This document shows, one piece after another, positions 1 to 64,000 of a DNA stretch of 64,000 bases. The position numbers were made by a program, and so were the translations under genes. The notes beneath the pieces are model-generated. The model saw only the letters and a program-made list of their open reading frames with translations, made no database searches and was not told where the DNA came from. The DNA comes from Actinomycetota bacterium (GTDB lineage Bacteria; Actinomycetota; Acidimicrobiia; Acidimicrobiales; Ilumatobacteraceae): NCBI GenBank assembly GCA_016870865.1, contig VGAC01000009.1:1-64000 (forward strand). The letters are read 5' to 3'. Position 1 is the first letter of the stretch, and the number at the start of each line of letters is the position of its first letter.

Positions 1-27
1 AGTGCGGGTAGACCGATAGCCTTCGAG

Positions 28-50
28 GCGCGTGGCCTTCGGGCTCGCGC
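28..50 (+). terminator. Hairpin just upstream of tRNA-Cys
   Basis: A stem of five pairs (28-32 with 46-50) and four pairs (34-37 with 42-45) closes a TTCG tetraloop, with one bulged T at 33. It could terminate a gene lying left of the window or be part of an upstream RNA gene. There is no T-run after it, and the window edge hides the context. Confidence 0.3.
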
Positions 51-51
51 T

Positions 52-126
52 GGCGACGTGGCGGAATGGCTTACGCAGCGGCCTGCAAAGCCGTTTATCC
101 GGGTTCGATTCCCGGCGTCGCCTCCA
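52..126 (+). tRNA. tRNA-Cys (anticodon GCA)
   Basis: The acceptor stem GGCGACG (52-58) pairs perfectly with CGTCGCC (116-122), followed by discriminator T and an encoded CCA (124-126). The anticodon stem closes a 7-base loop CTGCAAA whose anticodon is GCA, and the T-arm has the GGTTCGATTCC core. It decodes UGC/UGU. An open reading frame starting at 58 runs through it, but that part is only the tRNA read as protein. Confidence 0.95.
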
Positions 127-201
127 GAAAGCGGGGGGTCTTCGGTCAGGTGCATTCCGCAGTCGACTTTTGAGTTAATGAAATCTGGGCCCGCCTGCCG
201 T

Positions 202-207
202 TACCGT
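202..207 (+). promoter_or_regulatory. -10 box TACCGT, leaderless start at 214
   Basis: TACCGT is followed by six bases and GTG 214. The spacing matches the TANNNT-N6/7-start rule seen throughout the window, so transcription should begin at or next to the start codon. Confidence 0.5.
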
Positions 208-213
208 CTGTGT

Positions 214-2646
214 GTGCGTTCTCGGGGTGTTTTCCGGCGGTCTTGTGCGTCCACAAGACGGCAGCTCGGTGTGTGCGGCGTTGGAATCAGTCTCGCAATG
301 GCTCTTCTTGCCTGCGGGGGCGGCGCGTCGTCAACGGTTTCCCGCGAGGTCGACACGATGCTCGATGCCCCCGACATTGACTTCGAGACTTCGTGCGGGG
401 GGGCGAGTCTGGCCGATCTCGGATCTGAACCCCTATGCGCCGACTCCGGCCTCCGGGCCGAGCAGTCGCTGTCGATATCCAATTGGGGGGGTTACATCTA
501 TCCCGACGACGACTTCGGTGTTGACGAAATGGTTGCCCTGTTCGGAAGCGATGCCGTCTGTGTGACGTACGAGAACGGTCAGTGTGACGAACGGGCCGAC
601 GCAGCACTGCGGAGGGAGGAACTGAATTCGATGATCAGTGGCGGCAGATGCGAGGGCCTCACGACGCTCGCCTCACGTCTCGATCTAACGCTGTCAACCC
701 CGAGCGCGGTCGGGGGTGTACAGGCGGTGGCAAACCTGGCACCGACAATCACCGGTGTAGTCGACGTCATCGACTATTGGTGGGCAACCCAGTTCAACGA
801 GACGGTGATTGAGCAGACCGCAGAAACGCGAGAAGATGACCTCGAGTCATTGGTGAAGCTGCTCATCCAAGGTCTCCGCAAGGGTGCCGGCTTTACGATG
901 GGGATCTATTTCGAGATGATGGGACATTCAATTCTTCCGGTTGCGGTGACTTCACCGTCCGAGCGCAAATACACCGTCTGGGTGTGGGATTCGAATGACC
1001 CGTCGCGGTTACTGCCCTTGACCATAGATGTCGAGGTGGGAAAGTGGTCCTACGAGAACGCATCCGCGAATCCCCAAATCCCCGGTGTGGAGTGGTCGGG
1101 GGAGAAGGGCACGATCGATCTGACACCCATGGCATCACGAGACGTAGCAGACAAGGTCAGATTCAAAGGGGAGGGAAGTGGAAAGGTGCGCGTCAGCGTG
1201 GTGCCGATCGGCAAGGGAACTGCCGACTTGTTGGTCTCCGTACCCGACGGCAGGTCTGCCGGGACTGCAGACGGCGTCGTAGTGGCCGACATCCCCGGGG
1301 CGATCGTGCAACTTCACCGCGACGGTCTGTCGAACGGACTGACGGTGCTGCTACCCAAGGGAGTGGTCAACTTTGGCGTCGATGTGAAGACTTCGAGTGT
1401 CGAGGAGGGCGGCGACGCAATCATCACCGTTGCTAAAAGTGGGGGTCGCACCACGCGGGTGAAGGCGAAGGCGAAAGCGGGATCGACGTCTTCGCGGGTG
1501 GTCCTCGAGTTCGAGGAGTCGCTGGGCGAGGTCACGGTGACGCCGTCGGACGAGAGTTCAGCGGTCGTCACGGTTGGCGAGAAAAGGCTCTCCGTTGAGA
1601 TACCGATCGAGCAGGGCGAGAGTCTGCAAACCTCTGCACAGCCCCGTGGTGAGGAAGGCGTGGATATCAACCTGAGGCGTGGCGAGGAGTCGATTCTCGA
1701 GGAGTCTGTTGCGCCAGCCCCGACGGCAACCGAGAAGGTAAGTTTTGTACCGAGAACCCTCACCAAGACGGTTGAGGTCGTGTCACCAAAGCAGGTAGCC
1801 GACGCGTCTGCAATTGCTGAGAAGGTTGCAAAACTGTCAACTAACTTTGCCGGCACCACTACGAGCATCGCCCCGACCTCGGCCAAGACCGCTTCATCGA
1901 CTGAGCCGAAGTTGACCACCACAACGGTGGCATCGGTCTTGGCTCCGGCCACGACGGTCAAGTCGACGGTCACAACGGTCACGACAATTCAGTCGACGGT
2001 CAAGCCGACGGTCAAGCCGACGGTGACGACTGTGAAGAGCACATTGACGACTGTGAAGCCGACGGTGTCCTCAACGAGTGTCGGACTGCCCTCGACATCG
2101 ATGGTCAAGTCGCCGTCGACGACTCTCAAGGTGACGTCGACGACGTTGTCGAAGTCGACGACCACCACCGCGATGTCGATCGTTGCTCCGTCGACGACTG
2201 TGAAGCCGAGGGTGACGACTGTGAAGAGCACGTCGACGACGGTGAAGCCGCCGGTGACCTCAACGAGTGTCGGAATGCCCTCGACATCGATAGTCAAGTC
2301 GCCCTCGACGACTCTCAAGGTGACGTCGACGACGTTGTCGAAGTCGACGACCACCACCGCGATGTCGATCGTTGCTCCGTCGACGACTGTGAAGCCGACG
2401 GTGACGACTGTGAAGCCGACACTTGTGCCCGTGACAACCATCAAATCGCCAACCACGACAACAAAACCTGTTGCGGCAACGTCGACCACGACCATCGCGA
2501 CAGAATCAGCGCCCGTAGCAACGAGCGCTCCGACCTCGACCACCTCTCAAGTTGCAGTGCCGGCGCAGACCACCATCGCTCCAACGACGAGCGTGAAATC
2601 TTCTACGACGACCACTCCAAAGACGACGACAACCATCAAGAAGTAG
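214..2646 (+). CDS. Lipoprotein with papain-like domain and repetitive Thr/Ser tail
   Basis: Predicted 810-aa exported lipoprotein: an Arg-rich N-terminus and a hydrophobic stretch end in the lipobox L-L-A-C (Cys34). Residues about 100-300 form a globular region with Cys146 (GGRCEGL), His238 (MGHSIL) and Asp259/Asn261 (WDSND). The order and spacing suggest a papain-like cysteine-peptidase fold, a tentative motif-level call. A beta-rich segment follows, and the last 270 or so residues are Thr/Ser/Val/Pro/Lys repeats with no C-terminal membrane anchor, probably an extended and possibly glycosylated stalk. GTG 214 was chosen because TACCGT lies six bases upstream; ATG 178 is the alternative. It is a single gene downstream of tRNA-Cys. 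I do not recognise its family. Confidence 0.75.
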   Translation: MRSRGVFRRSCASTRRQLGVCGVGISLAMALLACGGGASSTVSREVDTMLDAPDIDFETSCGGASLADLGSEPLCADSGLRAEQSLSISNWGGYIYPDDDFGVDEMVALFGSDAVCVTYENGQCDERADAALRREELNSMISGGRCEGLTTLASRLDLTLSTPSAVGGVQAVANLAPTITGVVDVIDYWWATQFNETVIEQTAETREDDLESLVKLLIQGLRKGAGFTMGIYFEMMGHSILPVAVTSPSERKYTVWVWDSNDPSRLLPLTIDVEVGKWSYENASANPQIPGVEWSGEKGTIDLTPMASRDVADKVRFKGEGSGKVRVSVVPIGKGTADLLVSVPDGRSAGTADGVVVADIPGAIVQLHRDGLSNGLTVLLPKGVVNFGVDVKTSSVEEGGDAIITVAKSGGRTTRVKAKAKAGSTSSRVVLEFEESLGEVTVTPSDESSAVVTVGEKRLSVEIPIEQGESLQTSAQPRGEEGVDINLRRGEESILEESVAPAPTATEKVSFVPRTLTKTVEVVSPKQVADASAIAEKVAKLSTNFAGTTTSIAPTSAKTASSTEPKLTTTTVASVLAPATTVKSTVTTVTTIQSTVKPTVKPTVTTVKSTLTTVKPTVSSTSVGLPSTSMVKSPSTTLKVTSTTLSKSTTTTAMSIVAPSTTVKPRVTTVKSTSTTVKPPVTSTSVGMPSTSIVKSPSTTLKVTSTTLSKSTTTTAMSIVAPSTTVKPTVTTVKPTLVPVTTIKSPTTTTKPVAATSTTTIATESAPVATSAPTSTTSQVAVPAQTTIAPTTSVKSSTTTTPKTTTTIKK
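2020..2421 (+). repeat. Two 189-bp tandem coding repeats plus partial third
   Basis: Copies at 2020-2208 and 2209-2397 are near-identical, each encoding 63 residues with only a few differences; a third copy begins at 2398 and diverges after about 24 bases. Smaller units (TTVKPTV-like, 9-12 residues) are nested inside. The high DNA identity points to recent in-frame duplication, so copy number may vary between strains. Confidence 0.9.
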
Positions 2647-2675
2647 CGAATTGCGCTCTTGGCGTCAATGGAACG

Positions 2676-3446
2676 TCAAGAAGTCGCGTCGCCCACCTGT
2701 TGGGTGAGCATTTCGATGATGTTCGCCGGCACGAAATTGTTCTCGGTCGTGGTGTCGGCTTCGACAAGTTCCACCATGCGCTGAACCACTTCCTGCGGGT
2801 CCATCTGGTTGGTGGTGACAAGGTCCTTCATCATCAGGTGCATGTCACGGTTGGGGGCGTTGATGGCTTTGTCGTCGAACCATTCCCACATGGTGTCGGC
2901 CATGCGGTCGTTGAAGCCGGTGTTGTAAGGACCGGGGTTCAAGAGGCAGACGTCGATGCCCTGAGGCGCCATCTCGGCACGCATCGCCTTGCCCATGGCC
3001 TCGAGGGCGTGTTTGGTCATCGAGTAGGGCCCGAACGCGGGCCCGGCCATGACGCCCGCGATGGATGAGACGATGACGACCCGCCCTGAGCCTTTGGCGA
3101 CCATCTTTGGGAGTGCTGCCTGGGTGACGAGAACGGTACCGAAGACGTTCACCTCGAACACGCGGCGGAGGCGGGCCATCGGCACGTCGGACATGGGGCC
3201 CGTTTCGCCGGCACCCGCATTGTTGATGAGGACGTCGATGTCCCACTTGCGCACTTTGTCCATGTCGGCGGGGTCGGTGATGTCGACCTTCTCGACGCAG
3301 ATGTTCGAGGCTTCCTTGCGCAGCGCCTCGGCCTGGGCTTCGGTTTCGGTGGTGGCGATGACATCGTGGCCGCGAGCGGCGAGTGCGAGCGCAGCACCCT
3401 TGCCGAATCCAGATCCTGCTCCGGTGATCATGACTTTCTTGCCCAT
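2676..3446 (-). CDS. Short-chain dehydrogenase/reductase
   Basis: 256-aa classical SDR oxidoreductase. The cofactor motif TGAGSGFG sits at residues 8-15, NNAGAG follows the fourth strand, and the catalytic Ser and Y-S-M-T-K lie in the expected places. The nicotinamide cofactor is certain; the substrate is unknown. An insertion after the catalytic region (MWEWFDD...) is atypical. It lies 14 bases downstream of the EthD-like gene on the same strand, so the two are probably co-transcribed. An AAAGG Shine-Dalgarno-like sequence precedes ATG 3446. Confidence 0.9.
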   Translation of the reverse strand: MGKKVMITGAGSGFGKGAALALAARGHDVIATTETEAQAEALRKEASNICVEKVDITDPADMDKVRKWDIDVLINNAGAGETGPMSDVPMARLRRVFEVNVFGTVLVTQAALPKMVAKGSGRVVIVSSIAGVMAGPAFGPYSMTKHALEAMGKAMRAEMAPQGIDVCLLNPGPYNTGFNDRMADTMWEWFDDKAINAPNRDMHLMMKDLVTTNQMDPQEVVQRMVELVEADTTTENNFVPANIIEMLTQQVGDATS

Positions 3447-3460
3447 GGTGTGACCTTTCT

Positions 3461-4171
3461 CTATGTGCGATCGATGATGACGCGGACCTCGCCGAGAAAG
3501 ACGGGGCTTGCATCGATGTCGAGGAAATTCTTCTCGTCCTCGTGGAACTCTTGGCGAAGTGCGGCGACCGCTTCCGCTGACGCGGTTGGCGCATCGCGGT
3601 AGATCTCGCTGACTCCGTCGAAAGCGGGTGGTGCATTGCGTTCACGGGCCAGGGGGTTGCCGTCGGCATCGGCCGGCGTGTGGTTCTGCACGTAGTGACA
3701 AAATCCGAATACTTCCGGATGGCGAAGGGCCCACGGACCGTGCAGTTCGCGCCAGTGATGGCGGAATTGTTCGCGGGTGATGCCAGGGTTGCGGCGAAGC
3801 GCCGCGGTCATTCGCAGGCCGGCCTTCGGTCCTTCGAGGCGAAGGTCTTCATCTGCAACCCAGATTGGTGACGCCGAGTGGTCGATGAAGTTGCGTTCGT
3901 CGGCGAGGAGTGCTTTTGATGCCGCTGCCACCTCTGCGGCGTCGGTCGAGCGCTTGGTGGGGTCGACCCACAGTTCGGCGACACCGTCGAAGCAGGCGAC
4001 CGCAGTACCCCGCATCTCTTGGCGGGTGTGCACCTGTTGGTAGCCGACGATGCCAAGTGTCGCGGCGTGCGATGCGACGAGGGGTGCATGGGTGTCGAAC
4101 CAGTGGGCTTGAAAAGCCTCGCGAGTAAGGTGGGGCAGCCGCCTCAGGAGGAAGATGATGCGCTTGCCCAT
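3461..4171 (-). CDS. EthD-like double dimeric alpha/beta-barrel protein
   Basis: 236-aa protein built from two similar halves, each an EthD-type ferredoxin-like domain: residues 1-110 with R-E-A-F-Q-A-H-W and residues 115-230 with R-E-Q-F-R-H-H-W. EthD-domain proteins accompany cytochrome P450 systems (ethB/ethD) but their biochemical role is unclear. It is the first gene of a two-gene unit with the downstream SDR and is divergent from the NADP-dependent oxidoreductase. The sequence TAGAAA six bases before ATG 4171 is a near-consensus leaderless -10. Confidence 0.8.
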   Translation of the reverse strand: MGKRIIFLLRRLPHLTREAFQAHWFDTHAPLVASHAATLGIVGYQQVHTRQEMRGTAVACFDGVAELWVDPTKRSTDAAEVAAASKALLADERNFIDHSASPIWVADEDLRLEGPKAGLRMTAALRRNPGITREQFRHHWRELHGPWALRHPEVFGFCHYVQNHTPADADGNPLARERNAPPAFDGVSEIYRDAPTASAEAVAALRQEFHEDEKNFLDIDASPVFLGEVRVIIDRT

Positions 4172-4206
4172 TCCGTCTTTCTAGTCGGTCTGTGCGAGGA
4201 TGGCGG

Positions 4207-5211
4207 ATGCCCCAGAATCGCAAAATCGTGCTGAAGTCGCATCCGAAGGGCCCAGTTGGCGTCGAGAACTTCGACATGGTGACCGACCAGACCGGGCCCA
4301 TGGCCGCGGGTCTCGTGTGCGTGAAGGTCGACCACCTGTCGATCGATGCCTTCATTCGCACCACTTTGGATGGTGGGGGCTTTCACCAATCGGCGAAGTT
4401 GGGTGGCGTCGTGCCTGCGCTGGGCGTGGGGACGGTCGTGGAGAGTGGGGATCCGGCGTTCGTGGTGGGTGACATCGTGACCGGACCCATGTGCTCCCAG
4501 GAATACGCAGTCCTGCCGGCGGCGATGTGCGGAAAAGTTGACACACGGCTCGGGTCGCCGACGGCGTTCCTCGGTGCGTTGAGCATCGCGACGGGTCTGA
4601 CTTCGTACGTGGGTATGAAGTACGTGGCGAAGATTTCCGGGGGCGAGACGGTTGTCGTGTCGGGCGCTGCCGGGGCCGTGGGGTCGCTGGCTGGCCAGGT
4701 TGCCAAGCTTTTGGGTGCGGGTCGGGTGATCGGCATCGCCGGCGGGCCGAAGAAGTGTGCGTTCCTGGTCGACGAACTCGGCTTTGATGCAGCCGTGGAC
4801 TACAAGGCGGGTGACGTGTCGGGTCAGGTTTCTGCGCTTGCTCCCAATGGTGTCGACGTGTTCTACGACAACGTCGGCGGAGAAGTGCTGGACGCGGTTC
4901 TCATGAACCTCGCGATCGAGGCACGGGTTGTGCTGTGTGGCGCGGTGTCGCAGTACGAGAACATGGCCGATGTTCGCGGGCCGAAGAACTACCTGAAGAT
5001 CGCCGAGCGAGACGCGAGCCTGCTGGGATTCACGATCTTCCACTATCCCGATAAGTACGGCGAAGCAACGACCGCCATGGCCGACTGGTTGGCGTCGGGC
5101 GAGTTGATCGTCCATGAAACGGTCGGGACGGGTCTCGAGAACTTTCCCGCGGCGGTGCGTGCCTTGTTGGACGGCGGAAACACGGGGAAGTTCCTGCTCA
5201 AGGTTTCTTGA
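4207..5211 (+). CDS. NADP-dependent medium-chain oxidoreductase (CurA/LTB4DH-like)
   Basis: 334-aa zinc-free medium-chain dehydrogenase/reductase. The N-terminal GroES-like domain contains RKIVLKSHPKG, typical of the leukotriene B4 dehydrogenase/CurA group. The Rossmann motif GAAGAVGS is near residues 155-162, and VDVFYDNVGGE is the family signature. These enzymes reduce conjugated C=C bonds using NADPH; the substrate here is unknown. ATG 4207 is preferred over GTG 4192 because GAGGA (4196-4200) is correctly spaced for it. It is followed after 20 bases by a P450 that has its own promoter. Confidence 0.88.
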   Translation: MPQNRKIVLKSHPKGPVGVENFDMVTDQTGPMAAGLVCVKVDHLSIDAFIRTTLDGGGFHQSAKLGGVVPALGVGTVVESGDPAFVVGDIVTGPMCSQEYAVLPAAMCGKVDTRLGSPTAFLGALSIATGLTSYVGMKYVAKISGGETVVVSGAAGAVGSLAGQVAKLLGAGRVIGIAGGPKKCAFLVDELGFDAAVDYKAGDVSGQVSALAPNGVDVFYDNVGGEVLDAVLMNLAIEARVVLCGAVSQYENMADVRGPKNYLKIAERDASLLGFTIFHYPDKYGEATTAMADWLASGELIVHETVGTGLENFPAAVRALLDGGNTGKFLLKVS

Positions 5212-5219
5212 ACGTTGGC

Positions 5220-5225
5220 TAATCT
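5220..5225 (+). promoter_or_regulatory. -10 box TAATCT, leaderless P450 start
   Basis: TAATCT ends six bases before ATG 5232. No Shine-Dalgarno sequence lies between. Confidence 0.55.
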
Positions 5226-5231
5226 GCCCAC

Positions 5232-6500
5232 ATGGGGGCATTGGCAAACGAAATAGACCCGCGCGAATTCGATTCGCCGGGATACCAGAAGGATCCATTT
5301 CCGCTCTACAAGCGGCTGCGCGACCACCATCCGCTGTTCCGTGACAGGTTCCACAACCGTTGGATGATCAGCCGCTACGAGGACGTCAATGCTGCGTTTC
5401 AGGACAACGAGAGCTTCGACAGGGCCCTCTACAGGGTCGACGGGCCGTACGAGTTCGGTTCGTCGCACGTGTTTGGCCCGAACATTCTCGAATACGGCAA
5501 CAGCGAGCGCCACCGCTGGTTGCGCAACATCATCGCCGGTCAGTTCGTCGGTCAGGGGTTGGTGTCGTTCATTCCATTCATCGAAAAGATCGCGGGTGAA
5601 CTGCTCGAGGAGTGCACGGGAGACGGGGAAGTGGAACTCGTTGGTCGCTTCTCGAACCAGTTCCCGATCCGTGTGATCTCGAACATTCTCGGCCTGCCGC
5701 GGGCCGACGAAGAGCGGTTCGTGGGCTGGTACCAGGCGCTGATCGCAGGGCTGGGTTTCGGTGGCGAGCATCTGGCGCGTGGCATTGCGGCGCGCAACGA
5801 GATGTGGAAGTACCTCGAGCCGATCATCCAGGAGCGGTTGCGTGACCCTGGCGAGGACCTGTTGTCGAAGATCGCGATGGCGGAGCTCGACGGCAAGCGC
5901 ATGTCGATGGAGGAGGTGAAGGGTTTCATTGCGCTGTTGCTGGCTGCCGGGGGCGACACCACCGACAAGGCGATCGCGAACATGTGGTTCCACATGCTCT
6001 ATACGCGACCGGACCAGTTCGAGGACGTGAAGAAGGACCCCTCGCTGTGGGAGAACGTTTTTGCCGAGATGATGCGCTACGACGCCGTGGTGCACGTGCA
6101 GTCGCGCTACACCACGCACGAGGTCGAGATGCACGGCCGCGTCATTCCCGAGAGGTCGCTGATCATCCTTCTTCTCGGGTCGGGCAATCGTGACGAGCGC
6201 GTGTTCGCGAACCCCGACACGTTCGACATCCACCGCACCGACATGCACATGGGCCGCGAGAACAGGTCGGCCCGCTACAAGGACAAGTTGCCCGGGCACT
6301 TGGGATTCGGTGTGGGCCAGCACTTCTGTATGGGGTACGCGATGGCCCGCCAGGAGGCGGTCATCGCCTGTGCTCGGATGATGGAGATGATGAAGAACCC
6401 GCGGCCGAAGTTCGCCACGCACGATGGAATTTCCTCACCGAACATCGACAGCGGTGGCTTCCGCTCGCCGCAGGAACTGTGGATCGAGTTCGACAGGTGA
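5232..6500 (+). CDS. Cytochrome P450 (first)
   Basis: 422-aa soluble bacterial P450. The I-helix motif AAGGDTT supplies the oxygen-activating Asp-Thr pair, E-M-M-R is the K-helix ExxR, and FGVGQHFCMG is the heme loop with the proximal Cys. It should hydroxylate a hydrophobic substrate, electrons coming from the ferredoxin encoded four bases downstream. The substrate cannot be told from sequence; the surroundings (SDRs, enoyl-CoA hydratase, LLM enzymes) suggest lipid, terpenoid or sterol-like compounds. Confidence 0.95.
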   Translation: MGALANEIDPREFDSPGYQKDPFPLYKRLRDHHPLFRDRFHNRWMISRYEDVNAAFQDNESFDRALYRVDGPYEFGSSHVFGPNILEYGNSERHRWLRNIIAGQFVGQGLVSFIPFIEKIAGELLEECTGDGEVELVGRFSNQFPIRVISNILGLPRADEERFVGWYQALIAGLGFGGEHLARGIAARNEMWKYLEPIIQERLRDPGEDLLSKIAMAELDGKRMSMEEVKGFIALLLAAGGDTTDKAIANMWFHMLYTRPDQFEDVKKDPSLWENVFAEMMRYDAVVHVQSRYTTHEVEMHGRVIPERSLIILLLGSGNRDERVFANPDTFDIHRTDMHMGRENRSARYKDKLPGHLGFGVGQHFCMGYAMARQEAVIACARMMEMMKNPRPKFATHDGISSPNIDSGGFRSPQELWIEFDR

Positions 6501-6504
6501 TGCG

Positions 6505-6702
6505 ATGAAAGTGACGATCGACCTTGACAAGTGCATCATGGCGGGTGAGTGCGTGTACAACCATCCGTGGCTGTTCGAGTTCAACGATGACAACCAGGCC
6601 TCGGTCAAGGTCGCGGTGCTGACGACCGACGAGCAGCAGCTCGGGGCCAGGCAGGCCCGCGAAGTCTGTCCCAGTGGTGCCATCCGACTCGCCGACGACT
6701 GA
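6505..6702 (+). CDS. [3Fe-4S] ferredoxin, P450 partner
   Basis: 65-aa acidic ferredoxin. Cys10, Cys16 and Cys55 (C-x5-C ... C-P) are present, while Ala13 takes the place of the second Cys of a 4Fe-4S motif, so a single 3Fe-4S cluster is predicted. Proteins of this size and pattern deliver electrons to actinobacterial P450s. It follows the P450 stop by four bases and is surely co-transcribed and probably translationally coupled. No ferredoxin reductase gene is nearby, so the reductase must be encoded elsewhere. Confidence 0.93.
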   Translation: MKVTIDLDKCIMAGECVYNHPWLFEFNDDNQASVKVAVLTTDEQQLGARQAREVCPSGAIRLADD

Positions 6703-6760
6703 CTTCGGCGGTTTACGATCACAACGAGTCGCCAAGCGGCGTTCTAGTGGGGGAGGAATT

Positions 6761-7543
6761 ATGGGTCAGTTGGAAGGCAAGGTTGCGATCGTCACGGGTG
6801 CGGGACGCGGCATCGGAAAGGCCGTCGCCAAGGTGTATGCCCGCGAGGGTGCAAAGGTCGTGCTGGCGAGCCGCACGCAAGCCAACATCGACAAGGTCGT
6901 CGACGAGATCACCGCCGAGGGGAACATTGCGCTTGGCATCGCAACCGACGTGGGCAAAAAGGCCGACATTTTCAACATGGTGGCCAAGACGGTCGAGACC
7001 TTCGGTCCAGTCGACATTCTGGTGAACAACGCCCAGGGTTTCGGTACCGAGAAGAACCCGCGGGCATCGACGATTCCGACTCCTCTCGAAGACACCGATG
7101 ACGAGGAATGGGACTACACCTTCCGCACCGGTGCCTCTGCAACGTTGTGGGGGATGCAGGCCGTGTTCCCGCACATGAAGGAACGCGGGGGTCGCATCAT
7201 CAACTTCTCGTCGGGGTCGGGCCTCGAAGGCTTTCCCGGTAACACGTGCTACAACGCGACGAAGGAAGCGATCCGCGCTCTCACGCGCACCGCTGCACGT
7301 GAGTGGGGCAAGTACAAGATTTCCGTGAACACGGTGAATCCATCGTTGAAGACCGAGGCTTGGGACAACTGGGCGGCGAACAACACCGAATTCGTCGAGG
7401 GCCTAAAGGCAAAGATGCCGCTCGGCTTCCTCGGTGATGCCGAAGAACACGGAGGACCATGGCTGGTATGGCTCGCCGGCACCGGTGGTGACTACATCAC
7501 CGGAATGACGTTCTTCCTCAACGGCGGCCGCTACATGAACTGA
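6761..7543 (+). CDS. Short-chain dehydrogenase/reductase
   Basis: 260-aa classical SDR with TGAGRGIG near the N-terminus, the active-site Y-N-A-T-K, and a C-terminal G-G-R substrate-loop end. The NNAG motif is altered to NNAQG. ATG 6761 is supported by a strong GGAGGAA Shine-Dalgarno sequence; TACGAT at 6714-6719 may be the -10 of a leadered transcript. It follows the P450-ferredoxin pair and may oxidise or reduce the P450 product. It converges with the next gene, the stops being seven bases apart. Confidence 0.9.
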   Translation: MGQLEGKVAIVTGAGRGIGKAVAKVYAREGAKVVLASRTQANIDKVVDEITAEGNIALGIATDVGKKADIFNMVAKTVETFGPVDILVNNAQGFGTEKNPRASTIPTPLEDTDDEEWDYTFRTGASATLWGMQAVFPHMKERGGRIINFSSGSGLEGFPGNTCYNATKEAIRALTRTAAREWGKYKISVNTVNPSLKTEAWDNWAANNTEFVEGLKAKMPLGFLGDAEEHGGPWLVWLAGTGGDYITGMTFFLNGGRYMN

Positions 7544-7549
7544 TACGTC

Positions 7550-8221
7550 TCAGAGAAGGGCGTTGAGGTGTGATGTGAGCGTCATCACGAAGCCGTCGCC
7601 TGGCGGGCGGATGCGGTCAGCGACGTGGGCGGCCTCGAATTCGTCTTGAACCCGCATGAGGTGAACGTTCTTCCATCTCCGACCGTCACCGACGATCGTG
7701 CCCTCCACGTCGAAGGTGGCCCCTTGAAAGACGTCCGCCGAGACGATCATCACGAGGTGTTCGAGGGTGAGACCACCCCTCGGGCGGGGTCGGCTGTTGA
7801 GTTCTTTGTTGCGCGGCGTGCAGCAGGGGAGGATCGTGCGCAGCATCCCCGCGTTCTTGTGCACGTGCTTTTCGGCGAAGTCTCCTCGGCCCTGCATTTC
7901 GATGAAGGCGCGTCGTGTGGGATAACGAACCACGGCGATGCGGTCCCAGTCGGCACCGTGCACCGAGGTACGAACGTCGGCGGCCAGCATGATGTCGGCG
8001 CCGATCTTGTTGAGGATCGACGACGGGTTGTACCTGTCGTCCGCCTCACGCCCCGAGATTGGAACGTGCTGGTCCTCGTACCTGGCGATCTCGTGGTACT
8101 TCATCAAGTTGACCATGAAGATGGGGCCGTCTTCTTCGGGCGGTCTGGTCGCCAGAAACAGACCGTAGTCCTTGTCGATACGCCCGTAGTCGTGCTGCAG
8201 TTTGTGTTCGTCCCCCGACAT
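7550..8221 (-). CDS. Conserved hypothetical protein, DUF1330-like
   Basis: 223-aa cytosolic protein. The segment around residues 90-140 (D-R-I-A-V-V-R-Y-P-T-R-R-A-F) resembles DUF1330-type dimeric ferredoxin-like barrels, and a second beta-rich half repeats the theme (M-I-V-S-A-D-V-F-Q-G). No catalytic motif is visible and function is unknown. ATG 8221 was chosen over an upstream in-frame ATG because TACCGT (plus-strand 8229-8234 on the complement) lies seven bases before it. It is divergent from the sulfotransferase gene. Confidence 0.7.
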   Translation of the reverse strand: MSGDEHKLQHDYGRIDKDYGLFLATRPPEEDGPIFMVNLMKYHEIARYEDQHVPISGREADDRYNPSSILNKIGADIMLAADVRTSVHGADWDRIAVVRYPTRRAFIEMQGRGDFAEKHVHKNAGMLRTILPCCTPRNKELNSRPRPRGGLTLEHLVMIVSADVFQGATFDVEGTIVGDGRRWKNVHLMRVQDEFEAAHVADRIRPPGDGFVMTLTSHLNALL

Positions 8222-8228
8222 GGGGTCA

Positions 8229-8234
8229 ACGGTA
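8229..8234 (-). promoter_or_regulatory. -10 box TACCGT for 7550-8221
   Basis: Read on the minus strand, TACCGT is followed by seven bases and ATG 8221. A plus-strand TAACGT at 8246-8251 probably serves the divergent sulfotransferase gene. Confidence 0.5.
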
Positions 8235-8261
8235 GCCGTCACGTCTAACGTGAGTAACGTC

Positions 8262-9167
8262 ATGGCGCGCACCCCATTGCCGAAGGGCCACGTGCTGGCC
8301 GCACGTAATGCACGTGTCCTCTACGTGCCGTCCACGAAGGCGGCTTCGAGCACGATGCGGCTCTTGTTGGCCGAGGCGAACGGCACCTTTCACCCCGAAC
8401 GGATTCCGTATCTCGACGGTCCGACGGTGTCCGTGGAGCAGAGTGTCCACAACATGGCGATCAACGGCCTCGTGCACATGGAGTTGCTGACGGCGGCCGA
8501 ACAGACGGAGATGAAGACATCCAAAGACTGGTGGCGGGTCGCAGCGGTACGGAATCCGTACGCGCGTCTCTATTCGGCATGGGAGAACAGGATTCTTTTT
8601 CGCGCGCCGAGCCAGGTGTCGCCCGACGTGTGGTCGGCATGCGCCGACGTGATGAGTGGCGGCAGCATCGACCTGGGTGCGTCGTTTCGGTCGTTCGTGC
8701 GCGTTCTGGCCGACCAACCCGAGGTCTTTGGGCGCGACTCGCACTTCAAGTCACAGGCATTGCATTTTGACCTGACTCCCATCGACCTCACGCATCTCAT
8801 ACGCCTCGATCGGGAAGGTGACCTGGCACGTTTTGCCGATGACCTCGGTGGCCGTGTCGGTAAGTCGCTCGTGCCGAAAAGATTGAACGAAGGCCTCGGT
8901 ATCACGTACCGGGATGTCACCGACGCGGCAACAGCCGACTTGGTTCGACGGATTTTCGCAGACGATTTTGCGCGGTTCGACTTCGCCGACGAGGTCTTTG
9001 CTGCGGCCCCCGCCCCCGTCGTCGCCTCATCCCGCGAGACACAGGCGATCATTTACGCACGTTCGCTCACCGTCCGCCTCGAGCAGTTGTCGCGCCTTGC
9101 GCGGTATCGCACGACGAGCCGGCACGTGGCGGCACAGGCGTTGCGCAATCTCGGCCTGCGCCGCTGA
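8262..9167 (+). CDS. Sulfotransferase family protein
   Basis: 301-aa protein resembling the Sulfotransfer_2 (carbohydrate sulfotransferase) family. VPSTKAASST near residue 22 matches the 5'-phosphosulfate-binding loop for PAPS, and VRNPYARLYSAW near residue 96 matches the 3'-phosphate-binding motif with its conserved R-x-P-x-x-R-x-x-S. It should transfer sulfate from PAPS to a hydroxyl on a glycan or lipid. No signal peptide is visible. ATG 8262 is used; TAACGT lies ten bases upstream. No sulfate-activation genes are adjacent, so the acceptor is unknown. Confidence 0.8.
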   Translation: MARTPLPKGHVLAARNARVLYVPSTKAASSTMRLLLAEANGTFHPERIPYLDGPTVSVEQSVHNMAINGLVHMELLTAAEQTEMKTSKDWWRVAAVRNPYARLYSAWENRILFRAPSQVSPDVWSACADVMSGGSIDLGASFRSFVRVLADQPEVFGRDSHFKSQALHFDLTPIDLTHLIRLDREGDLARFADDLGGRVGKSLVPKRLNEGLGITYRDVTDAATADLVRRIFADDFARFDFADEVFAAAPAPVVASSRETQAIIYARSLTVRLEQLSRLARYRTTSRHVAAQALRNLGLRR

Positions 9168-9178
9168 CGCGGCGCTGT

Positions 9179-10696
9179 TCAGGGAGTCGGCGGTGCGACC
9201 GTTGTTGTTGTGGTCGGCGGCACCGTCGTGGTCGTTGTCGTCGTGGTCGTGGTCGTTGTCGTCGTGGTCGTTGTCGTCGTGGTCGTTGTCGTCGTCGTTG
9301 TCGTTGTCGTCGTCGTTGTCGTTGTGGTCGTTGTCGTGGTGGTGGTGGTCGTGGTCGTGGTCGGCGGGGGTCGGAAAAAGGGTCCGCCCCAGCCCCATCG
9401 AATGTCGATCGGTGCGCCAAGCGGGGTGCTGCGGACGTCGTCGAGTGCATCGAGGGACGACCGCAACTGTTGCCAGCCATCCCACGCCGAGACGCCCGTT
9501 GTCGGACATCCCCCCTTGACTTGTGTGCAGGCCGCTGTTTGAACCGACATGCCTCCGAATTTCACCGTGACGCCGAGCGCCTTGGCTCTCGATGCGATGC
9601 GGGCCCACTGACGGGCCTGTGAACCGGTCTTCGTGTGGATTTGCGGTACGACGACGAGGTTCGGTCCGGCCTGTGCCGACACCCAGATGACGTCGTCGAT
9701 CGTCCAGTTGTTGCCGCACACGATTTTGTTCGCTGTCGTTGGACAACCATCCGCCGACCCGAAGTTCCACAGGCGGATCGACGTGGTGGTGCGAACGAAT
9801 CCATCGACCCACGCGCGTGCCTGGCCTGCCGGACCCCAGCCGGGTTCGAGGTCGTTTGCTGCAGAGACGGTGACGCGGGGGTCGGTGCTTGTCCGCGCTG
9901 CGGCAACCATCTCGGCCCATCGCGTGCCGCCCATGAAACCGTTGTACATCGTGAGCCCACCGGAGTTGCTGGTGCCGAGGGCGAGTTCCCATGGGCCGCG
10001 GGCACAGCGGGCAAGACCGGCCGCCCACGCACGGGCGACTTGTGTGATGTCGTCGTAGGACATGGCGAGACCAAAGCCGCTGGTGCCACCTTCAATCTGG
10101 CGGCCGAAGGACAAGATGATGACACCCTCGCCGACCTTCGTGGCTTGTTCGCACGCGGCCTTCTCGGCGGCGGGTAGAGCGGTGTCGAGCGGAAACACGT
10201 CCTTGCCCCTGACGTAGCTGCCGATGGCCACGACCCATCGGTCAGAGGCCTTGTCGGGCACCTCCCGCGGATACCACACGGCAGGGTCGGTCGGTGCCGC
10301 GCCGCCCGGCACGGCTGAATCGGGAACGGTAGCGGTCCGGGACGGGACGATGCGCAGGGTGCGAGAGCGCACGAAACTGCGCGTTTTACTCAACTTGATG
10401 GTGAGTCGCACCGAGCAGCGGCCCGTTGTCGACGCAACGATGTTGGGCCCGAGACGAGCGCACTTGCCGCGAACCAGCCACGTGCGCCGGCCGCTCATGG
10501 CTGTCGTGACCAGTGAGTCGAGTGGTGTCGAAGAACTGGCCACGAGGGTTGCGGTGTTCCAAGAGAGTCCGAGTGCAGGCGTGGCTTGCGAGCGCACCGG
10601 AGCAGGAAACATGGATGCGAGGACCACCACCAGCACAGCCGCGCCCGGCCAGCGGTGACGGTTGCCGCGATGACGGATGGCCCACATGACATCCAT
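9179..10696 (-). CDS. Secreted protein of unknown function with poly-Thr tail
   Basis: 505-aa exported protein: a signal peptide (hydrophobic stretch about residues 16-32, cleavage near P-V-R-S-Q-A) is followed by a beta-rich N-terminal segment of 80-90 residues. A central domain of some 280 residues contains paired cysteines and motifs such as NDLEPGWG and VPQIHTKTG, suggestive of a TIM-barrel hydrolase. The protein ends in a Pro/Thr tail containing 46 consecutive Thr. I do not recognise the central domain; a glycan-active enzyme is one possibility. The start is ATG 10696, with TAATCT 11 bases upstream. It is convergent with the sulfotransferase gene. Confidence 0.7.
   Translation of the reverse strand: MDVMWAIRHRGNRHRWPGAAVLVVVLASMFPAPVRSQATPALGLSWNTATLVASSSTPLDSLVTTAMSGRRTWLVRGKCARLGPNIVASTTGRCSVRLTIKLSKTRSFVRSRTLRIVPSRTATVPDSAVPGGAAPTDPAVWYPREVPDKASDRWVVAIGSYVRGKDVFPLDTALPAAEKAACEQATKVGEGVIILSFGRQIEGGTSGFGLAMSYDDITQVARAWAAGLARCARGPWELALGTSNSGGLTMYNGFMGGTRWAEMVAAARTSTDPRVTVSAANDLEPGWGPAGQARAWVDGFVRTTTSIRLWNFGSADGCPTTANKIVCGNNWTIDDVIWVSAQAGPNLVVVPQIHTKTGSQARQWARIASRAKALGVTVKFGGMSVQTAACTQVKGGCPTTGVSAWDGWQQLRSSLDALDDVRSTPLGAPIDIRWGWGGPFFRPPPTTTTTTTTTTTTTTTTTTTTTTTTTTTTTTTTTTTTTTTTTTTTTTVPPTTTTTVAPPTP
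9224..9361 (-). repeat. Run of 46 threonine codons (microsatellite-like)
   Basis: 138 bases made only of ACN triplets, mostly ACG, ACC and ACA arranged in loosely repeating 15-base units. The plus strand shows GTCGTGGTCGTTGTC-type repeats. It encodes an uninterrupted poly-Thr segment near the C-terminus of the secreted protein. The varied third bases indicate it is an old, selected run rather than simple slippage of one codon. Confidence 0.95.
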
Positions 10697-10767
10697 ACGT
10701 GCCGTGCAGATTACCCGTGCGGTGTCCGAAGCCAAGAACGCTCCGTCGTGCGCGGGGACACGAATCT

Positions 10768-11568
10768 CTACGAGGAGTAACGGGGTGTGCGCTTGTCGGC
10801 GCGCGCGCGGAGCGTCTCCTGTGCGTCGTCTGAAAAGCTGGCCATGATTTGCTGGCGGTTTTCCATGTCGATGGCGGCCTGCAGTCCGGGGATCTCGAGC
10901 GCACTCCACATTCCCTCCTTTGTGAGTGCGACACCGATGGGACTGTTCAGCATGATGTCCGCTGCTTTTGCGTAGGCCCGGTCGAGCAGCACCGTGTCGG
11001 GCACGCACTCGATGACGAGACCGATTCGCTCGGCCTCGGCGGCGTCGAAGATACGGCCGGTCAACATCAACTCCTGTGCCCTGGCGGCTCCAACGAGGCG
11101 CGGAAGCAGCCAGCTGGTGCCGATGTCACAGGCCGACAGGCCGATGCGAATGAACGCGGCATTGAAACGAGCGGTGCTTGCCGCGATGCGGATGTCGGAA
11201 CCCAGCACCAATGCGAATCCGCCGCCCGCTGCGGGGCCATTGACGGCAGCGATGATCGGCTGGGGGATCGAGCGCATGTGGGGAATGAGTGAAGCGATGT
11301 GTTTCTGGGTCGCGAACGACGCCTCGACCTTTCCGTGCTGCCGGCGTCCGGGCGCCGTTCCGTATCCGCCCAGGTCGAGGCCTGCGCAGAAACCCCGCCC
11401 CGCACCCGTCAGGACGACGACGCGCACCGAGGCATCGTCGGCGAGGGCGTCGAGGGTCTCGTGCAGGGACTCGACGAGTTCGCTCGTCATCGCGTTCAAC
11501 TTGTCGGGTCTGTTCAGCGTGACGAGCGAGATTCCCGGGGACGGCGTGGAGACTTCGATGACGGCCAT
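10768..11568 (-). CDS. Enoyl-CoA hydratase/isomerase family protein
   Basis: 266-aa crotonase-fold protein. G-F-C-A-G-L-D-L and N-G-P-A-A-G-G-G form the two halves of the oxyanion hole that binds acyl-CoA thioesters. The usual first catalytic Glu position falls in the segment FIRIGLSACDIG, where an Asp is present. The family hydrates or isomerises enoyl-CoA in beta-oxidation-like pathways. It lies just downstream of the AlkB-like gene on the same strand (seven-base gap). The exact reaction is not assignable. Confidence 0.9.
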   Translation of the reverse strand: MAVIEVSTPSPGISLVTLNRPDKLNAMTSELVESLHETLDALADDASVRVVVLTGAGRGFCAGLDLGGYGTAPGRRQHGKVEASFATQKHIASLIPHMRSIPQPIIAAVNGPAAGGGFALVLGSDIRIAASTARFNAAFIRIGLSACDIGTSWLLPRLVGAARAQELMLTGRIFDAAEAERIGLVIECVPDTVLLDRAYAKAADIMLNSPIGVALTKEGMWSALEIPGLQAAIDMENRQQIMASFSDDAQETLRARADKRTPRYSS

Positions 11569-11575
11569 TCGGTCA

Positions 11576-12223
11576 TCATGTCATGGACACATGCCGCGGT
11601 AGAACGAACCGGTAGGTCAGGTTGACGCGTGGCGAGCGGCTCTTCTTGGTTCGGGCCAGGCAGTGTTTCCAGTGGGTCTGGGTTTCGCCACTCATCACAA
11701 GAAACGATCCGTGCGGGAGATACACACGCACGGTCTCGCCCGAACTGCGGTGACGGAAATCGAAGCGCCGTTCGTCGCCGAATGAGAGCGACGCGATGAT
11801 CGGCTTCGGGCCGAGCTCGGGTTCGTCGTCGGCGTGCCATCCCATCGAGTCGTCACCCGATCGGTAGAGATTTGCCAAGACCGAATTGAACGCGACACCA
11901 CGAAACCTCGAAGCAAGGGTCGATTCGCAGCGATGCCTCAGTTCGGTGAGAGTAGGTGTCCAGGTTGCGGGAACGCGGCGGACACCCGAGTACGTGTAGG
12001 AGACGTCGTCGTCGGCCACCCACGCCGACAGGCGAGGTTCGGCCATCCTCTTGCCGAAGAGGACCAGGTCATGCGACTGCCAGGGAACCTCCTCCATCAG
12101 TCGCGCAAGCACCGTGTCGGCTTCGCTGTGGTCGATCCACTTCTCGCTCAACAAAGCGGATCCATCATGGGGCAGCACCTCGCGCCAGTCGCCGCTGTCC
12201 GGGTCCGGGAGGTCGAGTCGCAT
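11576..12223 (-). CDS. AlkB-family 2-oxoglutarate/Fe(II) dioxygenase
   Basis: 215-aa protein resembling ALKBH2/3-type alkylation repair enzymes, which oxidatively remove methyl groups from N1-methyladenine and N3-methylcytosine in DNA. His130-x-Asp132 (GWHADDE) and His187 (HWKHCL) form the iron triad, and Arg199 in R-V-N-L-T-Y-R should bind 2-oxoglutarate. FNSVLANLYR is the family signature. TATTCT lies nine bases before ATG 12223, back to back with the promoter of the divergent P450. Confidence 0.93.
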   Translation of the reverse strand: MRLDLPDPDSGDWREVLPHDGSALLSEKWIDHSEADTVLARLMEEVPWQSHDLVLFGKRMAEPRLSAWVADDDVSYTYSGVRRVPATWTPTLTELRHRCESTLASRFRGVAFNSVLANLYRSGDDSMGWHADDEPELGPKPIIASLSFGDERRFDFRHRSSGETVRVYLPHGSFLVMSGETQTHWKHCLARTKKSRSPRVNLTYRFVLPRHVSMT

Positions 12224-12260
12224 TGCGACACGAGAATAGAGTGACCAGCGGGGGTTTTCC

Positions 12261-13448
12261 GTGTCTGAAGTCGACTACAACCCGTTTTCAGGTCGTGACT
12301 TCGACGATCCTGCCACCGCGCACAAGCGTTTGCGCGAGTCGTGTCCCGCCCACCGGTTCAACGGCGCGGGATTTCAATTCGTCAGCCTGGCGCGCCACAA
12401 CGACGTACTCGGAGCGTTGAAGAACATCGAAACGTTCTCGTCGTTGTGGGGCCAGGGCCCGCATCGCAAGCCGGCAATCGCCTTGTTCAACGATCCCCCG
12501 GAACACACCAGGTTTCGTCGCCTCATCAACACGTCCTTCACACCGAGGGCGGCGACGGCCCTCGAGCCGATGATCACGACCCTCGTCGATGAGCTGGTCG
12601 ACGAGATGCTCGCCGTGCCGTCACGAAGCGGCGATCTTCACGATGCGTTGGCGATGCCGTTGCCCGTCATCGTGATCGCGCGCATGCTGGGCGTGCCCGA
12701 GGAGATGCGCGACACCTTCAAAGAGTGGAGCGATTCACAGTTGCAGGGAATGAACGGCACGGACCCCGCACGCGAGGCGCGCGCCCGCCGGGCTCTCGCC
12801 GAATACATGTTGGCCGAGGCGGACAAGCGCAGGGCGATCGCCCGCGAAGGAGGCGAGATGCCCGCCGACATCATCTCCGACGTCGTTGCTGCGTCGCTGG
12901 ACGACGAGCGCCCGATCAGCGACGCCGAGATGCTGTCCCTTCTCACACAGATCCTCGTCGGTGGCAACGAGACGACGACCTCGCTCATCACGAACCTCTT
13001 GTGGCGACTTCTCGGTGATCGACGGTTGTGGGAGCAGTTGGTCGCCGATCCCACGTTGGTCGACGTGGCGGTCGAGGAGAGTCTGCGTTTCGACCCCCCG
13101 GTGCTCGGTCTTTATCGCACGGCGACGTGTCCCGTGACGATGTCGGGAACCGAGATCGAGGCCGAAGAGAAGGTGCACGTGCTGTACGCCTCGGCGAACC
13201 GCGACCCCGAAGTATGGGATCATCCCGACGAGTTCCGTCTCGATCGCGACCTCAACCGTTTGCGACAGCATCTCTCGTTCGGCTTTGGAACCCACGTGTG
13301 TCCGGGCGCGGCGCTCGCGCGAACCGAGGCGCGGATCGCACTGCACAAACTGCTGGCGGCAGCCCCGACGCTGTGCATGGCCGGTGAGCCAGAGCGCATC
13401 GAGACGTTCCTGCTGTGGGGCAAGCGCACGTTTCCCGTCACGTGGTGA
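12261..13448 (+). CDS. Cytochrome P450 (second)
   Basis: 395-aa soluble P450. The I-helix motif is VGGNETTT, where Asn-Glu replaces the more common acid; E-E-S-L-R is the ExxR, and GFGTHVCPGAALAR is the heme loop. It is of the usual actinobacterial catabolic/biosynthetic class (CYP107/CYP125-like architecture). GTG 12261 is preceded by AGCGGGGG as a possible Shine-Dalgarno sequence and by TAGAGT at 12237-12242. No ferredoxin is adjacent; it may share the 3Fe-4S ferredoxin at 6505. It is convergent with the next SDR (seven-base gap). Confidence 0.95.
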   Translation: MSEVDYNPFSGRDFDDPATAHKRLRESCPAHRFNGAGFQFVSLARHNDVLGALKNIETFSSLWGQGPHRKPAIALFNDPPEHTRFRRLINTSFTPRAATALEPMITTLVDELVDEMLAVPSRSGDLHDALAMPLPVIVIARMLGVPEEMRDTFKEWSDSQLQGMNGTDPAREARARRALAEYMLAEADKRRAIAREGGEMPADIISDVVAASLDDERPISDAEMLSLLTQILVGGNETTTSLITNLLWRLLGDRRLWEQLVADPTLVDVAVEESLRFDPPVLGLYRTATCPVTMSGTEIEAEEKVHVLYASANRDPEVWDHPDEFRLDRDLNRLRQHLSFGFGTHVCPGAALARTEARIALHKLLAAAPTLCMAGEPERIETFLLWGKRTFPVTW

Positions 13449-13455
13449 AGAGGGG

Positions 13456-14304
13456 CTACCAGTCGACCGACGGGTCGTAGACGGCGTTCTGGTTGCCCAT
13501 GGCGTTGCCGGCATCGGCAACGATCAACTGTCCGGTGATCGAACGGGCGGCAGGTGAGCACAGGAAGATGATGTGCGCCGCGGTCTCCTCGGGGCTCTGC
13601 AGCCTGCGGATAGGTGTGTCGTTGATGATGCGCTGTGTGTAGGCGACGACGTCGGGGGAGATGTTGGCCACTTCTTCCTCGCGGAAGCCCTGCGTGTCGA
13701 CGGGTCCGGGCGCGAGCGCATTCACCGTGACGCCCCGATGGGCGAGATACAGCGCTGCGGTGCGCGTGAGGTTGACCACGCCGGCGCGCGCCGCGCCCGA
13801 GTGGATGAACAACGGTGCCCCGCGATCACCGACCTGGTTGTGGACGATGTTGACCACAGAACCGTCTCCGGCTTCCACGAGATCGGGCACGAATCGGCTC
13901 ATCATGTTCCAGGTACCGTGCAGGTTGAGGTCGACAACGGCGCGGAAACCGCGGTCGGAGATCTGTGACGGTCGCGCCGGAAACTGACCCCCGGCGTTGT
14001 TGACGAGGAAATCGAGTCTCCCGAACGCACCGAGAACGTGGTCACGCAGGGCCTCGACGCTCCCGGTGTTGCGGATGTCGGTCACGAACGACGTGGCGGG
14101 TACGCCGCTCTCATGGAGGTCGCGGAGTGTTTTTTCGAGATTGTCCGCGTTGCGTGCCGCGATCGCCACAGATGCACCGAGCGTTGCAAAGCCGAGGGCA
14201 GTCGCGCGACCGATGCCGCGTCCGCCACCCGTCACGAGAACCGTGCGTCCCCGAAAGAGACCGGGTGCGAAGGTTTTTGCGGCGGTCTCGGGCGTACTCG
14301 TCAT
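13456..14304 (-). CDS. PECR-like trans-2-enoyl-CoA reductase (SDR)
   Basis: 282-aa SDR with TGGGRGIG and NNAGG. The usual Y-x-x-x-K is replaced by H-S-G-A-A-R followed by AGVVNLTRTAAL. That motif is characteristic of peroxisomal trans-2-enoyl-CoA reductase (PECR) relatives, which reduce enoyl-CoA with NADPH instead of oxidising alcohols. Reduction of a 2-enoyl-CoA or 2,4-dienoyl-CoA is therefore more likely than a typical SDR reaction. TACTGT lies six bases before ATG 14304 on the minus strand. It is divergent from the quinone-reductase-like gene. Confidence 0.85.
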   Translation of the reverse strand: MTSTPETAAKTFAPGLFRGRTVLVTGGGRGIGRATALGFATLGASVAIAARNADNLEKTLRDLHESGVPATSFVTDIRNTGSVEALRDHVLGAFGRLDFLVNNAGGQFPARPSQISDRGFRAVVDLNLHGTWNMMSRFVPDLVEAGDGSVVNIVHNQVGDRGAPLFIHSGAARAGVVNLTRTAALYLAHRGVTVNALAPGPVDTQGFREEEVANISPDVVAYTQRIINDTPIRRLQSPEETAAHIIFLCSPAARSITGQLIVADAGNAMGNQNAVYDPSVDW

Positions 14305-14310
14305 GGGGCG

Positions 14311-14316
14311 ACAGTA
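14311..14316 (-). promoter_or_regulatory. -10 box TACTGT for 13456-14304
   Basis: On the minus strand TACTGT is followed by six bases and ATG 14304. The divergent -10 TACGGT lies only 12 bases away at 14328-14333. Confidence 0.55.
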
Positions 14317-14327
14317 GCGAAGTCAAG

Positions 14328-14333
14328 TACGGT
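14328..14333 (+). promoter_or_regulatory. -10 box TACGGT, leaderless start at 14341
   Basis: TACGGT is followed by seven bases and ATG 14341; no Shine-Dalgarno sequence is present. Confidence 0.55.
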
Positions 14334-14340
14334 ACGGACC

Positions 14341-15339
14341 ATGCGTGCCGTGGTGTGCAAGGAGTTCGGACCACTCGATGGTCTCGAAGTCGTCGACCTC
14401 GATGATCCGCCACTCTTGATCGGACACGTGCGGTTGCGCGTTCTTGCCAGTGGCGTCAACTATGTCGACGGCCTGTTGGTGCAGGGTCGTTACCAAATCA
14501 AGCCGGTGGTCCCTTTCGTGCCCGGAATGGAGGTCGTCGGCGAGATCGTCGAGGTCGCCGGTGATGTCGACGCGAAAATTCTCGGGGCGCGGGTTCTGGC
14601 GAACCTCGGCTTCGGCGGCTACGCCACGCACGCGGTGGCGCGGGCGGATCGCCTCGTTGCGCTTCCCGAGTCCATGACAACCGGTCAGGCCGCGAGTTTC
14701 CTGCAGAGTTATCTCACCGGCTGGTTCGCCTTCGTGCAGCGTCTCGGAGACGATCCGGCGAACGCAGCGGCCAACGCCGACAGATGGTTGCTCGTGCTCG
14801 GCGCGGGAGGGGGCGTGGGTCTGGCGGCCGTCGACATCGGCGTCGCGCTCGGATACCGCGTCATTGCCGCGGCATCGAGCGCCGACAAACGTCAACTCGC
14901 CCTCGACCGCGGCGCAGTGCACGCTGTGGATGTGTCGCTGGGTGATGACGCCGTCAAGGAGGCAGCAAAGGACCTCTCGGGTGGCGGCATCGACGTTTTG
15001 TACGACCCCGTCGGGGGCTCACTGGGTGAGGTGTGTCTGCGGGCTCTTCGTGAGGACGGCAACTACCTCGTGATCGGCTTCGTGGGAGGCATCCCGAAAT
15101 TGCCCGCCAACCAGATTCTGCTCCGCAACCGCCGCGTGACCGGTGTCGATTGGGGGGCGTGGGCGACGCGCAATCCCGAGGCGAACACGGCCATGCTGCG
15201 CGAGGTCATAGGTCTCATCGGTGAAGGGCGTTTGTCGCCGGTCGAGCCCGCGGTCTACCCGTTGTCACGCGCGGCCGATGCACTGGCCGACCTCGACGCG
15301 CGCCGGGTCGCCGGCAAGGTCATCCTGCTTCCCGACTGA
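14341..15339 (+). CDS. NADPH:quinone oxidoreductase-like MDR protein
   Basis: 332-aa zinc-independent medium-chain reductase of the quinone oxidoreductase/ETR group. The GroES-like half contains RVLASGVNYVDGLLVQGRY, and the Rossmann motif GAGGGVG is near residues 159-165, followed by VDVLYDPVGG-type sequence (GIDVLYDPVGGS). The family transfers hydride from NADPH to quinones or enoyl thioesters. A leaderless promoter fixes the start. The following LLM gene has its own promoter, so this may be a single-gene unit. Confidence 0.9.
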   Translation: MRAVVCKEFGPLDGLEVVDLDDPPLLIGHVRLRVLASGVNYVDGLLVQGRYQIKPVVPFVPGMEVVGEIVEVAGDVDAKILGARVLANLGFGGYATHAVARADRLVALPESMTTGQAASFLQSYLTGWFAFVQRLGDDPANAAANADRWLLVLGAGGGVGLAAVDIGVALGYRVIAAASSADKRQLALDRGAVHAVDVSLGDDAVKEAAKDLSGGGIDVLYDPVGGSLGEVCLRALREDGNYLVIGFVGGIPKLPANQILLRNRRVTGVDWGAWATRNPEANTAMLREVIGLIGEGRLSPVEPAVYPLSRAADALADLDARRVAGKVILLPD

Positions 15340-15353
15340 CGAACCCCGACAAC

Positions 15354-15359
15354 TAGGGT
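15354..15359 (+). promoter_or_regulatory. -10 box TAGGGT, leaderless start at 15366
   Basis: TAGGGT ends six bases before ATG 15366. Confidence 0.6.
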
Positions 15360-15365
15360 TGATCC

Positions 15366-16298
15366 ATGGCAAAACAGAGACCCTTCAGGTTCGGCGCCAA
15401 GGCGAAGGTCGCAAACAACGGCAAGGAGTGGGCCGACATCGCAAGGCAGGCCGAGGACCTCGGTTACGTCAGTTTGCAGATCGACGACCACTACACCAAG
15501 CAGCTCGCCCCGATTCCCGCGATGATGGCGGCGGCGTGCGCCACCTCGACGCTCAAGGTCGGCACCCTGGTCGCAGGAAACGATTTCCGCAACCCGGTGG
15601 TGTTCGCAAAGGAGGCGGCGACGATCGACGTGTTGTCCGGTGGGCGCTTCATGCTCGGCCTCGGTGCGGGCTGGATGAAAGAGGACTACACGATCACCGG
15701 CATCGAACAGGACGACGCGATGACGCGCATCCACCGCATGGAAGAAGCCATCGACGTGATGCGCGGACTGTGGGGGGCGGGCCCCTTCTCGCACGCCGGT
15801 CGCTTTTACAGCGTGTCGGAGATCGATGCGTGGCCGAAACCTGTTTCGGGCATTCCGATCATCGTCGGCGGGGGTGGAGAGAAGTTGCTCGCCATGGCGG
15901 GTCGCAAGGCCGACATCGTCGGTATCAACCCGAAGATCGTCGGGCGCTCGATCAATCCTCGTTCGATGGCAACGGCCGCCGCCGACGTAGTCGACGAAAA
16001 GATCCGTTACGTCAAGGCCGGGGCGGGTGACAGGTTCGACGAGATCGAACTCTCGCTGCAGGTCTTCGTCACGGTCGTCACCAACGACCCGCAGGGTGTC
16101 GCGGAGAAATATGCGCCGGCTTTCGGTCTACCACCAGAGGTTGTGCTGACCGCGCCGTATTTTCAGATCGGCAGTGTGGAGCAGATCAAGGAGAACCTGA
16201 TCGCACTGCGCGAGCGATGGGGTATCAACTACATCGCCTTCCAACAAGATGCGACGGCAGCAATGGAACCGGTGGTTGCCGAACTCAGCGGGCAGTGA
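15366..16298 (+). CDS. LLM-class oxidoreductase, probably F420-dependent (first)
   Basis: 310-aa luciferase-like TIM-barrel protein. FRFGAKAKV opens strand 1, L-S-G-G-R-F-M-L-G-L-G-A-G-W is the family core, and I-I-V-G-G-G-G-E-K follows strand 7. Members of this actinobacterial subgroup (TIGR03621-like) use coenzyme F420 or FMN; the substrate is unknown. Its stop codon overlaps the GTG of the aminotransferase gene (GTGA), so it heads an operon with the transaminase and omega-amidase. Confidence 0.9.
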   Translation: MAKQRPFRFGAKAKVANNGKEWADIARQAEDLGYVSLQIDDHYTKQLAPIPAMMAAACATSTLKVGTLVAGNDFRNPVVFAKEAATIDVLSGGRFMLGLGAGWMKEDYTITGIEQDDAMTRIHRMEEAIDVMRGLWGAGPFSHAGRFYSVSEIDAWPKPVSGIPIIVGGGGEKLLAMAGRKADIVGINPKIVGRSINPRSMATAAADVVDEKIRYVKAGAGDRFDEIELSLQVFVTVVTNDPQGVAEKYAPAFGLPPEVVLTAPYFQIGSVEQIKENLIALRERWGINYIAFQQDATAAMEPVVAELSGQ

Positions 16299-17458
16299 CG
16301 CCGAACCCGCGTCTTGCGCCGTTCGGTACGACGATCTTTGCGGAGATGTCGGCCTTGGCGGCCGAAATCGGCGCCGTGAACCTCGGGCAGGGGTTTCCCG
16401 ACAGCGACGGTCCCGCCGAGGTGCTCGACGCCGCCGTCGATGCGATTCGCTCGGGCCTCAACCAGTATCCGCCCGGGCCGGGAATGCCCGTGTTGCGTTC
16501 CGCGGTCGCCGACCATCAGCGACGGTTCTACGGGGTCGACTACGACATGGAGACAGAAGTGCTCGTCACCGCGGGTGCGACCGAGGCGATTGCCGGGGCG
16601 ATGCTGGGTTTGTTGCAGCCCGATGACGAGGTGATCGTCTTCGAACCGATGTACGACAGTTACCAGGCGTGCATCGCCCTGGCGGGAGCGCGTGCCGTAC
16701 CCGTGACCCTGCGTCCGCCCGACTACCGACCCGACATCGATCGTGTACGGGCGCTCGTCGGGCCGCGCACCCGGGCGATTCTGGTCAACTCCCCCCACAA
16801 CCCGACCGGCATGATGATGGACGAGGACGAACTCGGCGCCATCGCGGAAATTGCCGCGGAACGCGGCCTCGTGATCATCTCCGATGAGGTCTACGAACAC
16901 CTGGTCTTCGACGGATTCAGGCACCGCAGCATGGCCGAGTTCCCCGGCGCACGTGAACGAACGCTGGTGATATCGAGCGGCGGCAAGACCTTCCGCACGA
17001 CGGGTTGGAAGATCGGCTGGGTGTGCGGGCCTTCACACCTCGTTGCAGCCACTCGCGCGGCCAAACAGTTTCTCACCTACGTGAATGGCGCCCCGTTCCA
17101 GCCAGCGATCGCGCGTGGTCTGGGTCTGCCCGACGAGTACTTCCATGGCATCGCCGACGACTTGTGCAAGCGACGCGACGAACTCGTGCCCGCCTTGTGT
17201 TCGGTCGGATTCGAGGTGTTCCCGACACGGTCGACGTATTTCGTGACAGTCGATGCGGCACCTGTGATCCCGGGTATGGATGGCAGGGAATTCTGTCGGC
17301 GCATGGCCCACGACGCCGGTGTCGTGGCGATTCCGAACGTGGTCTTTTATTCGGAGGCAAACAAGGCCGCGGGTCGCAGCCTCGTGCGGTTCGCCTTCTG
17401 CAAGCGTCCCGAGGTGATCGCCGAGGCGGTCGAGCGCTTGCAAGGGTGGAAACCGTGA
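16295..17458 (+). CDS. PLP aminotransferase, KAT/YbdL (glutamine transaminase K)-like
   Basis: 387-aa fold-type I aminotransferase. NLGQGFPD near residue 30 is typical of kynurenine aminotransferase/glutamine transaminase K and E. coli YbdL. NSPHNPTG binds PLP, Lys231 in SSGGKTF should form the Schiff base, and the C-terminal R-F-A-F-C-K contains the carboxylate-binding Arg. These enzymes transfer amino groups from glutamine, methionine or aromatic amino acids to 2-oxo acids. It overlaps both neighbours by GTGA junctions, and the next gene encodes an omega-amidase, which strongly supports a glutamine transaminase role. Confidence 0.92.
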   Translation: MTPNPRLAPFGTTIFAEMSALAAEIGAVNLGQGFPDSDGPAEVLDAAVDAIRSGLNQYPPGPGMPVLRSAVADHQRRFYGVDYDMETEVLVTAGATEAIAGAMLGLLQPDDEVIVFEPMYDSYQACIALAGARAVPVTLRPPDYRPDIDRVRALVGPRTRAILVNSPHNPTGMMMDEDELGAIAEIAAERGLVIISDEVYEHLVFDGFRHRSMAEFPGARERTLVISSGGKTFRTTGWKIGWVCGPSHLVAATRAAKQFLTYVNGAPFQPAIARGLGLPDEYFHGIADDLCKRRDELVPALCSVGFEVFPTRSTYFVTVDAAPVIPGMDGREFCRRMAHDAGVVAIPNVVFYSEANKAAGRSLVRFAFCKRPEVIAEAVERLQGWKP

Positions 17459-18219
17459 AGGTCGCTGCGATCCAGCACGACATCGTGTGGCTCGACCGCG
17501 ACGCAAACTTCGCCCGGCTCGAACCGATGATCCGCGAAGCGGCCGCCGCCGATGCCCGTCTCGTCGTCTTGACCGAGATGTTCTCGACGGGGTTCGCAAT
17601 GGGAGACGAATGGGCGGCTCGTCTTGCCGAACCCCGCGGCGGTGCGTCATCGCAGTTCTTGTGTTCGGTTGCAAGAACCCACGGGGTCTGGGTGGCCGGA
17701 TCGTGTCCCGAACGCGCCACGGGCTCGTCTTTGCCGGCAAACACCCTCGTGATTGCCGGCCCGAACGGGGAGGTGCACAGATACGAAAAGATTCATCCCT
17801 TCAGCTTTGGGGGCGAGGACAAGTATTTCCGCGCCGGGTCGGGTCATCTCACCGTCGACATCGAAGGGGTCGCGGTCAGTGCGTTCGTGTGCTACGACCT
17901 GCGCTTTGCGGATCACTTCTGGGAACTGGCCGGCTCGACAGACCTCTTCATCGTGCCCGCCAACTGGCCCGCTTCGCGCGCCGAGCACTGGACGACGCTG
18001 CTCAATGCGCGTGCCATCGAGAATCAGTCCTATGTGCTGGGCGTCAACCGCGTCGGCACCGGTGGATCACTGCGGTACGGCGGGGGCTCAAGGATCGTGG
18101 CCCCATTCGGCGAGTGCCTCGCCGAGGCGCGTGAGGCGGAAACGATCCTGTATTCGGATGTGACGCACGATCGTGTCGTAGAGACGCGCGATCGCTACCC
18201 CTTTCTGCGCGATCGCTGA
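17455..18219 (+). CDS. Omega-amidase-like nitrilase superfamily protein (YafV/Nit2)
   Basis: 254-aa carbon-nitrogen hydrolase with the catalytic triad Glu41 (LTEMF), Lys112 (YEKIHPF) and Cys146 (FVCYDLRF). The last motif and EMFSTGF are typical of omega-amidases, which hydrolyse 2-oxoglutaramate or 2-oxosuccinamate to the dicarboxylate and ammonia. The GTG start overlaps the stop of the transaminase gene, giving the classic GTK/omega-amidase pathway: it makes glutamine transamination irreversible and can serve methionine salvage or nitrogen recovery. Confidence 0.92.
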   Translation: MKVAAIQHDIVWLDRDANFARLEPMIREAAAADARLVVLTEMFSTGFAMGDEWAARLAEPRGGASSQFLCSVARTHGVWVAGSCPERATGSSLPANTLVIAGPNGEVHRYEKIHPFSFGGEDKYFRAGSGHLTVDIEGVAVSAFVCYDLRFADHFWELAGSTDLFIVPANWPASRAEHWTTLLNARAIENQSYVLGVNRVGTGGSLRYGGGSRIVAPFGECLAEAREAETILYSDVTHDRVVETRDRYPFLRDR

Positions 18220-18223
18220 GGGC

Positions 18224-20509
18224 TCAGCGCATTTTGGGCCAGTTGGTGAATCTCTCGAGAGCGGCGAGGGTGGACTCCATCGAATCGGGGTGCACGGGGT
18301 GGGAAATCAGGAACCCCTGGGCCTTGGCGCAGCGCAGGTCTGCCAGCGACTGCAACTGGCGAACGCTCTCGACCCCCTCCGCGACGGTGTCCAGGCCGAG
18401 GGCCTCGGCCATGGCAATGATCGTCTTGACGAGCGAGCGTGAATGTACGTCGTCGGCCAGACCGGAAATGAAGGCGCGGTCAATCTTGAGACGCTGGATG
18501 GGGAACCGTTGCAGGAGCGACAAGGATGAGTACCCGGTCCCGAAGTCGTCGATGGCGACCCGCACTCCGAGTGTGTTGAGACGACGAAGCGTGACGAGAG
18601 CCTGGTCGGGCTCTGCCATCATGACGCCCTCGGTGACTTCGAGCCACAACTGCCGTGGCTCGATGCGGGACCGCGTCAAGGCCTCGCTCACCACCGACGT
18701 GAAGTTCGGGTCGTGAAGCTGACGCGGCGAGACGTTCACGGACATGGACGCCAAAACCGGGCACACCCCGCGGTCGATCCACTCGCGCAGATGGGAGAGT
18801 GCCTCAAGGAGTGCCCACGCACCGATCGGCACGATCGTCCCGGTTTCCTCGGCGATGGGTATGAACTCGGCCGGTGACACCGTGGTGCCGTCCTCTTGTT
18901 CCCAACGCATGAGAGCTTCGAAACCCACGACATCACCGAGCGTGATGTCGATGATCGGCTGGTGGACCAAACGCAACTCGCGTCGTTCGAGCGCGCGATA
19001 GAGGGCCGTTTCGACGGAGAGGCGTTGTGTGACGCGCTCGAGCATCGACTCGTCGAAAACTGCGATGCAGTTGCGACCCGCGTCCTTGGCGCGGTACATC
19101 GCCGTGTCCGCATTGCGCAGCAGTTCCTCGGCCGTCAGCGAACCGGTCGGGGAGGCGACTGCAACACCGATGCTCGCCGAGACAAAGACGTCACCCGGCT
19201 GCACATGCAGTGGTTCGTGGAAAGCGGCGAGCACGCGCTCGGCGAGATGTACGGCATCACCCGTCGCGTGCGACTGCGGGTCGAGAACGACGAATTCGTC
19301 TCCGCTGATCCGCCCAACCACGGTGCGTTCGGGAAGCATGCTGCGAAGTCTGTGTGCGACCGCTTGCAACACGTCGTCGCCCACCCCGTGGCCGAGGGAG
19401 TCGTTGATGTTCTTGAACCTGTCGACGTCGATGAAGAGCACCGTCGGTCGTCTGTCGGACCGCCACGCGCGATCGAGGGATTCGGCGATGTGGTCGAGCA
19501 TCAGGCTGCGGTTCGGGAGACCCGTCAACGGGTCGGTTTGTGCCATTTCGAGGAGCACGGCCTGCGAGCGCGCGTTGTCGCGAATGGCTTGGGCGACACG
19601 CGCGGTGACCACCACGGCGAGAACGAACAGCGACACGGTCCGCACCATTCGGTCGAGCCCGTCGGCGGGGTCCATCGTCGAGACGACGACGAGCGGGATG
19701 GTGAGGGCGAGTGTGGTGAGAATGAGGCGTCCCAGGACGGGCCGACGCGAACGGATCGATCCACGGTGGCTCAGGCCCCGCACCGAAGGGTGCACGAAAG
19801 TGGCCGACGCGAGGAAGAGGGATGTCACGTACGGGGCGTTCGAGAAACGGTTGGCCACCTCGAGATGGCCGGACTTGTCGATGGCATAGAGGAGGTCGCC
19901 GAGGAGCGAAAGCCCGATGGCGCTCGCGAGCATCCAAACCGCCACGGTGCGATCGACGTCGGAGAACAGCAGCGAGGTGAGCAGGAACAGCACGATGGTG
20001 CTGACCGCGAGGGTGACCCCGCGCAGGCCCGTGACGACGTTCGGCTCGACAATCGCGTCGATGGATGGCTCGATCAGAAGCACCCAGATGAGGATCCAGG
20101 TGCCGAGCGAGACGATCAGCGCGTCGCCGAGCGACCTGACGAGTGACGTGCCGCTGCGACGAACTGTCACCAAGAGGAGAGCGATGGCGAGTGTCACCTG
20201 CACGGCAAGAAATCCCGATTCAGAGGCAATCTGCCAACCGCTGCCGCTGCCCACGGCACCAAAGATCTGGGCCGTGGTCGAAAACACCGCAATGGCCAGC
20301 ACAAACGCCCACGTCGAAGCAGGGGGGCGGTGTGTGGCGAGCCCGGCGACGACCCCGATCGCTAGTTGCACGGTCGCCGCGAGGTAGATGACGTCGTTGG
20401 CGCCCGCGTCGTCGATCAGGGTATGCAGAAGTCCTGCACCCAGGCCGATGGCGACGAGAACCCAGGCGATGCGTGAAAAGCTTGTGCGCACTGGGTTTTG
20501 AGCGTACAC
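18224..20509 (-). CDS. Membrane-bound GGDEF-EAL cyclic-di-GMP protein
   Basis: 761-aa protein. About eight to nine hydrophobic segments occupy residues 12-305 and resemble a membrane sensor. A GGDEF domain (about 325-490) carries the signature as S-G-D-E-F (402-406), a variant often still active in diguanylate cyclases. The EAL domain (about 500-755) keeps E-A-L (531-533), D-D-F-G-T-G-Y (654-660), K-I-D-R and E-G-V-E, so c-di-GMP phosphodiesterase activity is expected. The likely role is turnover of c-di-GMP in response to a membrane or extracellular signal. The start is GTG 20509. It is convergent with the omega-amidase gene (four-base gap). Confidence 0.93.
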   Translation of the reverse strand: MYAQNPVRTSFSRIAWVLVAIGLGAGLLHTLIDDAGANDVIYLAATVQLAIGVVAGLATHRPPASTWAFVLAIAVFSTTAQIFGAVGSGSGWQIASESGFLAVQVTLAIALLLVTVRRSGTSLVRSLGDALIVSLGTWILIWVLLIEPSIDAIVEPNVVTGLRGVTLAVSTIVLFLLTSLLFSDVDRTVAVWMLASAIGLSLLGDLLYAIDKSGHLEVANRFSNAPYVTSLFLASATFVHPSVRGLSHRGSIRSRRPVLGRLILTTLALTIPLVVVSTMDPADGLDRMVRTVSLFVLAVVVTARVAQAIRDNARSQAVLLEMAQTDPLTGLPNRSLMLDHIAESLDRAWRSDRRPTVLFIDVDRFKNINDSLGHGVGDDVLQAVAHRLRSMLPERTVVGRISGDEFVVLDPQSHATGDAVHLAERVLAAFHEPLHVQPGDVFVSASIGVAVASPTGSLTAEELLRNADTAMYRAKDAGRNCIAVFDESMLERVTQRLSVETALYRALERRELRLVHQPIIDITLGDVVGFEALMRWEQEDGTTVSPAEFIPIAEETGTIVPIGAWALLEALSHLREWIDRGVCPVLASMSVNVSPRQLHDPNFTSVVSEALTRSRIEPRQLWLEVTEGVMMAEPDQALVTLRRLNTLGVRVAIDDFGTGYSSLSLLQRFPIQRLKIDRAFISGLADDVHSRSLVKTIIAMAEALGLDTVAEGVESVRQLQSLADLRCAKAQGFLISHPVHPDSMESTLAALERFTNWPKMR

Positions 20510-20580
20510 ATGCCTGCTTTGGCGGGGGTGGATCGCCTAGTCTCTGGGTGGGCGGAGCTCGACCCGACTTGAGCCCCTCC

Positions 20581-21183
20581 ATGCACGTCACCCGACATTC
20601 CGCGGTTTTTGACCCGACGTTGATCGATCGTCTGTGGGCGCTCTACTCGCGTGCCTATCTGCCCGTCGTGGAGAGCACCGTGACCCACGAGATGCTCGAC
20701 CGTCAGGAATTCACGTTGCAGTTGCGTTCGTCGGTCAACCGCGTGTGGGTCGTCTGGGAAGGAGCCCTTCCGGTGGCAATGACCGTGATCTCGACCGATG
20801 TTCGCGCGACGCGCTGGTTGTCGGAGCATTTTTTTGCCAAGAATTTTCCCGAGAGATTCGCCGCCGGCCAGGTGCACTACGTGGTTTGGGCGATCGTCGA
20901 CCCCGACTACGTGGCGCGCGGGGCGGTGGTACACCTCGGCAAGCATTGTCTGGCCGTCGAGGCCGAGGAGGGTGCGCTTCTCGTTTTCGACACCCCGGAA
21001 GTCAACCAACCCAGGGAAACCGGAGGGTCGGCGGAACTGCTCTTGCGACTCGCCCGTATGGTTTCCGACGCCGACTTGGTGCCGATTTCGGTGCAGAGGT
21101 ACTACGCGATCAGTTTCCCCACGCAGTCCCGCTACCGTGATGGAGCAGATGTCGAACACGTTCTCCAGCGCCCGATCAGTTGA
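20581..21183 (+). CDS. Hypothetical protein upstream of phoH
   Basis: 200-aa soluble protein of unrecognised family. The strand pattern RVWVVWEGALPVAMTV ... HYVVWAIVDPDYVARG is vaguely like an N-acetyltransferase core, but the acetyl-CoA loop is not recognisable. It overlaps the start of phoH by 44 bases in another frame, implying co-transcription and probably coupled translation. The start is uncertain: ATG 20581 is used, although GTG 20548 lies close behind a TAGTCT box at 20538-20543. Confidence 0.6.
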   Translation: MHVTRHSAVFDPTLIDRLWALYSRAYLPVVESTVTHEMLDRQEFTLQLRSSVNRVWVVWEGALPVAMTVISTDVRATRWLSEHFFAKNFPERFAAGQVHYVVWAIVDPDYVARGAVVHLGKHCLAVEAEEGALLVFDTPEVNQPRETGGSAELLLRLARMVSDADLVPISVQRYYAISFPTQSRYRDGADVEHVLQRPIS

Positions 21184-22111
21184 CGTCGTCGTCCCGGGCG
21201 CCCACTTGATGGCGGACCTGCTCGGTCTGCGTGACGGCAATCTTCGGATGGTCGAGCGCGCGTTCCCCGACACCGATGTCTCGGTGCGCGGCAACGTGAT
21301 CCACCTCGAGGGCGGTCGAACCGAGGTCGTCGGCCGACTCTTTGAAGAACTCGTCCGCCTCCTGCAGCGCGGTGAGCCACTCGACGAGACGGTTGTCGGA
21401 CGCTCGATCGACATGGTGCGCAGTGATCAGCTCCCCAGCATCGTGCTTTCGGACGAGATCGTTCGCGTGGCAAAGGGCCGTTCGGTCAAACCCAAGACGG
21501 CGGGCCAGAAGCGCTACGTGGACGCGATCCGGGAGAACGTCATCACCTTCGGCATCGGACCCGCGGGCACGGGCAAAAGTTGGCTGGCAGTCGCCATGGC
21601 CGTGCAGGCCCTGCAGGCCAAGCAGGTGCAGCGCATCATTCTGACGCGTCCCGCCGTCGAAGCCGGTGAGCGTCTCGGCTTCCTGCCGGGTGACCTGATG
21701 GCGAAGATCGATCCGTACCTGCGCCCTCTCTACGACGCGCTCTACGACATGCTCGAACCTGAGGCGGCCGCACGACTCGTCGAACGTCAGGCGATCGAGG
21801 TCGCCCCGCTGGCGTTCATGCGAGGTCGGACGCTGAACAACTCCTTCATCATTCTCGATGAAGCACAGAACACGACTCCCGAGCAGATGAAGATGTTCCT
21901 CACGCGTATCGGCTTCAATTCACGCGTTGTCGTCACCGGCGACATGACACAGGTCGACGTCGCCCAGGGCAAGAGTGGATTGGTGGACCTGGAGCGGATA
22001 CTCACGGGAATCGATGGCCTCGCCTTCGTCCATCTGGGCAAGGGCGACGTCGTACGGCACCGAATCGTCGCCGACATCGTCTCGGCGTACGAGGACGCCG
22101 GCCGGGACTGA
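21140..22111 (+). CDS. phoH: PhoH-like ATPase
   Basis: 323-aa protein. The N-terminal region (about 1-110) has S-V-R-G-N-V-I-H-L-E-G, matching the KH-like N-domain of mycobacterial PhoH1. The ATPase domain has Walker A GPAGTGKS and the D-E-A-Q-N Walker B typical of PhoH. PhoH-like proteins are ATPases or RNA helicases linked to RNA metabolism and phosphate stress. ATG 21140 keeps the conserved SVDVVVP segment. phoH, ybeY and the CorC-like gene form the operon order known from mycobacteria (gaps 6 and 7 bases). Confidence 0.93.
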   Translation: MEQMSNTFSSARSVDVVVPGAHLMADLLGLRDGNLRMVERAFPDTDVSVRGNVIHLEGGRTEVVGRLFEELVRLLQRGEPLDETVVGRSIDMVRSDQLPSIVLSDEIVRVAKGRSVKPKTAGQKRYVDAIRENVITFGIGPAGTGKSWLAVAMAVQALQAKQVQRIILTRPAVEAGERLGFLPGDLMAKIDPYLRPLYDALYDMLEPEAAARLVERQAIEVAPLAFMRGRTLNNSFIILDEAQNTTPEQMKMFLTRIGFNSRVVVTGDMTQVDVAQGKSGLVDLERILTGIDGLAFVHLGKGDVVRHRIVADIVSAYEDAGRD

Positions 22112-22117
22112 CCAACG

Positions 22118-22726
22118 ATGGTGGGCTTTCTGTCACGTCAGCGTCGCGCGCGTCGCATCGGTGGCGACGGGGCAATCCAGGTCTTTTGTGCCGACGAACA
22201 GTCCGACATCGCGATCGACGTCGACAACTGGCGCCGTCTGGTTGGCTCGGTACTCGTTGCAGAGGGTGTTCGGGGCGTGGCTGAGTTGAGTGTCTTGTTC
22301 GTCGATGAGGCAACGATCACCGAGATGAATCGTGTGCACATGGACAAAGACGGACCGACGGACGTGCTGGCATTTCCGATCGACGCGGTGGTCGTCGGGG
22401 AATCACCCGGGCCCGGGCGCATCTCCCGCGGCCCCGACCGCGCCGAGGTCGACGCCGACGACCACCCCTTATTGCTGGGCGACGTCGTCGTGTGCCCCGC
22501 CGTGGCTGCTCGTCAGGCGCCCACGCATGCCGGAAACCTCGTCGACGAACTGGCTCTTTTGATCACGCATGGAGTGCTGCATGTGCTCGGTTACGATCAT
22601 GCCGATGACGTCCAGCGGATCGCCATGCAGCGACGCGAAACCGCGTTGCTCGAGGAAATCCACTGGGGAGGACCCGCTCCCGGTGGTTTTCGGATCGATC
22701 ATTTCGAGGATGGTCCGGTGAAATGA
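22118..22726 (+). CDS. ybeY: Endoribonuclease YbeY
   Basis: 202-aa UPF0054 metalloprotein involved in 16S rRNA 3'-end maturation and ribosome quality control. The zinc site H-G-x-L-H-V-L-G-Y-D-H is intact. The body (DVLAFPID) matches the family, but an insertion of about 30 residues (VVVGESPGPGRISRGPDRAEVD) sits before LLGDVVVCP, and the N-terminus is extended by roughly 20 basic residues. It lies between phoH and the CorC-type gene. Confidence 0.95.
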   Translation: MVGFLSRQRRARRIGGDGAIQVFCADEQSDIAIDVDNWRRLVGSVLVAEGVRGVAELSVLFVDEATITEMNRVHMDKDGPTDVLAFPIDAVVVGESPGPGRISRGPDRAEVDADDHPLLLGDVVVCPAVAARQAPTHAGNLVDELALLITHGVLHVLGYDHADDVQRIAMQRRETALLEEIHWGGPAPGGFRIDHFEDGPVK

Positions 22727-22733
22727 AGTGTTG

Positions 22734-24029
22734 ATGTCGAATGTCGCCCTTGTGGCGGCGGCCCCGACGGGTGGGGACTGGGGAATGCTGACGGCGATCC
22801 TTCTCCTCCTCGTCATCCTGATTTTTCTCGCCGCCGCCGAAATGGGCCTGTCGAAGATGACAAAGCCGAAGGCGGCCGCGATGGCCGATCAGGGCCTGAA
22901 GTCGGGTCGCGCATTGTCGCGTCTCGTCGAGGATCCCGCGCGTTGGGTGAACCCGATTCTTCTCACGGTCAACGTCTGTCAGACGGTGCAGGCGACCCTC
23001 ACCGGTGTCGTGGCCGGCAGGCTTTTCGGGGCGGCCGGCGTGGTGATCGGTATTGCGGCAAATGTCGTGGTGTTCTACGTGCTCGCCGAGGCGGTGCCGA
23101 AAACCTACGCGGTGATCTATCCGGAGAAGGCGGCGTTGCTGGCGGCGCGACCCGTGTGGACCCTGGCGAACTTCTGGCCCCTGCAGTTCGTGTCACGGGG
23201 TCTCATTTCTCTCACGAACATGATCGTGAGGGGCAAGGGCCTGCAGCAGGGCCCGTTCGTATCCGAACAGGAGTTGCTCGGCATCGTCGAGGCCGCCGCA
23301 CAGGATGAGATCATCGAGCATGAGGAAAGAGAGTTGATCGAGTCGATCATCGAGTTCGGTGACACGGTGGTTCGCGAGGTCATGGTGCCACGGCCCGACA
23401 TGGTCACCATCGACCACGGTCTGACGGTCACTGGGGCGCTCGACGTCGCGATCACCGAGGGATTCAGCAGGCTTCCTGTGGTGCGCGAGTTCGACGACGA
23501 CATCGACGTGGTGGGTCTGGCCTTCGCGAAGGACTTGATGCGCGCCGAGCGTGAGGGTCGCGGGGCCGAGTCCATCACCTCCCTTGTTCGCAACGTACGG
23601 ATCGTTCCGGAGAACAAGCCCGTCAGTCGTCTCATGCGTGAAATGCAGACCGACAAGTTCCACATGGCCGTCGTCGCCGACGAACACGGATCGATCGCGG
23701 GCATCGTTTCGCTGGAGGACTGCCTCGAGGAGCTCGTGGGGGAAATCGTCGACGAGTTCGACCAGGAAGAACAAGGAATAAAACATCTCTCGAACGGTGA
23801 CTATCTCGTCGTAGGCAAAACATCCGTGAGCGATGTGAACGATCTGCTCGACATCCGGATTCCGGATGACGACTGGGACACGATTGCGGGTTTCGTGTTC
23901 AACGTTCTCGAGCATGTTCCCCGGCCCGGTGAGTTCGTCGACCATGACGGCTGGCGGTTCGCTGCCGAGACGGTCGAGGGCCGTCGCATTGCCGTTCTAC
24001 GCGTGTCGGCAAGACCGCGCACCGACTAG
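22734..24029 (+). CDS. CNNM/CorC-type transporter (DUF21, CBS pair, CorC domain)
   Basis: 431-aa membrane protein. A DUF21/CNNM transmembrane region has helices near 16-36 and in the 70-150 region and contains the LAEAVPKTYA motif. Two CBS domains (about 205-330, starting VREVMVPRPDM) and a C-terminal CorC_HlyC domain (about 345-430) follow. Members export or sense Mg2+/Co2+. GTG 22728 is an alternative start. Its TAG stop (24027-24029) is embedded in the -10 box of the next gene. Confidence 0.92.
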   Translation: MSNVALVAAAPTGGDWGMLTAILLLLVILIFLAAAEMGLSKMTKPKAAAMADQGLKSGRALSRLVEDPARWVNPILLTVNVCQTVQATLTGVVAGRLFGAAGVVIGIAANVVVFYVLAEAVPKTYAVIYPEKAALLAARPVWTLANFWPLQFVSRGLISLTNMIVRGKGLQQGPFVSEQELLGIVEAAAQDEIIEHEERELIESIIEFGDTVVREVMVPRPDMVTIDHGLTVTGALDVAITEGFSRLPVVREFDDDIDVVGLAFAKDLMRAEREGRGAESITSLVRNVRIVPENKPVSRLMREMQTDKFHMAVVADEHGSIAGIVSLEDCLEELVGEIVDEFDQEEQGIKHLSNGDYLVVGKTSVSDVNDLLDIRIPDDDWDTIAGFVFNVLEHVPRPGEFVDHDGWRFAAETVEGRRIAVLRVSARPRTD

Positions 24030-24032
24030 TTT
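24027..24032 (+). promoter_or_regulatory. -10 box TAGTTT overlapping the upstream stop codon
   Basis: TAGTTT begins with the TAG stop of the CorC-type gene and ends six bases before ATG 24039. Confidence 0.6.
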
Positions 24033-24038
24033 GTTTCG

Positions 24039-24785
24039 ATGGAAATCTCGCTGTCGGGCCGCGTTGCCCTCGTCACGGGTGCATCCAAGGGCATCGGTCT
24101 GGCAATCGCCAAGACGATGGCCGAAAGCGGGGCCAAAGTCATGCTCTCGTCGCGTAAAGAGGACAAGCTGCGCGCGGCGGCCACGGGTATCGACGGAGAG
24201 ACCGACGTGTTCGCGGCAAACGCAGGAGATCTGCCCGCAGCGTCGGCGTGCATCGACGCGACACTCGAACGGTTCGGTGCGATCGACATTCTCGTCAACA
24301 ATGCCGCGACGAATCCCCACTTCGGCAAGACACTCGGAGTCGACGAGGGACGTTTCGGCAAGACCTTTGACGTGAACCTGAAGGGGCCACTCTTTTGGAC
24401 CCAGATGGTTCATGAGCGCTGGATGAGCGCCCACCCGGGGGTGATCATCAACATCGCATCGGTTGGTGGCATGCGCGCCGAGATCGGTCTCGGTGTCTAC
24501 AACCTCACCAAGGCGGCACTCATCCACATGACGCGTCAGTTGGCCAGCGAAATTGGCCCGTCGCGGGTGGTCGGTATCGCACCCGGGTTGGTGAAGACCG
24601 ATTTCGCCGCCGTACTCGTCGACAACTTCGGTGAAACGCTGGCCGCACGTCTACCAACGAAGCGTCTCGGCGAGCCACAGGACATCGCAAACCTCGCCGT
24701 GTTTCTTGCGTCGGATGCCGCAAGTTGGATCACCGGCGAGACCTACGTCATTGACGGCGGAGCAGGGGTGGCCGGTCCGGCCTGA
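24039..24785 (+). CDS. Short-chain dehydrogenase/reductase
   Basis: 248-aa classical SDR: TGASKGIG, NNAATN in place of NNAG, catalytic Ser in N-I-A-S and Y-N-L-T-K, with the C-terminal V-I-D-G-G-A-G common to NADP-linked 3-oxoacyl reductase-like SDRs. Substrate unknown. It is leaderless. It faces menE on the opposite strand across a 79-base gap containing a hairpin. Confidence 0.9.
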   Translation: MEISLSGRVALVTGASKGIGLAIAKTMAESGAKVMLSSRKEDKLRAAATGIDGETDVFAANAGDLPAASACIDATLERFGAIDILVNNAATNPHFGKTLGVDEGRFGKTFDVNLKGPLFWTQMVHERWMSAHPGVIINIASVGGMRAEIGLGVYNLTKAALIHMTRQLASEIGPSRVVGIAPGLVKTDFAAVLVDNFGETLAARLPTKRLGEPQDIANLAVFLASDAASWITGETYVIDGGAGVAGPA

Positions 24786-24822
24786 GCGTCACACACCCGC
24801 TGCGGTTGCGTGGCGAACGAGA

Positions 24823-24837
24823 GGTCGGGCGCCGACC
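24823..24837. terminator. Hairpin between convergent genes
   Basis: GGTCGG (24823-24828), a three-base loop GCG, and CCGACC (24832-24837) form a perfect six-pair stem in the 79-base gap between the SDR and menE stops. There is no T-run on either strand, so termination would be atypical. It is one of only two convergent gaps here with room for a terminator. Confidence 0.4.
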
Positions 24838-24864
24838 CCTGACGTCGAAACGCAACCCGAAATT

Positions 24865-25989
24865 TCATCGCGACGACGACAGGTCGTCGACGAGCGCGCG
24901 ACGCAGCACCTTTCCGAGCGTCGTGCGGGGAAGGGAATCGACGACCACCAGCTGACGTGGCGCGCAGAAACGAGGCAGAGAGTCGGCGACAAAGTCCCGA
25001 AGGTCTTCCAACGTGGGGACCGCGTCGCCGTTCTTGACCACCCATGCGACGACGCGTTGGCCCCACACGGGATCATCGACTCCCGCGACGGCACACTCAG
25101 CGACGAGTGGATGTCGAGAAAGGACACGTTCGACCGAGTCCGGCCACACGTTCTCACCGCCCGTGATGATCATCTCGCCGCGACGGCCGTCGACGAGCAG
25201 AAGACCGTCATCGAAACGACCGACGTCGTTGGTGTGCAGCCAGCCGTCGGAGTCGACGGGAGACTTCACCCCCCGGTTGCGGTAACGCGACATGATCATC
25301 GGACCGCGCAGCAACACCTCTCCGTCGGCGGCGATGTCGACGCTGACACCGGGGATCGGGCGGCGGTTGTAGACGACTCCACCGCAGGACTCGGTCAGTC
25401 CATACGTCACGGTGACGTTGTCGGCGACGGAAGCAGGTGGTCGCGCCCCGCCGAGAAGGATGTGTCGAAACGTTGTTGTCTCGATGCGAGCCATTGCAGT
25501 TGCCACGAGCGACACGTGGGTGGCGCCGCTGGTGGTTGCGGACTCGGGGTCGAACCCATCGTGGATCGTGAGGTCCGCGCCGGTGTGCCACGCGCGCGTG
25601 AGAACACCAAAGCCACCGATGTGAGCAAGGGGAAGGCATGCAAGCCAATGCGCCTCCGCACCGGTGCGCAGGGCCGCGGCCGAGGCAAGTGAAGCGGATC
25701 GAAGGCCCGCGTGAGTGTGAACCACACCCCTTGGCGGGCCCGAGGTTCCGCTCGTGGCAATGACGACGGCATCGCCGTCGTCCATCGGTTCGGCGGCGCG
25801 ATCGATGAGGCTGCGTCCCGTCGCGTCGACGACTCTGTGCACACCGAGGTTGCGAAGAAGATCCCGTCGTGCCGTGTCGGGCAACCGCTGGTCGACGACC
25901 AGCACTGCATTTGCCGCATCCCATTCACGTCTCACGCTCTCGGCGATCGCCGCCGATGCGGCGAGATCGAGAGCCACGAGTTCACGCAC
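24865..25989 (-). CDS. menE: o-Succinylbenzoate--CoA ligase
   Basis: 374-aa ANL-superfamily adenylating enzyme, short for the family as actinobacterial MenE usually is. The A3 loop TSGTSGPPRG, T-Y-G-L-T-E-S, the G-W-L-H-T-N-D hinge region and the C-terminal P-R-T-T-L-G-K-V-L-R with the catalytic Lys are present. It activates o-succinylbenzoate to its CoA thioester in menaquinone synthesis; the menA, menH, menD, menF and menG neighbours support this. GTG 25989 is chosen because TACGCT lies six bases upstream; GTG 25995 would sit directly on that box. Confidence 0.9.
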   Translation of the reverse strand: MRELVALDLAASAAIAESVRREWDAANAVLVVDQRLPDTARRDLLRNLGVHRVVDATGRSLIDRAAEPMDDGDAVVIATSGTSGPPRGVVHTHAGLRSASLASAAALRTGAEAHWLACLPLAHIGGFGVLTRAWHTGADLTIHDGFDPESATTSGATHVSLVATAMARIETTTFRHILLGGARPPASVADNVTVTYGLTESCGGVVYNRRPIPGVSVDIAADGEVLLRGPMIMSRYRNRGVKSPVDSDGWLHTNDVGRFDDGLLLVDGRRGEMIITGGENVWPDSVERVLSRHPLVAECAVAGVDDPVWGQRVVAWVVKNGDAVPTLEDLRDFVADSLPRFCAPRQLVVVDSLPRTTLGKVLRRALVDDLSSSR

Positions 25990-25995
25990 GCTCAC

Positions 25996-26001
25996 AGCGT
26001 A
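25996..26001 (-). promoter_or_regulatory. -10 box TACGCT for menE
   Basis: Minus-strand TACGCT, six bases before GTG 25989. It shares bases 26000-26001 with the menA -10 box on the other strand. Confidence 0.55.
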
Positions 26002-26005
26002 GGGT
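26000..26005 (+). promoter_or_regulatory. -10 box TAGGGT for menA
   Basis: TAGGGT is followed by seven bases and GTG 26013. It overlaps the divergent menE -10 box by two bases. Confidence 0.6.
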
Positions 26006-26012
26006 TGGCGCC

Positions 26013-26876
26013 GTGAACCCGTGGATCGTTGGTGCGCGGCCGAAGACACTTCCGGCCGCGGTGGTGCCCGTTGCCGTCGGGCTGGCGGCCGCGGCGGGGT
26101 CCGACGATGTGCGTTGGTGGCTCGGTACTCCGGCGTTGGTCGTCAGCCTCGCACTGCAGATCGGCGTCAACTACGCCAACGACTACAGCGACGGCATTCG
26201 CGGTACCGATGAGGTGCGTGTCGGGCCGTTGCGACTCGTCGGGTCGGGGCTGGTGGCCCCACGGAAGGTCAAATTCGCCGCCTTCGCCGCCCTGGGCATT
26301 GCCGCTGTTGCGGGTCTGGTCATTGCTCTGGCCACCTCGTTGTGGTTGCTCGCCGTGGGTGTCGCCGCGATCACCGCGGCGTGGTTCTACACCGGGGGAA
26401 AGAACCCCTACGGCTACATGGGCCTGGGCGAAGTGTTCGTGTTCGTCTTTTTCGGTTTGGTGGCCACGGTGGGCTCGACGTTCGCAGTCACCGAAAGACT
26501 TCCGAGCCTGTCGTGGCTGGCGAGCGTGCCCGTTGGTTGTCTCGCATGCGCTCTACTCGTCGTCAACAATCTGCGCGACATTCCGACCGACACGCTTGCA
26601 GGCAAGAAGACGCTCGCGGTGCGCCTCGGTGATCGACGAACGCGAGTCCTCTATTCGGCGCTTTGCGTGGTGGCCGGCGTGTTCGTCGTCCTCACAGGAG
26701 TTCAACGACCGTCGGCGGTGCTCGGCTTGCTCGGTCTCGTCGCTGTGGGCCCCGGGCTCGCGGCGGTGCGTGGCGGCGCACAGGGACGCGACCTGATTCC
26801 CGTACTCGGCGCGACCGGTCGCGCGCAGATGATGTTTGGACTCACGTTCGCCGTTGGGCTTCTCATCGGCGCTTGA
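26013..26876 (+). CDS. menA: 1,4-Dihydroxy-2-naphthoate polyprenyltransferase
   Basis: 287-aa integral membrane UbiA-superfamily protein with about eight to nine helices. The first Asp-rich motif N-Y-A-N-D-Y-S-D-G and the second, N-N-L-R-D-I-P-T-D, bind the Mg-diphosphate of the prenyl donor. A-R-P-K-T-L-P-A-A at the N-terminus is typical of MenA. It prenylates and decarboxylates DHNA to give demethylmenaquinone. The leaderless GTG start is divergent from menE. The stop is one base from that of the convergent menH. Confidence 0.95.
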   Translation: MNPWIVGARPKTLPAAVVPVAVGLAAAAGSDDVRWWLGTPALVVSLALQIGVNYANDYSDGIRGTDEVRVGPLRLVGSGLVAPRKVKFAAFAALGIAAVAGLVIALATSLWLLAVGVAAITAAWFYTGGKNPYGYMGLGEVFVFVFFGLVATVGSTFAVTERLPSLSWLASVPVGCLACALLVVNNLRDIPTDTLAGKKTLAVRLGDRRTRVLYSALCVVAGVFVVLTGVQRPSAVLGLLGLVAVGPGLAAVRGGAQGRDLIPVLGATGRAQMMFGLTFAVGLLIGA

Positions 26877-26877
26877 T

Positions 26878-27597
26878 TCAGCGCAGGAAGGCGCTCAAGA
26901 GTGCGGCGAAATCCGCCGATCTCTCGAAGGGGACCGCGTGTCCGGCGCCGGGCACCTCGACGTGACGCGCGTTGTCACCGATGCACTCGACGAGTCGTCG
27001 GCCGAGCGCCTTGAACTTGTCATCGTTTTCGCCCGTGACGACAAGCACCGGCATCGAGAGGGTGTGCAGGCGGTCCCAGAGCGGCTCTTGGGTGCCCGTG
27101 CCGGCGGATTCGAGGCTGGCGGCAAGGCCCTCGGCGGTGTTCGTGGCGCGCACTTCGGCATCGTGTTTGGTCACGGCGAGGGAGGCGAACATCGGTTGCG
27201 CGAGCCATTCGGTGAGAAACGTGTCGACGCCGACGTTCAGAAGGCGTGCAGCAAGGGCTGAATCGGCGGCGCGGCGGGTGGCGCGCTCGTGCGGGTCGTC
27301 GATGCCCGCGGTGGTGCTGCAGACAACGAGATGCGACACCACTTCGGGGTGGGCGAGGGCGACGTGAAGCGCAATGCGTCCACCCATCGAGTAGCCGACA
27401 TAGGCGCCCTTGCCGTATCGAAGAGCCAGGTCTTGGGCGGTCCTTGCGAGGCCGGACACGACGTTTGCCTCACTGCCGTGTCCGGGGAGATCGGGCGCGT
27501 CGATCGGCGTGCGCGTCGTGATCGCCTCCATGATCGGAACCCAGATCGCCCCACCTTGTGTGAAACCGTGGAGAAGAACGATGCGGCGCGGAATCAT
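26878..27597 (-). CDS. menH: Alpha/beta hydrolase, MenH-like (SHCHC synthase)
   Basis: 239-aa alpha/beta hydrolase: HGFTQGG oxyanion region, nucleophile Ser70 in G-Y-S-M-G-G-R, and the His in G-A-G-H-A-V. The G-F-T-Q-G and Y-S-M-G-G-R sequences match MenH, which eliminates pyruvate from SEPHCHC to form SHCHC. Location between menA and menD supports the assignment, though other hydrolases share this fold. It is in a minus-strand unit with the FrnE-like gene (13-base gap). Confidence 0.8.
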   Translation of the reverse strand: MIPRRIVLLHGFTQGGAIWVPIMEAITTRTPIDAPDLPGHGSEANVVSGLARTAQDLALRYGKGAYVGYSMGGRIALHVALAHPEVVSHLVVCSTTAGIDDPHERATRRAADSALAARLLNVGVDTFLTEWLAQPMFASLAVTKHDAEVRATNTAEGLAASLESAGTGTQEPLWDRLHTLSMPVLVVTGENDDKFKALGRRLVECIGDNARHVEVPGAGHAVPFERSADFAALLSAFLR

Positions 27598-27610
27598 TAC
27601 CAGTGGTGGT

Positions 27611-28273
27611 TCATCCAGGGGGGAGGGACTTCTCGTGCATCCGTCGCAGCGCACGCACGAACACCTCCACGTCCTGTGCACCGGGAATTGTCCATCGTCC
27701 GTCGATGACGAAGGTGGGAACCGCGGTGATGCCGAGTTCGCCCGCCCCGATGATGTCGCGACGCACTTCGACATCGCCCTCGTCGGAATCGAGCCATGCT
27801 TCGGCCATCCCGCGAGGTATGCCTGCGGACTGCGCAGCCCCGAGGAGGACCTCGTCGTCGGCGACGTTTTCGCCGTTCGTGAAATACGACTCCAGAAGGT
27901 GTTGTTTCATGGCGCATTGTGCCGCAGGCCCACGGTGAGTGAGGGCGAGATGCAGCATGCGGTGTGCACGCAAGGTGTTGGCCCGAACCGCCCTGTCCAT
28001 ACGAAAGGTGATGCCCGCATCAGCAGCGACGCGTGTCACATGGTGGAGGATTTTTTCCGCCTTGTCTGGTCCACCGAACTTCTTGGCGTAGGCCTCGGCG
28101 ACGGGGCTGGACCCGCCCACGGGGGCGCTCGGGTCGAGTTGGAAGGGACGGAACGTCACTTCGAGGTCGAGTTCTGTACCCTCATCTGTGAGGCTTTGAA
28201 CTGCATCCTCGAAGCGTTTCTTGCCGATGTAGCACCACGGGCACACCACATCCGACCAGATCTCAACCTTCAT
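27611..28273 (-). CDS. DsbA-family oxidoreductase, FrnE-like
   Basis: 220-aa cytoplasmic thioredoxin-fold protein with a helical insertion. The redox motif Cys11-P-W-Cys14 follows I-W-S-D-V-V, and the cis-Pro loop is G-I-T-A-V-P-T-F, both diagnostic of the FrnE/2-hydroxychromene isomerase-like DsbA branch. A role in thiol/disulfide exchange or oxidative stress is typical. No signal peptide is present. The ATG at 28273 overlaps the divergent menD ATG (28272). Its presence inside the men locus is unexplained. Confidence 0.9.
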   Translation of the reverse strand: MKVEIWSDVVCPWCYIGKKRFEDAVQSLTDEGTELDLEVTFRPFQLDPSAPVGGSSPVAEAYAKKFGGPDKAEKILHHVTRVAADAGITFRMDRAVRANTLRAHRMLHLALTHRGPAAQCAMKQHLLESYFTNGENVADDEVLLGAAQSAGIPRGMAEAWLDSDEGDVEVRRDIIGAGELGITAVPTFVIDGRWTIPGAQDVEVFVRALRRMHEKSLPPG

Positions 28274-30029
28274 GACACACACGATAGACCTCCACCCCAC
28301 AGCCGACGCACAGGCGACCTTCTGTGCGACGTTGGTCGATGAGTGGGCTCGTATCGGGGTGAAGTTCGCCTTCGTCGCACCGGGTTCCCGGTCGACACCG
28401 ATGGCCCTCGCGCTGGTCAACGATGGTCGCATCCGCACCGAGGTTTTCCTCGACGAACGGGGTGCAGCCTTTGCGGCACTCGGGTCGGCGCTCGTGAGCG
28501 GCACACCTGCGGTGGCGTTGTGCACGTCGGGTACCGCGGCGGCGCACTTCCACGCGGCCGTCATCGAGGCCCATCTCTCGGCCGTGCCGATGATCGTCTG
28601 CACCGCCGACAGGCCGCCCGAACTCCGCGACGTCGGTGCCGCCCAGACAATCAACCAGACGGCGCTCTACGGGGCGTCGGTGCGCTGGTTCCACGACCCC
28701 GGTGTGGCGTCATTCGATGCTGCGCACACCTGGCGGGCTCTTGCCAACCATGTCGTGGCGCGAACCACCGGGCCGGTGCCGGGGCCCGTGCACCTCAACC
28801 TGCCGTTCCGTGAACCCCTACTCGGCAAAGTCGCCAGCCTGCCCGCGTCGCGCTCGCACGACGGACCGTGGTCGGGTCACCTGCACGCAAAATCGTTGCT
28901 CACGGACTGGGAGATCGACGACCTGGCACAGCGGCTTGCCGGGCGTCGCGGTGTGATCGTCGCGGGTGATCCGGGATGTGGCTATGCGATCACGGCCTAC
29001 GCCGGAGCGGCAACCGTTCTGGCTTCGGTTCTCAACTGGCCCTTGCTCGCCTGTCCCCGCAGTGGAACACGGGCCATGGGTGGCAACATCATCAGCCATT
29101 TCGACGGCATCGTCAGGTCGCCGTTGGCGGCCACTGAACTCGCCCCCGAAGTGGTCCTGCGATTGGGTGCCCCGCCGGCATCGAAGGTGCTCGGTCAGTG
29201 GTTGCGGGCGGTGGCGGCAGAGCAAATCGTCGTGCATTCGCCCGGGACGTACCACGACCCGGACCACACAGTCGAGGTTCACATCGAAGCCGACGTCGCA
29301 AACACCGTCGATCGTCTCACGATCGCCGTGTCGCGGGCAATGGCCGACAAACGCCACGACGGGGACCCGACGTCGTGGGCTGACAAGTGGCGTGTCGCAG
29401 AATCGGCGGCCGAGGCAGCGATCCTGGCCACCCTCTCGGGCGAGGTTCTGCTCGACCCGCACGTTGCTCGTGAGGTGGCCGCTTCGGCACGAATCGTCGT
29501 TGCAAGTTCCTCCATGCCCATCCGTGACATCGAGTGGTACGCACCGACCGGTGACGGGTTGCTCGTGTACGCGAATAGGGGTGCCAACGGAATCGACGGT
29601 GTCATCGCCACTGCGATTGGTGTCGCGTGCGAACTGGGGGCCGTGACCGCGTTCATTGGTGACGTGGCCTTCGTCCACGACGTGTCGTCGCTGGCCATGC
29701 TCGCAGCGAGGGCACTGGACGTGCGGATCGTCGTGACGAACAACGATGGGGGAGCGATTTTCTCCTACCTGCCGCAGGCGACGACCGTTGCACATGACAC
29801 CTTCGAGAAGCTCTATGGCACTCCCCATGGCAGCGATGTCGCTGCCGTGGCGCACGGCTTCGGACTGAGGGTCGCGACACCAAAACTCGTCGGGGACCTG
29901 CGCGAGGCGCTGGCGACGCCGGGGCCGTCGGTGATCGTCGTCAACACCGACCGTGACGAGGATCATGCGGTGCACGATCGGCTGAACGGCGCGATCAGCG
30001 ACGCTGTCGACGCCGCGCTTGGTGGCTAG
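28272..30029 (+). CDS. menD: SEPHCHC synthase
   Basis: 585-aa thiamine-diphosphate enzyme that adds a 2-oxoglutarate-derived succinyl semialdehyde unit to isochorismate. The N-terminal P-G-S-R-S-T-P, the E-R-G-A-A-F region with the catalytic Glu, and CTSGTAAAHFHAAVIEA are MenD signatures; the C-terminal N-N-D-G-G-A-I-F binds ThDP. No promoter consensus or Shine-Dalgarno sequence precedes ATG 28272, which overlaps the opposing FrnE-like start. The stop overlaps that of the convergent menF by four bases (CTAG). Confidence 0.96.
   Translation: MTHTIDLHPTADAQATFCATLVDEWARIGVKFAFVAPGSRSTPMALALVNDGRIRTEVFLDERGAAFAALGSALVSGTPAVALCTSGTAAAHFHAAVIEAHLSAVPMIVCTADRPPELRDVGAAQTINQTALYGASVRWFHDPGVASFDAAHTWRALANHVVARTTGPVPGPVHLNLPFREPLLGKVASLPASRSHDGPWSGHLHAKSLLTDWEIDDLAQRLAGRRGVIVAGDPGCGYAITAYAGAATVLASVLNWPLLACPRSGTRAMGGNIISHFDGIVRSPLAATELAPEVVLRLGAPPASKVLGQWLRAVAAEQIVVHSPGTYHDPDHTVEVHIEADVANTVDRLTIAVSRAMADKRHDGDPTSWADKWRVAESAAEAAILATLSGEVLLDPHVAREVAASARIVVASSSMPIRDIEWYAPTGDGLLVYANRGANGIDGVIATAIGVACELGAVTAFIGDVAFVHDVSSLAMLAARALDVRIVVTNNDGGAIFSYLPQATTVAHDTFEKLYGTPHGSDVAAVAHGFGLRVATPKLVGDLREALATPGPSVIVVNTDRDEDHAVHDRLNGAISDAVDAALGG
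28281..28286 (-). promoter_or_regulatory. -10 box TATCGT inside the menD coding start
   Basis: Minus-strand TATCGT ends seven bases before ATG 28273. The box lies in codons 4-5 of menD, so this promoter is embedded in the divergent gene. Confidence 0.5.
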
Positions 30030-31240
30030 GGGCGAACGATCGCCGACAACATCGCCTGGAACTTGGCCTGTGTTTCGGCGAGTTCCGCCTCCGGGTCGCT
30101 GTCGGCGACAATCCCGCCGCCCGCCAAGAGGCGCGCGCGGCGGCGATCTTGGGCGAACTCCGCGCATCGAATCGTGACAGCGAAGGTGCCGTTGCCCGCC
30201 GCGTCGCACCAACCCATGGCTCCCCCGTAGAGGCCGCGGTCCATCCCCTCGACGCGCCTGATCAGGTCGACCGCGGTGTCCCGCGGATGACCACCAAGTG
30301 CAGGGGTCGGGCACAGCAAGCGGGCAAGGTCGACGACGTGGGCGGGCCGGTTGAGGCGACCCTCGACGCGTGTACCGAGGTGTTGCACGTTGGCCACTGC
30401 AACGACGGATGCATCGGGCTCCCAGTCGAGGTACGAGCAGTAGGGAAGCAACGTGTCGTGCACCATGTCGACAACCACGCGGTGCTCGATCTGGTTTTTC
30501 TCGCTTGCGAGGAGCGCCTCGGCGAGCGCCCGGTCGGTCGCGGGGTCACCGGTCCGCGCCGTCGTCCCGGCCAACGGATTGCTGCGTACCGTTTGGTCCT
30601 CCACCTCGACCAGCAACTCGGGGGAGGCGCCAACCAGGCCACGGAAGCTGTAGCGGTAACTCGACCCGAAAGAAGCCTTCAGGCGGAGAAGCACCGCGTG
30701 GATGTCGATCGGGTCGGTCGAGGTGACCTCGATGTCGCGGGCGATCACGGCCTTTGTGATCTCCCCCCGTCGCACCGCGTCGCGGGCGGCGGTGACCGCC
30801 TTGAGGTACACCTCGACCGCGGTCAGCGCTGCGACACCGAACCGCCCGGCGTGCGCGCGAGGGGCCGACGTTGGTGGGAGCGTGATCTGCGCGTGTGCCC
30901 GGGCCAAGAGGGCTTCGGCGGCCGCGGCGGTATCGGCCACCGCCACGAGATGTTGTTCACCCGCAACGGTTTTCACCACGCTGAGGGCAGGGATCACGAA
31001 ACTGCCCGCGCCGCCCGGGGCGAAGGGGAGTGCGCCGATGGCCCGGGGTGGAAATGAACCGGGGGCTACGGCGATGGCAGCAAGCACGTCCTGAACCCGG
31101 GTCGATGGAGCCTCCGCAGCGGTGCCGCGGGCCGCAACGCCCACTCCGTCGCGCACGAAGAGAAGACCGTCGTGGCGGGCGACGTCGTTGAGATCGACGG
31201 GATTTTCGAAGCGGCGGCTGCAGGAATGCAGTGCGGTCAT
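30026..31240 (-). CDS. menF: Isochorismate synthase
   Basis: 404-aa chorismate-utilising enzyme. The C-terminal chorismate-binding domain contains G-A-S-P-E-L-L-V, N-P-L-A-G-T-T-A-R, L-x-S-E-K-N-Q-I-E-H and T-P-A-L-G-G-H-P, with G-G-G-I-V-A-D-S-D-P near the end. Together these fit MenF/EntC/DhbC. It converts chorismate to isochorismate as the first step toward menaquinone. The ATG overlaps the stop of menG (ATGA), so menG-menF form a translationally coupled pair. Confidence 0.93.
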   Translation of the reverse strand: MTALHSCSRRFENPVDLNDVARHDGLLFVRDGVGVAARGTAAEAPSTRVQDVLAAIAVAPGSFPPRAIGALPFAPGGAGSFVIPALSVVKTVAGEQHLVAVADTAAAAEALLARAHAQITLPPTSAPRAHAGRFGVAALTAVEVYLKAVTAARDAVRRGEITKAVIARDIEVTSTDPIDIHAVLLRLKASFGSSYRYSFRGLVGASPELLVEVEDQTVRSNPLAGTTARTGDPATDRALAEALLASEKNQIEHRVVVDMVHDTLLPYCSYLDWEPDASVVAVANVQHLGTRVEGRLNRPAHVVDLARLLCPTPALGGHPRDTAVDLIRRVEGMDRGLYGGAMGWCDAAGNGTFAVTIRCAEFAQDRRRARLLAGGGIVADSDPEAELAETQAKFQAMLSAIVRP

Positions 31241-31935
31241 GCGTTGCGGGTCCCCGTGAGCAGTTGCGTGAGACCGCCGCTTAGTTGTTGGTGCACGGCA
31301 TCGGCGAATCCGGCGGCGCGGACCTTTTCGATCAGTTCCTCGCGTGGGGGCAGGTAAGCGACGCTCTTGGGCAGATACCGGTACGCGGGTCCATCGGAGA
31401 GGAGAGCACCGATCTTGGGCACGATTTTCCCGAAGTAGATCTCGTTGCCGAAGCGCACGACCGGGTTGTGCGGAATACCAACGTCGAGGAGCGCGATGCG
31501 GCCGCCGGGTCGAATCACACGTGCGAGTTCGACGAAGAACGCATCCAGGTCGACGAGGTTGCGTAGTGCAAAACCACACGTCGCGCCATCGACGCATCCG
31601 TCAGCCAGCGGCAGGCGCAGAATATCGGCCTGCGCCCGTGGTTCACCGCTTCGATCGGCGCTGAGCATGCCGAAACTGAGGTCAAAAGAGACGGGTTCGA
31701 GGCCGCGCCGACGCAGGTCGATGCACAGGTCCCCGGTTCCAGAGGCAAGGTCGATGACTGTCGAACCAGGGGCAAGACCAAGGGTGCGTATGGCACGACG
31801 GCGCCAACGCGTATCGAGGCGGAAGGTCATGATGCGGTTGACGAGGTCGTACCTCGGGGCGATCCGGTCGAACATCGTCCGCACGGCCCTGACCTTCTCT
31901 GCCCCTTCGGGGAGGCGACCATCGGGCATCGACAC
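31237..31935 (-). CDS. menG: Demethylmenaquinone methyltransferase
   Basis: 232-aa SAM-dependent methyltransferase of the UbiE/MenG family. R-T-M-F-D-R-I-A-P-R-Y-D-L-V-N and V-I-D-L-A-S-G-T-G-D-L are the family signatures. The C-terminus Q-L-S-G-G-L-T-Q-L-L-T-G-T is typical of actinobacterial MenG. It performs the last methylation of menaquinone. The leaderless GTG 31935 is preferred over ATG 31929 because of the TAACCT box six bases upstream. Confidence 0.95.
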   Translation of the reverse strand: MSMPDGRLPEGAEKVRAVRTMFDRIAPRYDLVNRIMTFRLDTRWRRRAIRTLGLAPGSTVIDLASGTGDLCIDLRRRGLEPVSFDLSFGMLSADRSGEPRAQADILRLPLADGCVDGATCGFALRNLVDLDAFFVELARVIRPGGRIALLDVGIPHNPVVRFGNEIYFGKIVPKIGALLSDGPAYRYLPKSVAYLPPREELIEKVRAAGFADAVHQQLSGGLTQLLTGTRNA

Positions 31936-31941
31936 AAGCGC

Positions 31942-31947
31942 AGGTTA
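31942..31947 (-). promoter_or_regulatory. -10 box TAACCT for menG
   Basis: Minus-strand TAACCT ends six bases before GTG 31935. Confidence 0.6.
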
Positions 31948-32027
31948 GGAGGGTTTCTGGTTGCCGCCCAACCGTGCGCGGCGCAAGAATGGATCCCGTC
32001 GCAGACCGACGAGTTGGGGGACACCAC

Positions 32028-33248
32028 GTGATCGATTTCAGTTTTTCGCAGGACGTCGAGGACATCCGCCAGAAAGTGCGTGCCTTCATGGACGAGTCGG
32101 TTCGCCCCGCATGGGAAGCAACCGACCAGAACGACAGGTCACAGGTCGTCAAGACCATCGTGAAACTGCGCGCGGAGGCTCGCCAAGAGAGGGGTCTCTG
32201 GTTGCCCCACATGCCCGCGGAGTGGGGTGGCATGGGCCTCGGCCCGACGGCGATGGCGGCCGTGTCCGCCGAGGCGGCGAAGGTCGGTATCGGCCCGTTC
32301 GTGCTCAACGCCCAGGCTCCCGACGAGGGCAACCAACACACGCTGTTGCACTGGGGAACGCCGGAACAAAAGGAGAAATATCTGCGTCCGCTGTGCGAGG
32401 GCACCGCGCGGTCGTGTTTCGCCATGACCGAGCCAGAGGTGGCGGGCAGTGACCCGACACTCATCAAGACCTTTGCCTACAAGGACGGCGACGAATGGGT
32501 CATCAACGGCCACAAGTGGTTCATCTCGGGCGCGCGCGGTGCGAAGTTCGCGATGCTCGTCGCCCGTACCGAAGAGGACCCCGACATTCCCCAAGCGGCG
32601 AACAGTTGCTTCATCGTCGACCTGCCGAGTGAGGGCTGGAACATCGTTCGCGACGTGCACACGATGTCGGGTGGCCACAACCACTGCGAAATCAAGATCG
32701 AGGACCTGCGTGTCCCGGCGGCGAACATGCTCGGCGGACGGGGTCAGGGACACCTTCTCGGCCAGTACCGACTGGGACCCGCCCGCTTGGCGCATTGCAT
32801 GCGTTGGATCGGCCAGGCCGAGATTGCACTCGACCTCATGGTGAAGCGTTCTCTGGAACGTTACTCGCACGGGTCGTACCTCGCCGAGAAGCAGGGCATC
32901 CAGTGGATGATCGCCGACTCGACGATGGAGCTGTACCAATCGAAGCTGATGGTGCTGCACGCGGCCTACAAAATCGAGCACAAGATGGACTTCGTCGCCG
33001 AAGTCTCGATGGCCAAGCATTTCGTCGCGAACAGTCTGTGGCGGATCATCGACCGCGCCATTCAGGTGCACGGTGCGCTGGGCTATTCGACTGACACCCC
33101 GCTGGCGGGAATGTTGCAACAGGCACGTTGGAGCCGTTTTGCCGACGGTGCCGACGAGATCCATCAGATGCGTATCGCCCAACGGACGATCGCGGCATAC
33201 AAGGATTTCGGGTCCACGAAGAAAGCAACGGGCGAACTGCCGCTCTAG
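32028..33248 (+). CDS. Acyl-CoA dehydrogenase
   Basis: 406-aa FAD-dependent acyl-CoA dehydrogenase. The N-terminal helical domain, the C-F-A-M-T-E-P-E-V-A-G-S-D FAD/substrate motif and the C-terminal Q-V-H-G-A-L-G-Y-S and A-D-G-A-D-E-I-H segments are all present. It fits the larger FadE-type enzymes oxidising acyl-CoA to 2-enoyl-CoA. GTG 32028 is preceded by a G-rich Shine-Dalgarno (TTGGGGGA). The TAG stop doubles as the start of the next gene's -10 box. Confidence 0.93.
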   Translation: MIDFSFSQDVEDIRQKVRAFMDESVRPAWEATDQNDRSQVVKTIVKLRAEARQERGLWLPHMPAEWGGMGLGPTAMAAVSAEAAKVGIGPFVLNAQAPDEGNQHTLLHWGTPEQKEKYLRPLCEGTARSCFAMTEPEVAGSDPTLIKTFAYKDGDEWVINGHKWFISGARGAKFAMLVARTEEDPDIPQAANSCFIVDLPSEGWNIVRDVHTMSGGHNHCEIKIEDLRVPAANMLGGRGQGHLLGQYRLGPARLAHCMRWIGQAEIALDLMVKRSLERYSHGSYLAEKQGIQWMIADSTMELYQSKLMVLHAAYKIEHKMDFVAEVSMAKHFVANSLWRIIDRAIQVHGALGYSTDTPLAGMLQQARWSRFADGADEIHQMRIAQRTIAAYKDFGSTKKATGELPL

Positions 33249-33251
33249 GGT
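33246..33251 (+). promoter_or_regulatory. -10 box TAGGGT overlapping the upstream stop codon
   Basis: TAGGGT starts with the acyl-CoA dehydrogenase stop TAG and is followed by seven bases and ATG 33259. Confidence 0.6.
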
Positions 33252-33258
33252 GGCGACC

Positions 33259-34245
33259 ATGTCCGCACACCCACTCCACGCCGCCGGCAAGCCGATCTTC
33301 GGGGTGTTCATGCCCCAGGGCTGGAAAATGGAACTCGCCGACGTCGTGGGCGACGCAGAGAAGTGGAACGTCGCCGTCGATGTGGCGCTCCGCGCCGAAG
33401 AACTCGGCTTTCACTCGATCTGGGTGTACGACCATTTCCACAATGTTCCGCGGCCCGCCCACGAGGCCGTGTTCGAATGCTGGACGACCATGGCGGCGAT
33501 CTCGCAGCGCACGTCGCGCATCAGGCTCGGCCAGATGGTGGGCTGCAACAGTTACCGCAACCCGGGTCTGCTGGCCAAGATGACCTCGACGCTCGACGTG
33601 ATCTGCGGCGGTCGCCTGGAGTGGGGTATCGGTGCCGGCTGGTACGAAAACGAGTACCGCGGTTACGGCTTCGAGTTCCCCAAGCCCAAGGACCGCATCG
33701 GGATGTTGCGCGAGTCCGTTGAAATCGTGAAATCGATGTGGACCAACGTCGAGACGACCTACGACGGCAAGTACTACAAGACGGTCCGGGCCAACTGCGA
33801 CCCCAAGCCGCTGCAGAAGCCCACACCGCCCATCTGGATCGGTGGTGGAGGTGAACAGTTGACCCTGCGTGTGGTCGCCGAACACGCCGACTGTTCGAAC
33901 TTCGGTGGCACGCCCGACGAATGGGCGCGCAAGCGTGAGATTCTCAAGGGTCACTGTGCAGCCGTGGGCCGCGACGAAGGGGAGATTCGCAAGACCTGGT
34001 CGCCCGAGGTGTTCATTCGTTCGACGGAGAAGGAACTGGCCCAGCGCACGAAGGGTGGTCTCTGGGGGGATTCCGTGGAGAACTGGAGCAACAACAACCT
34101 CGTCGGAACCCCCGAGCAGGTTGCAGAAAAGATCGCAACCTACGTGAAGCTCGGATGCTCGGGTTTCATCCCGTGGTGTGCCGACTATCCCGACACCGAG
34201 ACGATGGAACTGCTGGCGATGAAGGTGATGCCCGAGTTCGTCTGA
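33259..34245 (+). CDS. LLM-class oxidoreductase, probably F420-dependent (second)
   Basis: 328-aa luciferase-like TIM barrel: F-G-V-F-M-P-Q-G-W near the N-terminus, S-I-W-V-Y-D-H-F, C-G-G-R-L-E-W-G-I-G-A-G-W, and P-P-I-W-I-G-G-G-G-E. This pattern belongs to actinobacterial F420-dependent oxidoreductases (TIGR03560-like). The reaction is unknown; the preceding acyl-CoA dehydrogenase suggests lipid metabolism. It is convergent with the MaoC-like gene across a gap holding a hairpin. Confidence 0.9.
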   Translation: MSAHPLHAAGKPIFGVFMPQGWKMELADVVGDAEKWNVAVDVALRAEELGFHSIWVYDHFHNVPRPAHEAVFECWTTMAAISQRTSRIRLGQMVGCNSYRNPGLLAKMTSTLDVICGGRLEWGIGAGWYENEYRGYGFEFPKPKDRIGMLRESVEIVKSMWTNVETTYDGKYYKTVRANCDPKPLQKPTPPIWIGGGGEQLTLRVVAEHADCSNFGGTPDEWARKREILKGHCAAVGRDEGEIRKTWSPEVFIRSTEKELAQRTKGGLWGDSVENWSNNNLVGTPEQVAEKIATYVKLGCSGFIPWCADYPDTETMELLAMKVMPEFV

Positions 34246-34250
34246 GCCGG

Positions 34251-34272
34251 GTGGCGGAAAAGGGGCCGCCGC
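34251..34272. terminator. Hairpin between convergent LLM and MaoC genes
   Basis: GTGGCGG (34251-34257) pairs with CCGCCGC (34266-34272) in seven pairs including one G.T, around an eight-base loop. There is no T-run. It is a possible bidirectional terminator in a 30-base gap. Confidence 0.35.
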
Positions 34273-34275
34273 GAA

Positions 34276-34731
34276 TCAGACGTAGTAGCGGAAGATGATT
34301 TCCGCGACGCACGAAGGCTTTGCAGCGCCCTCGACTTCGAAGGTGACCTCCATCGTGGCCTGTGCGCCACCCGCGACGTCTTCGACGTTGGTCAACTTTG
34401 CACCTGCGCGCAACTTCGAACCGACCTGAACCGGCGACATGAATCGGATCTTGTTGGCCCCGTAGTTGACGCCCATTGAAATGCCGCCAACCGTGAAGAT
34501 CTCGGGCAACAGCACCGGCCCGAGTGAGAGCGTGAGATAACCGTGGGCGATCGGCGCACCGAAGGGGCCGGCCTTCGCACGCTCGACGTCGACGTGAATC
34601 CACTGGTGATCACCGGTCGCCTCGGCGAACTGGTTGACACGTTCCTGGGTGATCGTCAGATAGGTGCTGTAGCCGAGGTGGGTTCCGATGCGGGACTTGA
34701 GACTGTCGATACCGTCGATAACTGTTGCCAT
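34276..34731 (-). CDS. MaoC-like (R)-specific enoyl-CoA hydratase
   Basis: 151-aa single hot-dog domain. A-T-G-D-H-Q-W-I-H-V-D holds the catalytic Asp-x-x-x-x-His hydratase motif, and A-H-G-Y-L-T-L-S-L follows in the usual place. It matches the nodulation-N/Rv0130-type dehydratases that hydrate 2-enoyl-CoA. A GAGACT box six bases before ATG 34731 is a weak leaderless -10. It probably works with the nearby acyl-CoA dehydrogenase. Confidence 0.92.
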   Translation of the reverse strand: MATVIDGIDSLKSRIGTHLGYSTYLTITQERVNQFAEATGDHQWIHVDVERAKAGPFGAPIAHGYLTLSLGPVLLPEIFTVGGISMGVNYGANKIRFMSPVQVGSKLRAGAKLTNVEDVAGGAQATMEVTFEVEGAAKPSCVAEIIFRYYV

Positions 34732-34771
34732 CCCGACAGTCTCTCACGCCGGGAAGGGGCGCGGAAAACGG

Positions 34772-35224
34772 TCAGCGGTACCAGATCTTTTGGTGTCCGC
34801 GGCTGTGTGGGTGCAACAGCAGTGCACACAGGGCAACCTCGAAGATCGCACTGAGTGTGCTGCCCCCGGTGAGTTTGCGGTAGAGGCTGAACGAACCAGC
34901 CAACTTGCGTTCGATGTCGGAATAGGCGATGAAACGCAGGACGAACGGCGCGAATGAAGCCGCGACCGCAAGTTTCCAGCCGAGTTTGCGATCGTTCGCC
35001 ATGAGCCACCCACCGGCCGCGTGCAGGGCCACGATGGCAACCCCGAGGGGCAGGCCCCATCCGTACTGAACCCGAAAGTAACCCAGGTAGTCGCTCTTGT
35101 CGACGACGTCGATCAACAGAAAGAACCCGTTGAGATACAGCAACCACGTCGCGATCTGCAGGGTTTGCGGTTGCATGCGGTCGAACCAGCGTCGGGGGTC
35201 GAGGGGTGTGTCTCCCGATGCCAT
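34772..35224 (-). CDS. Small integral membrane protein, unknown function
   Basis: 150-aa protein with four predicted hydrophobic helices (about 22-42, 56-76, 84-100 and 122-140) and a charged N-terminus (D-P-R-R-W-F-D-R). No family is recognised. The minus-strand CAGACT six bases before ATG 35224 is a possible -10 and lies against the divergent TAGTCT box of the third LLM gene. Confidence 0.65.
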   Translation of the reverse strand: MASGDTPLDPRRWFDRMQPQTLQIATWLLYLNGFFLLIDVVDKSDYLGYFRVQYGWGLPLGVAIVALHAAGGWLMANDRKLGWKLAVAASFAPFVLRFIAYSDIERKLAGSFSLYRKLTGGSTLSAIFEVALCALLLHPHSRGHQKIWYR

Positions 35225-35229
35225 GCGCT

Positions 35230-35235
35230 TAGTCT
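35230..35235 (+). promoter_or_regulatory. -10 box TAGTCT, leaderless start at 35243
   Basis: TAGTCT is followed by seven bases and GTG 35243. Confidence 0.6.
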
Positions 35236-35242
35236 GTCACCC

Positions 35243-36190
35243 GTGGGTGTCGAGTGTCGTGCTTTTCGTTTCAGCGTGATGACGTCGGGCGCGCCTGATG
35301 CGGCATCCTGGCGCCGACTGGTGGAGCGCGTCGACACGGAGGGTTACGACATGGTGCACATGCCACAGCACCGCGGCGCCAAGGGTTTATCGCCGCTCGT
35401 TGCGCTCGCATTCGTCGCGTCCTATACGTCGCGACTACGCATCGGTACGTTGGTTCTCGACAACGAATCCGTCCACCCTGCAATTGTTGCCCGTGATGCT
35501 GCGACACTGGACTTGTTGAGCGGTGGTCGACTCGAGGTTGGAATCGGAGCCGGATGGTTGGAGGCAGATCACGCAACCATCGGCCAGGATTTCGCGCCCG
35601 TGGGTCTGCGTATCGAGCGGCTGTCCGAGGCGGTCGACGTCATGCGTGCGTGTTGGCAGGGAGATTCGGCGAACTTCGAAGGCACCCATTTCGTGCTGCG
35701 CGACGCGCCGAACGACCCCAAGCCGGTCCAACCGGGAGGCCCTCGGGTCCTCATCGGTGGCGGTGGCAAACGGGTGCTGTCTCTTGCGGCCCGCAAGGCC
35801 GACATCGTGTCATTCGTGCCGAACATGTCCGCTGGTCGGGTCGGACGCGAATCGGCCGCAAATGCAACCGGTGCCGCGACGGCCGAAAAGTTGGCCTGGG
35901 TGCGTGAGGCTGCGGGCGACCGGATGTCGTCCCTGGAGTTGCACACGAATCTCACCAACGTCTTCGTGACCGACGACCGCCTGCCGACAATGGAAAAGGT
36001 GGCCCGCGGTTACGGCCTCGACGACGCAAGCGACGCGCTTTACATTCCCCACGTCGTGATCGGGACCGTGCCGCAGTGTGTCGAACAGTTGCTGGAGCGT
36101 CGCGAGACGACGGGTATCAGCCACTACACGGTCTTTGAAACCAACCTCGACGCCTTTGCACCGATCATCACAGAGCTACAAGGTCGATGA
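35243..36190 (+). CDS. LLM-class oxidoreductase, probably F420-dependent (third)
   Basis: 315-aa luciferase-like protein: A-F-R-F-S-V-M at strand 1, L-S-G-G-R-L-E-V-G-I-G-A-G-W, and R-V-L-I-G-G-G-G-K-R. It resembles the first LLM protein (15366) more than the second. GTG 35243 gives the typical N-terminus and has a leaderless -10. The stop overlaps the era ATG (ATGA), so era is translated from the same mRNA. Confidence 0.9.
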   Translation: MGVECRAFRFSVMTSGAPDAASWRRLVERVDTEGYDMVHMPQHRGAKGLSPLVALAFVASYTSRLRIGTLVLDNESVHPAIVARDAATLDLLSGGRLEVGIGAGWLEADHATIGQDFAPVGLRIERLSEAVDVMRACWQGDSANFEGTHFVLRDAPNDPKPVQPGGPRVLIGGGGKRVLSLAARKADIVSFVPNMSAGRVGRESAANATGAATAEKLAWVREAAGDRMSSLELHTNLTNVFVTDDRLPTMEKVARGYGLDDASDALYIPHVVIGTVPQCVEQLLERRETTGISHYTVFETNLDAFAPIITELQGR

Positions 36191-37038
36191 GATCCGGTCT
36201 TGTCGCAGTGGTCGGAAGACCAAACGTCGGCAAGTCGTCCCTCGTCAATGCAATCGTCGGCAAAAAAGTGTCGATCGTGTCGGACAAGCCCCAGACAACA
36301 CGACGTCGAATCCACGGCGTTGCAACTCGTGGAGACACCCAGATCGTTTTCGTCGACACTCCCGGTCTGCACAAACCGGTGACCGCACTCGGCCAGCGCG
36401 TCAACGCGACGGCGATTGCCAGCGCGGTCGACGTCGATGTTCTCTTGCTCGTCTTTGATGCCGAGAGCGGATTCGGCAAGGGTGACGAATGGGTTGCCGC
36501 CAATGTGTCGATTGATCGAAGCACCACGAAACTGTTCGTCGTGGCGAACAAGTGTGATGCCGTGGCCCCCCGCCGCGTTCTCACCGAATTGTCCCTCTCG
36601 ACCGTTCTCGATGCCGATGAGTACTTCCCGGTTTCGGCACACACGCGCAAGGGTCTCGGTGAATTGTCAGAAGCCCTCCACGGGGTACTACCCGAGGGAC
36701 CGTGGTACTACCCGATCGATACGACGGGTGACGTGAGCGGCCAGGAGTGGGTGGCCGAACTGGTGCGTGAAGAGTTGTTGCGGCTGACCCGCGACGAACT
36801 GCCGTACTCGATCGCCACTCGTGTCACTGAATGGGAGTGGCCACGGGTGCGCTGTGAAATCATCGTCGAGCGCGAGAGCCAGAAGGGGATGGTGATCGGC
36901 CGCGGCGGATCGCTTCTCAAAGAGGTTGGAGCAACGGTGCGACGCCAGATGGATCCCGGTGCTTATCTCGAACTTCGTGTGGTGGTCGACAAGGACTGGC
37001 AACGAAAGCCGGGCCGAGTCGAACGTCTCGGATACTGA
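36187..37038 (+). CDS. era: GTPase Era
   Basis: 283-aa ribosome-assembly GTPase. G1 is GRPNVGKS (residues 9-16), the G2 region carries T-T-R-R-R, G3 is D-T-P-G and G4 is N-K-C-D. The C-terminal KH domain has V-I-G-R-G-G and K-E-V-G. Era binds the 3' end of 16S rRNA. It is coupled to the LLM gene by an ATGA overlap rather than following cdd or the CorC-type gene as in mycobacteria. Confidence 0.97.
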   Translation: MRSGLVAVVGRPNVGKSSLVNAIVGKKVSIVSDKPQTTRRRIHGVATRGDTQIVFVDTPGLHKPVTALGQRVNATAIASAVDVDVLLLVFDAESGFGKGDEWVAANVSIDRSTTKLFVVANKCDAVAPRRVLTELSLSTVLDADEYFPVSAHTRKGLGELSEALHGVLPEGPWYYPIDTTGDVSGQEWVAELVREELLRLTRDELPYSIATRVTEWEWPRVRCEIIVERESQKGMVIGRGGSLLKEVGATVRRQMDPGAYLELRVVVDKDWQRKPGRVERLGY

Positions 37039-37050
37039 ATCCAATTTGCG

Positions 37051-37680
37051 TCAGGGGCCAGCGTTGCCGACGACCTCCGGTGAAACAAGAACCGCGTAGT
37101 CGTCGTAAGCGACGGGCTCGTCGGCGGGGGCCAGTTCGCCGCCACCCCGCGGAACCGCCTGTGGCTCGCCGTCGACCCGGAAATCGACCTGGCCGATGCC
37201 CGGCCGCGAGGTGAGCGTGAGAACGATCTGTGCAATCGCAAGTGGCTGGTCGATGGGTGAAATCTCGAACAGGAGCGAACCCGCCACGTCGACCGTCGCC
37301 AGGCCGCGCTCCACGGTGATCGTTGCCTCGAGTTTGCTCGGAATGGCACTGCGCACGTCGGAGCCGAATGCGCTGGAGGGATAACCCGCGAGGAGGGAAT
37401 CGAGCACCATCTGTGGTTCGGGGTCTGGGGGGAGGTCTCGCACGACGGCCGTGATCTTTTCGCCGAGAATGAAGTACAACAGCACGGACTCGGTTTCGAC
37501 AACGGTCGTGAGGGTCGGGGCAATCGATGTCGATGTGGTGGTCGTCGAGGTGGTCGTGGGCGCGGTGAGTTCGTCGGGCACACCGCGCAGGACCGTTGCA
37601 TCATCCTGCGTGCGGGGTCCACAGGCCCCCAAAACGACGGCGAACATCGGCAAAGCAGCGACTGCGCGCACCCGTTTCAC
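37051..37680 (-). CDS. GerMN-domain lipoprotein (LpqB-like context)
   Basis: 209-aa lipoprotein with lipobox L-G-A-C near residue 20 and a short Thr/Ser linker (about 42-55). A GerMN-like domain (about 65-190) contains V-L-D-S-L-L-A-G-Y-P and A-T-V-D-V-A-G-S-L. The GTG start overlaps the kinase stop (GTGA). In mycobacteria the lipoprotein LpqB, also with a GerMN domain, follows the sensor kinase MtrB and modulates it. The same order here suggests a periplasmic modulator of the kinase. Confidence 0.82.
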   Translation of the reverse strand: MKRVRAVAALPMFAVVLGACGPRTQDDATVLRGVPDELTAPTTTSTTTTSTSIAPTLTTVVETESVLLYFILGEKITAVVRDLPPDPEPQMVLDSLLAGYPSSAFGSDVRSAIPSKLEATITVERGLATVDVAGSLLFEISPIDQPLAIAQIVLTLTSRPGIGQVDFRVDGEPQAVPRGGGELAPADEPVAYDDYAVLVSPEVVGNAGP

Positions 37681-39095
37681 TGCTCCTCCACCGCGCCGGC
37701 GCCCTCGGGGTCAATCGGAATCTCGAGACAGAAGCGCATTCCGCGAGCCGTGTTGTCCTCGATGCGAATCGAACCACCGATGGCAACGGCGTGTTCGAGG
37801 GCGATGGACAAACCAAGACCCGTACCGGTCCCACGCGCCGCCGAGGAACCGCGGGCAAATCGGTTGAAGATTCGCTGTCGATCGCTCTCGGGTATTCCAG
37901 CGCCCTCGTCGACGACCGTGATGGCAACCGAGTGGAGGTGACCGTTGACGAGTATTGCAACGGGCCCACCGGCATGCTCGCGCGCATTGACGAGGAGGTT
38001 GACGATGATCCGCTCGAGGCGCAGACGGTCGCTCGTGATGTGACGATGGACGATGCCCGACGCCACGACCGGAACCATGCCGAAACCGGATCTCTGAGCG
38101 ATCCGTCGGATGAAGTCGACGATCTCCACCGTGTCGTACTGTGGCGTGCTCGTTCCCGAGTCGAGACGCGACAACTCGAGCAGATCGATCACCATGCGGT
38201 CGAAGCGCCGGACCTGCGTCGTGACGACATCGAGAGCTTGTTGATTACGGTCGGACAGCTCTGACCGACGGGCCGCCAGGACGTCGATCGCAGCGCTGAG
38301 AGCCGTGATCGGCGAACGCAGTTCGTGGCTGACGTCGCTGGCGAACCTCACCTCACGTTCGATTCGCTCCTGAACAGCATCTGCCATCTCGTTGAAGGTG
38401 ACCGCCAGGCGATTGAGGTCGGGATCATCCTCGGGTTCCAGGCGCGCGTCGAGTCGACCACCGGCGATGTTGGCCGCGGCGTCGACGACCCGTCGCACGG
38501 GCAGGAGAACTCGACGCGAGGTGAACCAGCCGAGCGCGATCGCGATGGCTGTCGCGACGATCAGACCGGCGAGAAGTGCACTGAGGATGAAACTCAGCGT
38601 TCGCTGTGTTTCGCGCAACGGAAAGACCTCGTAGTAGTCGGCTCCGACCGAGGGCATCGGGACGCCGAAGCCCTGGTACAACTCACCATCGTGATCAAAG
38701 CGCTGTGTGGCGGCGCGGCCGGCCGCCACCGAAGTCAGGAGAGAATCGGGAAGGTCCGCCTGCGTGAAACTGAGCGGATCGGTGGCGTAAAAGAAGTTCT
38801 GCGGGTCGACACGGACAAGGGCGTAGCCGCGCGATTCGGTGCGGATGGTGGTGATGACCTGGCTCGCCAGATTGCGTCGCGTCTGGAGGAGGGTTCGCAT
38901 CAGCTGCGCGTTGCCCAAAGCCTGCGAACGTGTTGCCTGGAAACGCTGGTCGATGAGACTGCTGCGGCTGAAGGAATACGTCGCGACACCGGCGAACATC
39001 GACGTGACCAGGGCGATCAGGCCGAAGGAAACCAGGGTTCTGGCTCGCAACCCGAGGCGGACCGGACGGCCATCTCTGCGGAACGGGCTTCGCAC
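37677..39095 (-). CDS. Membrane sensor histidine kinase (MtrB-like)
   Basis: 472-aa kinase: TM1 about 20-42, an extracytoplasmic sensor of about 125 residues, TM2 about 168-190, HAMP, then the dimerisation H-box F-A-S-D-V-S-His257-E-L-R-S-P. N-L-L-V-N-A-R-E-H-A (N box), D-E-G-A-G-I-P and G-T-G-L-G-L-S follow in the ATPase domain. GTG 39095 gives the expected N-terminus, and CACACT six bases upstream may be its -10. It is co-translated with the GerMN lipoprotein and divergent from the response regulator. Confidence 0.92.
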   Translation of the reverse strand: MRSPFRRDGRPVRLGLRARTLVSFGLIALVTSMFAGVATYSFSRSSLIDQRFQATRSQALGNAQLMRTLLQTRRNLASQVITTIRTESRGYALVRVDPQNFFYATDPLSFTQADLPDSLLTSVAAGRAATQRFDHDGELYQGFGVPMPSVGADYYEVFPLRETQRTLSFILSALLAGLIVATAIAIALGWFTSRRVLLPVRRVVDAAANIAGGRLDARLEPEDDPDLNRLAVTFNEMADAVQERIEREVRFASDVSHELRSPITALSAAIDVLAARRSELSDRNQQALDVVTTQVRRFDRMVIDLLELSRLDSGTSTPQYDTVEIVDFIRRIAQRSGFGMVPVVASGIVHRHITSDRLRLERIIVNLLVNAREHAGGPVAILVNGHLHSVAITVVDEGAGIPESDRQRIFNRFARGSSAARGTGTGLGLSIALEHAVAIGGSIRIEDNTARGMRFCLEIPIDPEGAGAVEEQ

Positions 39096-39267
39096 ACGAC
39101 CAGTGTGGCCGAACCTTCCGCCCGATGGATCACAAAAGGGGGAGGAAAGTGACCCACCGGGCAGGAAACCACCCCGCAGGCAGTATCTCCCGTGATTGTG
39201 ACGAAGCGGGCCGATTTTCGTGCGTTTTGTGTAACGATTTGGGCACGTTCCCGAGGTGATCGGCAGA
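39096..39267. promoter_or_regulatory. Divergent control region of the two-component system
   Basis: 172 non-coding bases between kinase and regulator starts. GAGGTGATC (39254-39262) is an almost perfect anti-16S Shine-Dalgarno sequence placed for ATG 39268. TTGTGACGAAG and TTGTGTAACGATT, about 30 bases apart just upstream, are similar enough to be candidate regulator-binding half-sites. A purine-rich AAAAGGGGGAGGAAAG lies near 39134. Confidence 0.5.
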
Positions 39268-39975
39268 ATGAGGGCCGTGCACCGACTCCTGTTCGTCGAA
39301 GACGACGACAACATTCGTCTGGCTCTCAGGCTGGCCCTCGAAGACGAGGGCTACGAGGTAGTGGAGGCGCCCGACGGCGCGACGGGACTCAAGAGATTCA
39401 ACGAAACAGCGCCCGATCTGGTGTTGTTGGATCTGCGCTTGCCCGACATCTCCGGCTTCGACGTGTGTCGCCAGATCAGGGCCCATTCGCTGACCCCGAT
39501 CATCATGGTGACCGCGCAGACCGATACCCACGACCTCGTCGCCGGCCTCGAGGCAGGTGCCGACGACTACGTGACGAAGCCCGTGGTCACGAAGGAACTT
39601 GCTGCACGCATACGTGCCGCTTTGCGTCGTGCCCAGTTGCAGGAGGGGTCGGCTGTGGCGGCGCCCTCGACGAGACTCGACCGCGTGGCGGATCTCGAGA
39701 TTCGTCGCGATCTCGGCATCGTCTTGAAAATGGGGAAAGAGTTACCCCTCACACGCACCGAGTACCGCCTTTTGTGCGAATTCGCCGACCACGCCGGCCA
39801 GGTGTTGTCACGCGATCAGTTGCTCGAGCGTGTGTGGGGATACGAGTACCTCGGCGACAGTCGGCTCGTCGACGCCCACGTCCGTCGTTTGCGGGTGAAG
39901 ATCGAGGACCAACCCGACGAGCCGCGGATCATCCTGACGGTGCGTGGTCTGGGATACCGGCTCGTCGTCGCGTGA
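39268..39975 (+). CDS. OmpR-family response regulator (MtrA-like)
   Basis: 235-aa response regulator. The receiver domain has acidic E-D-D-D near residues 11-14, phosphoacceptor Asp55 (V-L-L-D-L-R-L-P), and the K in V-T-K-P. The C-terminal winged helix carries L-T-R-T-E-Y-R-L-L and V-D-A-H-V-R-R-L-R-V-K. ATG 39268 is set by the strong Shine-Dalgarno sequence; GTG 39256 overlaps it. The partner is the divergent kinase at 37677. It is convergent with dinG (two-base gap). Confidence 0.94.
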   Translation: MRAVHRLLFVEDDDNIRLALRLALEDEGYEVVEAPDGATGLKRFNETAPDLVLLDLRLPDISGFDVCRQIRAHSLTPIIMVTAQTDTHDLVAGLEAGADDYVTKPVVTKELAARIRAALRRAQLQEGSAVAAPSTRLDRVADLEIRRDLGIVLKMGKELPLTRTEYRLLCEFADHAGQVLSRDQLLERVWGYEYLGDSRLVDAHVRRLRVKIEDQPDEPRIILTVRGLGYRLVVA

Positions 39976-39977
39976 GG

Positions 39978-41897
39978 TCAGGCGTCGTTGATGGCGCTGC
40001 GGAGGAAATCGATCGCTTCGGACTTGTCGCTCGTGCGTGCCATCGGCGGCAGGGCATTGATGATCGTCCAGCGGTAGCCCTTTTTCGCCAGGCGGGGATC
40101 GAGAACCGCAACGACGCCTCGGTCGGTGCGCGAACGAACGAGACGTCCGGCCGCCTGGGCGAGGGATGTGATCGCGCGCGGCAGGTCGATCTCGATGAAT
40201 CCCCGTGGACCGTGGAGTTCGCGCCGGGCGGCGAGCAGTGGATTGTTGCGGTGGGGAAAGGGAATTCGGTCGATGATGACAAGGCAGAGCGAGCGACCCG
40301 GGATGTCGACCCCCTCGAAGAAGCCCGCGGTTGCGAACAGGCACGCGGATTCGTCGAGCGTGAACTCGCGCAACAAAGTTGCACGCTGGTTCTCGTCCTG
40401 GGCGAGGATCGGGAAGGGGAGACGGGACCGCAGGGCTTCAACCGCGGCGTTCATCGCCCGCCGGCTGGTGAAGAGTGCAAGCGTGCGGCCGCCTGCAGCC
40501 GCGATGAGGTCGGCCATTTCGGAGTGCACGAGATCGTCGCGGTCGGCGTTGGGCTCGGGAAGATGCGTGGCGCAATAGAGCATCGCCTGTTCGGCGAACT
40601 CGAACGGGCTCCCGACATCGATCATTTCTGCCGAATCACCGAGGCCGACACGGTGGGGCATCGACAACGGGATCGTCGCGCTGGTCAGCACGACCGCGTG
40701 TCCGGGCCACGCATGTTCGGCCAGCGCCGGTCCGACGTCGAGCGGCGCGAGAATTAGTTCCGCCCGCTCGCTGGACCCGGTGACGAACGGGACGTATGTG
40801 GAGTCGGCACGCAGGGTGGCATCGATGTCATCGGCGAGACGCGTGGCGAGTTGCTGGGCGCGGAACATCTTTTGTCGCACCGAGTCCATTGCGGAGTCGA
40901 CGTTGCGCAGCGCTTCGAGACACTCACCGGCCGTGAGCCGCAACGCCGTGAGGCAATCGACGATGTCGCGGGGGATCGGTAGCGCCAGACGCTGCTCGAC
41001 GTTGGGTGCGAGAACGTCGCCCAGGGCCTTGGCCTCGTCGTGGAGCCGGCGTTGAAGGCGATCATCTGCGATGACACGCCTCAGCGCCGCCGCGAGGGTC
41101 GTGGCACGGGACGCCGCGAGGCTCACACCGATGGTGGATGTGAGCGTGTCCTCGAGTTGATGGGCTTCGTCGAAGATGACCACGTCGTGTTCGGGAAGAA
41201 TCGCGCCGCCCGCGGCCACGTGCATGCCGTACAGGTGCGTGTTGACGACCAGGACATCGGCGGCCGCGGCACGGGCTCGTGCACGTTCGGCAAAGCAATT
41301 TCCGCCCGACTCACAACGCGCCGCACCCGGACACTCGTCGCTGCCGACGCTGACCGTCTGCCAGGCGCGGAGCGAGGGCTGCCAGTCGAGTTCGGCCACG
41401 TCGCCCGACTCGGTGCCGAGGGCCCAACGGGCAAGTTGGTCGACTTCTCGTTGGTGGCTGGCTCCGAGATCCTCCAATTCGAGACGTGCGTTGTTGGTGA
41501 CCTCGGATACGCGCTGCATGCACACGTAGTTGCTGCGGCCCTTGAGAATCGACCAGGTGAAGGGTTGCGGAAGGGTCGCCTCGAGGAGGGGCAGGTCGCT
41601 GTGTGCGAGTTGGTCCTGGAGAGTCTTGGTGGCCGTGGAGACGACCGTGCGTTTGCCCGAGAGGATCGCCGGGACGAGATAGGCGATGGTCTTGCCGGTT
41701 CCCGTGCCCGCCTGCACGATGAGGCGGCCGTCAGTGTTGATCGCCTGCGTCACGGCCAGAGCCATGTCGACCTGGCCGGGGCGGTCCTCGGGCCGGGGGA
41801 GACCCGCTGTCACGTGGTGAAGTGCCTGTGCGACCTCGTCGCGCATCACATGCCGACCACGGGGTGCGTCGTCGGAGGAATCGTCGGTGCCGGTCAT
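39978..41897 (-). CDS. dinG: ATP-dependent DNA helicase DinG/XPD-type
   Basis: 639-aa superfamily 2 iron-sulfur helicase. Walker A is AGTGTGKT, Walker B is D-E-A-H, and motif VI is QAAGRLVRSRTDRG. Four cysteines between motifs Ia and II (YVC, ECP, RCE, NCF) should bind a 4Fe-4S cluster. DinG-type helicases unwind 5' to 3' and help resolve R-loops and stalled forks. It follows uppS by 16 bases and is probably co-transcribed with it. Confidence 0.94.
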   Translation of the reverse strand: MTGTDDSSDDAPRGRHVMRDEVAQALHHVTAGLPRPEDRPGQVDMALAVTQAINTDGRLIVQAGTGTGKTIAYLVPAILSGKRTVVSTATKTLQDQLAHSDLPLLEATLPQPFTWSILKGRSNYVCMQRVSEVTNNARLELEDLGASHQREVDQLARWALGTESGDVAELDWQPSLRAWQTVSVGSDECPGAARCESGGNCFAERARARAAAADVLVVNTHLYGMHVAAGGAILPEHDVVIFDEAHQLEDTLTSTIGVSLAASRATTLAAALRRVIADDRLQRRLHDEAKALGDVLAPNVEQRLALPIPRDIVDCLTALRLTAGECLEALRNVDSAMDSVRQKMFRAQQLATRLADDIDATLRADSTYVPFVTGSSERAELILAPLDVGPALAEHAWPGHAVVLTSATIPLSMPHRVGLGDSAEMIDVGSPFEFAEQAMLYCATHLPEPNADRDDLVHSEMADLIAAAGGRTLALFTSRRAMNAAVEALRSRLPFPILAQDENQRATLLREFTLDESACLFATAGFFEGVDIPGRSLCLVIIDRIPFPHRNNPLLAARRELHGPRGFIEIDLPRAITSLAQAAGRLVRSRTDRGVVAVLDPRLAKKGYRWTIINALPPMARTSDKSEAIDFLRSAINDA

Positions 41898-41913
41898 CAG
41901 GCCAATGTGCGCC

Positions 41914-42582
41914 TCAACCGAGAACCGCAAGGGCGCGGTCGAACTCTTCGGCCGACATGTCGGGCCAGGTGCGCTCGGTGAAGTGGACCTTTGCACCGTT
42001 GATTTGCCAGAGCAGGAAGTTCGAGATGCGGGACTCGCCCGAGGTGCGGATGAGCAGGTCGACATCGGGCAGCGACGCGTCGTAGAGGTTCGCCGCGAGG
42101 TCGTTGGGTTGTACCCCGTTTGCGGCGTCAGCGGCCGCGAGTTGGGCGGCGCGGGCAAGTTCGGCGCGCGATCCGTAGTCGAAGGCCACCGTGAAGACCA
42201 TTCCCGTGTTCTGGGTCGTGTCGTCGACGGCGCGTTTTATTGCGCGCTGAACGTACGACGGGGTTCGTGACCCCGGTTCGTCGAATCGGCGACCGATCCA
42301 GTTGACCCGCACATTGTTGGCGTTCAACTCGTCGAGACGACCGAAGAGCTTCTTGTGCATGGCGAGGATGTGGCGTACCTCGGCCCGCGGCCGAATCCAA
42401 TTCTCGGTGCTGAAGCCGAAAACGGTCAGCCAACCGATGTCGCGGTCGCCTGCCGCACGCGTGACGATGGCAAGCGCCTCTTCTCCCGCGGTGTGACCCG
42501 CCGTACGGGGCAAGCCGCGACGGCGGGCCCAACGCCCGTTGCCATCCATGATGCATGCGACATGCAACTTGCGCTCGGCCAT
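41914..42582 (-). CDS. uppS: Cis-prenyltransferase catalytic subunit, UppS-like, lacking C-terminal R-x-G
   Basis: 222-aa cis-prenyltransferase that should extend a short isoprenyl diphosphate to undecaprenyl-length products for cell-wall synthesis. The catalytic loop M-D-G-N-G-R-W-A with Asp13, F-G-F-S-T-E-N-W, and R179-T-S-G-E-S-R185-I-S-N-F-L-L-W-Q are intact. Two features are odd. Lys198 stands where E. coli UppS has Glu213 (both are 19 residues after the first Arg of this motif). The chain stops right after W-P-D-M-S-A-E-E-F-D-R-A-L-A-V-L-G, missing the final R-R-F-G-G. No frameshifted remnant follows the stop. The divergent neighbour supplies exactly these features. Confidence 0.93.
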   Translation of the reverse strand: MAERKLHVACIMDGNGRWARRRGLPRTAGHTAGEEALAIVTRAAGDRDIGWLTVFGFSTENWIRPRAEVRHILAMHKKLFGRLDELNANNVRVNWIGRRFDEPGSRTPSYVQRAIKRAVDDTTQNTGMVFTVAFDYGSRAELARAAQLAAADAANGVQPNDLAANLYDASLPDVDLLIRTSGESRISNFLLWQINGAKVHFTERTWPDMSAEEFDRALAVLG

Positions 42583-42588
42583 GCACCA

Positions 42589-42594
42589 ACACTA
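42589..42594 (-). promoter_or_regulatory. -10 box TAGTGT for uppS
   Basis: Minus-strand TAGTGT ends six bases before ATG 42582. Confidence 0.6.
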
Positions 42595-42658
42595 CCGATG
42601 GGGCGTGCGGCGGGCCGTTCAGCGGCTCGACCATGTCGATACATGACACAATGATGTC

Positions 42659-43309
42659 GTGATCAGTCGGTTCAAATCGCGCGTCAAGGAACGCGTGAAG
42701 GCGCGCTTGCGAAGGGCTCTCGGTACTCCGGTGGCCAGCGATGAACCGCTCGCGCATGTCGTGGTCGCGGGTGGCACGCTCGCCGACTGGGCGGGTTTTG
42801 GTCAGGGTGCGTGGAACCGGCGTATCGGTGATCTGATCGATGCGCTCGAACGAGAAGGGGTGCGTTGGCTCACTCTCGTTCCCGTTTCGGCGGGCTCCGC
42901 ACCGCTCGACGACGGGGAGCGGTTGCGCCTCGAGTCGATGATCGACAAAGCGTTGCGACATCAGCGCAGTCGGGTCGAAGTGATCGTGCGGCCCGAAGCC
43001 GACGGCCGGGCGCGCTTTGCTCTCGTCGTGGAGAGACTTCTCTCGGATGACGCATCGCGGGGGGTACATTCGACGGCCTCCGAGCAGGCACTTGCGCGGG
43101 CGGTGCTTGCTCCCGCCGATGCCGAACCCGATCTCGTCGTTGTTCTCGGCCCGCCCGACACGTTGCCGACATCGCTGGTATGGGAACTCGCCTACAGCGA
43201 GATCGTGTTCCTCGACATCCCGTGGTCCGACATCAGTACCGAGCACCTGCAGGTGGCCGTCGACGACTTTCGTCGACGCAACCGCCGCTTCGGCGGGATC
43301 GACGCGTGA
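42659..43309 (+). CDS. Degenerate cis-prenyltransferase paralogue, NgBR-like candidate subunit
   Basis: 216-aa protein. It aligns without gaps to UppS at both key regions. HVVVAGGTLADWA (33-45) lies over the catalytic loop but has Gly39 in place of the catalytic Asp. DLVVVLGPPDTLPTSLVWE lies over the RTSGESR substrate loop but has lost both Arg. By contrast A-Y-S-Glu181 keeps the Glu missing from the neighbouring UppS, and the C-terminus ends R-R-F-G-G, the R-x-G motif that UppS lacks. It is predicted non-catalytic on its own and likely to pair with UppS. A basic N-terminal helix (about 1-20) may touch membrane. CACAAT lies six bases before GTG 42659. The stop overlaps the recO start (GTGA). 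Confidence 0.85.
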   Translation: MISRFKSRVKERVKARLRRALGTPVASDEPLAHVVVAGGTLADWAGFGQGAWNRRIGDLIDALEREGVRWLTLVPVSAGSAPLDDGERLRLESMIDKALRHQRSRVEVIVRPEADGRARFALVVERLLSDDASRGVHSTASEQALARAVLAPADAEPDLVVVLGPPDTLPTSLVWELAYSEIVFLDIPWSDISTEHLQVAVDDFRRRNRRFGGIDA

Positions 43310-44025
43310 CCAACTACCGCGACGAGGCCGTCGTGCTGCGGACGTACCGGTTGGGTGAGTCCGATCGCATCGTCGTCATGATGACAGAAGCCAACGGCAA
43401 GGTGCGCGCGGTCGCCAAGGGTGTGCGCAAGACGCGCTCAAGGCTCGGTTCGCGGCTCGAGCCCCTCAGCCATGTCTCGGTTCTGCTGCACAGGGGGCGC
43501 GAACTCGACATAGTGACGCAGGTCGAACCCCTCGACACCGCCTCGGCCCTGCGTGCAAACCTCGACAAGATGACCCAGGGTCTCGCGATGCTCGAAGCAG
43601 TCGACCAAATGACGATCGATCGCGAGCCCGTTCCCCACGTCTATCGGATGCTCGTGGGTGCTCTCGGTGCGCTCGCACAAGGGGGCTCGTCACTCGTGGT
43701 CGGGGCTTTTTATCTCAAGCTTCTCGCTGCGGAGGGCTTCGAGCCGGAGTTGGCTCGCTGCACCTCGTGCGGTTCGGGCGAGGAACTCGTCGCCTTCGAT
43801 GTGGTGAACGGGGGCTTGCAGTGTCGCTCGTGCCGCACCGGACCCGCGATCTCCAGCGGTGCGGTCGCATTGATGAGGCGCATCCTCGGGGGGCAACTGG
43901 CAGCCGCACTCGCCGAGCCGGAGAGTGCGATGACCCATGAGGTGACCCGCATCGCAACAGTCGCGATCGAAAGACAGTGCGACCGAAGGCTGAAATCCGT
44001 GGGGATGTTCGAGCGTCACGACTAA
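43306..44025 (+). CDS. recO: DNA repair protein RecO
   Basis: 239-aa recombination mediator that helps load RecA in the RecFOR pathway. The N-terminal OB fold starts Y-R-D-E-A-V-V-L-R-T and contains K-G-V-R-K-T-R-S-R-L-G. A C4 zinc-finger-like site is formed by C-T-S-C and C-R-S-C. The GTG start is coupled to the cis-prenyltransferase paralogue by GTGA. The TAA stop lies within TAACCT, a possible -10 for glyS. Confidence 0.96.
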   Translation: MTNYRDEAVVLRTYRLGESDRIVVMMTEANGKVRAVAKGVRKTRSRLGSRLEPLSHVSVLLHRGRELDIVTQVEPLDTASALRANLDKMTQGLAMLEAVDQMTIDREPVPHVYRMLVGALGALAQGGSSLVVGAFYLKLLAAEGFEPELARCTSCGSGEELVAFDVVNGGLQCRSCRTGPAISSGAVALMRRILGGQLAAALAEPESAMTHEVTRIATVAIERQCDRRLKSVGMFERHD

Positions 44026-44039
44026 CCTCTGGCTGTCTT

Positions 44040-45347
44040 ATGCCAGCCAAGGATCTCGAGCAGATTGTCAACCTCGCCAAGCGCCGCGGTTTCGTGTACC
44101 CGAGCGCGGAGATCTACGGCGGATTCCGCTCCTCCTACGACTACGGCCCACTCGGGTCGCTGATGCTGCGCAACGTGAAAGATTCCTGGTTGCGCACGAT
44201 GGTCCAGATGCGCGACGACGTGGTTCTCATCGATGCCGCCATTCTCGGCCCGCCCCAGATGTACGAGGCGAGTGGTCACCTGGCGAGTTTCAGTGATCCG
44301 CTCGTCGACTGCACCGTGTGCAAGCGGCGTTTCCGCGAAGACCACATCGAGGACCGTGATTGTCCACAGGGCAAGAAGGGATGTGTGTTCACCGCGGCGA
44401 GGGCCTTCAACCTCATGTTCAAGACCTTCGCAGGACCAATCGAGGGATCCGGGGCCGAGGTCTACATGCGGCCCGAGACCGCGCAGGGAACGTTCGTGAA
44501 CTTTGCGAACGTCCTGCAGACCAGCCGCAAGAAACCTCCGTTCGGGATTGCACAGATCGGCAAGAGTTTCCGCAACGAAATAACGCCCGGGAACTTCATC
44601 TTCCGTACGCGTGAATTCGAGCAGATGGAACTCGAATTCTTCGTGCCGCCCGAGGAGGGGCGCAAGTGGTTCGACTACTGGTGCACCGAGCGCATGAACT
44701 GGTACGTCGAACTGGGCATACCGCGCGACATGCTGCGCATTCGTGCACACGACACCGATGAACTTTCCCACTATTCAGCCGGAACAGCCGACGTGGAGTT
44801 TCTCTTCCCGTGGGGGTGGGGTGAACTCGAAGGCATCGCACAGCGCACGAACTACGACCTGACCCAACACGCGGACCACTCCGGCCAGAAACTCGACTAC
44901 TTCGACCAGGCTACGAACGAGCGCTACGTCCCCTACGTGGTCGAACCCGCGGCGGGAGCCAACCGCACGATGGCCGCCTTCCTGTTGGCGGCATACGACG
45001 AGGACGTCGTGGGTGACGAAGAGCGGGTCGTTCTGCGTCTTCACCCCCGGTTGGCCCCGTACAAGGTTGCGGTTCTGCCGTTGTCCAAGAAGGACACGCT
45101 GACGCCGCTGGCACGCGAGATCTTTGCGGCACTCTCCGGGCGTTACATGGTCGACTACGACGAAACACAGGCCATCGGCCGCCGGTACCGCCGCCAGGAC
45201 GAGATAGGTACGCCGTACTGCGTCACCGTCGACTTCGACTCGCTCGACGACGGTTGTGTGACCATCCGTGAACGCGACACGACGGCCCAGGCAAGGGTGG
45301 CCATCGGCGACCTGACGACCGAACTTGCTCGACGACTAGGGTTCTAG
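44040..45347 (+). CDS. glyS: Glycyl-tRNA synthetase (homodimeric type)
   Basis: 435-aa class II synthetase of the alpha2 (archaeal/actinobacterial) type. Motif 1 region Y-D-Y-G-P-L-G, motif 2 S-F-R-N-E-I-T-P, and motif 3 G-A-N-R-T are present, with the C-terminal anticodon-binding domain starting L-A-P-Y-K-V-A-V-L-P. Four cysteines (C-T-V-C ... D-C ... G-C) form a probable zinc insertion. TAACCT lies 11 bases before ATG 44040, implying a leader of only a few bases. Confidence 0.97.
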   Translation: MPAKDLEQIVNLAKRRGFVYPSAEIYGGFRSSYDYGPLGSLMLRNVKDSWLRTMVQMRDDVVLIDAAILGPPQMYEASGHLASFSDPLVDCTVCKRRFREDHIEDRDCPQGKKGCVFTAARAFNLMFKTFAGPIEGSGAEVYMRPETAQGTFVNFANVLQTSRKKPPFGIAQIGKSFRNEITPGNFIFRTREFEQMELEFFVPPEEGRKWFDYWCTERMNWYVELGIPRDMLRIRAHDTDELSHYSAGTADVEFLFPWGWGELEGIAQRTNYDLTQHADHSGQKLDYFDQATNERYVPYVVEPAAGANRTMAAFLLAAYDEDVVGDEERVVLRLHPRLAPYKVAVLPLSKKDTLTPLAREIFAALSGRYMVDYDETQAIGRRYRRQDEIGTPYCVTVDFDSLDDGCVTIRERDTTAQARVAIGDLTTELARRLGF

Positions 45348-45374
45348 GAACACGAAAGCGAAAGTGGGGGAAAC

Positions 45375-45689
45375 ATGGGTATCGAGAGTCGTGTGGGTGT
45401 CGTAGCCAAGATCATTGCCGCACCCGGAAAGCGCGCCGACCTGGCGCGGGAACTGATGAAGGCACAAGACCACGTCTCCAAAGAAGCGGGAACGATCCAC
45501 TACATCCTCAACGAAGATGCGACCGACGAGAACATTTTGTGGATGTGGGAGATGTACACCGACCAAGGGGCGCTCGACGCACACATGGGCGCCCAGTGGT
45601 TCAAGGATTGGGGCCCGTCGCTGGCGCCGTTCATGGGCGGTCGCCCCGAGTTGATCTTCGTCAAGCCCCTCGGCGGCAAGGGCTGCTGA
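45375..45689 (+). CDS. Antibiotic biosynthesis monooxygenase-domain protein
   Basis: 104-aa ABM-fold (dimeric ferredoxin-like barrel) protein; H-Y-I-L-N-E-D and M-W-E-M-Y are typical. Related proteins include quinol monooxygenases and LsrG-like enzymes, but many are of unknown function. GTGGGGGAA supplies a strong Shine-Dalgarno sequence ahead of ATG 45375. It is followed six bases later by trpC, suggesting one transcript. Confidence 0.85.
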   Translation: MGIESRVGVVAKIIAAPGKRADLARELMKAQDHVSKEAGTIHYILNEDATDENILWMWEMYTDQGALDAHMGAQWFKDWGPSLAPFMGGRPELIFVKPLGGKGC

Positions 45690-45695
45690 AACGAT

Positions 45696-46478
45696 TTGGC
45701 GACGTATCTCGACAAGATCGTCGCGCACCATCGCGCCCGCGCGGCCGCCGACACACGCGATCTGGAGGAGTTGATCTCCGCCACGGCGGTCTTGCCCGCC
45801 ACCAGGGGCTTTCGTGCCCGTCTCGAATCGGAGGGCCTCGACCGATTGGCGGTCGTCGCCGAGATCAAACGCCGTTCGCCGTCCAAGGGTGACCTCAACC
45901 CCGGCCTCGACCCCGCAGTCCTGGCCCGCATTTACGAAACCTGTGGTGCGACCACGATGTCGGTGCTCACCGACTCGCCGCACTTCGGTGGCTCGGTGGC
46001 GGATCTGCAGGCGGCGCGTGGTGCGTGTGGATTGCCGGTGATCCGCAAGGACTTCACGGTGGACGCGCGCGACGTGTGCGACACGCGCCTGATGGGCGCA
46101 GACTGTGTTCTGCTGATCGCCGCGGCTCTCTCCGAGTCCGAGATGTCCGCCTTCCACTCGGTTGCGACGAAAGTCGGCCTCGACGTGCTGGTCGAGATCC
46201 ACGACGAGGCCGAGCTTGAAGTGGCGATCGCGGTGGGAGCGACACTCATCGGCGTCAACCAACGCGATCTTGCCACCTTTGCCGTTGATCACGAGCGGGC
46301 GCTTCGCATGGCCTCGAAAATGCCCCCGGGCGTCGTGCGTGTGGCTGAATCGGGCGTTCGCGATGCGGGCGACGCGCGCAACTTGAGAGACGCCGGCTAC
46401 CACGCGGTGCTCGTGGGTGAGAGCCTCGTGACTTCGGGTGATGTGTGTGCATCGCTCCGGGCCCTGCGGGTCTCGTAG
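45696..46478 (+). CDS. trpC: Indole-3-glycerol phosphate synthase
   Basis: 260-aa TIM barrel. V-V-A-E-I-K-R-R-S-P-S-K-G, P-V-I-R-K-D-F and V-A-E-S-G-V hold the catalytic Lys and Glu residues. It closes the indole ring in tryptophan synthesis. The only sensible start is TTG 45696, just after the ABM gene; weak initiation could limit its output. Confidence 0.96.
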   Translation: MATYLDKIVAHHRARAAADTRDLEELISATAVLPATRGFRARLESEGLDRLAVVAEIKRRSPSKGDLNPGLDPAVLARIYETCGATTMSVLTDSPHFGGSVADLQAARGACGLPVIRKDFTVDARDVCDTRLMGADCVLLIAAALSESEMSAFHSVATKVGLDVLVEIHDEAELEVAIAVGATLIGVNQRDLATFAVDHERALRMASKMPPGVVRVAESGVRDAGDARNLRDAGYHAVLVGESLVTSGDVCASLRALRVS

Positions 46479-46492
46479 TACCTTCGAGTGCG

Positions 46493-47149
46493 GTGTTCAT
46501 CAAGATCTGCGGGATCACGAGCGAGGACGACGCTCTGTTGGCCGTCGCCATGGGCGCAGACGCGGTCGGGTTCGTGTTCGCCCCGTCGCCCCGACAGATC
46601 GCGGTCAAGCGGGCCTACGACATCGGACGCCGCCTGCCGCCCGAAATCCTGACCGTCGGAGTGTTCCGTGACGAGCACCCGAGTCGGGTCATCGACCTCG
46701 TCCATGGGGCGGGTCTCAAGGCGGCCCAGTTGCACGGCCATGAATCCGCAGCCGACGTCGCGGCGGTGGGCGCGAGTGTCCGCTTCGTCATCAAGGCCGT
46801 CGTCGCCGGGTCCGTTGACGCCCGTCGCGCCGACAAATTCGGTACGGGTCTGGTGCTGCTCGACGCACCTGCGCCCGGCTCGGGAAAGGTGTTCGATTGG
46901 TCGCTGGCCGGTGAGGTGGCTGTGGGGCCACGCATCATCCTCGCGGGTGGCTTGACGCCGACGAACGTGGCTGACGCAATCACCCAGACCCGCCCGTGGG
47001 GGGTCGATGCGTCGAGCGGCGTGGAAAGCGAGCCGGGCAAGAAGGACCCGCGGCTCGTGCGTGCATTCATCTCCGCGGCTCGTGCGGCAGCCCCCGCCAC
47101 CTATGTGGGTCCCGACGAAATGCCCTACAACTGGCAGGACGATCTCTAG
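46493..47149 (+). CDS. trpF: Phosphoribosylanthranilate isomerase
   Basis: 218-aa TIM barrel: F-I-K-I-C-G-I-T with the catalytic Cys, Q-L-H-G-H-E, and G-V-D-A-S-S-G-V-E near the C-terminus. GTG 46493 is chosen; TACCTT ends eight bases upstream right after the trpC stop. An extra C-terminal tail of about 15 residues (Y-V-G-P-D-E-M-P-Y-N-W) is not typical. Mycobacteria use PriA instead of TrpF, so a separate trpF is a difference from that group. Confidence 0.94.
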   Translation: MFIKICGITSEDDALLAVAMGADAVGFVFAPSPRQIAVKRAYDIGRRLPPEILTVGVFRDEHPSRVIDLVHGAGLKAAQLHGHESAADVAAVGASVRFVIKAVVAGSVDARRADKFGTGLVLLDAPAPGSGKVFDWSLAGEVAVGPRIILAGGLTPTNVADAITQTRPWGVDASSGVESEPGKKDPRLVRAFISAARAAAPATYVGPDEMPYNWQDDL

Positions 47150-47224
47150 ACGATTCCGGCACATGCTCGAAATTCGTGCCAAACGAATCGTGGTGCACGG
47201 GAGGCGCCTGCGAGACTGGTGCCC

Positions 47225-48382
47225 ATGAGCGTGATGGTCGAACCTGACGGCTCGGGTCGCTTCGGCCAATTCGGTGGACGTTTCGTGCCCGAGACATTGG
47301 TACCCGCCTGCCAAGAACTCGAGGCCGGTTTCCGCGACGCGTGGAATGACCCCGCTTTCCGTGCGGAGCTCGATCATCTGCTGCGCACGTATGCGGGGCG
47401 CCCCTCGATACTCACCGAATGCAACAACCTCGGCCGTCAGCTCGGCATTCGCCTGTTGTTGAAGAGGGAAGACCTCAACCACACGGGTTCCCACAAGATC
47501 AACAACGTGCTCGGACAGGCACTGCTTGCCAAACGAATGGGAAAAAAGCGCATCGTGGCGGAAACCGGGGCGGGCCAGCACGGTGTCGCCTCGGCAACGG
47601 CTGCGGCGTTACTTGGACTCGAGTGCAAGGTGTACATGGGCGCCGTCGACATGGAACGTCAGGCCTTGAACGTGTTCCGCATGAGGCTGCTGGGTGCACA
47701 AGTCGAACCCGCAACGTCGGGTAGCCGTACGCTCAAGGACGCAGTCAACGAAGCCATGCGGGATTGGGTTGCCACCGTGGAGACGACGCACTACTGCCTC
47801 GGTTCGGTGATGGGACCCCACCCTTACCCGTGGATGGTGCGGCAGTTCCACCGCGTGATCGGTGACGAGGCCCGCGAACAATGTCGTGCCGCCACGGGCG
47901 CCGACCCGGACGTTGTCGTTGCCTGTGTCGGCGGTGGGTCGAATGCGATCGGCATTTTCTCCGGTTTCATCGACACCAAGGCGCGTCTCGTGGGTGTCGA
48001 ACCCGCCGGTGGCGCGGCCGTTGGGCGCGGTGTACCGGGCGTGGTGCACGGCATGAAGAGCTACCTCATGCAAGACGAACACGGTCAAGTCCAAGAGGCC
48101 CATTCGATCAGTGCAGGCCTCGATTATCCGGGCGTCGGACCCGAGCATTCTTATCTTTCCGAGATCGGGCGCGCGGAGTATCCGTCGGTGACCGACGAGG
48201 AGGTCATCGGCGGATTCAGTCTTCTCGCCAGGACCGAGGGAATCATTCCGGCGCTGGAGTGTGCACACGCTCTGGCATGGATCGCGCGCGAAGCCCCGAA
48301 AATATCGGGCCAGACGGTTCTCATGAACCTGTCGGGCCGGGGCGACAAGGACGTCGCGCAGATGATGGACGTTCTGGCGTGA
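47225..48382 (+). CDS. trpB: Tryptophan synthase beta chain
   Basis: 385-aa PLP enzyme. F-G-G-R-F-V-P-E opens the chain, Lys91 in H-T-G-S-H-K-I-N-N binds PLP, the catalytic E-T-G-A-G-Q-H-G follows, and G-G-G-S-N-A-I-G binds phosphate. It condenses indole with serine. ATG 47225 is used; GAGACT lies seven bases upstream as a weak -10. trpA follows with a GTGA overlap. Confidence 0.97.
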
Positions 48383-49149
48383 CGGGACTCGAGTCCCACC
48401 TCCGCGCTCGCAGGGCGGAGGGTCGCAAACTCCTGATCCCCTACGTCACGGGAGGTCTCGCGAACTGGAAGGAAGGCATTCGTGCCGCGGTGGCTGCCGG
48501 TGCCGACGCTGTGGAGGTGGGGATCCCGTTCTCTGACCCGGTGATGGACGGTCCCGTCATCCAAGAGGCGTCCCAGCGGGCTTTGGATGCCGGTGCGACG
48601 CCACCGGCGATCCTCGCCGAGATTCCGACCCTCGACGTGCAGGTGCCGATCGTGGTGATGCTCTACTACAACACCGTTTTTCGCACCGGATACGAGCGAT
48701 TCGCCTCGATGTGTCAACAAAATGGCGTCGCCGGTGCGATCGTCCCCGACCTTCCGTTGGAGGAAGCGACGGGCTGGTGTACCGCGGCCGACGCGGCAGG
48801 TGTCGAGACGGTGATGCTCGCCGCACCGACGGCGCCCGATGAGCGGTTGCCCCGTATCGCGGCACGTGCGCGGGGTTTCGTCTACGCCGTTGGTCTGTTG
48901 GGTATCACCGGTGAACGTGACGCACTGGCAAAGACGGCAACGACCATCGCAGGGCGGGTCAAGGCCGTCACGGATCTGCCCGTGCTCGTGGGTGTGGGCG
49001 TGTCGAACGCGCAACAGGCACAGGAAGCCTGTCAAGTGGCGGACGGAGTCATTCAGGGTGCCTCGGTCGTGCGCCGTTTGATGCAAGAGGGACCCGAAGC
49101 GATCGGGGTGTACATCGCCGAAGTGCGTGCCGCGATCGACGCGAAGTAG
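48379..49149 (+). CDS. trpA: Tryptophan synthase alpha chain
   Basis: 256-aa TIM barrel that cleaves indole-glycerol phosphate. [15 protein letters not shown] carries the catalytic Glu, and the second catalytic acid is in I-V-P-D-L-P. The GTG start overlaps the trpB stop, ensuring equimolar translation of the complex. The TAG stop provides the TAG of the next gene's -10. Confidence 0.97.
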
Positions 49150-49152
49150 TTT
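49147..49152 (+). promoter_or_regulatory. -10 box TAGTTT overlapping the trpA stop
   Basis: TAGTTT starts with the trpA stop codon and ends six bases before ATG 49159. Confidence 0.6.
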
Positions 49153-49158
49153 TCGGTC

Positions 49159-49611
49159 ATGTTGAAAGCCGGCGACAAAGCCCCTTCGATCGTCCTTGGT
49201 GACCAGAACGGCAAGACGGTTGATCTGGCGAAGTTCGCCAAGAAAAAGGTCCTCGTCTACTTCTACCCGAAGGCCGACACACCGGGTTGCACGGCCCAGT
49301 CGTGTGGTTTGCGGGACATCAAGGATCAAATCGGCCGCACCGTCATCATCGGTATCAGTCCCGACAAGCCGGACAAGCTCAAGAAATTCGACGACAAATA
49401 CGATCTCGGTTTCACGCTTCTCTCCGACACCCAGAACAAGGTCGCCAAGGCCTACAAAGTGTGGAAGAAAAAGAGCATGTACGGTCGCCAGTACATGGGC
49501 ATCGAACGCTCGGCATTCCTCGTCGGCCCCGACGGTGTCATTCTCGAGGCGTGGTACAAGGTGTCGCCCAAGGACACCCCCGGCAATCTTCTCAAGGCCC
49601 TCGGGAAGTAG
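49159..49611 (+). CDS. bcp: Thiol peroxidase, BCP/PrxQ family
   Basis: 150-aa peroxiredoxin. Y-P-K-A-D-T-P-G-C-T contains the peroxidatic Cys, with the resolving Cys five residues later (C-T-A-Q-S-C), the atypical 2-Cys PrxQ arrangement. It reduces hydroperoxides using thioredoxin. It has its own leaderless promoter despite lying nine bases after trpA; fabZ follows nine bases later. Confidence 0.95.
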   Translation: MLKAGDKAPSIVLGDQNGKTVDLAKFAKKKVLVYFYPKADTPGCTAQSCGLRDIKDQIGRTVIIGISPDKPDKLKKFDDKYDLGFTLLSDTQNKVAKAYKVWKKKSMYGRQYMGIERSAFLVGPDGVILEAWYKVSPKDTPGNLLKALGK

Positions 49612-49620
49612 GCAACGGAC

Positions 49621-50046
49621 ATGTCGTTGCGTGCACCCGCTGACGTCCTGCCGCATCGCCCACCGTTTTTGTTCATCGACGTGGTGAGCGAGGTCGTTGA
49701 CGGCACCTCGGGCCGCGGTACGTGGCGACTGACGGGTGACGAGTGGTTTTTTGCGGGCCACTTTCCCGGTCGTCCCACGCTGCCGGGAGTTCTGATGTGC
49801 GAGGCCATTGCGCAGTTGGGCGCATACGTCGTCCTCAGCGACCCCAAGACAGAGGGAAAATTGCCACTTTTCGGCGGCCTCGACTCGGCAAGATTTCGTC
49901 GGCAGGTCGCCCCCGGCGACACCCTCACCCTGGAGGTGACGCTCGGACGCTTGTCTTCGCGCGCCGGCAAGGGCAGCGGACGCGCGTTGGTGAGAGACGC
50001 GGTGGCATGCGAGTGCGACCTGATGTTCGTCCTTGTCGAGGCCTGA
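49621..50046 (+). CDS. fabZ: 3-Hydroxyacyl-ACP dehydratase FabZ
   Basis: 141-aa hot-dog dehydratase. H-R-P-P-F-L-F-I-D, catalytic His47 in G-H-F-P-G-R-P and Glu61 in M-C-E-A-I-A-Q fit FabZ. It dehydrates 3-hydroxyacyl-ACP in fatty-acid elongation. It is downstream of bcp but faces the fabD-fabF cluster on the other strand, so the FAS-II enzymes are grouped though not co-transcribed. Its C-terminus is slightly longer than typical minimal forms. Confidence 0.92.
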   Translation: MSLRAPADVLPHRPPFLFIDVVSEVVDGTSGRGTWRLTGDEWFFAGHFPGRPTLPGVLMCEAIAQLGAYVVLSDPKTEGKLPLFGGLDSARFRRQVAPGDTLTLEVTLGRLSSRAGKGSGRALVRDAVACECDLMFVLVEA

Positions 50047-50051
50047 ACGCC

Positions 50052-51251
50052 TCAGTTGACGGGGCCGATGATGATCGACCCGTTGTGGCCGCCGAAGCCG
50101 AAATTGTTCGACATCGTGGGGCCCGGCGACCACGGCCGAGGAGATCCGACGACGAGATCGATGTCGAGTTGGGGATCAAGGGCCGTCGTTCCGGCCGTCG
50201 GTGGGATGAGATTCTTCTCGAACGACATCAGTACCGCCGCTGCCTCCAGCGCGCCGGCGGCACCCAGGGCGTGACCGGTGACGCCTTTCGTCGAGGTGAC
50301 CGCCGGCCGGTGGCTTCCGAACACCTCTTTCATGGCCTGTGCTTCGGCTGCGTCGTTGAGTGGTGTGGATGTTCCGTGCGCGTTCACCTGGACGATGTCG
50401 GTGGGGGACAGCCCGGCGTCTTCCAGGGCAAGGCGCATGCAGACCTGTGCACCCACGCCACCGGGTGAAGGTGCCGTGATGTGGTAAGCGTCGGCGTTGC
50501 TCGCCGCGCCGAGGACCTCGCCCAGAATCCTGGCACCGCGCGCCACCGCATGATCCCAACGCTCCAGGATCAGCACTGCGGACCCCTCACCCATGACGAA
50601 CCCGTCGCGATCTGCGTCGAAAGGCTTGCTCGCGCCCGTGGTTGACAGCGCGGTCATGTTGCCGAAACCGGCGAGTGATGTGGGTGTTGCCGCGGCCTCT
50701 GATCCCCCGGTGGCGACGGCGTCACAGACGCCGTATGCGACGAGTCGTGCCGCGTAGCCAATGGCGTGCGTCGAGGCCGCGCAGGCGGTGCAGATCGTTT
50801 CGTTCGGACCGCGCAGGCCGTGTCGCATCGAGATGGCGGCCCCGGCGGCATTGGCCATCATCATCGGAACGAGGAAAGGGGACACGCGTCGCGAGCCTTT
50901 TTCAAGAAACACCCCGACCTGCTCTTCGAGGGTATGGAGACCGCCGACGCCGGTGGCAAAGATGGTCCCGAACCGACCCCTGTCGGCGGTGATGTCGCCG
51001 GCCTGGGCGAACGCCTCTGCGGCGGCAGCGAGGGCGAATTGCTCGGCGCGATCGGCGCGGCGGGCTTCTTTCGGGTTGTCGAAGTAGGGGGAAGGGTCCC
51101 AATCAGTGATCTCAACGGCCTTGGTGTCGCGCAGACCGGGTCCAAGGAGACCGCACCAGAACGCCTCCCGACCAAGACCGGATGGGGCAACCACGCCAAG
51201 ACCGGTGATGGCCACTCGCCGGGGGCCGCCTCCGTCCAACGGGTTGCGCAT
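50052..51251 (-). CDS. fabF: 3-Oxoacyl-ACP synthase II
   Basis: 399-aa condensing enzyme with the Cys157-His292-His327 triad (T-A-C-A-A-S, N-A-H-G-T-S-T, K-G-V-T-G-H-A-L-G). It elongates acyl-ACP with malonyl-ACP. It is the last gene of the minus-strand fabD-fabH-fabG-acpP-fabF unit. The ATG shares one base with the acpP stop (TGATG), so translation is coupled. Confidence 0.96.
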   Translation of the reverse strand: MRNPLDGGGPRRVAITGLGVVAPSGLGREAFWCGLLGPGLRDTKAVEITDWDPSPYFDNPKEARRADRAEQFALAAAAEAFAQAGDITADRGRFGTIFATGVGGLHTLEEQVGVFLEKGSRRVSPFLVPMMMANAAGAAISMRHGLRGPNETICTACAASTHAIGYAARLVAYGVCDAVATGGSEAAATPTSLAGFGNMTALSTTGASKPFDADRDGFVMGEGSAVLILERWDHAVARGARILGEVLGAASNADAYHITAPSPGGVGAQVCMRLALEDAGLSPTDIVQVNAHGTSTPLNDAAEAQAMKEVFGSHRPAVTSTKGVTGHALGAAGALEAAAVLMSFEKNLIPPTAGTTALDPQLDIDLVVGSPRPWSPGPTMSNNFGFGGHNGSIIIGPVN

Positions 51252-51487
51252 CAGAGTTTTGAGACCACCAGGTCGAATGCCTGGCCGACGGTGCGGATGT
51301 CCTTTAGGTCTTCTTCGGGTACCTCAACATCGAACTCTTCTTCGAGTGCCATGACGAGTTCAACAAGGTCGAGGCTGTCGGCATCGAGGTCGTCACCAAA
51401 GGTGGCCTCTCTGGTGATCTGCGACGCATCAACGGAGAGAACATCGACGGCGCACTTGGTGAATCGGGCGAAGAGGTCATCGCTCAT
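51251..51487 (-). CDS. acpP: Acyl carrier protein
   Basis: 78-aa acidic four-helix protein. Ser38 in D-A-D-S-L-D-L-V-E-L is the phosphopantetheine site. AAAGGAG six bases before ATG 51487 is one of the few strong Shine-Dalgarno sequences in the window, as expected for an abundant protein in a leadered mRNA. Confidence 0.97.
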   Translation of the reverse strand: MSDDLFARFTKCAVDVLSVDASQITREATFGDDLDADSLDLVELVMALEEEFDVEVPEEDLKDIRTVGQAFDLVVSKL

Positions 51488-51544
51488 GGTTGCTCCTTTG
51501 GGTGAGTTGGGTCATTCTGGCAGAAACACGGGCACGCCTTGGGC

Positions 51545-52264
51545 TCAGTGACCCATTCCCAATCCACCGTCGACGGGGATGACCGCGCCGGTGATGTAGG
51601 CGGCAGCGTCGGAGGCGAGGAAAGCAACAACCTCGGCGATTTCGTCGACGGTTGCCATGCGACCGAGCGGAACCGCAGCCGTGAGTTCTGCGAGGCGGTC
51701 CGCGCCGAGGGCCGCCGTCATGTCGGTGGCGACGGGCCCGGGGGCAACAACGTTGACCGTGATGTTGCGCGAACCAAGCTCACGTGCCAATGACCGGGCG
51801 AGGCCGACAAGGCCCGCCTTCGACGCCGCGTAGTTCGCCTGTCCGGCCGAGCCGAGCAGACCCACGACTGACGACATGAGAATGATCCGCCCGTAGCGGG
51901 CTCGCAACATTTGTTGCGATGCGCGCTTGGAAACCCGGTATGCGGCGGTGAGGTTGGCGTCGATCACCGATGTGAAGTCGTTCTCGCTCATCCGTACGAA
52001 GAGGCCGTCTTTGGTGACGCCCGCATTCGACACGAGGACCTCGACCTTGCCGAGTTTCTCCTCGATTCCCACGAAGGCCGCCTCGACCGACTCTGCGGAG
52101 GTGACGTCACACTTGACCGTGAGAACACCCGCATCGGTGAGGACTGCGGGAGGCGTGGTGGAGTTGTAAGTGACGGCCACCTTGTCACCGATGCCCGCGA
52201 AGCGCAGTGCACATGCGGCACCGATACCCCTTGATCCGCCGGTGATGAGAACGACCCGTGACAC
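51545..52264 (-). CDS. fabG: 3-Oxoacyl-ACP reductase
   Basis: 239-aa SDR: T-G-G-S-R-G-I-G, N-A-G-V-T-K-D and Y-A-A-S-K, with V-N-V-V-A-P-G-P and the C-terminal V-D-G-G-L-G-M common to FabG. The preceding residue in S-N-A-G is Ser where most FabG have Asn. The GTG start lies one base past the fabH stop. A 57-base gap to acpP holds the acpP ribosome-binding site. Confidence 0.94.
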   Translation of the reverse strand: MSRVVLITGGSRGIGAACALRFAGIGDKVAVTYNSTTPPAVLTDAGVLTVKCDVTSAESVEAAFVGIEEKLGKVEVLVSNAGVTKDGLFVRMSENDFTSVIDANLTAAYRVSKRASQQMLRARYGRIILMSSVVGLLGSAGQANYAASKAGLVGLARSLARELGSRNITVNVVAPGPVATDMTAALGADRLAELTAAVPLGRMATVDEIAEVVAFLASDAAAYITGAVIPVDGGLGMGH

Positions 52265-52265
52265 G

Positions 52266-53213
52266 TCAGTTTCCCCAACGAATGACCGCGCTGGCGGCGG
52301 TCATTCCTGCTCCGAAGCCAACGAGCAGTACGAGATCACCCGGAGAAACACGTCCACCGTCGGCCGCGTCGAAGAGAGCAAGGGGGATCGACGCGGACGA
52401 AGTATTGCCGGTCTCACTGATACACACGGCCGCGCGGGCCATCGGTATGCCCAATCGATCGCACGCGGCTGAGATGATACGAATGTTGGCCTGGTGAGGA
52501 ACGATGAGCGCGATGTCGTCGGCGCCGACGCCGGCGACAGCCATCGACTTCTCGGCCGAGTCGACCATGATCCGAACCGCGCGACGGAAGACTTCCCGGC
52601 CTTCCATGAAGATCGTCCCGCCGATGTCACAGAACAGCAACTCCTCGGCCGAACCGTCCGAGTCGAGGTCCCAGGCCAGTAACTGCCCGGGGCCGTCGGT
52701 GGCTTCGAGGACCGCCGCACCGCTGCCGTCGGCGAACAGGACTGCGGTGTTCCTGTCGTCCCAGTCGGTGACGCGGGACAGTGTGTCGGTGCCAATGAGG
52801 AGAACCTTGCGTGACCCCATGGCGATGAGGCCGTGGGCAACAACGGTGGCGTAGACGAATCCGCTGCACGCCGCGTTCACGTCGAACGCTCCGCACTTGA
52901 GACCAAGGCCGAGTTGGACGGTGGCCGACGTGGCGGGCACGGTGCGATCGGGTGTGGTGGTCGCCAACACGAGGGCGTCGATGTCGAGTGGGTCGACATT
53001 TGCCATCGCGAGCGCCAGTCGCCCACTTTGGATGGAAAGACCGGCCGTCGTTCCACCCACGTGACGACGTTCGATTCCCGTACGCTCGCGGATCCACTGG
53101 TCCGACGTCTCAACCATCGCCTCCAGGTCATGGTTCGTGAGTACCTTGGGAGGTAGCGCTCGACCCCATCCCGTGAAACGGGCACCGACGGCGTTTTTGG
53201 GGATGGGCGGCAT
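52266..53213 (-). CDS. fabH: 3-Oxoacyl-ACP synthase III
   Basis: 315-aa initiating condensing enzyme with Cys116 (N-A-A-C-S-G-F), His240 (P-H-Q-A-N) and Asn270 (T-G-N-T-S-S). It joins acyl-CoA and malonyl-ACP to start chains. An uninterrupted frame extends far upstream of ATG 53213, but that extension is antisense or out-of-frame to fabD, tRNA-Leu and the regulator gene and is not coding. Confidence 0.95.
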   Translation of the reverse strand: MPPIPKNAVGARFTGWGRALPPKVLTNHDLEAMVETSDQWIRERTGIERRHVGGTTAGLSIQSGRLALAMANVDPLDIDALVLATTTPDRTVPATSATVQLGLGLKCGAFDVNAACSGFVYATVVAHGLIAMGSRKVLLIGTDTLSRVTDWDDRNTAVLFADGSGAAVLEATDGPGQLLAWDLDSDGSAEELLFCDIGGTIFMEGREVFRRAVRIMVDSAEKSMAVAGVGADDIALIVPHQANIRIISAACDRLGIPMARAAVCISETGNTSSASIPLALFDAADGGRVSPGDLVLLVGFGAGMTAASAVIRWGN

Positions 53214-53215
53214 GG

Positions 53216-54391
53216 TCAGTGCGTCCGCAGCCAGGCGATGGGTTGTCGGTGCGTGACTCGCTCTCCGTCGACGGCGATGTAGCTCTGCAATATTCCGGCA
53301 AAGGCACTGCGCACCTCGGTGTCCCCGACGCGTCCCAGCAGGTCGCCGACGTTGATGCGGGTGCCACCGGGGTGCAACGTGTCGGGGCAAAAGATGCCCG
53401 CGCAGGGGCTCACGACCAGACGTTCGGTGGCGAAGAGATGTTCGCCATCGAGGGGAGCCGGACCCGCCGGCGCCGCCCTGTTGACCCAGTCGATGAGCTT
53501 GTCGAGCTCGTCGGGAGTTGCGACGCTGATGGTCCTTGCGCGGCTGACGGTACGTTTCGCCATGCCGGTGAGAACCCCTCCGGGACCGAGTTCCACGAAG
53601 CCGGTCACACCCGCTCCGGCCATGGTCAGCAGGCAGTGTTTCCAGCGCACGGGGCTGGAGAGCTGCGCCGAGAGGAGCGAGATCCATTCGTCGGCTTCGT
53701 CGTGGGGGAGAGCATCCACGTTCGAGACGACGGCGACCTCGGCATCGCGGACATGTGCTCGGGCGATCGCCCGGCGCAGGCGATCGCGTGCCGCGGCCAT
53801 GAACGGGGTGTGGAACGCACCGGACACCGGAAGTGACATGACTTTCTTCGCGCCGAGTTCTTTGGCGTGAAATGCGGCGGCTTCGACCCCCGCCGGGGAA
53901 CCGGCGATGACGACCTGGCCCGGTGCGTTGAAATTGGCGACCCAGACATCGGAGTCGGCACGACGACAGGCCACCTCCACGGTGTCGTCGTCGAGGCCGA
54001 GAACGGCCGACATTGTTCCGGGTGATGCGCTCCCGGCCTCGTGCATCGCCGACGCCCGCTCGGCGACGAGGGCGACGCCTTCGTCGAAGGCGAAGGCACC
54101 CGTGGCGGTGAGCGCGGTGTACTCGCCAAGCGAATGACCGGCACAGAAACTCGGTTCGATACCGAGACGCTCGACAGCGTCGAGCACCATCAGCGACGAC
54201 ACGTAGGTCGTCAGTTGGGCGTTTCGGGTGTCCTTTAGTTCTTCGGCATCGGCCTCGAGGAGGAGCCTGCCGACGTCGCGACCCGCAATCTCGGAAGCCT
54301 CGCCGACCAGTTCCCAACTCTCGTGGTCCACCCATGGACGGCCCATGCCCGGACGCTGGGAGCCCTGGCCGGGGAAGGTGAACGCGAGCAC
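53216..54391 (-). CDS. fabD: Malonyl-CoA:ACP transacylase with C-terminal biotinyl/lipoyl-like domain
   Basis: 391-aa protein. Residues 1-300 are FabD: F-P-G-Q-G-S-Q, nucleophile Ser87 in G-H-S-L-G-E and His194 in S-G-A-F-H. Residues about 323-391 form an extra domain: L-V-V-S-P-C-A-G-I-F, G-D-L-L-G, V-R-S-A-F-A-G-I-L and V-D-G-E-R-V-T-H-R-Q-P-I-A-W-L. This is the spacing of a biotinyl/lipoyl barrel-sandwich hybrid, but the usual M-K-M lysine hairpin is shortened and has no Lys. The leaderless GTG 54391 (TATCCT six bases upstream) replaces a longer start at 54415. Confidence 0.92.
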   Translation of the reverse strand: MLAFTFPGQGSQRPGMGRPWVDHESWELVGEASEIAGRDVGRLLLEADAEELKDTRNAQLTTYVSSLMVLDAVERLGIEPSFCAGHSLGEYTALTATGAFAFDEGVALVAERASAMHEAGSASPGTMSAVLGLDDDTVEVACRRADSDVWVANFNAPGQVVIAGSPAGVEAAAFHAKELGAKKVMSLPVSGAFHTPFMAAARDRLRRAIARAHVRDAEVAVVSNVDALPHDEADEWISLLSAQLSSPVRWKHCLLTMAGAGVTGFVELGPGGVLTGMAKRTVSRARTISVATPDELDKLIDWVNRAAPAGPAPLDGEHLFATERLVVSPCAGIFCPDTLHPGGTRINVGDLLGRVGDTEVRSAFAGILQSYIAVDGERVTHRQPIAWLRTH

Positions 54392-54397
54392 ATGTCG

Positions 54398-54403
54398 AGG
54401 ATA
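54398..54403 (-). promoter_or_regulatory. -10 box TATCCT for the fab operon
   Basis: Minus-strand TATCCT ends six bases before GTG 54391 and fixes the fabD start. Confidence 0.55.
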
Positions 54404-54482
54404 GACCGTGGGCAAATCGAGCGTCGTTTTCGCAACCGGCCAGTAGTCTTTGCGTTCCCATCGCGATGGCTGTGTCGCGGCG

Positions 54483-54565
54483 GCCCGAGTGGCGGAATGG
54501 CAGACGCGGCGGACTCAAAATCCGCTGTCCGGAAGGGCGTGTGGGTTCGACTCCCACCTTGGGCA
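54483..54565 (+). tRNA. tRNA-Leu (anticodon CAA)
   Basis: The acceptor strand GCCCGAG (54483-54489) pairs with CTTGGGC (54558-54564), discriminator A. The anticodon loop CTCAAAA gives CAA, decoding UUG. The long variable arm (class II) and the T-arm GGTTCGACTCCC are clear. CCA is not encoded. Confidence 0.95.
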
Positions 54566-54607
54566 CCGGTGTTCGAAAGCAATGCTCGCAAAAGGAACGG
54601 TCGTGAC

Positions 54608-54916
54608 ATGAATGGAGGTTGGCTCTTGAATCGACGTCTCGAACAGAACGCCACGCGGCTCCGTGCGGCGCGCGCCAAACTCGCTCTGGCTGACGAGCAC
54701 TTGTCCGCACTCCAAGACGAGGCGTCAACCCAGGAGTTGCGTGCCATCGTTTCGGAAACACCCGACGCGGCGTTCGAATACCGCAGGGCAACCGCGCATG
54801 CAGCGGCGATGCGACGTCACCGAGACGAACTGCGCGACGAAGTCGCCGAGCTCGAGGTGCGCCAGGACCAGTTACTGGATCGGCTCTCGTCGGCCCGTGA
54901 CAACGGCAGTCTGTGA
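54608..54916 (+). CDS. Small coiled-coil protein upstream of the ANTAR regulator
   Basis: 102-aa charged protein with an almost wholly helical, heptad-rich sequence (R-R-L-E-Q-N-A-T-R-L-R-A-A-R; E-V-A-E-L-E-V-R-Q-D-Q-L-L-D-R-L). No family is recognised. AAAGGAA lies about 10 bases before ATG 54608. Its TGA overlaps the regulator ATG (TGATG), so the pair is coupled, suggesting a functional link to the regulator or its RNA targets. Confidence 0.7.
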   Translation: MNGGWLLNRRLEQNATRLRAARAKLALADEHLSALQDEASTQELRAIVSETPDAAFEYRRATAHAAAMRRHRDELRDEVAELEVRQDQLLDRLSSARDNGSL

Positions 54917-55491
54917 TGGCCACCCGCGTCGTGATCGCCGAGGACGAAGCGATCATCCGCCTCGACCTGCGTGAAACGCTCGAAGAAGAGGGATACGAGG
55001 TCGTGGCAGAGACGGGGCGAGGTGACAAAGCGGTGGAACTCGTGCGTGAGCACCGTCCCGACCTTGCGATCCTGGACATCAAGATGCCCGGGCTCGACGG
55101 CCTCGAAGCATCCCGGGCGATCTGTGCGGAGAAGTTGTGTCCGGTGGTCCTGCTCACGGCGTTCAGTCAGCGTGAAATCGTCGAGCAGGCCCGAGATGCG
55201 GGTGCGCTGGCCTACATCGTCAAGCCGTTCCAGAAGTCCGATCTCGTGCCCGCGATCGAGGTCGCACTCGGACGATTCCGCGAAATTCAGTTGTTGGCCA
55301 ACGAGGTGGGTGCGCTCGAAGAGCAACTCGAGACAAGAAAAGTGATCGACCGCGCCAAGGGTGTTCTCATTGACAAGGCGGGTATGTCCGAGTCCGACGC
55401 GTACGCCTTCATTCAACGTGCCGCAATGTCCGAGCGCACCAAGATGCGTGACGTCGCAGAGAAAATTCTGGCCGGCAGCCTCTTGCCCTAG
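54916..55491 (+). CDS. ANTAR-domain response regulator (PdtaR-like)
   Basis: 191-aa regulator. The receiver has E-D-E-A near residue 10, Asp54 in A-I-L-D-I-K-M-P-G and Lys in I-V-K-P-F. The C-terminal three-helix ANTAR domain (about 135-190, V-I-D-R-A-K-G-V-L) binds dual-hexaloop RNA and prevents transcription termination. Mycobacterial PdtaR (Rv1626) occupies the same place upstream of polA. GTG 54913 is the alternative start. No kinase is adjacent. Confidence 0.92.
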   Translation: MATRVVIAEDEAIIRLDLRETLEEEGYEVVAETGRGDKAVELVREHRPDLAILDIKMPGLDGLEASRAICAEKLCPVVLLTAFSQREIVEQARDAGALAYIVKPFQKSDLVPAIEVALGRFREIQLLANEVGALEEQLETRKVIDRAKGVLIDKAGMSESDAYAFIQRAAMSERTKMRDVAEKILAGSLLP

Positions 55492-55494
55492 ATT
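55489..55494 (+). promoter_or_regulatory. -10 box TAGATT overlapping the regulator stop
   Basis: TAGATT begins with the TAG stop of the ANTAR regulator and ends six bases before ATG 55501, not before the polA start. Confidence 0.5.
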
Positions 55495-55500
55495 GGCGGC

Positions 55501-55521
55501 ATGGGGCGGTCGGACCGATGA
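55501..55521 (+). CDS. Six-codon leaderless mini-ORF coupled to polA
   Basis: ATG 55501 follows the TAGATT box with the same spacing seen for full genes. It encodes M-G-R-S-D-R, and its TGA (55519-55521) overlaps the polA ATG as ATGA. Ribosomes would load on the leaderless ATG, stop after six codons and restart on polA, which has no good Shine-Dalgarno sequence of its own. The peptide probably has no function in itself. Confidence 0.45.
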   Translation: MGRSDR

Positions 55522-58184
55522 AGTGTCTGGCGCTCGACGGCAACTCGCTTGCATACCGGGCGTTCTTCGCATTGCCGAGCGACATGGCGACCTCCACGGG
55601 CCAGATTACGAACGCCGTCGTCGGCTTCACGTCGATGCTCGTCAACCTGGTGAAGGACCAGCAGCCCGACTCGATCATCGTCGTCTTCGACCGCCCGGAA
55701 AAAACCTTCCGCCACGAGGCGGTACCCGAGTACAAGGCGCAGCGAGAGGCGGCTCCCGATGCCCTGCGCAGCCAGATGGGAATCATCCGCGAACTGCTCG
55801 AGGCACTCGGAATCGTTGCTCTCGACATGGCCGGTTTCGAGGGTGACGACATCATCGCGACGCTCGCAAGGATGTGTCGCGTCGCCGGGGATGACATCGT
55901 CATCGTGACGGGGGACCGCGACAGCTACCAATTGGTGAGTGACCCTCATGTGAAGGTCCTCTACAACAAGCGTGGAGTCAGCGACTACGCACTCTACGAC
56001 GAGGCGGGGATCCTCGAGCGCACGGGTGTCAGGCCATCCCGTTACGTCGACTACGCATCGTTGCGTGGGGACCCCAGCGACAATCTCGTGGGTGCGAACG
56101 GAGTCGGTGAGAAGACGGCTGCAAAGTTGGTCAACGACTACCCGGATCTCGTGGCAATCCTCGATTCCTTCGACGAACAGACGCCGAAACTCAAGGCCGC
56201 CCTGGTGGAAGGCCGGGAACGCGTGCTTCGCAATGCCTCGGTGATGGTGTTGCGCGACGATCTCGCCATTGACGTGCACCCCGCGGGGTGTCAACCCCGT
56301 CCCGACTGGGCCGCAACGCAGAGAATCCTGGACTTTCTTGAAATGCGCACGATGTCCAAGCGCCTGCGGGAGGTGTTCGGGCAATGGTCGAGGGACGTCG
56401 GCGATCCCGGCATCGGTGACGGTGGTCGCCCCTTGGCGCGGGCGTCGCTTTCAGCGCAGTTCGAAAGATGGAGTGCAAAGAACGAGCGCGCGCTCACTGC
56501 CGAAATTGCGGCTGTGGCGTCGGTTGCGGTCTTTGACTGCGGCGACGCGGGAGCGGTGTTGGCGATTGGTGACGATGCTGCTGCTCGGTGCATCGCCTTT
56601 TCGCCCACTGATTTCGGGGCCTTGTCGGGCTGTCTGGGTGCGGCGCGGAGGGTCCTGGCGCACGATGGCAAACCGCTGTGGAGGCGGATCCTCGAGGCGG
56701 GCTTGAACATCGGTCGTCTCGGCTTCGACACCGCCATCGCGGCCTACCTGCTCGATCCCGTCGAGGGCGGTCATCGAATCGATCGGCTCGTGGCGGCGCA
56801 CCTCGACGTCGTTCTGCCCGTCGGTAAGTCCGAGTCGAACGGTGAGCTCGACTTCGGCGGATCAACCCCGGGTGATGAGGGTGCGTTCGCGGCGGGTGCG
56901 TCTCGCGCGCGTGCCGTTGCCGCACTCGTCGGACCGCTCGACGCCGCGCTTGAGGCATCGGGGATGAAATCGCTGTTCGACGATGTGGAGATGCCCCTCG
57001 TGGGTGTCCTCACCCGAATGGAAGTGCGGGGCATTGGTGTTGACATCGTGACCCTCGACGAGATCACACAAAGCCTCACAGCACGGACCACCGAACTGGC
57101 CGCGGTTCTCCGTGGCTTGGCCGGACACGAGTTCAATCTGAACTCACCCACGCAACTGCAAAAGATCCTCTTCGACGAGCGAGGTCTCTCCAAGGGCAAG
57201 AAGACGAAAACCGGTTACAGCACCGACGCGGCGACCCTGGAAAAACTGCGCGACGAGTGGCCCGAATTCATAGATGCACTGCTGGAGTACCGCGAGGTCG
57301 AGAAGTTGCGCGGGACCTACGGCGAGGGTTTGCGGGGTGTCGTGGCGCGCGACAGTCGGATCCACGCCGTATTCAACCAAACCGTGGCACGCACGGGCCG
57401 TCTGAGCAGTGAGAGCCCGAACCTCCACAACATCCCCGTTCGCAGCGAGATGGGCAAGGTGTTCCGGACCGCCTTCATCGCGAGCGAGGACTGCGAATTG
57501 TTGGTCGCCGACTACAACCAGATCGAACTGCGCTGCATCGCTCACCTGGCGGCCGATCCGGGCCTCATTGCGTCGTTCACTGCCGGCGTCGACATTCACA
57601 GTGCAACTGCGTCCCGCGTGTTTTCAGTCGACGCGAAGTCCGTCACGGCCGACCAGCGCTCGAAAGCCAAGATGGTGTCCTACGGGTTGGCTTACGGCAT
57701 GGAGGCGTACGGTCTGTCACAACGACTTGCCATCGACGTGCCCGAGGCGACCGAAATTCTCGATGCGTACTTTGCGGCGTTTCCGGCCGTTCGGGCCTAC
57801 ATGGATCGAACCGTGACCGAGGCCCGCAATCGTGGCTACACCGAAACCTTGTTCGGGCGGCGGCGACCGATTCCGGAATTGACGAGTGACAACTTTCGTA
57901 TCCGTCAAGCCGGCGAACGTCAGGCGATGAATGCAGGGATTCAGGGACTCGCCGCCGACATCTTCAAGATCGCACTCGTGCGCATCGACCGCGAACTCGA
58001 CTCAGCGGGTCTGTCGTCGCGTCTGGTTCTCCAGGTCCACGACGAGGTGATCGTCGAGTCACCTCTGGCCGAGAAGGAGATGGTCGAAAATCTGGTGCTT
58101 GGGATCATGCGTGGTGCAGCCGAACTCACGGTGCCACTCGAAGTGAACGCTGCCTGGGGCCGCTCATGGGCCGACGCGAAATGA
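55518..58184 (+). CDS. polA: DNA polymerase I
   Basis: 888-aa polymerase. The N-terminal 5' nuclease domain (1-290) has L-A-L-D-G-N-S, F-D-R-P, G-D-R-D and G-D-P-S-D-N. A middle 3'-5' exonuclease-like domain (about 320-480) appears to have lost the catalytic acids, as in other actinobacteria. The polymerase domain has D-Y-N-Q-I-E-L-R, the O-helix K-M-V-S-Y-G-L-A-Y-G and Q-V-H-D-E. It acts in Okazaki-fragment processing and repair. Its start overlaps the mini-ORF stop. Confidence 0.97.
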   Translation: MKCLALDGNSLAYRAFFALPSDMATSTGQITNAVVGFTSMLVNLVKDQQPDSIIVVFDRPEKTFRHEAVPEYKAQREAAPDALRSQMGIIRELLEALGIVALDMAGFEGDDIIATLARMCRVAGDDIVIVTGDRDSYQLVSDPHVKVLYNKRGVSDYALYDEAGILERTGVRPSRYVDYASLRGDPSDNLVGANGVGEKTAAKLVNDYPDLVAILDSFDEQTPKLKAALVEGRERVLRNASVMVLRDDLAIDVHPAGCQPRPDWAATQRILDFLEMRTMSKRLREVFGQWSRDVGDPGIGDGGRPLARASLSAQFERWSAKNERALTAEIAAVASVAVFDCGDAGAVLAIGDDAAARCIAFSPTDFGALSGCLGAARRVLAHDGKPLWRRILEAGLNIGRLGFDTAIAAYLLDPVEGGHRIDRLVAAHLDVVLPVGKSESNGELDFGGSTPGDEGAFAAGASRARAVAALVGPLDAALEASGMKSLFDDVEMPLVGVLTRMEVRGIGVDIVTLDEITQSLTARTTELAAVLRGLAGHEFNLNSPTQLQKILFDERGLSKGKKTKTGYSTDAATLEKLRDEWPEFIDALLEYREVEKLRGTYGEGLRGVVARDSRIHAVFNQTVARTGRLSSESPNLHNIPVRSEMGKVFRTAFIASEDCELLVADYNQIELRCIAHLAADPGLIASFTAGVDIHSATASRVFSVDAKSVTADQRSKAKMVSYGLAYGMEAYGLSQRLAIDVPEATEILDAYFAAFPAVRAYMDRTVTEARNRGYTETLFGRRRPIPELTSDNFRIRQAGERQAMNAGIQGLAADIFKIALVRIDRELDSAGLSSRLVLQVHDEVIVESPLAEKEMVENLVLGIMRGAAELTVPLEVNAAWGRSWADAK

Positions 58185-58190
58185 CGCGGC

Positions 58191-58934
58191 ATGGCGCGGG
58201 GTGAAGTCGGCGCCGACGGGCACTGGTTCGAGGAGTTGGCCTCGCACATGGGTGAGACCTACCTGCGCTACTCCTTCACCAAGGGCACGGAACAAGAGGT
58301 GGAATTCCTCGTCGAGTCACTCGGCCTCGCCGAGGGTGCTCGGGTGCTCGACGTTGGTTGTGGCCCTGGTCGCCATGCCCTTGCCCTCGCCCGGCGGGGA
58401 ATCAGGGTCCACGGAATCGACATCTCGGCCGAGTTCATCGACGTGGCACGACTGGCGGCGCATCGACAAGGCCTGAGCGAGTCGGCCACCTTCGAGCGTG
58501 CGGACGCCCGTACGGCGAATCTTCCCCCAATTTTTGACGCAGTCATCTGTCTCTGTCAGGGCGCATTCGGGCTCATGGATCATCTCGCCCACGACCTCCA
58601 AATTCTCGGCGGGATCGCCGGCGCGCTGCGCCCCGGCGGTGGTTTTGCCCTGAGCGCTTTTAGTGCCTACTTCGCCGTCAGGTACCACACGCAGGCCACG
58701 TTCGACGCCGGGACGGGGGTCACTCGGGAACAGACGGCAGTGCACAATGCGGCGGGTGAGGCTCTCGAGGTGGAATTACGCACAGGCTGTTTCACACCCC
58801 GCGAATTGCGGCTCATGTGTCGACAGGCGGGCCTCGGCGTGGATGCGATCCACTCGGTCGAACCGGGCGGGTACGGCCGGCACGAGGCAACTGCGGAAAG
58901 TCCGGAGTTTTTGGTTCTGGGGCGCCGCTGGTAG
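58191..58934 (+). CDS. SAM-dependent methyltransferase
   Basis: 247-aa class I methyltransferase. Motif I is V-L-D-V-G-C-G-P-G-R-H, motif II has H-G-I-D-I-S and the post-III segment L-R-P-G-G-G-F. It sits six bases after polA and is probably co-transcribed with it. The substrate is unknown. Its TAG stop is part of TAGGTT, which may act as the rpsA -10. Confidence 0.85.
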   Translation: MARGEVGADGHWFEELASHMGETYLRYSFTKGTEQEVEFLVESLGLAEGARVLDVGCGPGRHALALARRGIRVHGIDISAEFIDVARLAAHRQGLSESATFERADARTANLPPIFDAVICLCQGAFGLMDHLAHDLQILGGIAGALRPGGGFALSAFSAYFAVRYHTQATFDAGTGVTREQTAVHNAAGEALEVELRTGCFTPRELRLMCRQAGLGVDAIHSVEPGGYGRHEATAESPEFLVLGRRW

Positions 58935-58937
58935 GTT
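58932..58937 (+). promoter_or_regulatory. Possible -10 TAGGTT for rpsA with a short leader
   Basis: TAGGTT overlaps the methyltransferase stop. Initiation six to seven bases on would give a leader of about 43 bases before TTG 58987, unlike the leaderless genes nearby. Confidence 0.3.
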
Positions 58938-58986
58938 TTCGGGGTCTTATCCACCGATCCCAGTCCCTCCGAAAGCGAATTCCACG

Positions 58987-60252
58987 TTGTCCGACACCAC
59001 CTACACTCCCCGTCAAATCACCGAGCGTGACACCTCCTTCGCAGACGCCATCGCCGGGACGATGGTCGAATTGAAAGACGGGCAACTGGTTTCGGGCAAG
59101 GTGGTCAAAGTCGACCGCGACGAGGTTCTCCTCGAAATCGGCTACAAGACCGAGGGCGTCATTCCCGCCCGCGAACTCTCGATTCGCAACGACGTCGACC
59201 CGGGGGAGATCGTCACGATCGGCGAGCGGATCGAAGCCCTCATCCTCACGCTTGAGGACAAAGAGGGTCGTCTAGTCCTGTCCAAGAAGCGCGCACAGTA
59301 CGAGCGCGCCTGGGGTGACATCGAAAAGGTCAAGGAAGCCGACGGTATGGTCGAGGGTCTGGTCATCGAAGTCGTCAAGGGTGGTCTCATTGTCGACATC
59401 GGTCTGCGCGGGTTCCTGCCCGCGTCGCTCGTCGAATTGCGTCGCGTTCGTGATCTGCAGCCCTACATCGGCAAGGTGCTCCAGGCCAAGATCATCGAGC
59501 TTGACAAGAACCGCAACAACGTCGTTTTGTCACGTCGTGGATTCCTCGAGGAGAACCAGCGCGAACAGCGCGATGAATTCTTGACGCACCTCAAGCCGGG
59601 CGAGATCCGCAAGGGTGTCGTGTCCAGCGTGGTTCCTTTCGGTGCTTTCGTCGACCTCGGCGGCATGGACGGACTGATTCACGTGTCGGAACTCTCGTGG
59701 AAGCACGTCGACCATCCGGGTTCGGTCGTCGCCGTGGGCGACGAGGTCACCGTCCAGGTGCTCGACGTCGACATGAGCCGCGAACGCATCAGCCTGTCGC
59801 TCAAGGCCACCCAGCAGGATCCGTGGCAAGAGTTCGCCGGTTCACACGAGGTCGGCCAATTGGTCTACGGACGTGTCACGAAGTTGGTGCCCTTCGGTGC
59901 ATTCGTCCAGGTTGGCGACGGCATCGAGGGTCTGGTGCACATTTCCGAGATGTCGGCGCATCACGTCGAGGCACCGGAACATTTCGTCACGCCGGGCGAG
60001 GAACTTTGGGTCAAGATCATCGACCTCGACCTCGAACGTCGCCGCATCAGCCTGTCGATCAAGCAGGCCGCCGAGGGTGGAGAACTGGCCGAGGAATACC
60101 GCAGCCATTTCGAGGTCGACGAGCAGGGCAACTGGTTCGGTGGCGACGACGCCGAACGCGAGGCCGCCTGGTCCGACTACTACAAGGAGTACGGCAAAGA
60201 CGGCGCTCCGGGCGCCGACGGTGACGCGGCTCCCGGGCAGCCCGCACAGTAA
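58987..60252 (+). CDS. rpsA: 30S ribosomal protein S1
   Basis: 421-aa protein with four S1 OB-fold domains (about 30-100, 115-185, 200-270 and 285-360); the third and fourth have V-V-P-F-G-A-F-V-D-L and K-L-V-P-F-G-A-F-V-Q-V. An acidic tail (D-D-A-E-R-E-A-A-W) ends the protein. The only in-frame start compatible with the usual N-terminus is TTG 58987. S1 binds mRNA on the 30S subunit; most mRNAs here seem to be leaderless. Confidence 0.95.
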   Translation: MSDTTYTPRQITERDTSFADAIAGTMVELKDGQLVSGKVVKVDRDEVLLEIGYKTEGVIPARELSIRNDVDPGEIVTIGERIEALILTLEDKEGRLVLSKKRAQYERAWGDIEKVKEADGMVEGLVIEVVKGGLIVDIGLRGFLPASLVELRRVRDLQPYIGKVLQAKIIELDKNRNNVVLSRRGFLEENQREQRDEFLTHLKPGEIRKGVVSSVVPFGAFVDLGGMDGLIHVSELSWKHVDHPGSVVAVGDEVTVQVLDVDMSRERISLSLKATQQDPWQEFAGSHEVGQLVYGRVTKLVPFGAFVQVGDGIEGLVHISEMSAHHVEAPEHFVTPGEELWVKIIDLDLERRRISLSIKQAAEGGELAEEYRSHFEVDEQGNWFGGDDAEREAAWSDYYKEYGKDGAPGADGDAAPGQPAQ

Positions 60253-60265
60253 GCAACGGCGCAGG

Positions 60266-60895
60266 ATGATCCTCGTCGGGCTCACCGGCGGTATCGGGTC
60301 GGGCAAAACGACCGTGTCGGAGATGCTCGCCGCCCGTGGCGCGGTCATCATCGATGCGGATCAGATCACGAGGGAACTCCAGGCGCCCGGGTCCCCGGTG
60401 CTCGAGGAGATCGTTGCGGCTTTTGGGTCGGATCTTCTTGATTCCGCAGGCGTACTCGATCGTGCTGCGCTGGCCTCGAAGGTGTTCGGGGATCCCGAGG
60501 CGTTGGCGCGGTTGAACAAAATCGTGCACCCCGCCGTTGGTCGCGAAATGGCGTCACGGCTCGAGGCGCAACGCACCACTACCAACGTCGTGGTGCTCGA
60601 CATCCCGCTGCTCGTGGAGAATCCACGTGAGGGCTTGTGTGGGACCGTGGTCGTGGACTTGCCGCTAGACCTGGCGGTCGAGCGACTGGTGAGGTTGCGC
60701 AACATGTCGCATGCCGATGCCCAAGCGCGCATCTCCCGGCAGGCCAGCCGTGAGGCGCGTGTCGCGATCGCCGATCGAGTGATCGACAATTCGGGGGATC
60801 TTGAATCACTCGAAGTCCAGGTCGACTCGGTGTGGCGGTGGATGAGGTCGCTTCCGCCTGCGGCTGCGGACGCAGGTCGCGTGTCACGTTCCTGA
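60266..60895 (+). CDS. coaE: Dephospho-CoA kinase
   Basis: 209-aa P-loop kinase: G-L-T-G-G-I-G-S-G-K-T, D-A-D-Q-I-T-R-E and the L-V-E-N region. It phosphorylates the 3'-OH of dephospho-CoA, the last CoA step. ATG 60266 has a weak CAGGA upstream. It lacks the DUF/GrpB-like C-terminal extension found in mycobacterial CoaE. Confidence 0.95.
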   Translation: MILVGLTGGIGSGKTTVSEMLAARGAVIIDADQITRELQAPGSPVLEEIVAAFGSDLLDSAGVLDRAALASKVFGDPEALARLNKIVHPAVGREMASRLEAQRTTTNVVVLDIPLLVENPREGLCGTVVVDLPLDLAVERLVRLRNMSHADAQARISRQASREARVAIADRVIDNSGDLESLEVQVDSVWRWMRSLPPAAADAGRVSRS

Positions 60896-60911
60896 CGGGA
60901 TGCGGAGGTCG

Positions 60912-60917
60912 TAGCCT
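60912..60917 (+). promoter_or_regulatory. -10 box TAGCCT for uvrB
   Basis: TAGCCT ends six bases before ATG 60924. I saw no SOS-box-like inverted repeat in the 28-base coaE-uvrB gap. Confidence 0.6.
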
Positions 60918-60923
60918 CGCATC

Positions 60924-62954
60924 ATGGTCGAGGCCCGCCACACTTTCACGGTTGTCTCCGAGTACCGACCCGCTGGTGACCAGCCGGAGGCGATCGCGCA
61001 GTTGGCCGCGGGTATCGAGACAGGAGAGCGTTATCAGACGCTTCTGGGCATAACCGGTTCGGGCAAGTCCGCGACCATCGCCTGGACGATCGAGCAAGTG
61101 CAGCGTCCGACGCTCATCCTCGCCCCGAACAAGAGCCTCGCGGCGCAGTTGGCGCAGGAGATGCGTGACTTCTTCCCGAACAACCGCGTCGAATACTTCG
61201 TGAGTTACTACGACTACTACCAGCCCGAGGCGTACATCGCCTCCAGCGACACCTACATCGAGAAGGATTCGTCGATCAACGACGAGATCGATCGTTTGCG
61301 TCATTCGACGACCGCCGCCTTGTTGACGAGACGTGACACGATCGTGGTCGCGAGTGTCAGTTGCATCTACGGGATGGGGGACCCCGACGAGTACCGCGGC
61401 CAACTGCTCGAACTGCACGTGGGTGTCGATTACGACCAGCGCAGCATCCTCAAGCGGCTCGTCGAACTGCAATACGACCGTAACGACATGACGCTTGGTC
61501 GCGGCAACTTCCGCGTTCGGGGCGACACCATCGAGGTGCACCCCGCCTACGACGAAACGGTGCTGCGCATCGAGATGTTCGGCGAGACCGTCGATCGGAT
61601 TTCCGTCATCGACCCCCTGACCGGTGAGAACCTGAGCGAACTCACCGAAGTGGTCGTTTTTCCGGCCACGCACTACGTGGCGGGTGACGAACGAATGCGG
61701 CGTGCAGTGATGGGTATCGAGGCCGAACTACAGGAACGTCTGGCGCTTTTCGAAAAGCAGGGAAAGCTGCTCGAAGCCCAGCGCCTGCGGATGCGCACGC
61801 AATACGACCTCGAAATGATCCAGGAGATGGGGTACTGCAACGGAATCGAGAACTACTCGATGCACATCGACGGCCGCAGCCCCGGGGAACCCCCTTTCAC
61901 GCTCCTCGACTATTTCCCCGATGACTACCTGCTGGTCATCGACGAGAGCCATGTGACGGTTCCGCAGTTGCACGGCCAGTTCGAAGGGGACCGCAGCCGC
62001 AAGGACACACTCGTCGAGCACGGCTTCCGCCTGCCGTCCGCGCGCGACAATCGGCCCCTGAGGTTCGAAGAGACGATCGAGCGTGTCCACCAGTGCGTCT
62101 TTCTCTCGGCGACCCCCGGCAAGTACGAAATGGCGCACTCGCAGCGGGTGGTGGAACAGATCGTCCGGCCCACGGGCCTCGTCGACCCGGAAGTGATCGT
62201 CAAGCCGACGAAGGGCCAAATCGATGACCTGATCGCAATGGTGACGGATCGAATCGAGCGCGGCGACCGAGTGCTCGTGACCACGCTGACGAAGAAAATG
62301 GCCGAGGACCTGAGTGAATATCTCCTCGAGCAGGGCCTGCGGGTACGGTACCTCCACTCCAACATCGACACGATCCAACGGATCGAGATTCTCAGGGCGC
62401 TGCGGCTGGGGGAATTCGACGTGTTGGTGGGAATCAACCTTCTCCGCGAGGGTCTCGACCTCCCCGAGGTGTCTCTGGTTGCGATACTCGACGCGGACAA
62501 AGAGGGATTCCTGCGCAGCGAAACATCTCTCATCCAAATGATCGGTCGTGCGGCCCGCAACGTCGACGGCCAGGTCGTGATGTACGCAGACAAGACCACC
62601 GCCGCCATGGAAGCGGCTATCGGCGAGACCCGTCGTCGACGTGAGCGTCAGATCGCATACAACGCCGAACACGGAATCAATCCCCAGACGATCCGCAAGG
62701 CAGTGGGCGACATCCTGTCCCTGCTGCGGCCGGATGAAACGGCGCCAGTTCCGGGCAAGGATCGTCGCCGGAGCCGAGAGCGCGACAAGGTTCAGCGCGA
62801 GCTGAAGTCACTCCCCGAACAAGAGATTCAGCGACTCATACAAACCCTCGAGGAAGAGATGCACGAAGCGGCCGCCGAGATGCGCTTCGAGTACGCCGCC
62901 CGATTGCGCGACGAGGTGAAGGAACTACGCCGGGAACTTCGCGACGCGGGTTAG
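60924..62954 (+). CDS. uvrB: Excinuclease ABC subunit B
   Basis: 676-aa damage-recognition helicase. Walker A is G-I-T-G-S-G-K-S, the beta-hairpin [10 protein letters not shown] inserts between DNA strands, V-I-D-E-S-H is the Walker B region and the motif VI segment M-I-G-R-A-A-R-N follows. The C-terminal UVR motif (about 635-670) binds UvrC. It acts in nucleotide excision repair with the uvrA gene that follows. Confidence 0.98.
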
Positions 62955-62974
62955 CGAGATTGCGTTCCCGTCGC

Positions 62975-62980
62975 TAGTCT
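62975..62980 (+). promoter_or_regulatory. -10 box TAGTCT for uvrA
   Basis: TAGTCT ends six bases before GTG 62987. Confidence 0.6.
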
Positions 62981-62986
62981 CGCGGC

Positions 62987-64000
62987 GTGGTGGAAAAGAT
63001 CGTGATCCGGGGTGCCCGTGAGCACAATCTGAAGAATGTCAACGTCGAACTCCCGCGCGACCAACTCATCGTCTTCACCGGTCTGAGCGGCTCGGGCAAG
63101 TCGAGCCTGGCGTTCGACACGATCTATGCCGAGGGGCAACGTCGGTATGTCGAGAGCCTCTCGGCATACGCCCGTCAGTTCCTCGGTCAGATGGACAAGC
63201 CCGATGTCGACCACATCGACGGATTGTCGCCGGCGATCTCGATCGACCAGAAGTCGGGTTCCCGCAACCCGCGCAGCACCGTCGGAACGATCACAGAGGT
63301 CTACGACTACCTGCGCCTCCTCTGGGCCCGCATCGGCGTGCAACATTGCCCGAATGACGGCACCCGCCTCGAGCGCCAGACCCCGCAACAGATCGTCGAC
63401 CGAATCATGGGCCTACCCGACGGGACCCGATTCCAGGTTTTGGCGCCGGTGGTGCGGGGCCGAAAAGGCGAGTACGACACATTGCTCGGCGATCTGTCGG
63501 GTCAGGGCTTCGTGCGGGCCCGCGTCGACGGGGAAGTCGTGGACATCGCCGAATTTCTTCGTGAGGGCCGCAAACTCGCCCGCTACGAACAGCATGACAT
63601 CGAGGTGATCGTCGACCGACTGGTGAAGCGCGACAACATCGGGCGGCGGCTGACCGACTCGCTCGAGACGGCACTCAAACTCGCTGAAGGGGTGGCCGGG
63701 ATCGAGTTGATGGGCGGTGACAAGGCGGACGGCGAGATGCTGACGTTCAGCCAGCATCTCGCATGCCCGAAGTGTGGTGCCTCCTTCGACGAACCCGCGC
63801 CGCGCAATTTCTCATTCAATTCCCCCTACGGCGCCTGTGAGAACTGTGATGGTCTGGGAACCAAGTTCGAGGTCGATCCGGATTTGGTCATACCCAACAC
63901 CGACATGTCGATCTCGGAGGGTGCGATCGCACCATGGCGCAGTGCCCACACCCAGTACTTCACCCGGCTGCTCGAAAGCGTCGCCGAGAAATACAAGATT
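62987..64000 (+). CDS. uvrA: Excinuclease ABC subunit A (5' part, runs off the window)
   Basis: First 338 codons, cut by the window edge; full-length UvrA is about 950 residues. [13 protein letters not shown] opens the protein, Walker A of the first ABC module is G-L-S-G-S-G-K-S-S, and C-P-K-C...C-E-N-C is the first zinc module. GTG 62987 is set by the leaderless -10; a second GTG follows immediately at 62990. UvrA recognises lesions with UvrB. Confidence 0.97.

Follow-up and report, generated by a model that had tools for sequence, protein, structure and literature searches.

In ordinary UppS homodimers, the C-terminal RxG tail of each subunit enters the active site of the other across the dimer interface. 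According to PMC6450523, the RxG arginine of M. tuberculosis DPPS, Arg292, is supplied by the counter-subunit and bonds with a magnesium-bound water, the catalytic aspartate and the diphosphates. Human DHDDS/NgBR (yeast Rer2/Nus1, plant CPT/LEW1) combines a catalytic subunit that has no RxG motif with a dead partner of UppS fold that carries one. In the human enzyme, the RxG tail of NgBR reaches over the interface to the active site of DHDDS; DHDDS alone is active, with a kcat about 400-fold below that of the heteromer, and its C-terminal helix-turn-helix makes the human tetramer (PMC7573591). Archaeal MM_0014 lacks RxG, yet is active as a homodimer (PMC8131916).

HexA/HexB and HepS/HepT are two-subunit bacterial polyprenyl diphosphate synthases, like the enzyme proposed here, but they form trans double bonds. 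Their fold is that of another protein family. The Methanosarcina mazei enzyme MM_0618/MM_1083 is a two-gene prokaryotic enzyme as well, but an archaeal one, and we liken it to the present pair by its description, not by its sequence. The original report of this heteromer is that of Emi 2019. Its product is a C45-C50 glycosyl carrier (as cited in PMC8131916), and a heteromeric cis-prenyltransferase of M. acetivorans is named in a figure legend of PMC6921004. A 2020 review places the catalytic motifs of the two-subunit trans-prenyltransferases on HexB, and describes homodimers from bacteria and plants and heteromers as typical of fungi, animals and plants (PMC7839719). We found no bacterial heteromeric cis-prenyltransferase among the literature matches listed, in a search that had subscription papers and preprints largely outside its scope. 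Heteromeric cis-prenyltransferases were already known in eukaryotes and Methanosarcina, and a bacterial case appears to be new, which falls short of proof.

The window is a stretch of 64,000 nucleotides from the genome of an Ilumatobacteraceae bacterium (contig VGAC01000009.1). A preliminary description of the window had pointed out two divergent open reading frames and proposed that their products form an obligate heteromer; both frames were recovered as described (Table 1). We predict, with a probability of roughly 0.86, that their products are the two kinds of subunit of an obligate heteromeric cis-prenyltransferase, and that this enzyme supplies cell-wall synthesis with its polyprenyl-diphosphate carrier (about C50-C55). 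The catalytic subunit would contribute one complete active site and no tail. The partner has no active site and would supply the RxG tail and the Tyr-x-Glu pair, such that one composite active site would form per heterodimer. The complex, the action of RxG and YxE in trans, the dependence of activity on the partner, and the product and its length are all predictions from sequence. Homodimeric UppS (E. coli IspU, M. tuberculosis Rv2361c) resembles the pair in fold, in catalytic residues, in its PF01255 match and, in relatives, in gene neighbourhood, but combines the active site and the trans-acting tail in one gene, whereas here they are divided over two. We take the neighbouring genes to be dinG, recO and glyS.

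Table 1. Features of the divergent locus and its flanking genes, with positions in the window.
Feature	Position	Strand	Remark
Catalytic subunit gene, UppS-like cis-prenyltransferase	41914-42582	-	222 aa, ends before RxG
Intact MDGNGRWA motif; Asp13 is the catalytic residue (= E. coli Asp26)	42526..42549	-	residues 12-19; D26, N28, R30 in 103/103
Intact RTSGE motif; Arg179 is the diphosphate-binding residue (= E. coli Arg194)	42034..42048	-	R194, E198, R200 in 103/103
Gly196-Ala-Lys198 replacing Tyr211-x-Glu213 (YxE pair lost)	41989..41997	-	from alignment columns
Stop codon of catalytic subunit, frame ends before RxG tail	41914..41916	-	downstream frames read
Non-catalytic partner gene, degenerate UppS paralogue	42659-43309	+	GTG start, 216 aa
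Partner Gly39, aligned with catalytic Asp26	42773..42775	+	from alignment
Partner V162-P170, RTSGExRxS diphosphate-binding segment lost	43142..43168	+	from alignment
Partner WELAYSE (175-181), Tyr179 and Glu181 kept	43181..43201	+	from alignment
Partner R210-F211-G212, C-terminal RxG motif kept	43286..43294	+	from alignment
Intergenic region between the divergent genes	42583..42658	.	76 bp
recO, context gene outside the enzyme	43306..44025	+	overlaps partner stop codon by 4 bases (GTGA)
dinG-like helicase, context gene outside the enzyme	39978..41897	-	start chosen by us

A profile search of the whole genome of the window (1.95 Mb in 42 contigs, 96.3% complete) returned two PF01255 matches only, the catalytic subunit and the partner. 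A second full-length UppS, which the preliminary description had named as evidence that would refute its proposal, was thus not found, and we rejected a hidden one at this level of completeness. The genome further has genes for two transferases of MraY/WecA type and one phosphatase of BacA/UppP type, which makes a cell-wall carrier the expected product. The sequence does not reveal product length, and short-chain members of the cis-prenyltransferase family occur in some actinobacteria, both of which would suit a heteromer with a non-carrier product and a cell-wall carrier from some unrecognised route. We consider this combination extremely unlikely, given that the window's genome has no further PF01255 protein, that full-length matches within the family (listed down to E 8.7e-14) were confined to four exceptional genomes, and that likely users and recyclers of the carrier (MraY/WecA and BacA types) are present.

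The catalytic subunit matched PF01255 with 212.7 bits (Pfam cut-off 27) over profile positions 1-209 of 219, and the profile end is missing from the match. The MDGNGRWA and RTSGESR (residues 179-185) motifs were indeed intact, Lys198 occupies the place of E. coli Glu213, and the protein stops 14 residues past the WPD motif. We counted motifs on distinct sequences, since loci from two collections overlap, in an alignment of catalytic-type sequences built with E. coli IspU for residue numbering; counts of 116, 119, 121, 124 and 125 refer to loci or rows with copies included. We dropped L002 (a second view of the window, still among the 125 gene-neighbourhood loci) and L051, L058 and L129 (catalytic gene cut by the contig end); the partner in L052 is cut at its tail. 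All of D26, N28, R30, R39, H43, S71, N74, R77, R194, E198, R200 and S202 were kept in 103/103 distinct complete catalytic subunits. The C-terminal RxG, a trait of homodimeric UppS, was found in 0/103, Tyr211 in 0/103, and Glu213 in 5/103. The loss of Glu213 reported earlier therefore stands for the window protein, but is not universal. Tyr211 is a further lost residue, which the preliminary description did not mention. Among 43 full-length enzymes chosen for spread and not at random (39 order or class relatives and the 4 exceptions inside the family, six of the 43 forming a divergent clade with His at N28), Y211, E213 and the RxG glycine were present in 43/43, and the RxG arginine occupied the aligned column in 41/43.

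A few profile matches ran past the stop codon of the catalytic gene (e.g. in G059, G076 and G088), as might be expected if the truncation were apparent and either sequencing errors had hidden the tail or read-through or a frameshift restored it. The probability of this is practically negligible. The RxG motif is missing from every one of the 103 distinct complete sequences, and an RRFGG-like tail within 25 aa downstream of the stop codon was present in 1/121 loci in frame and in 0/121 in the other frames, on which ground we rejected read-through and frameshifting. The 121 loci use TGA (82), TAA (26) and TAG (11) as stop codons; two are cut at the end.

The partner matched PF01255 with 40.8 bits (Pfam cut-off 27) over profile positions 129-219, and is recognisable by this profile at its C-terminal end only. 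The features that had been read from the window's partner were borne out across the family. Glycine (Gly39 in the window) takes the place of Asp26 in 107/107 distinct partners, and V, I, L or A (Val162 in the window) that of the substrate-binding Arg194 in 124/124 partner rows. W175, E176, Y179 and E181 are each present in 107/107 distinct partners, and RRFGG (209-213) in 106/106 with complete tails. The partner drifts fast, with a mean pairwise identity of 0.44 over the same 116 loci for which the catalytic subunit has 0.68. Its C-terminal 62 columns, at an identity of 0.63, are much better held than the remainder at 0.35 (116 loci), which implies that selection keeps the part that in a homodimer reaches the other subunit.

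AlphaFold2 (AF2) models were obtained for the catalytic subunit (pLDDT 86.9, pTM 0.85; 27-row alignment) and the partner (pLDDT 88.0, pTM 0.81; 31-row alignment). The catalytic model aligns to residues 10-237 of E. coli UppS (Z 26.5, rmsd 2.5, 217 aligned) and ends before the E. coli RxG tail at 242-244. The partner model has the UppS fold, with E. coli UppS as best match (Z 14.6, rmsd 3.4, 179 aligned) and residues 3-20 as a helix. DHDDS and NUS1 chains were not among the best 50 structural matches listed for either model, which rules out nothing.

The human parallel drawn in the preliminary description was upheld by sequence comparison. As in DHDDS/NgBR, RxG is absent from the catalytic subunit and present in the non-catalytic one, and the residue at E. 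coli Glu213 is divided likewise. DHDDS reads WQTSHSCLVF against WQIAYAELYF in E. coli, with Cys at this place, whereas NgBR reads WHIRLTEIV, keeping Glu (Glu262 by our count), and ends RLGK. Since Glu213 and RxG moved together in two splits, we infer a cross-interface role for Glu213 as well. The bacterial proteins differ from the human ones in other respects. The partner is without an evident membrane domain, unlike NgBR, and keeps Tyr at position 211 where NgBR has Leu; the catalytic subunit is without the C-terminal extension of DHDDS.

We searched the same 150 Ilumatobacteraceae genomes, including that of the window, with PF01255 and with a partner profile. Both genes were present in 136 genomes from 24 of the 27 genera, counting G100 (partner with an in-frame stop codon next to a run of Ns) and G131 (partner cut by the contig end). 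Truncated-type UppS occurred in 139 genomes, the type being called by the profile end and sequences read for the fetched loci only. The three of these that yielded the catalytic gene alone (G121, G145 and G147) have it at a contig edge, and so have the two with the partner alone (G029 and G035). Full-length UppS without the pair was found in four genomes (G011, G023, G057 and G110), and five genomes of 77-81% completeness (G004, G042, G045, G083 and G144) had no PF01255 match. Matches were listed down to E 8.7e-14, a limit far below any full-length match, and hence a full-length UppS and the pair occur together in none of the 150 genomes. The expectation that truncated UppS should always be accompanied by the paralogue was thus supported in this family by 136/139 genomes, with the other three at contig edges, but the class Acidimicrobiia, for which it had been formulated, was too wide a frame. 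The pair is also kept where its genes are not adjacent, on separate contigs in G015 and at a distance of about 9 kb in G101, so that the association is more than linkage.

Some observations run against an obligate heteromer. Glu213 persists in the five catalytic subunits mentioned above, the partner of G100 has its in-frame stop (beside the assembly's run of Ns), five genomes lack any PF01255 match, and the genomes are mostly drafts, in tens to hundreds of contigs. In addition, a homodimer without RxG can work (MM_0014), and DHDDS alone is weakly active.

Outside the family, a full-length match was found in 70/71 non-family genomes of the order sample (none in one), in 67/70 of the class sample (none in three) and in 76/77 genomes of the phylum sample (none in one); the three samples overlap. 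Two C-terminal fragments were also matched in the class sample, one in a 48-aa frame (G283) and one at a contig start (G272). The short UppS frames of the f88 genomes, considered as another truncation, were rejected as such because their matches reach the profile end. Over 395 class genomes, the partner profile scored at least 167 bits in 28 of the 29 family genomes listed (the exception being G023) and no more than 105.7 bits in any non-family genome, where the matches inspected were C-terminal matches to the genome's own full-length UppS. In the samples searched, the split is confined to Ilumatobacteraceae (Actinomycetota, Acidimicrobiia, Acidimicrobiales).

The Ilumatobacteraceae, a family of aquatic bacteria, include cultured species; most named records with a pair locus are metagenome bins. 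Ilumatobacteraceae or Ilumatobacter was the label of 17 of the 80 named pair loci (the best 80 of 167). A few labels, e.g. Bifidobacterium breve and Ferrithrix, look like misnamed bins.

The gene order in the family is dinG (-), catalytic subunit (-), partner (+), recO (+), glyS (+), and the divergent arrangement was found in 119/119 loci with both genes (copies not removed). Members of the order from outside the family have dinG (-), uppS (+), recO (+), glyS (+). In 19/22 of their uppS loci, recO is beside uppS on the same strand; the stretches compared span about 4 kb, and 10 of them show dinG, on the other strand, and 8 show glyS, in line with uppS and recO. Because the uppS of these relatives holds the same place before recO, the slot of the partner is that of the ancestral uppS. 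In G011, a full-length uppS occupies this slot and there is no second gene. In three genomes of one genus, g23 (G023, G057 and G042), dinG adjoins recO and both pair genes are missing. G023 and G057 have a full-length UppS of another clade elsewhere in the genome; none was found in G042 (81% complete). recO was not found in G110 (72% complete).

The partner is adjoined by recO on its own strand in 124/125 loci (the exception, L052, is cut by the contig end), and in the window the two genes overlap at their ends. One could therefore suppose that the two proteins are functionally unrelated, the partner going with recO and the truncated UppS being self-sufficient or backed by an unknown enzyme. 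This is very unlikely. The linkage to recO is inherited, because canonical uppS holds the same slot in the order relatives; the g23 genomes lost both genes and recO stayed; and the co-occurrence of the pair persists where its genes are non-adjacent.

In trees, the catalytic subunits form one clade (SH-aLRT 100, 27 rows) with a weakly placed nearest neighbour, and the partners another (SH-aLRT 100, 13 rows) with a very long branch. In a tree without a eukaryotic row, this long-branched partner clade was weakly placed among actinobacterial UppS. To judge from its position, the partner is probably the resident uppS, decayed in place. A second uppS copy, duplicated or acquired once in the ancestry of the family, would have become the catalytic subunit. 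With the partner in a bacterial uppS slot, we infer that the split arose independently of the eukaryotic one.

A decayed UppS paralogue was also found in a second actinobacterial genus, in three genomes (G628, G648 and G656) out of 23 searched from the family to which this genus belongs. Its sequence reads VAERSG in place of MDGNG and YAGDRPR in place of the RTSGE segment, but WEMAYAE and SRRRGG are kept. The UppS of the same genomes is intact, with YAE and SRRRGG. The paralogue may stand at an early point on the path taken by Ilumatobacteraceae, or may be a regulator.

The latter role can also be imagined in Ilumatobacteraceae, with the truncated UppS as a working homodimer that does without RxG and the paralogue as a regulator or chaperone outside the active site. 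MM_0014 works without RxG (PMC8131916), and the second genus holds its similar decayed paralogue beside an intact UppS. We nevertheless regard this as unlikely. The best-conserved part of the partner consists of the very residues that the other subunit lost (Y179/E181 in 107/107, RRFGG in 106/106), and retention of RxG is not required of a regulator. Moreover, the catalytic subunit lost its tail in 103/103, and the pair is absent from 4/4 genomes with full-length UppS.

For an obligate heteromer, the two groups might mark two steps: a uppS paralogue would first decay with its trans-acting C-terminus kept, as in G628, G648 and G656, and the catalytic copy would later shed its own tail and the pair turn obligate, as in Ilumatobacteraceae. 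We see even odds that a heteromeric UppS evolved independently in bacteria in this stepwise way, with paralogue decay preceding the loss of the catalytic tail and with Glu213 acting in trans.

UppS is an essential antibacterial target that has been described as a homodimer in bacteria. If the predicted heteromer is real, its catalytic subunit and pseudo-enzyme would constitute a separate origin of the architecture used in human dolichol synthesis. The pair offers small proteins for asking why cis-prenyltransferases become heteromeric, and for working out the cross-interface roles of RxG and of Tyr/Glu. As close relatives have either a full-length enzyme or the pair but not both, they provide natural contrasting states in which to follow the transition.

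The genes of the catalytic subunit (the truncated UppS-like cis-prenyltransferase) and its non-catalytic partner (the degenerate UppS paralogue) were separated by ~2 kb in loci L107 and L114, with a stop-to-stop distance of 3.5 kb, and lay ~9 kb apart in genome G101. Hence, the pairing does not require that both genes share one divergent promoter region. In three genomes of one Ilumatobacteraceae genus (G023, G057 and G042; loci L217, L218 and L219), dinG adjoined recO directly and both subunit genes were missing there. A full-length UppS from another clade was encoded elsewhere in G023 and G057. The in-frame stop in the partner gene of G100 lay immediately before a stretch of Ns in the assembled sequence, and the RRRRFGG tail was intact downstream of this stop.

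Coordinates of UppS-related features
Feature	Sequence	Position	Strand	Remarks
Basic helix, partner residues 3-20	window	42665-42718	+	predicted model, pLDDT about 70
Partner gene with in-frame stop	L228 (G100)	about 1890-2430		
Decayed UppS paralogue	L238	1099-1905		
Decayed UppS paralogue	L241	1022-1840		
Decayed UppS paralogue	L243	1170-1976		

In the alignment, the partner's basic helix was also present in the sole row from the same genus, but was not evident in other genera. This N-terminal helix might be involved in membrane binding.

The Ilumatobacteraceae-type partner was found in metagenome bins (L055, L068, L070, L091, L100, L107 and L114) with the public titles Acidobacteria, Bifidobacterium breve or Ferrithrix thermotolerans. 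These names look wrong.

Among the searched genomes of f98, another actinobacterial family, 3 of 23 contained a decayed UppS paralogue that retained WEMAYAE and SRRRGG and had lost MDGNG and RTSGE (L238, L241 and L243). The same three genomes also encoded an intact full-length UppS. This combination possibly represents a second, earlier stage of the division of UppS into catalytic subunit and partner seen in Ilumatobacteraceae.
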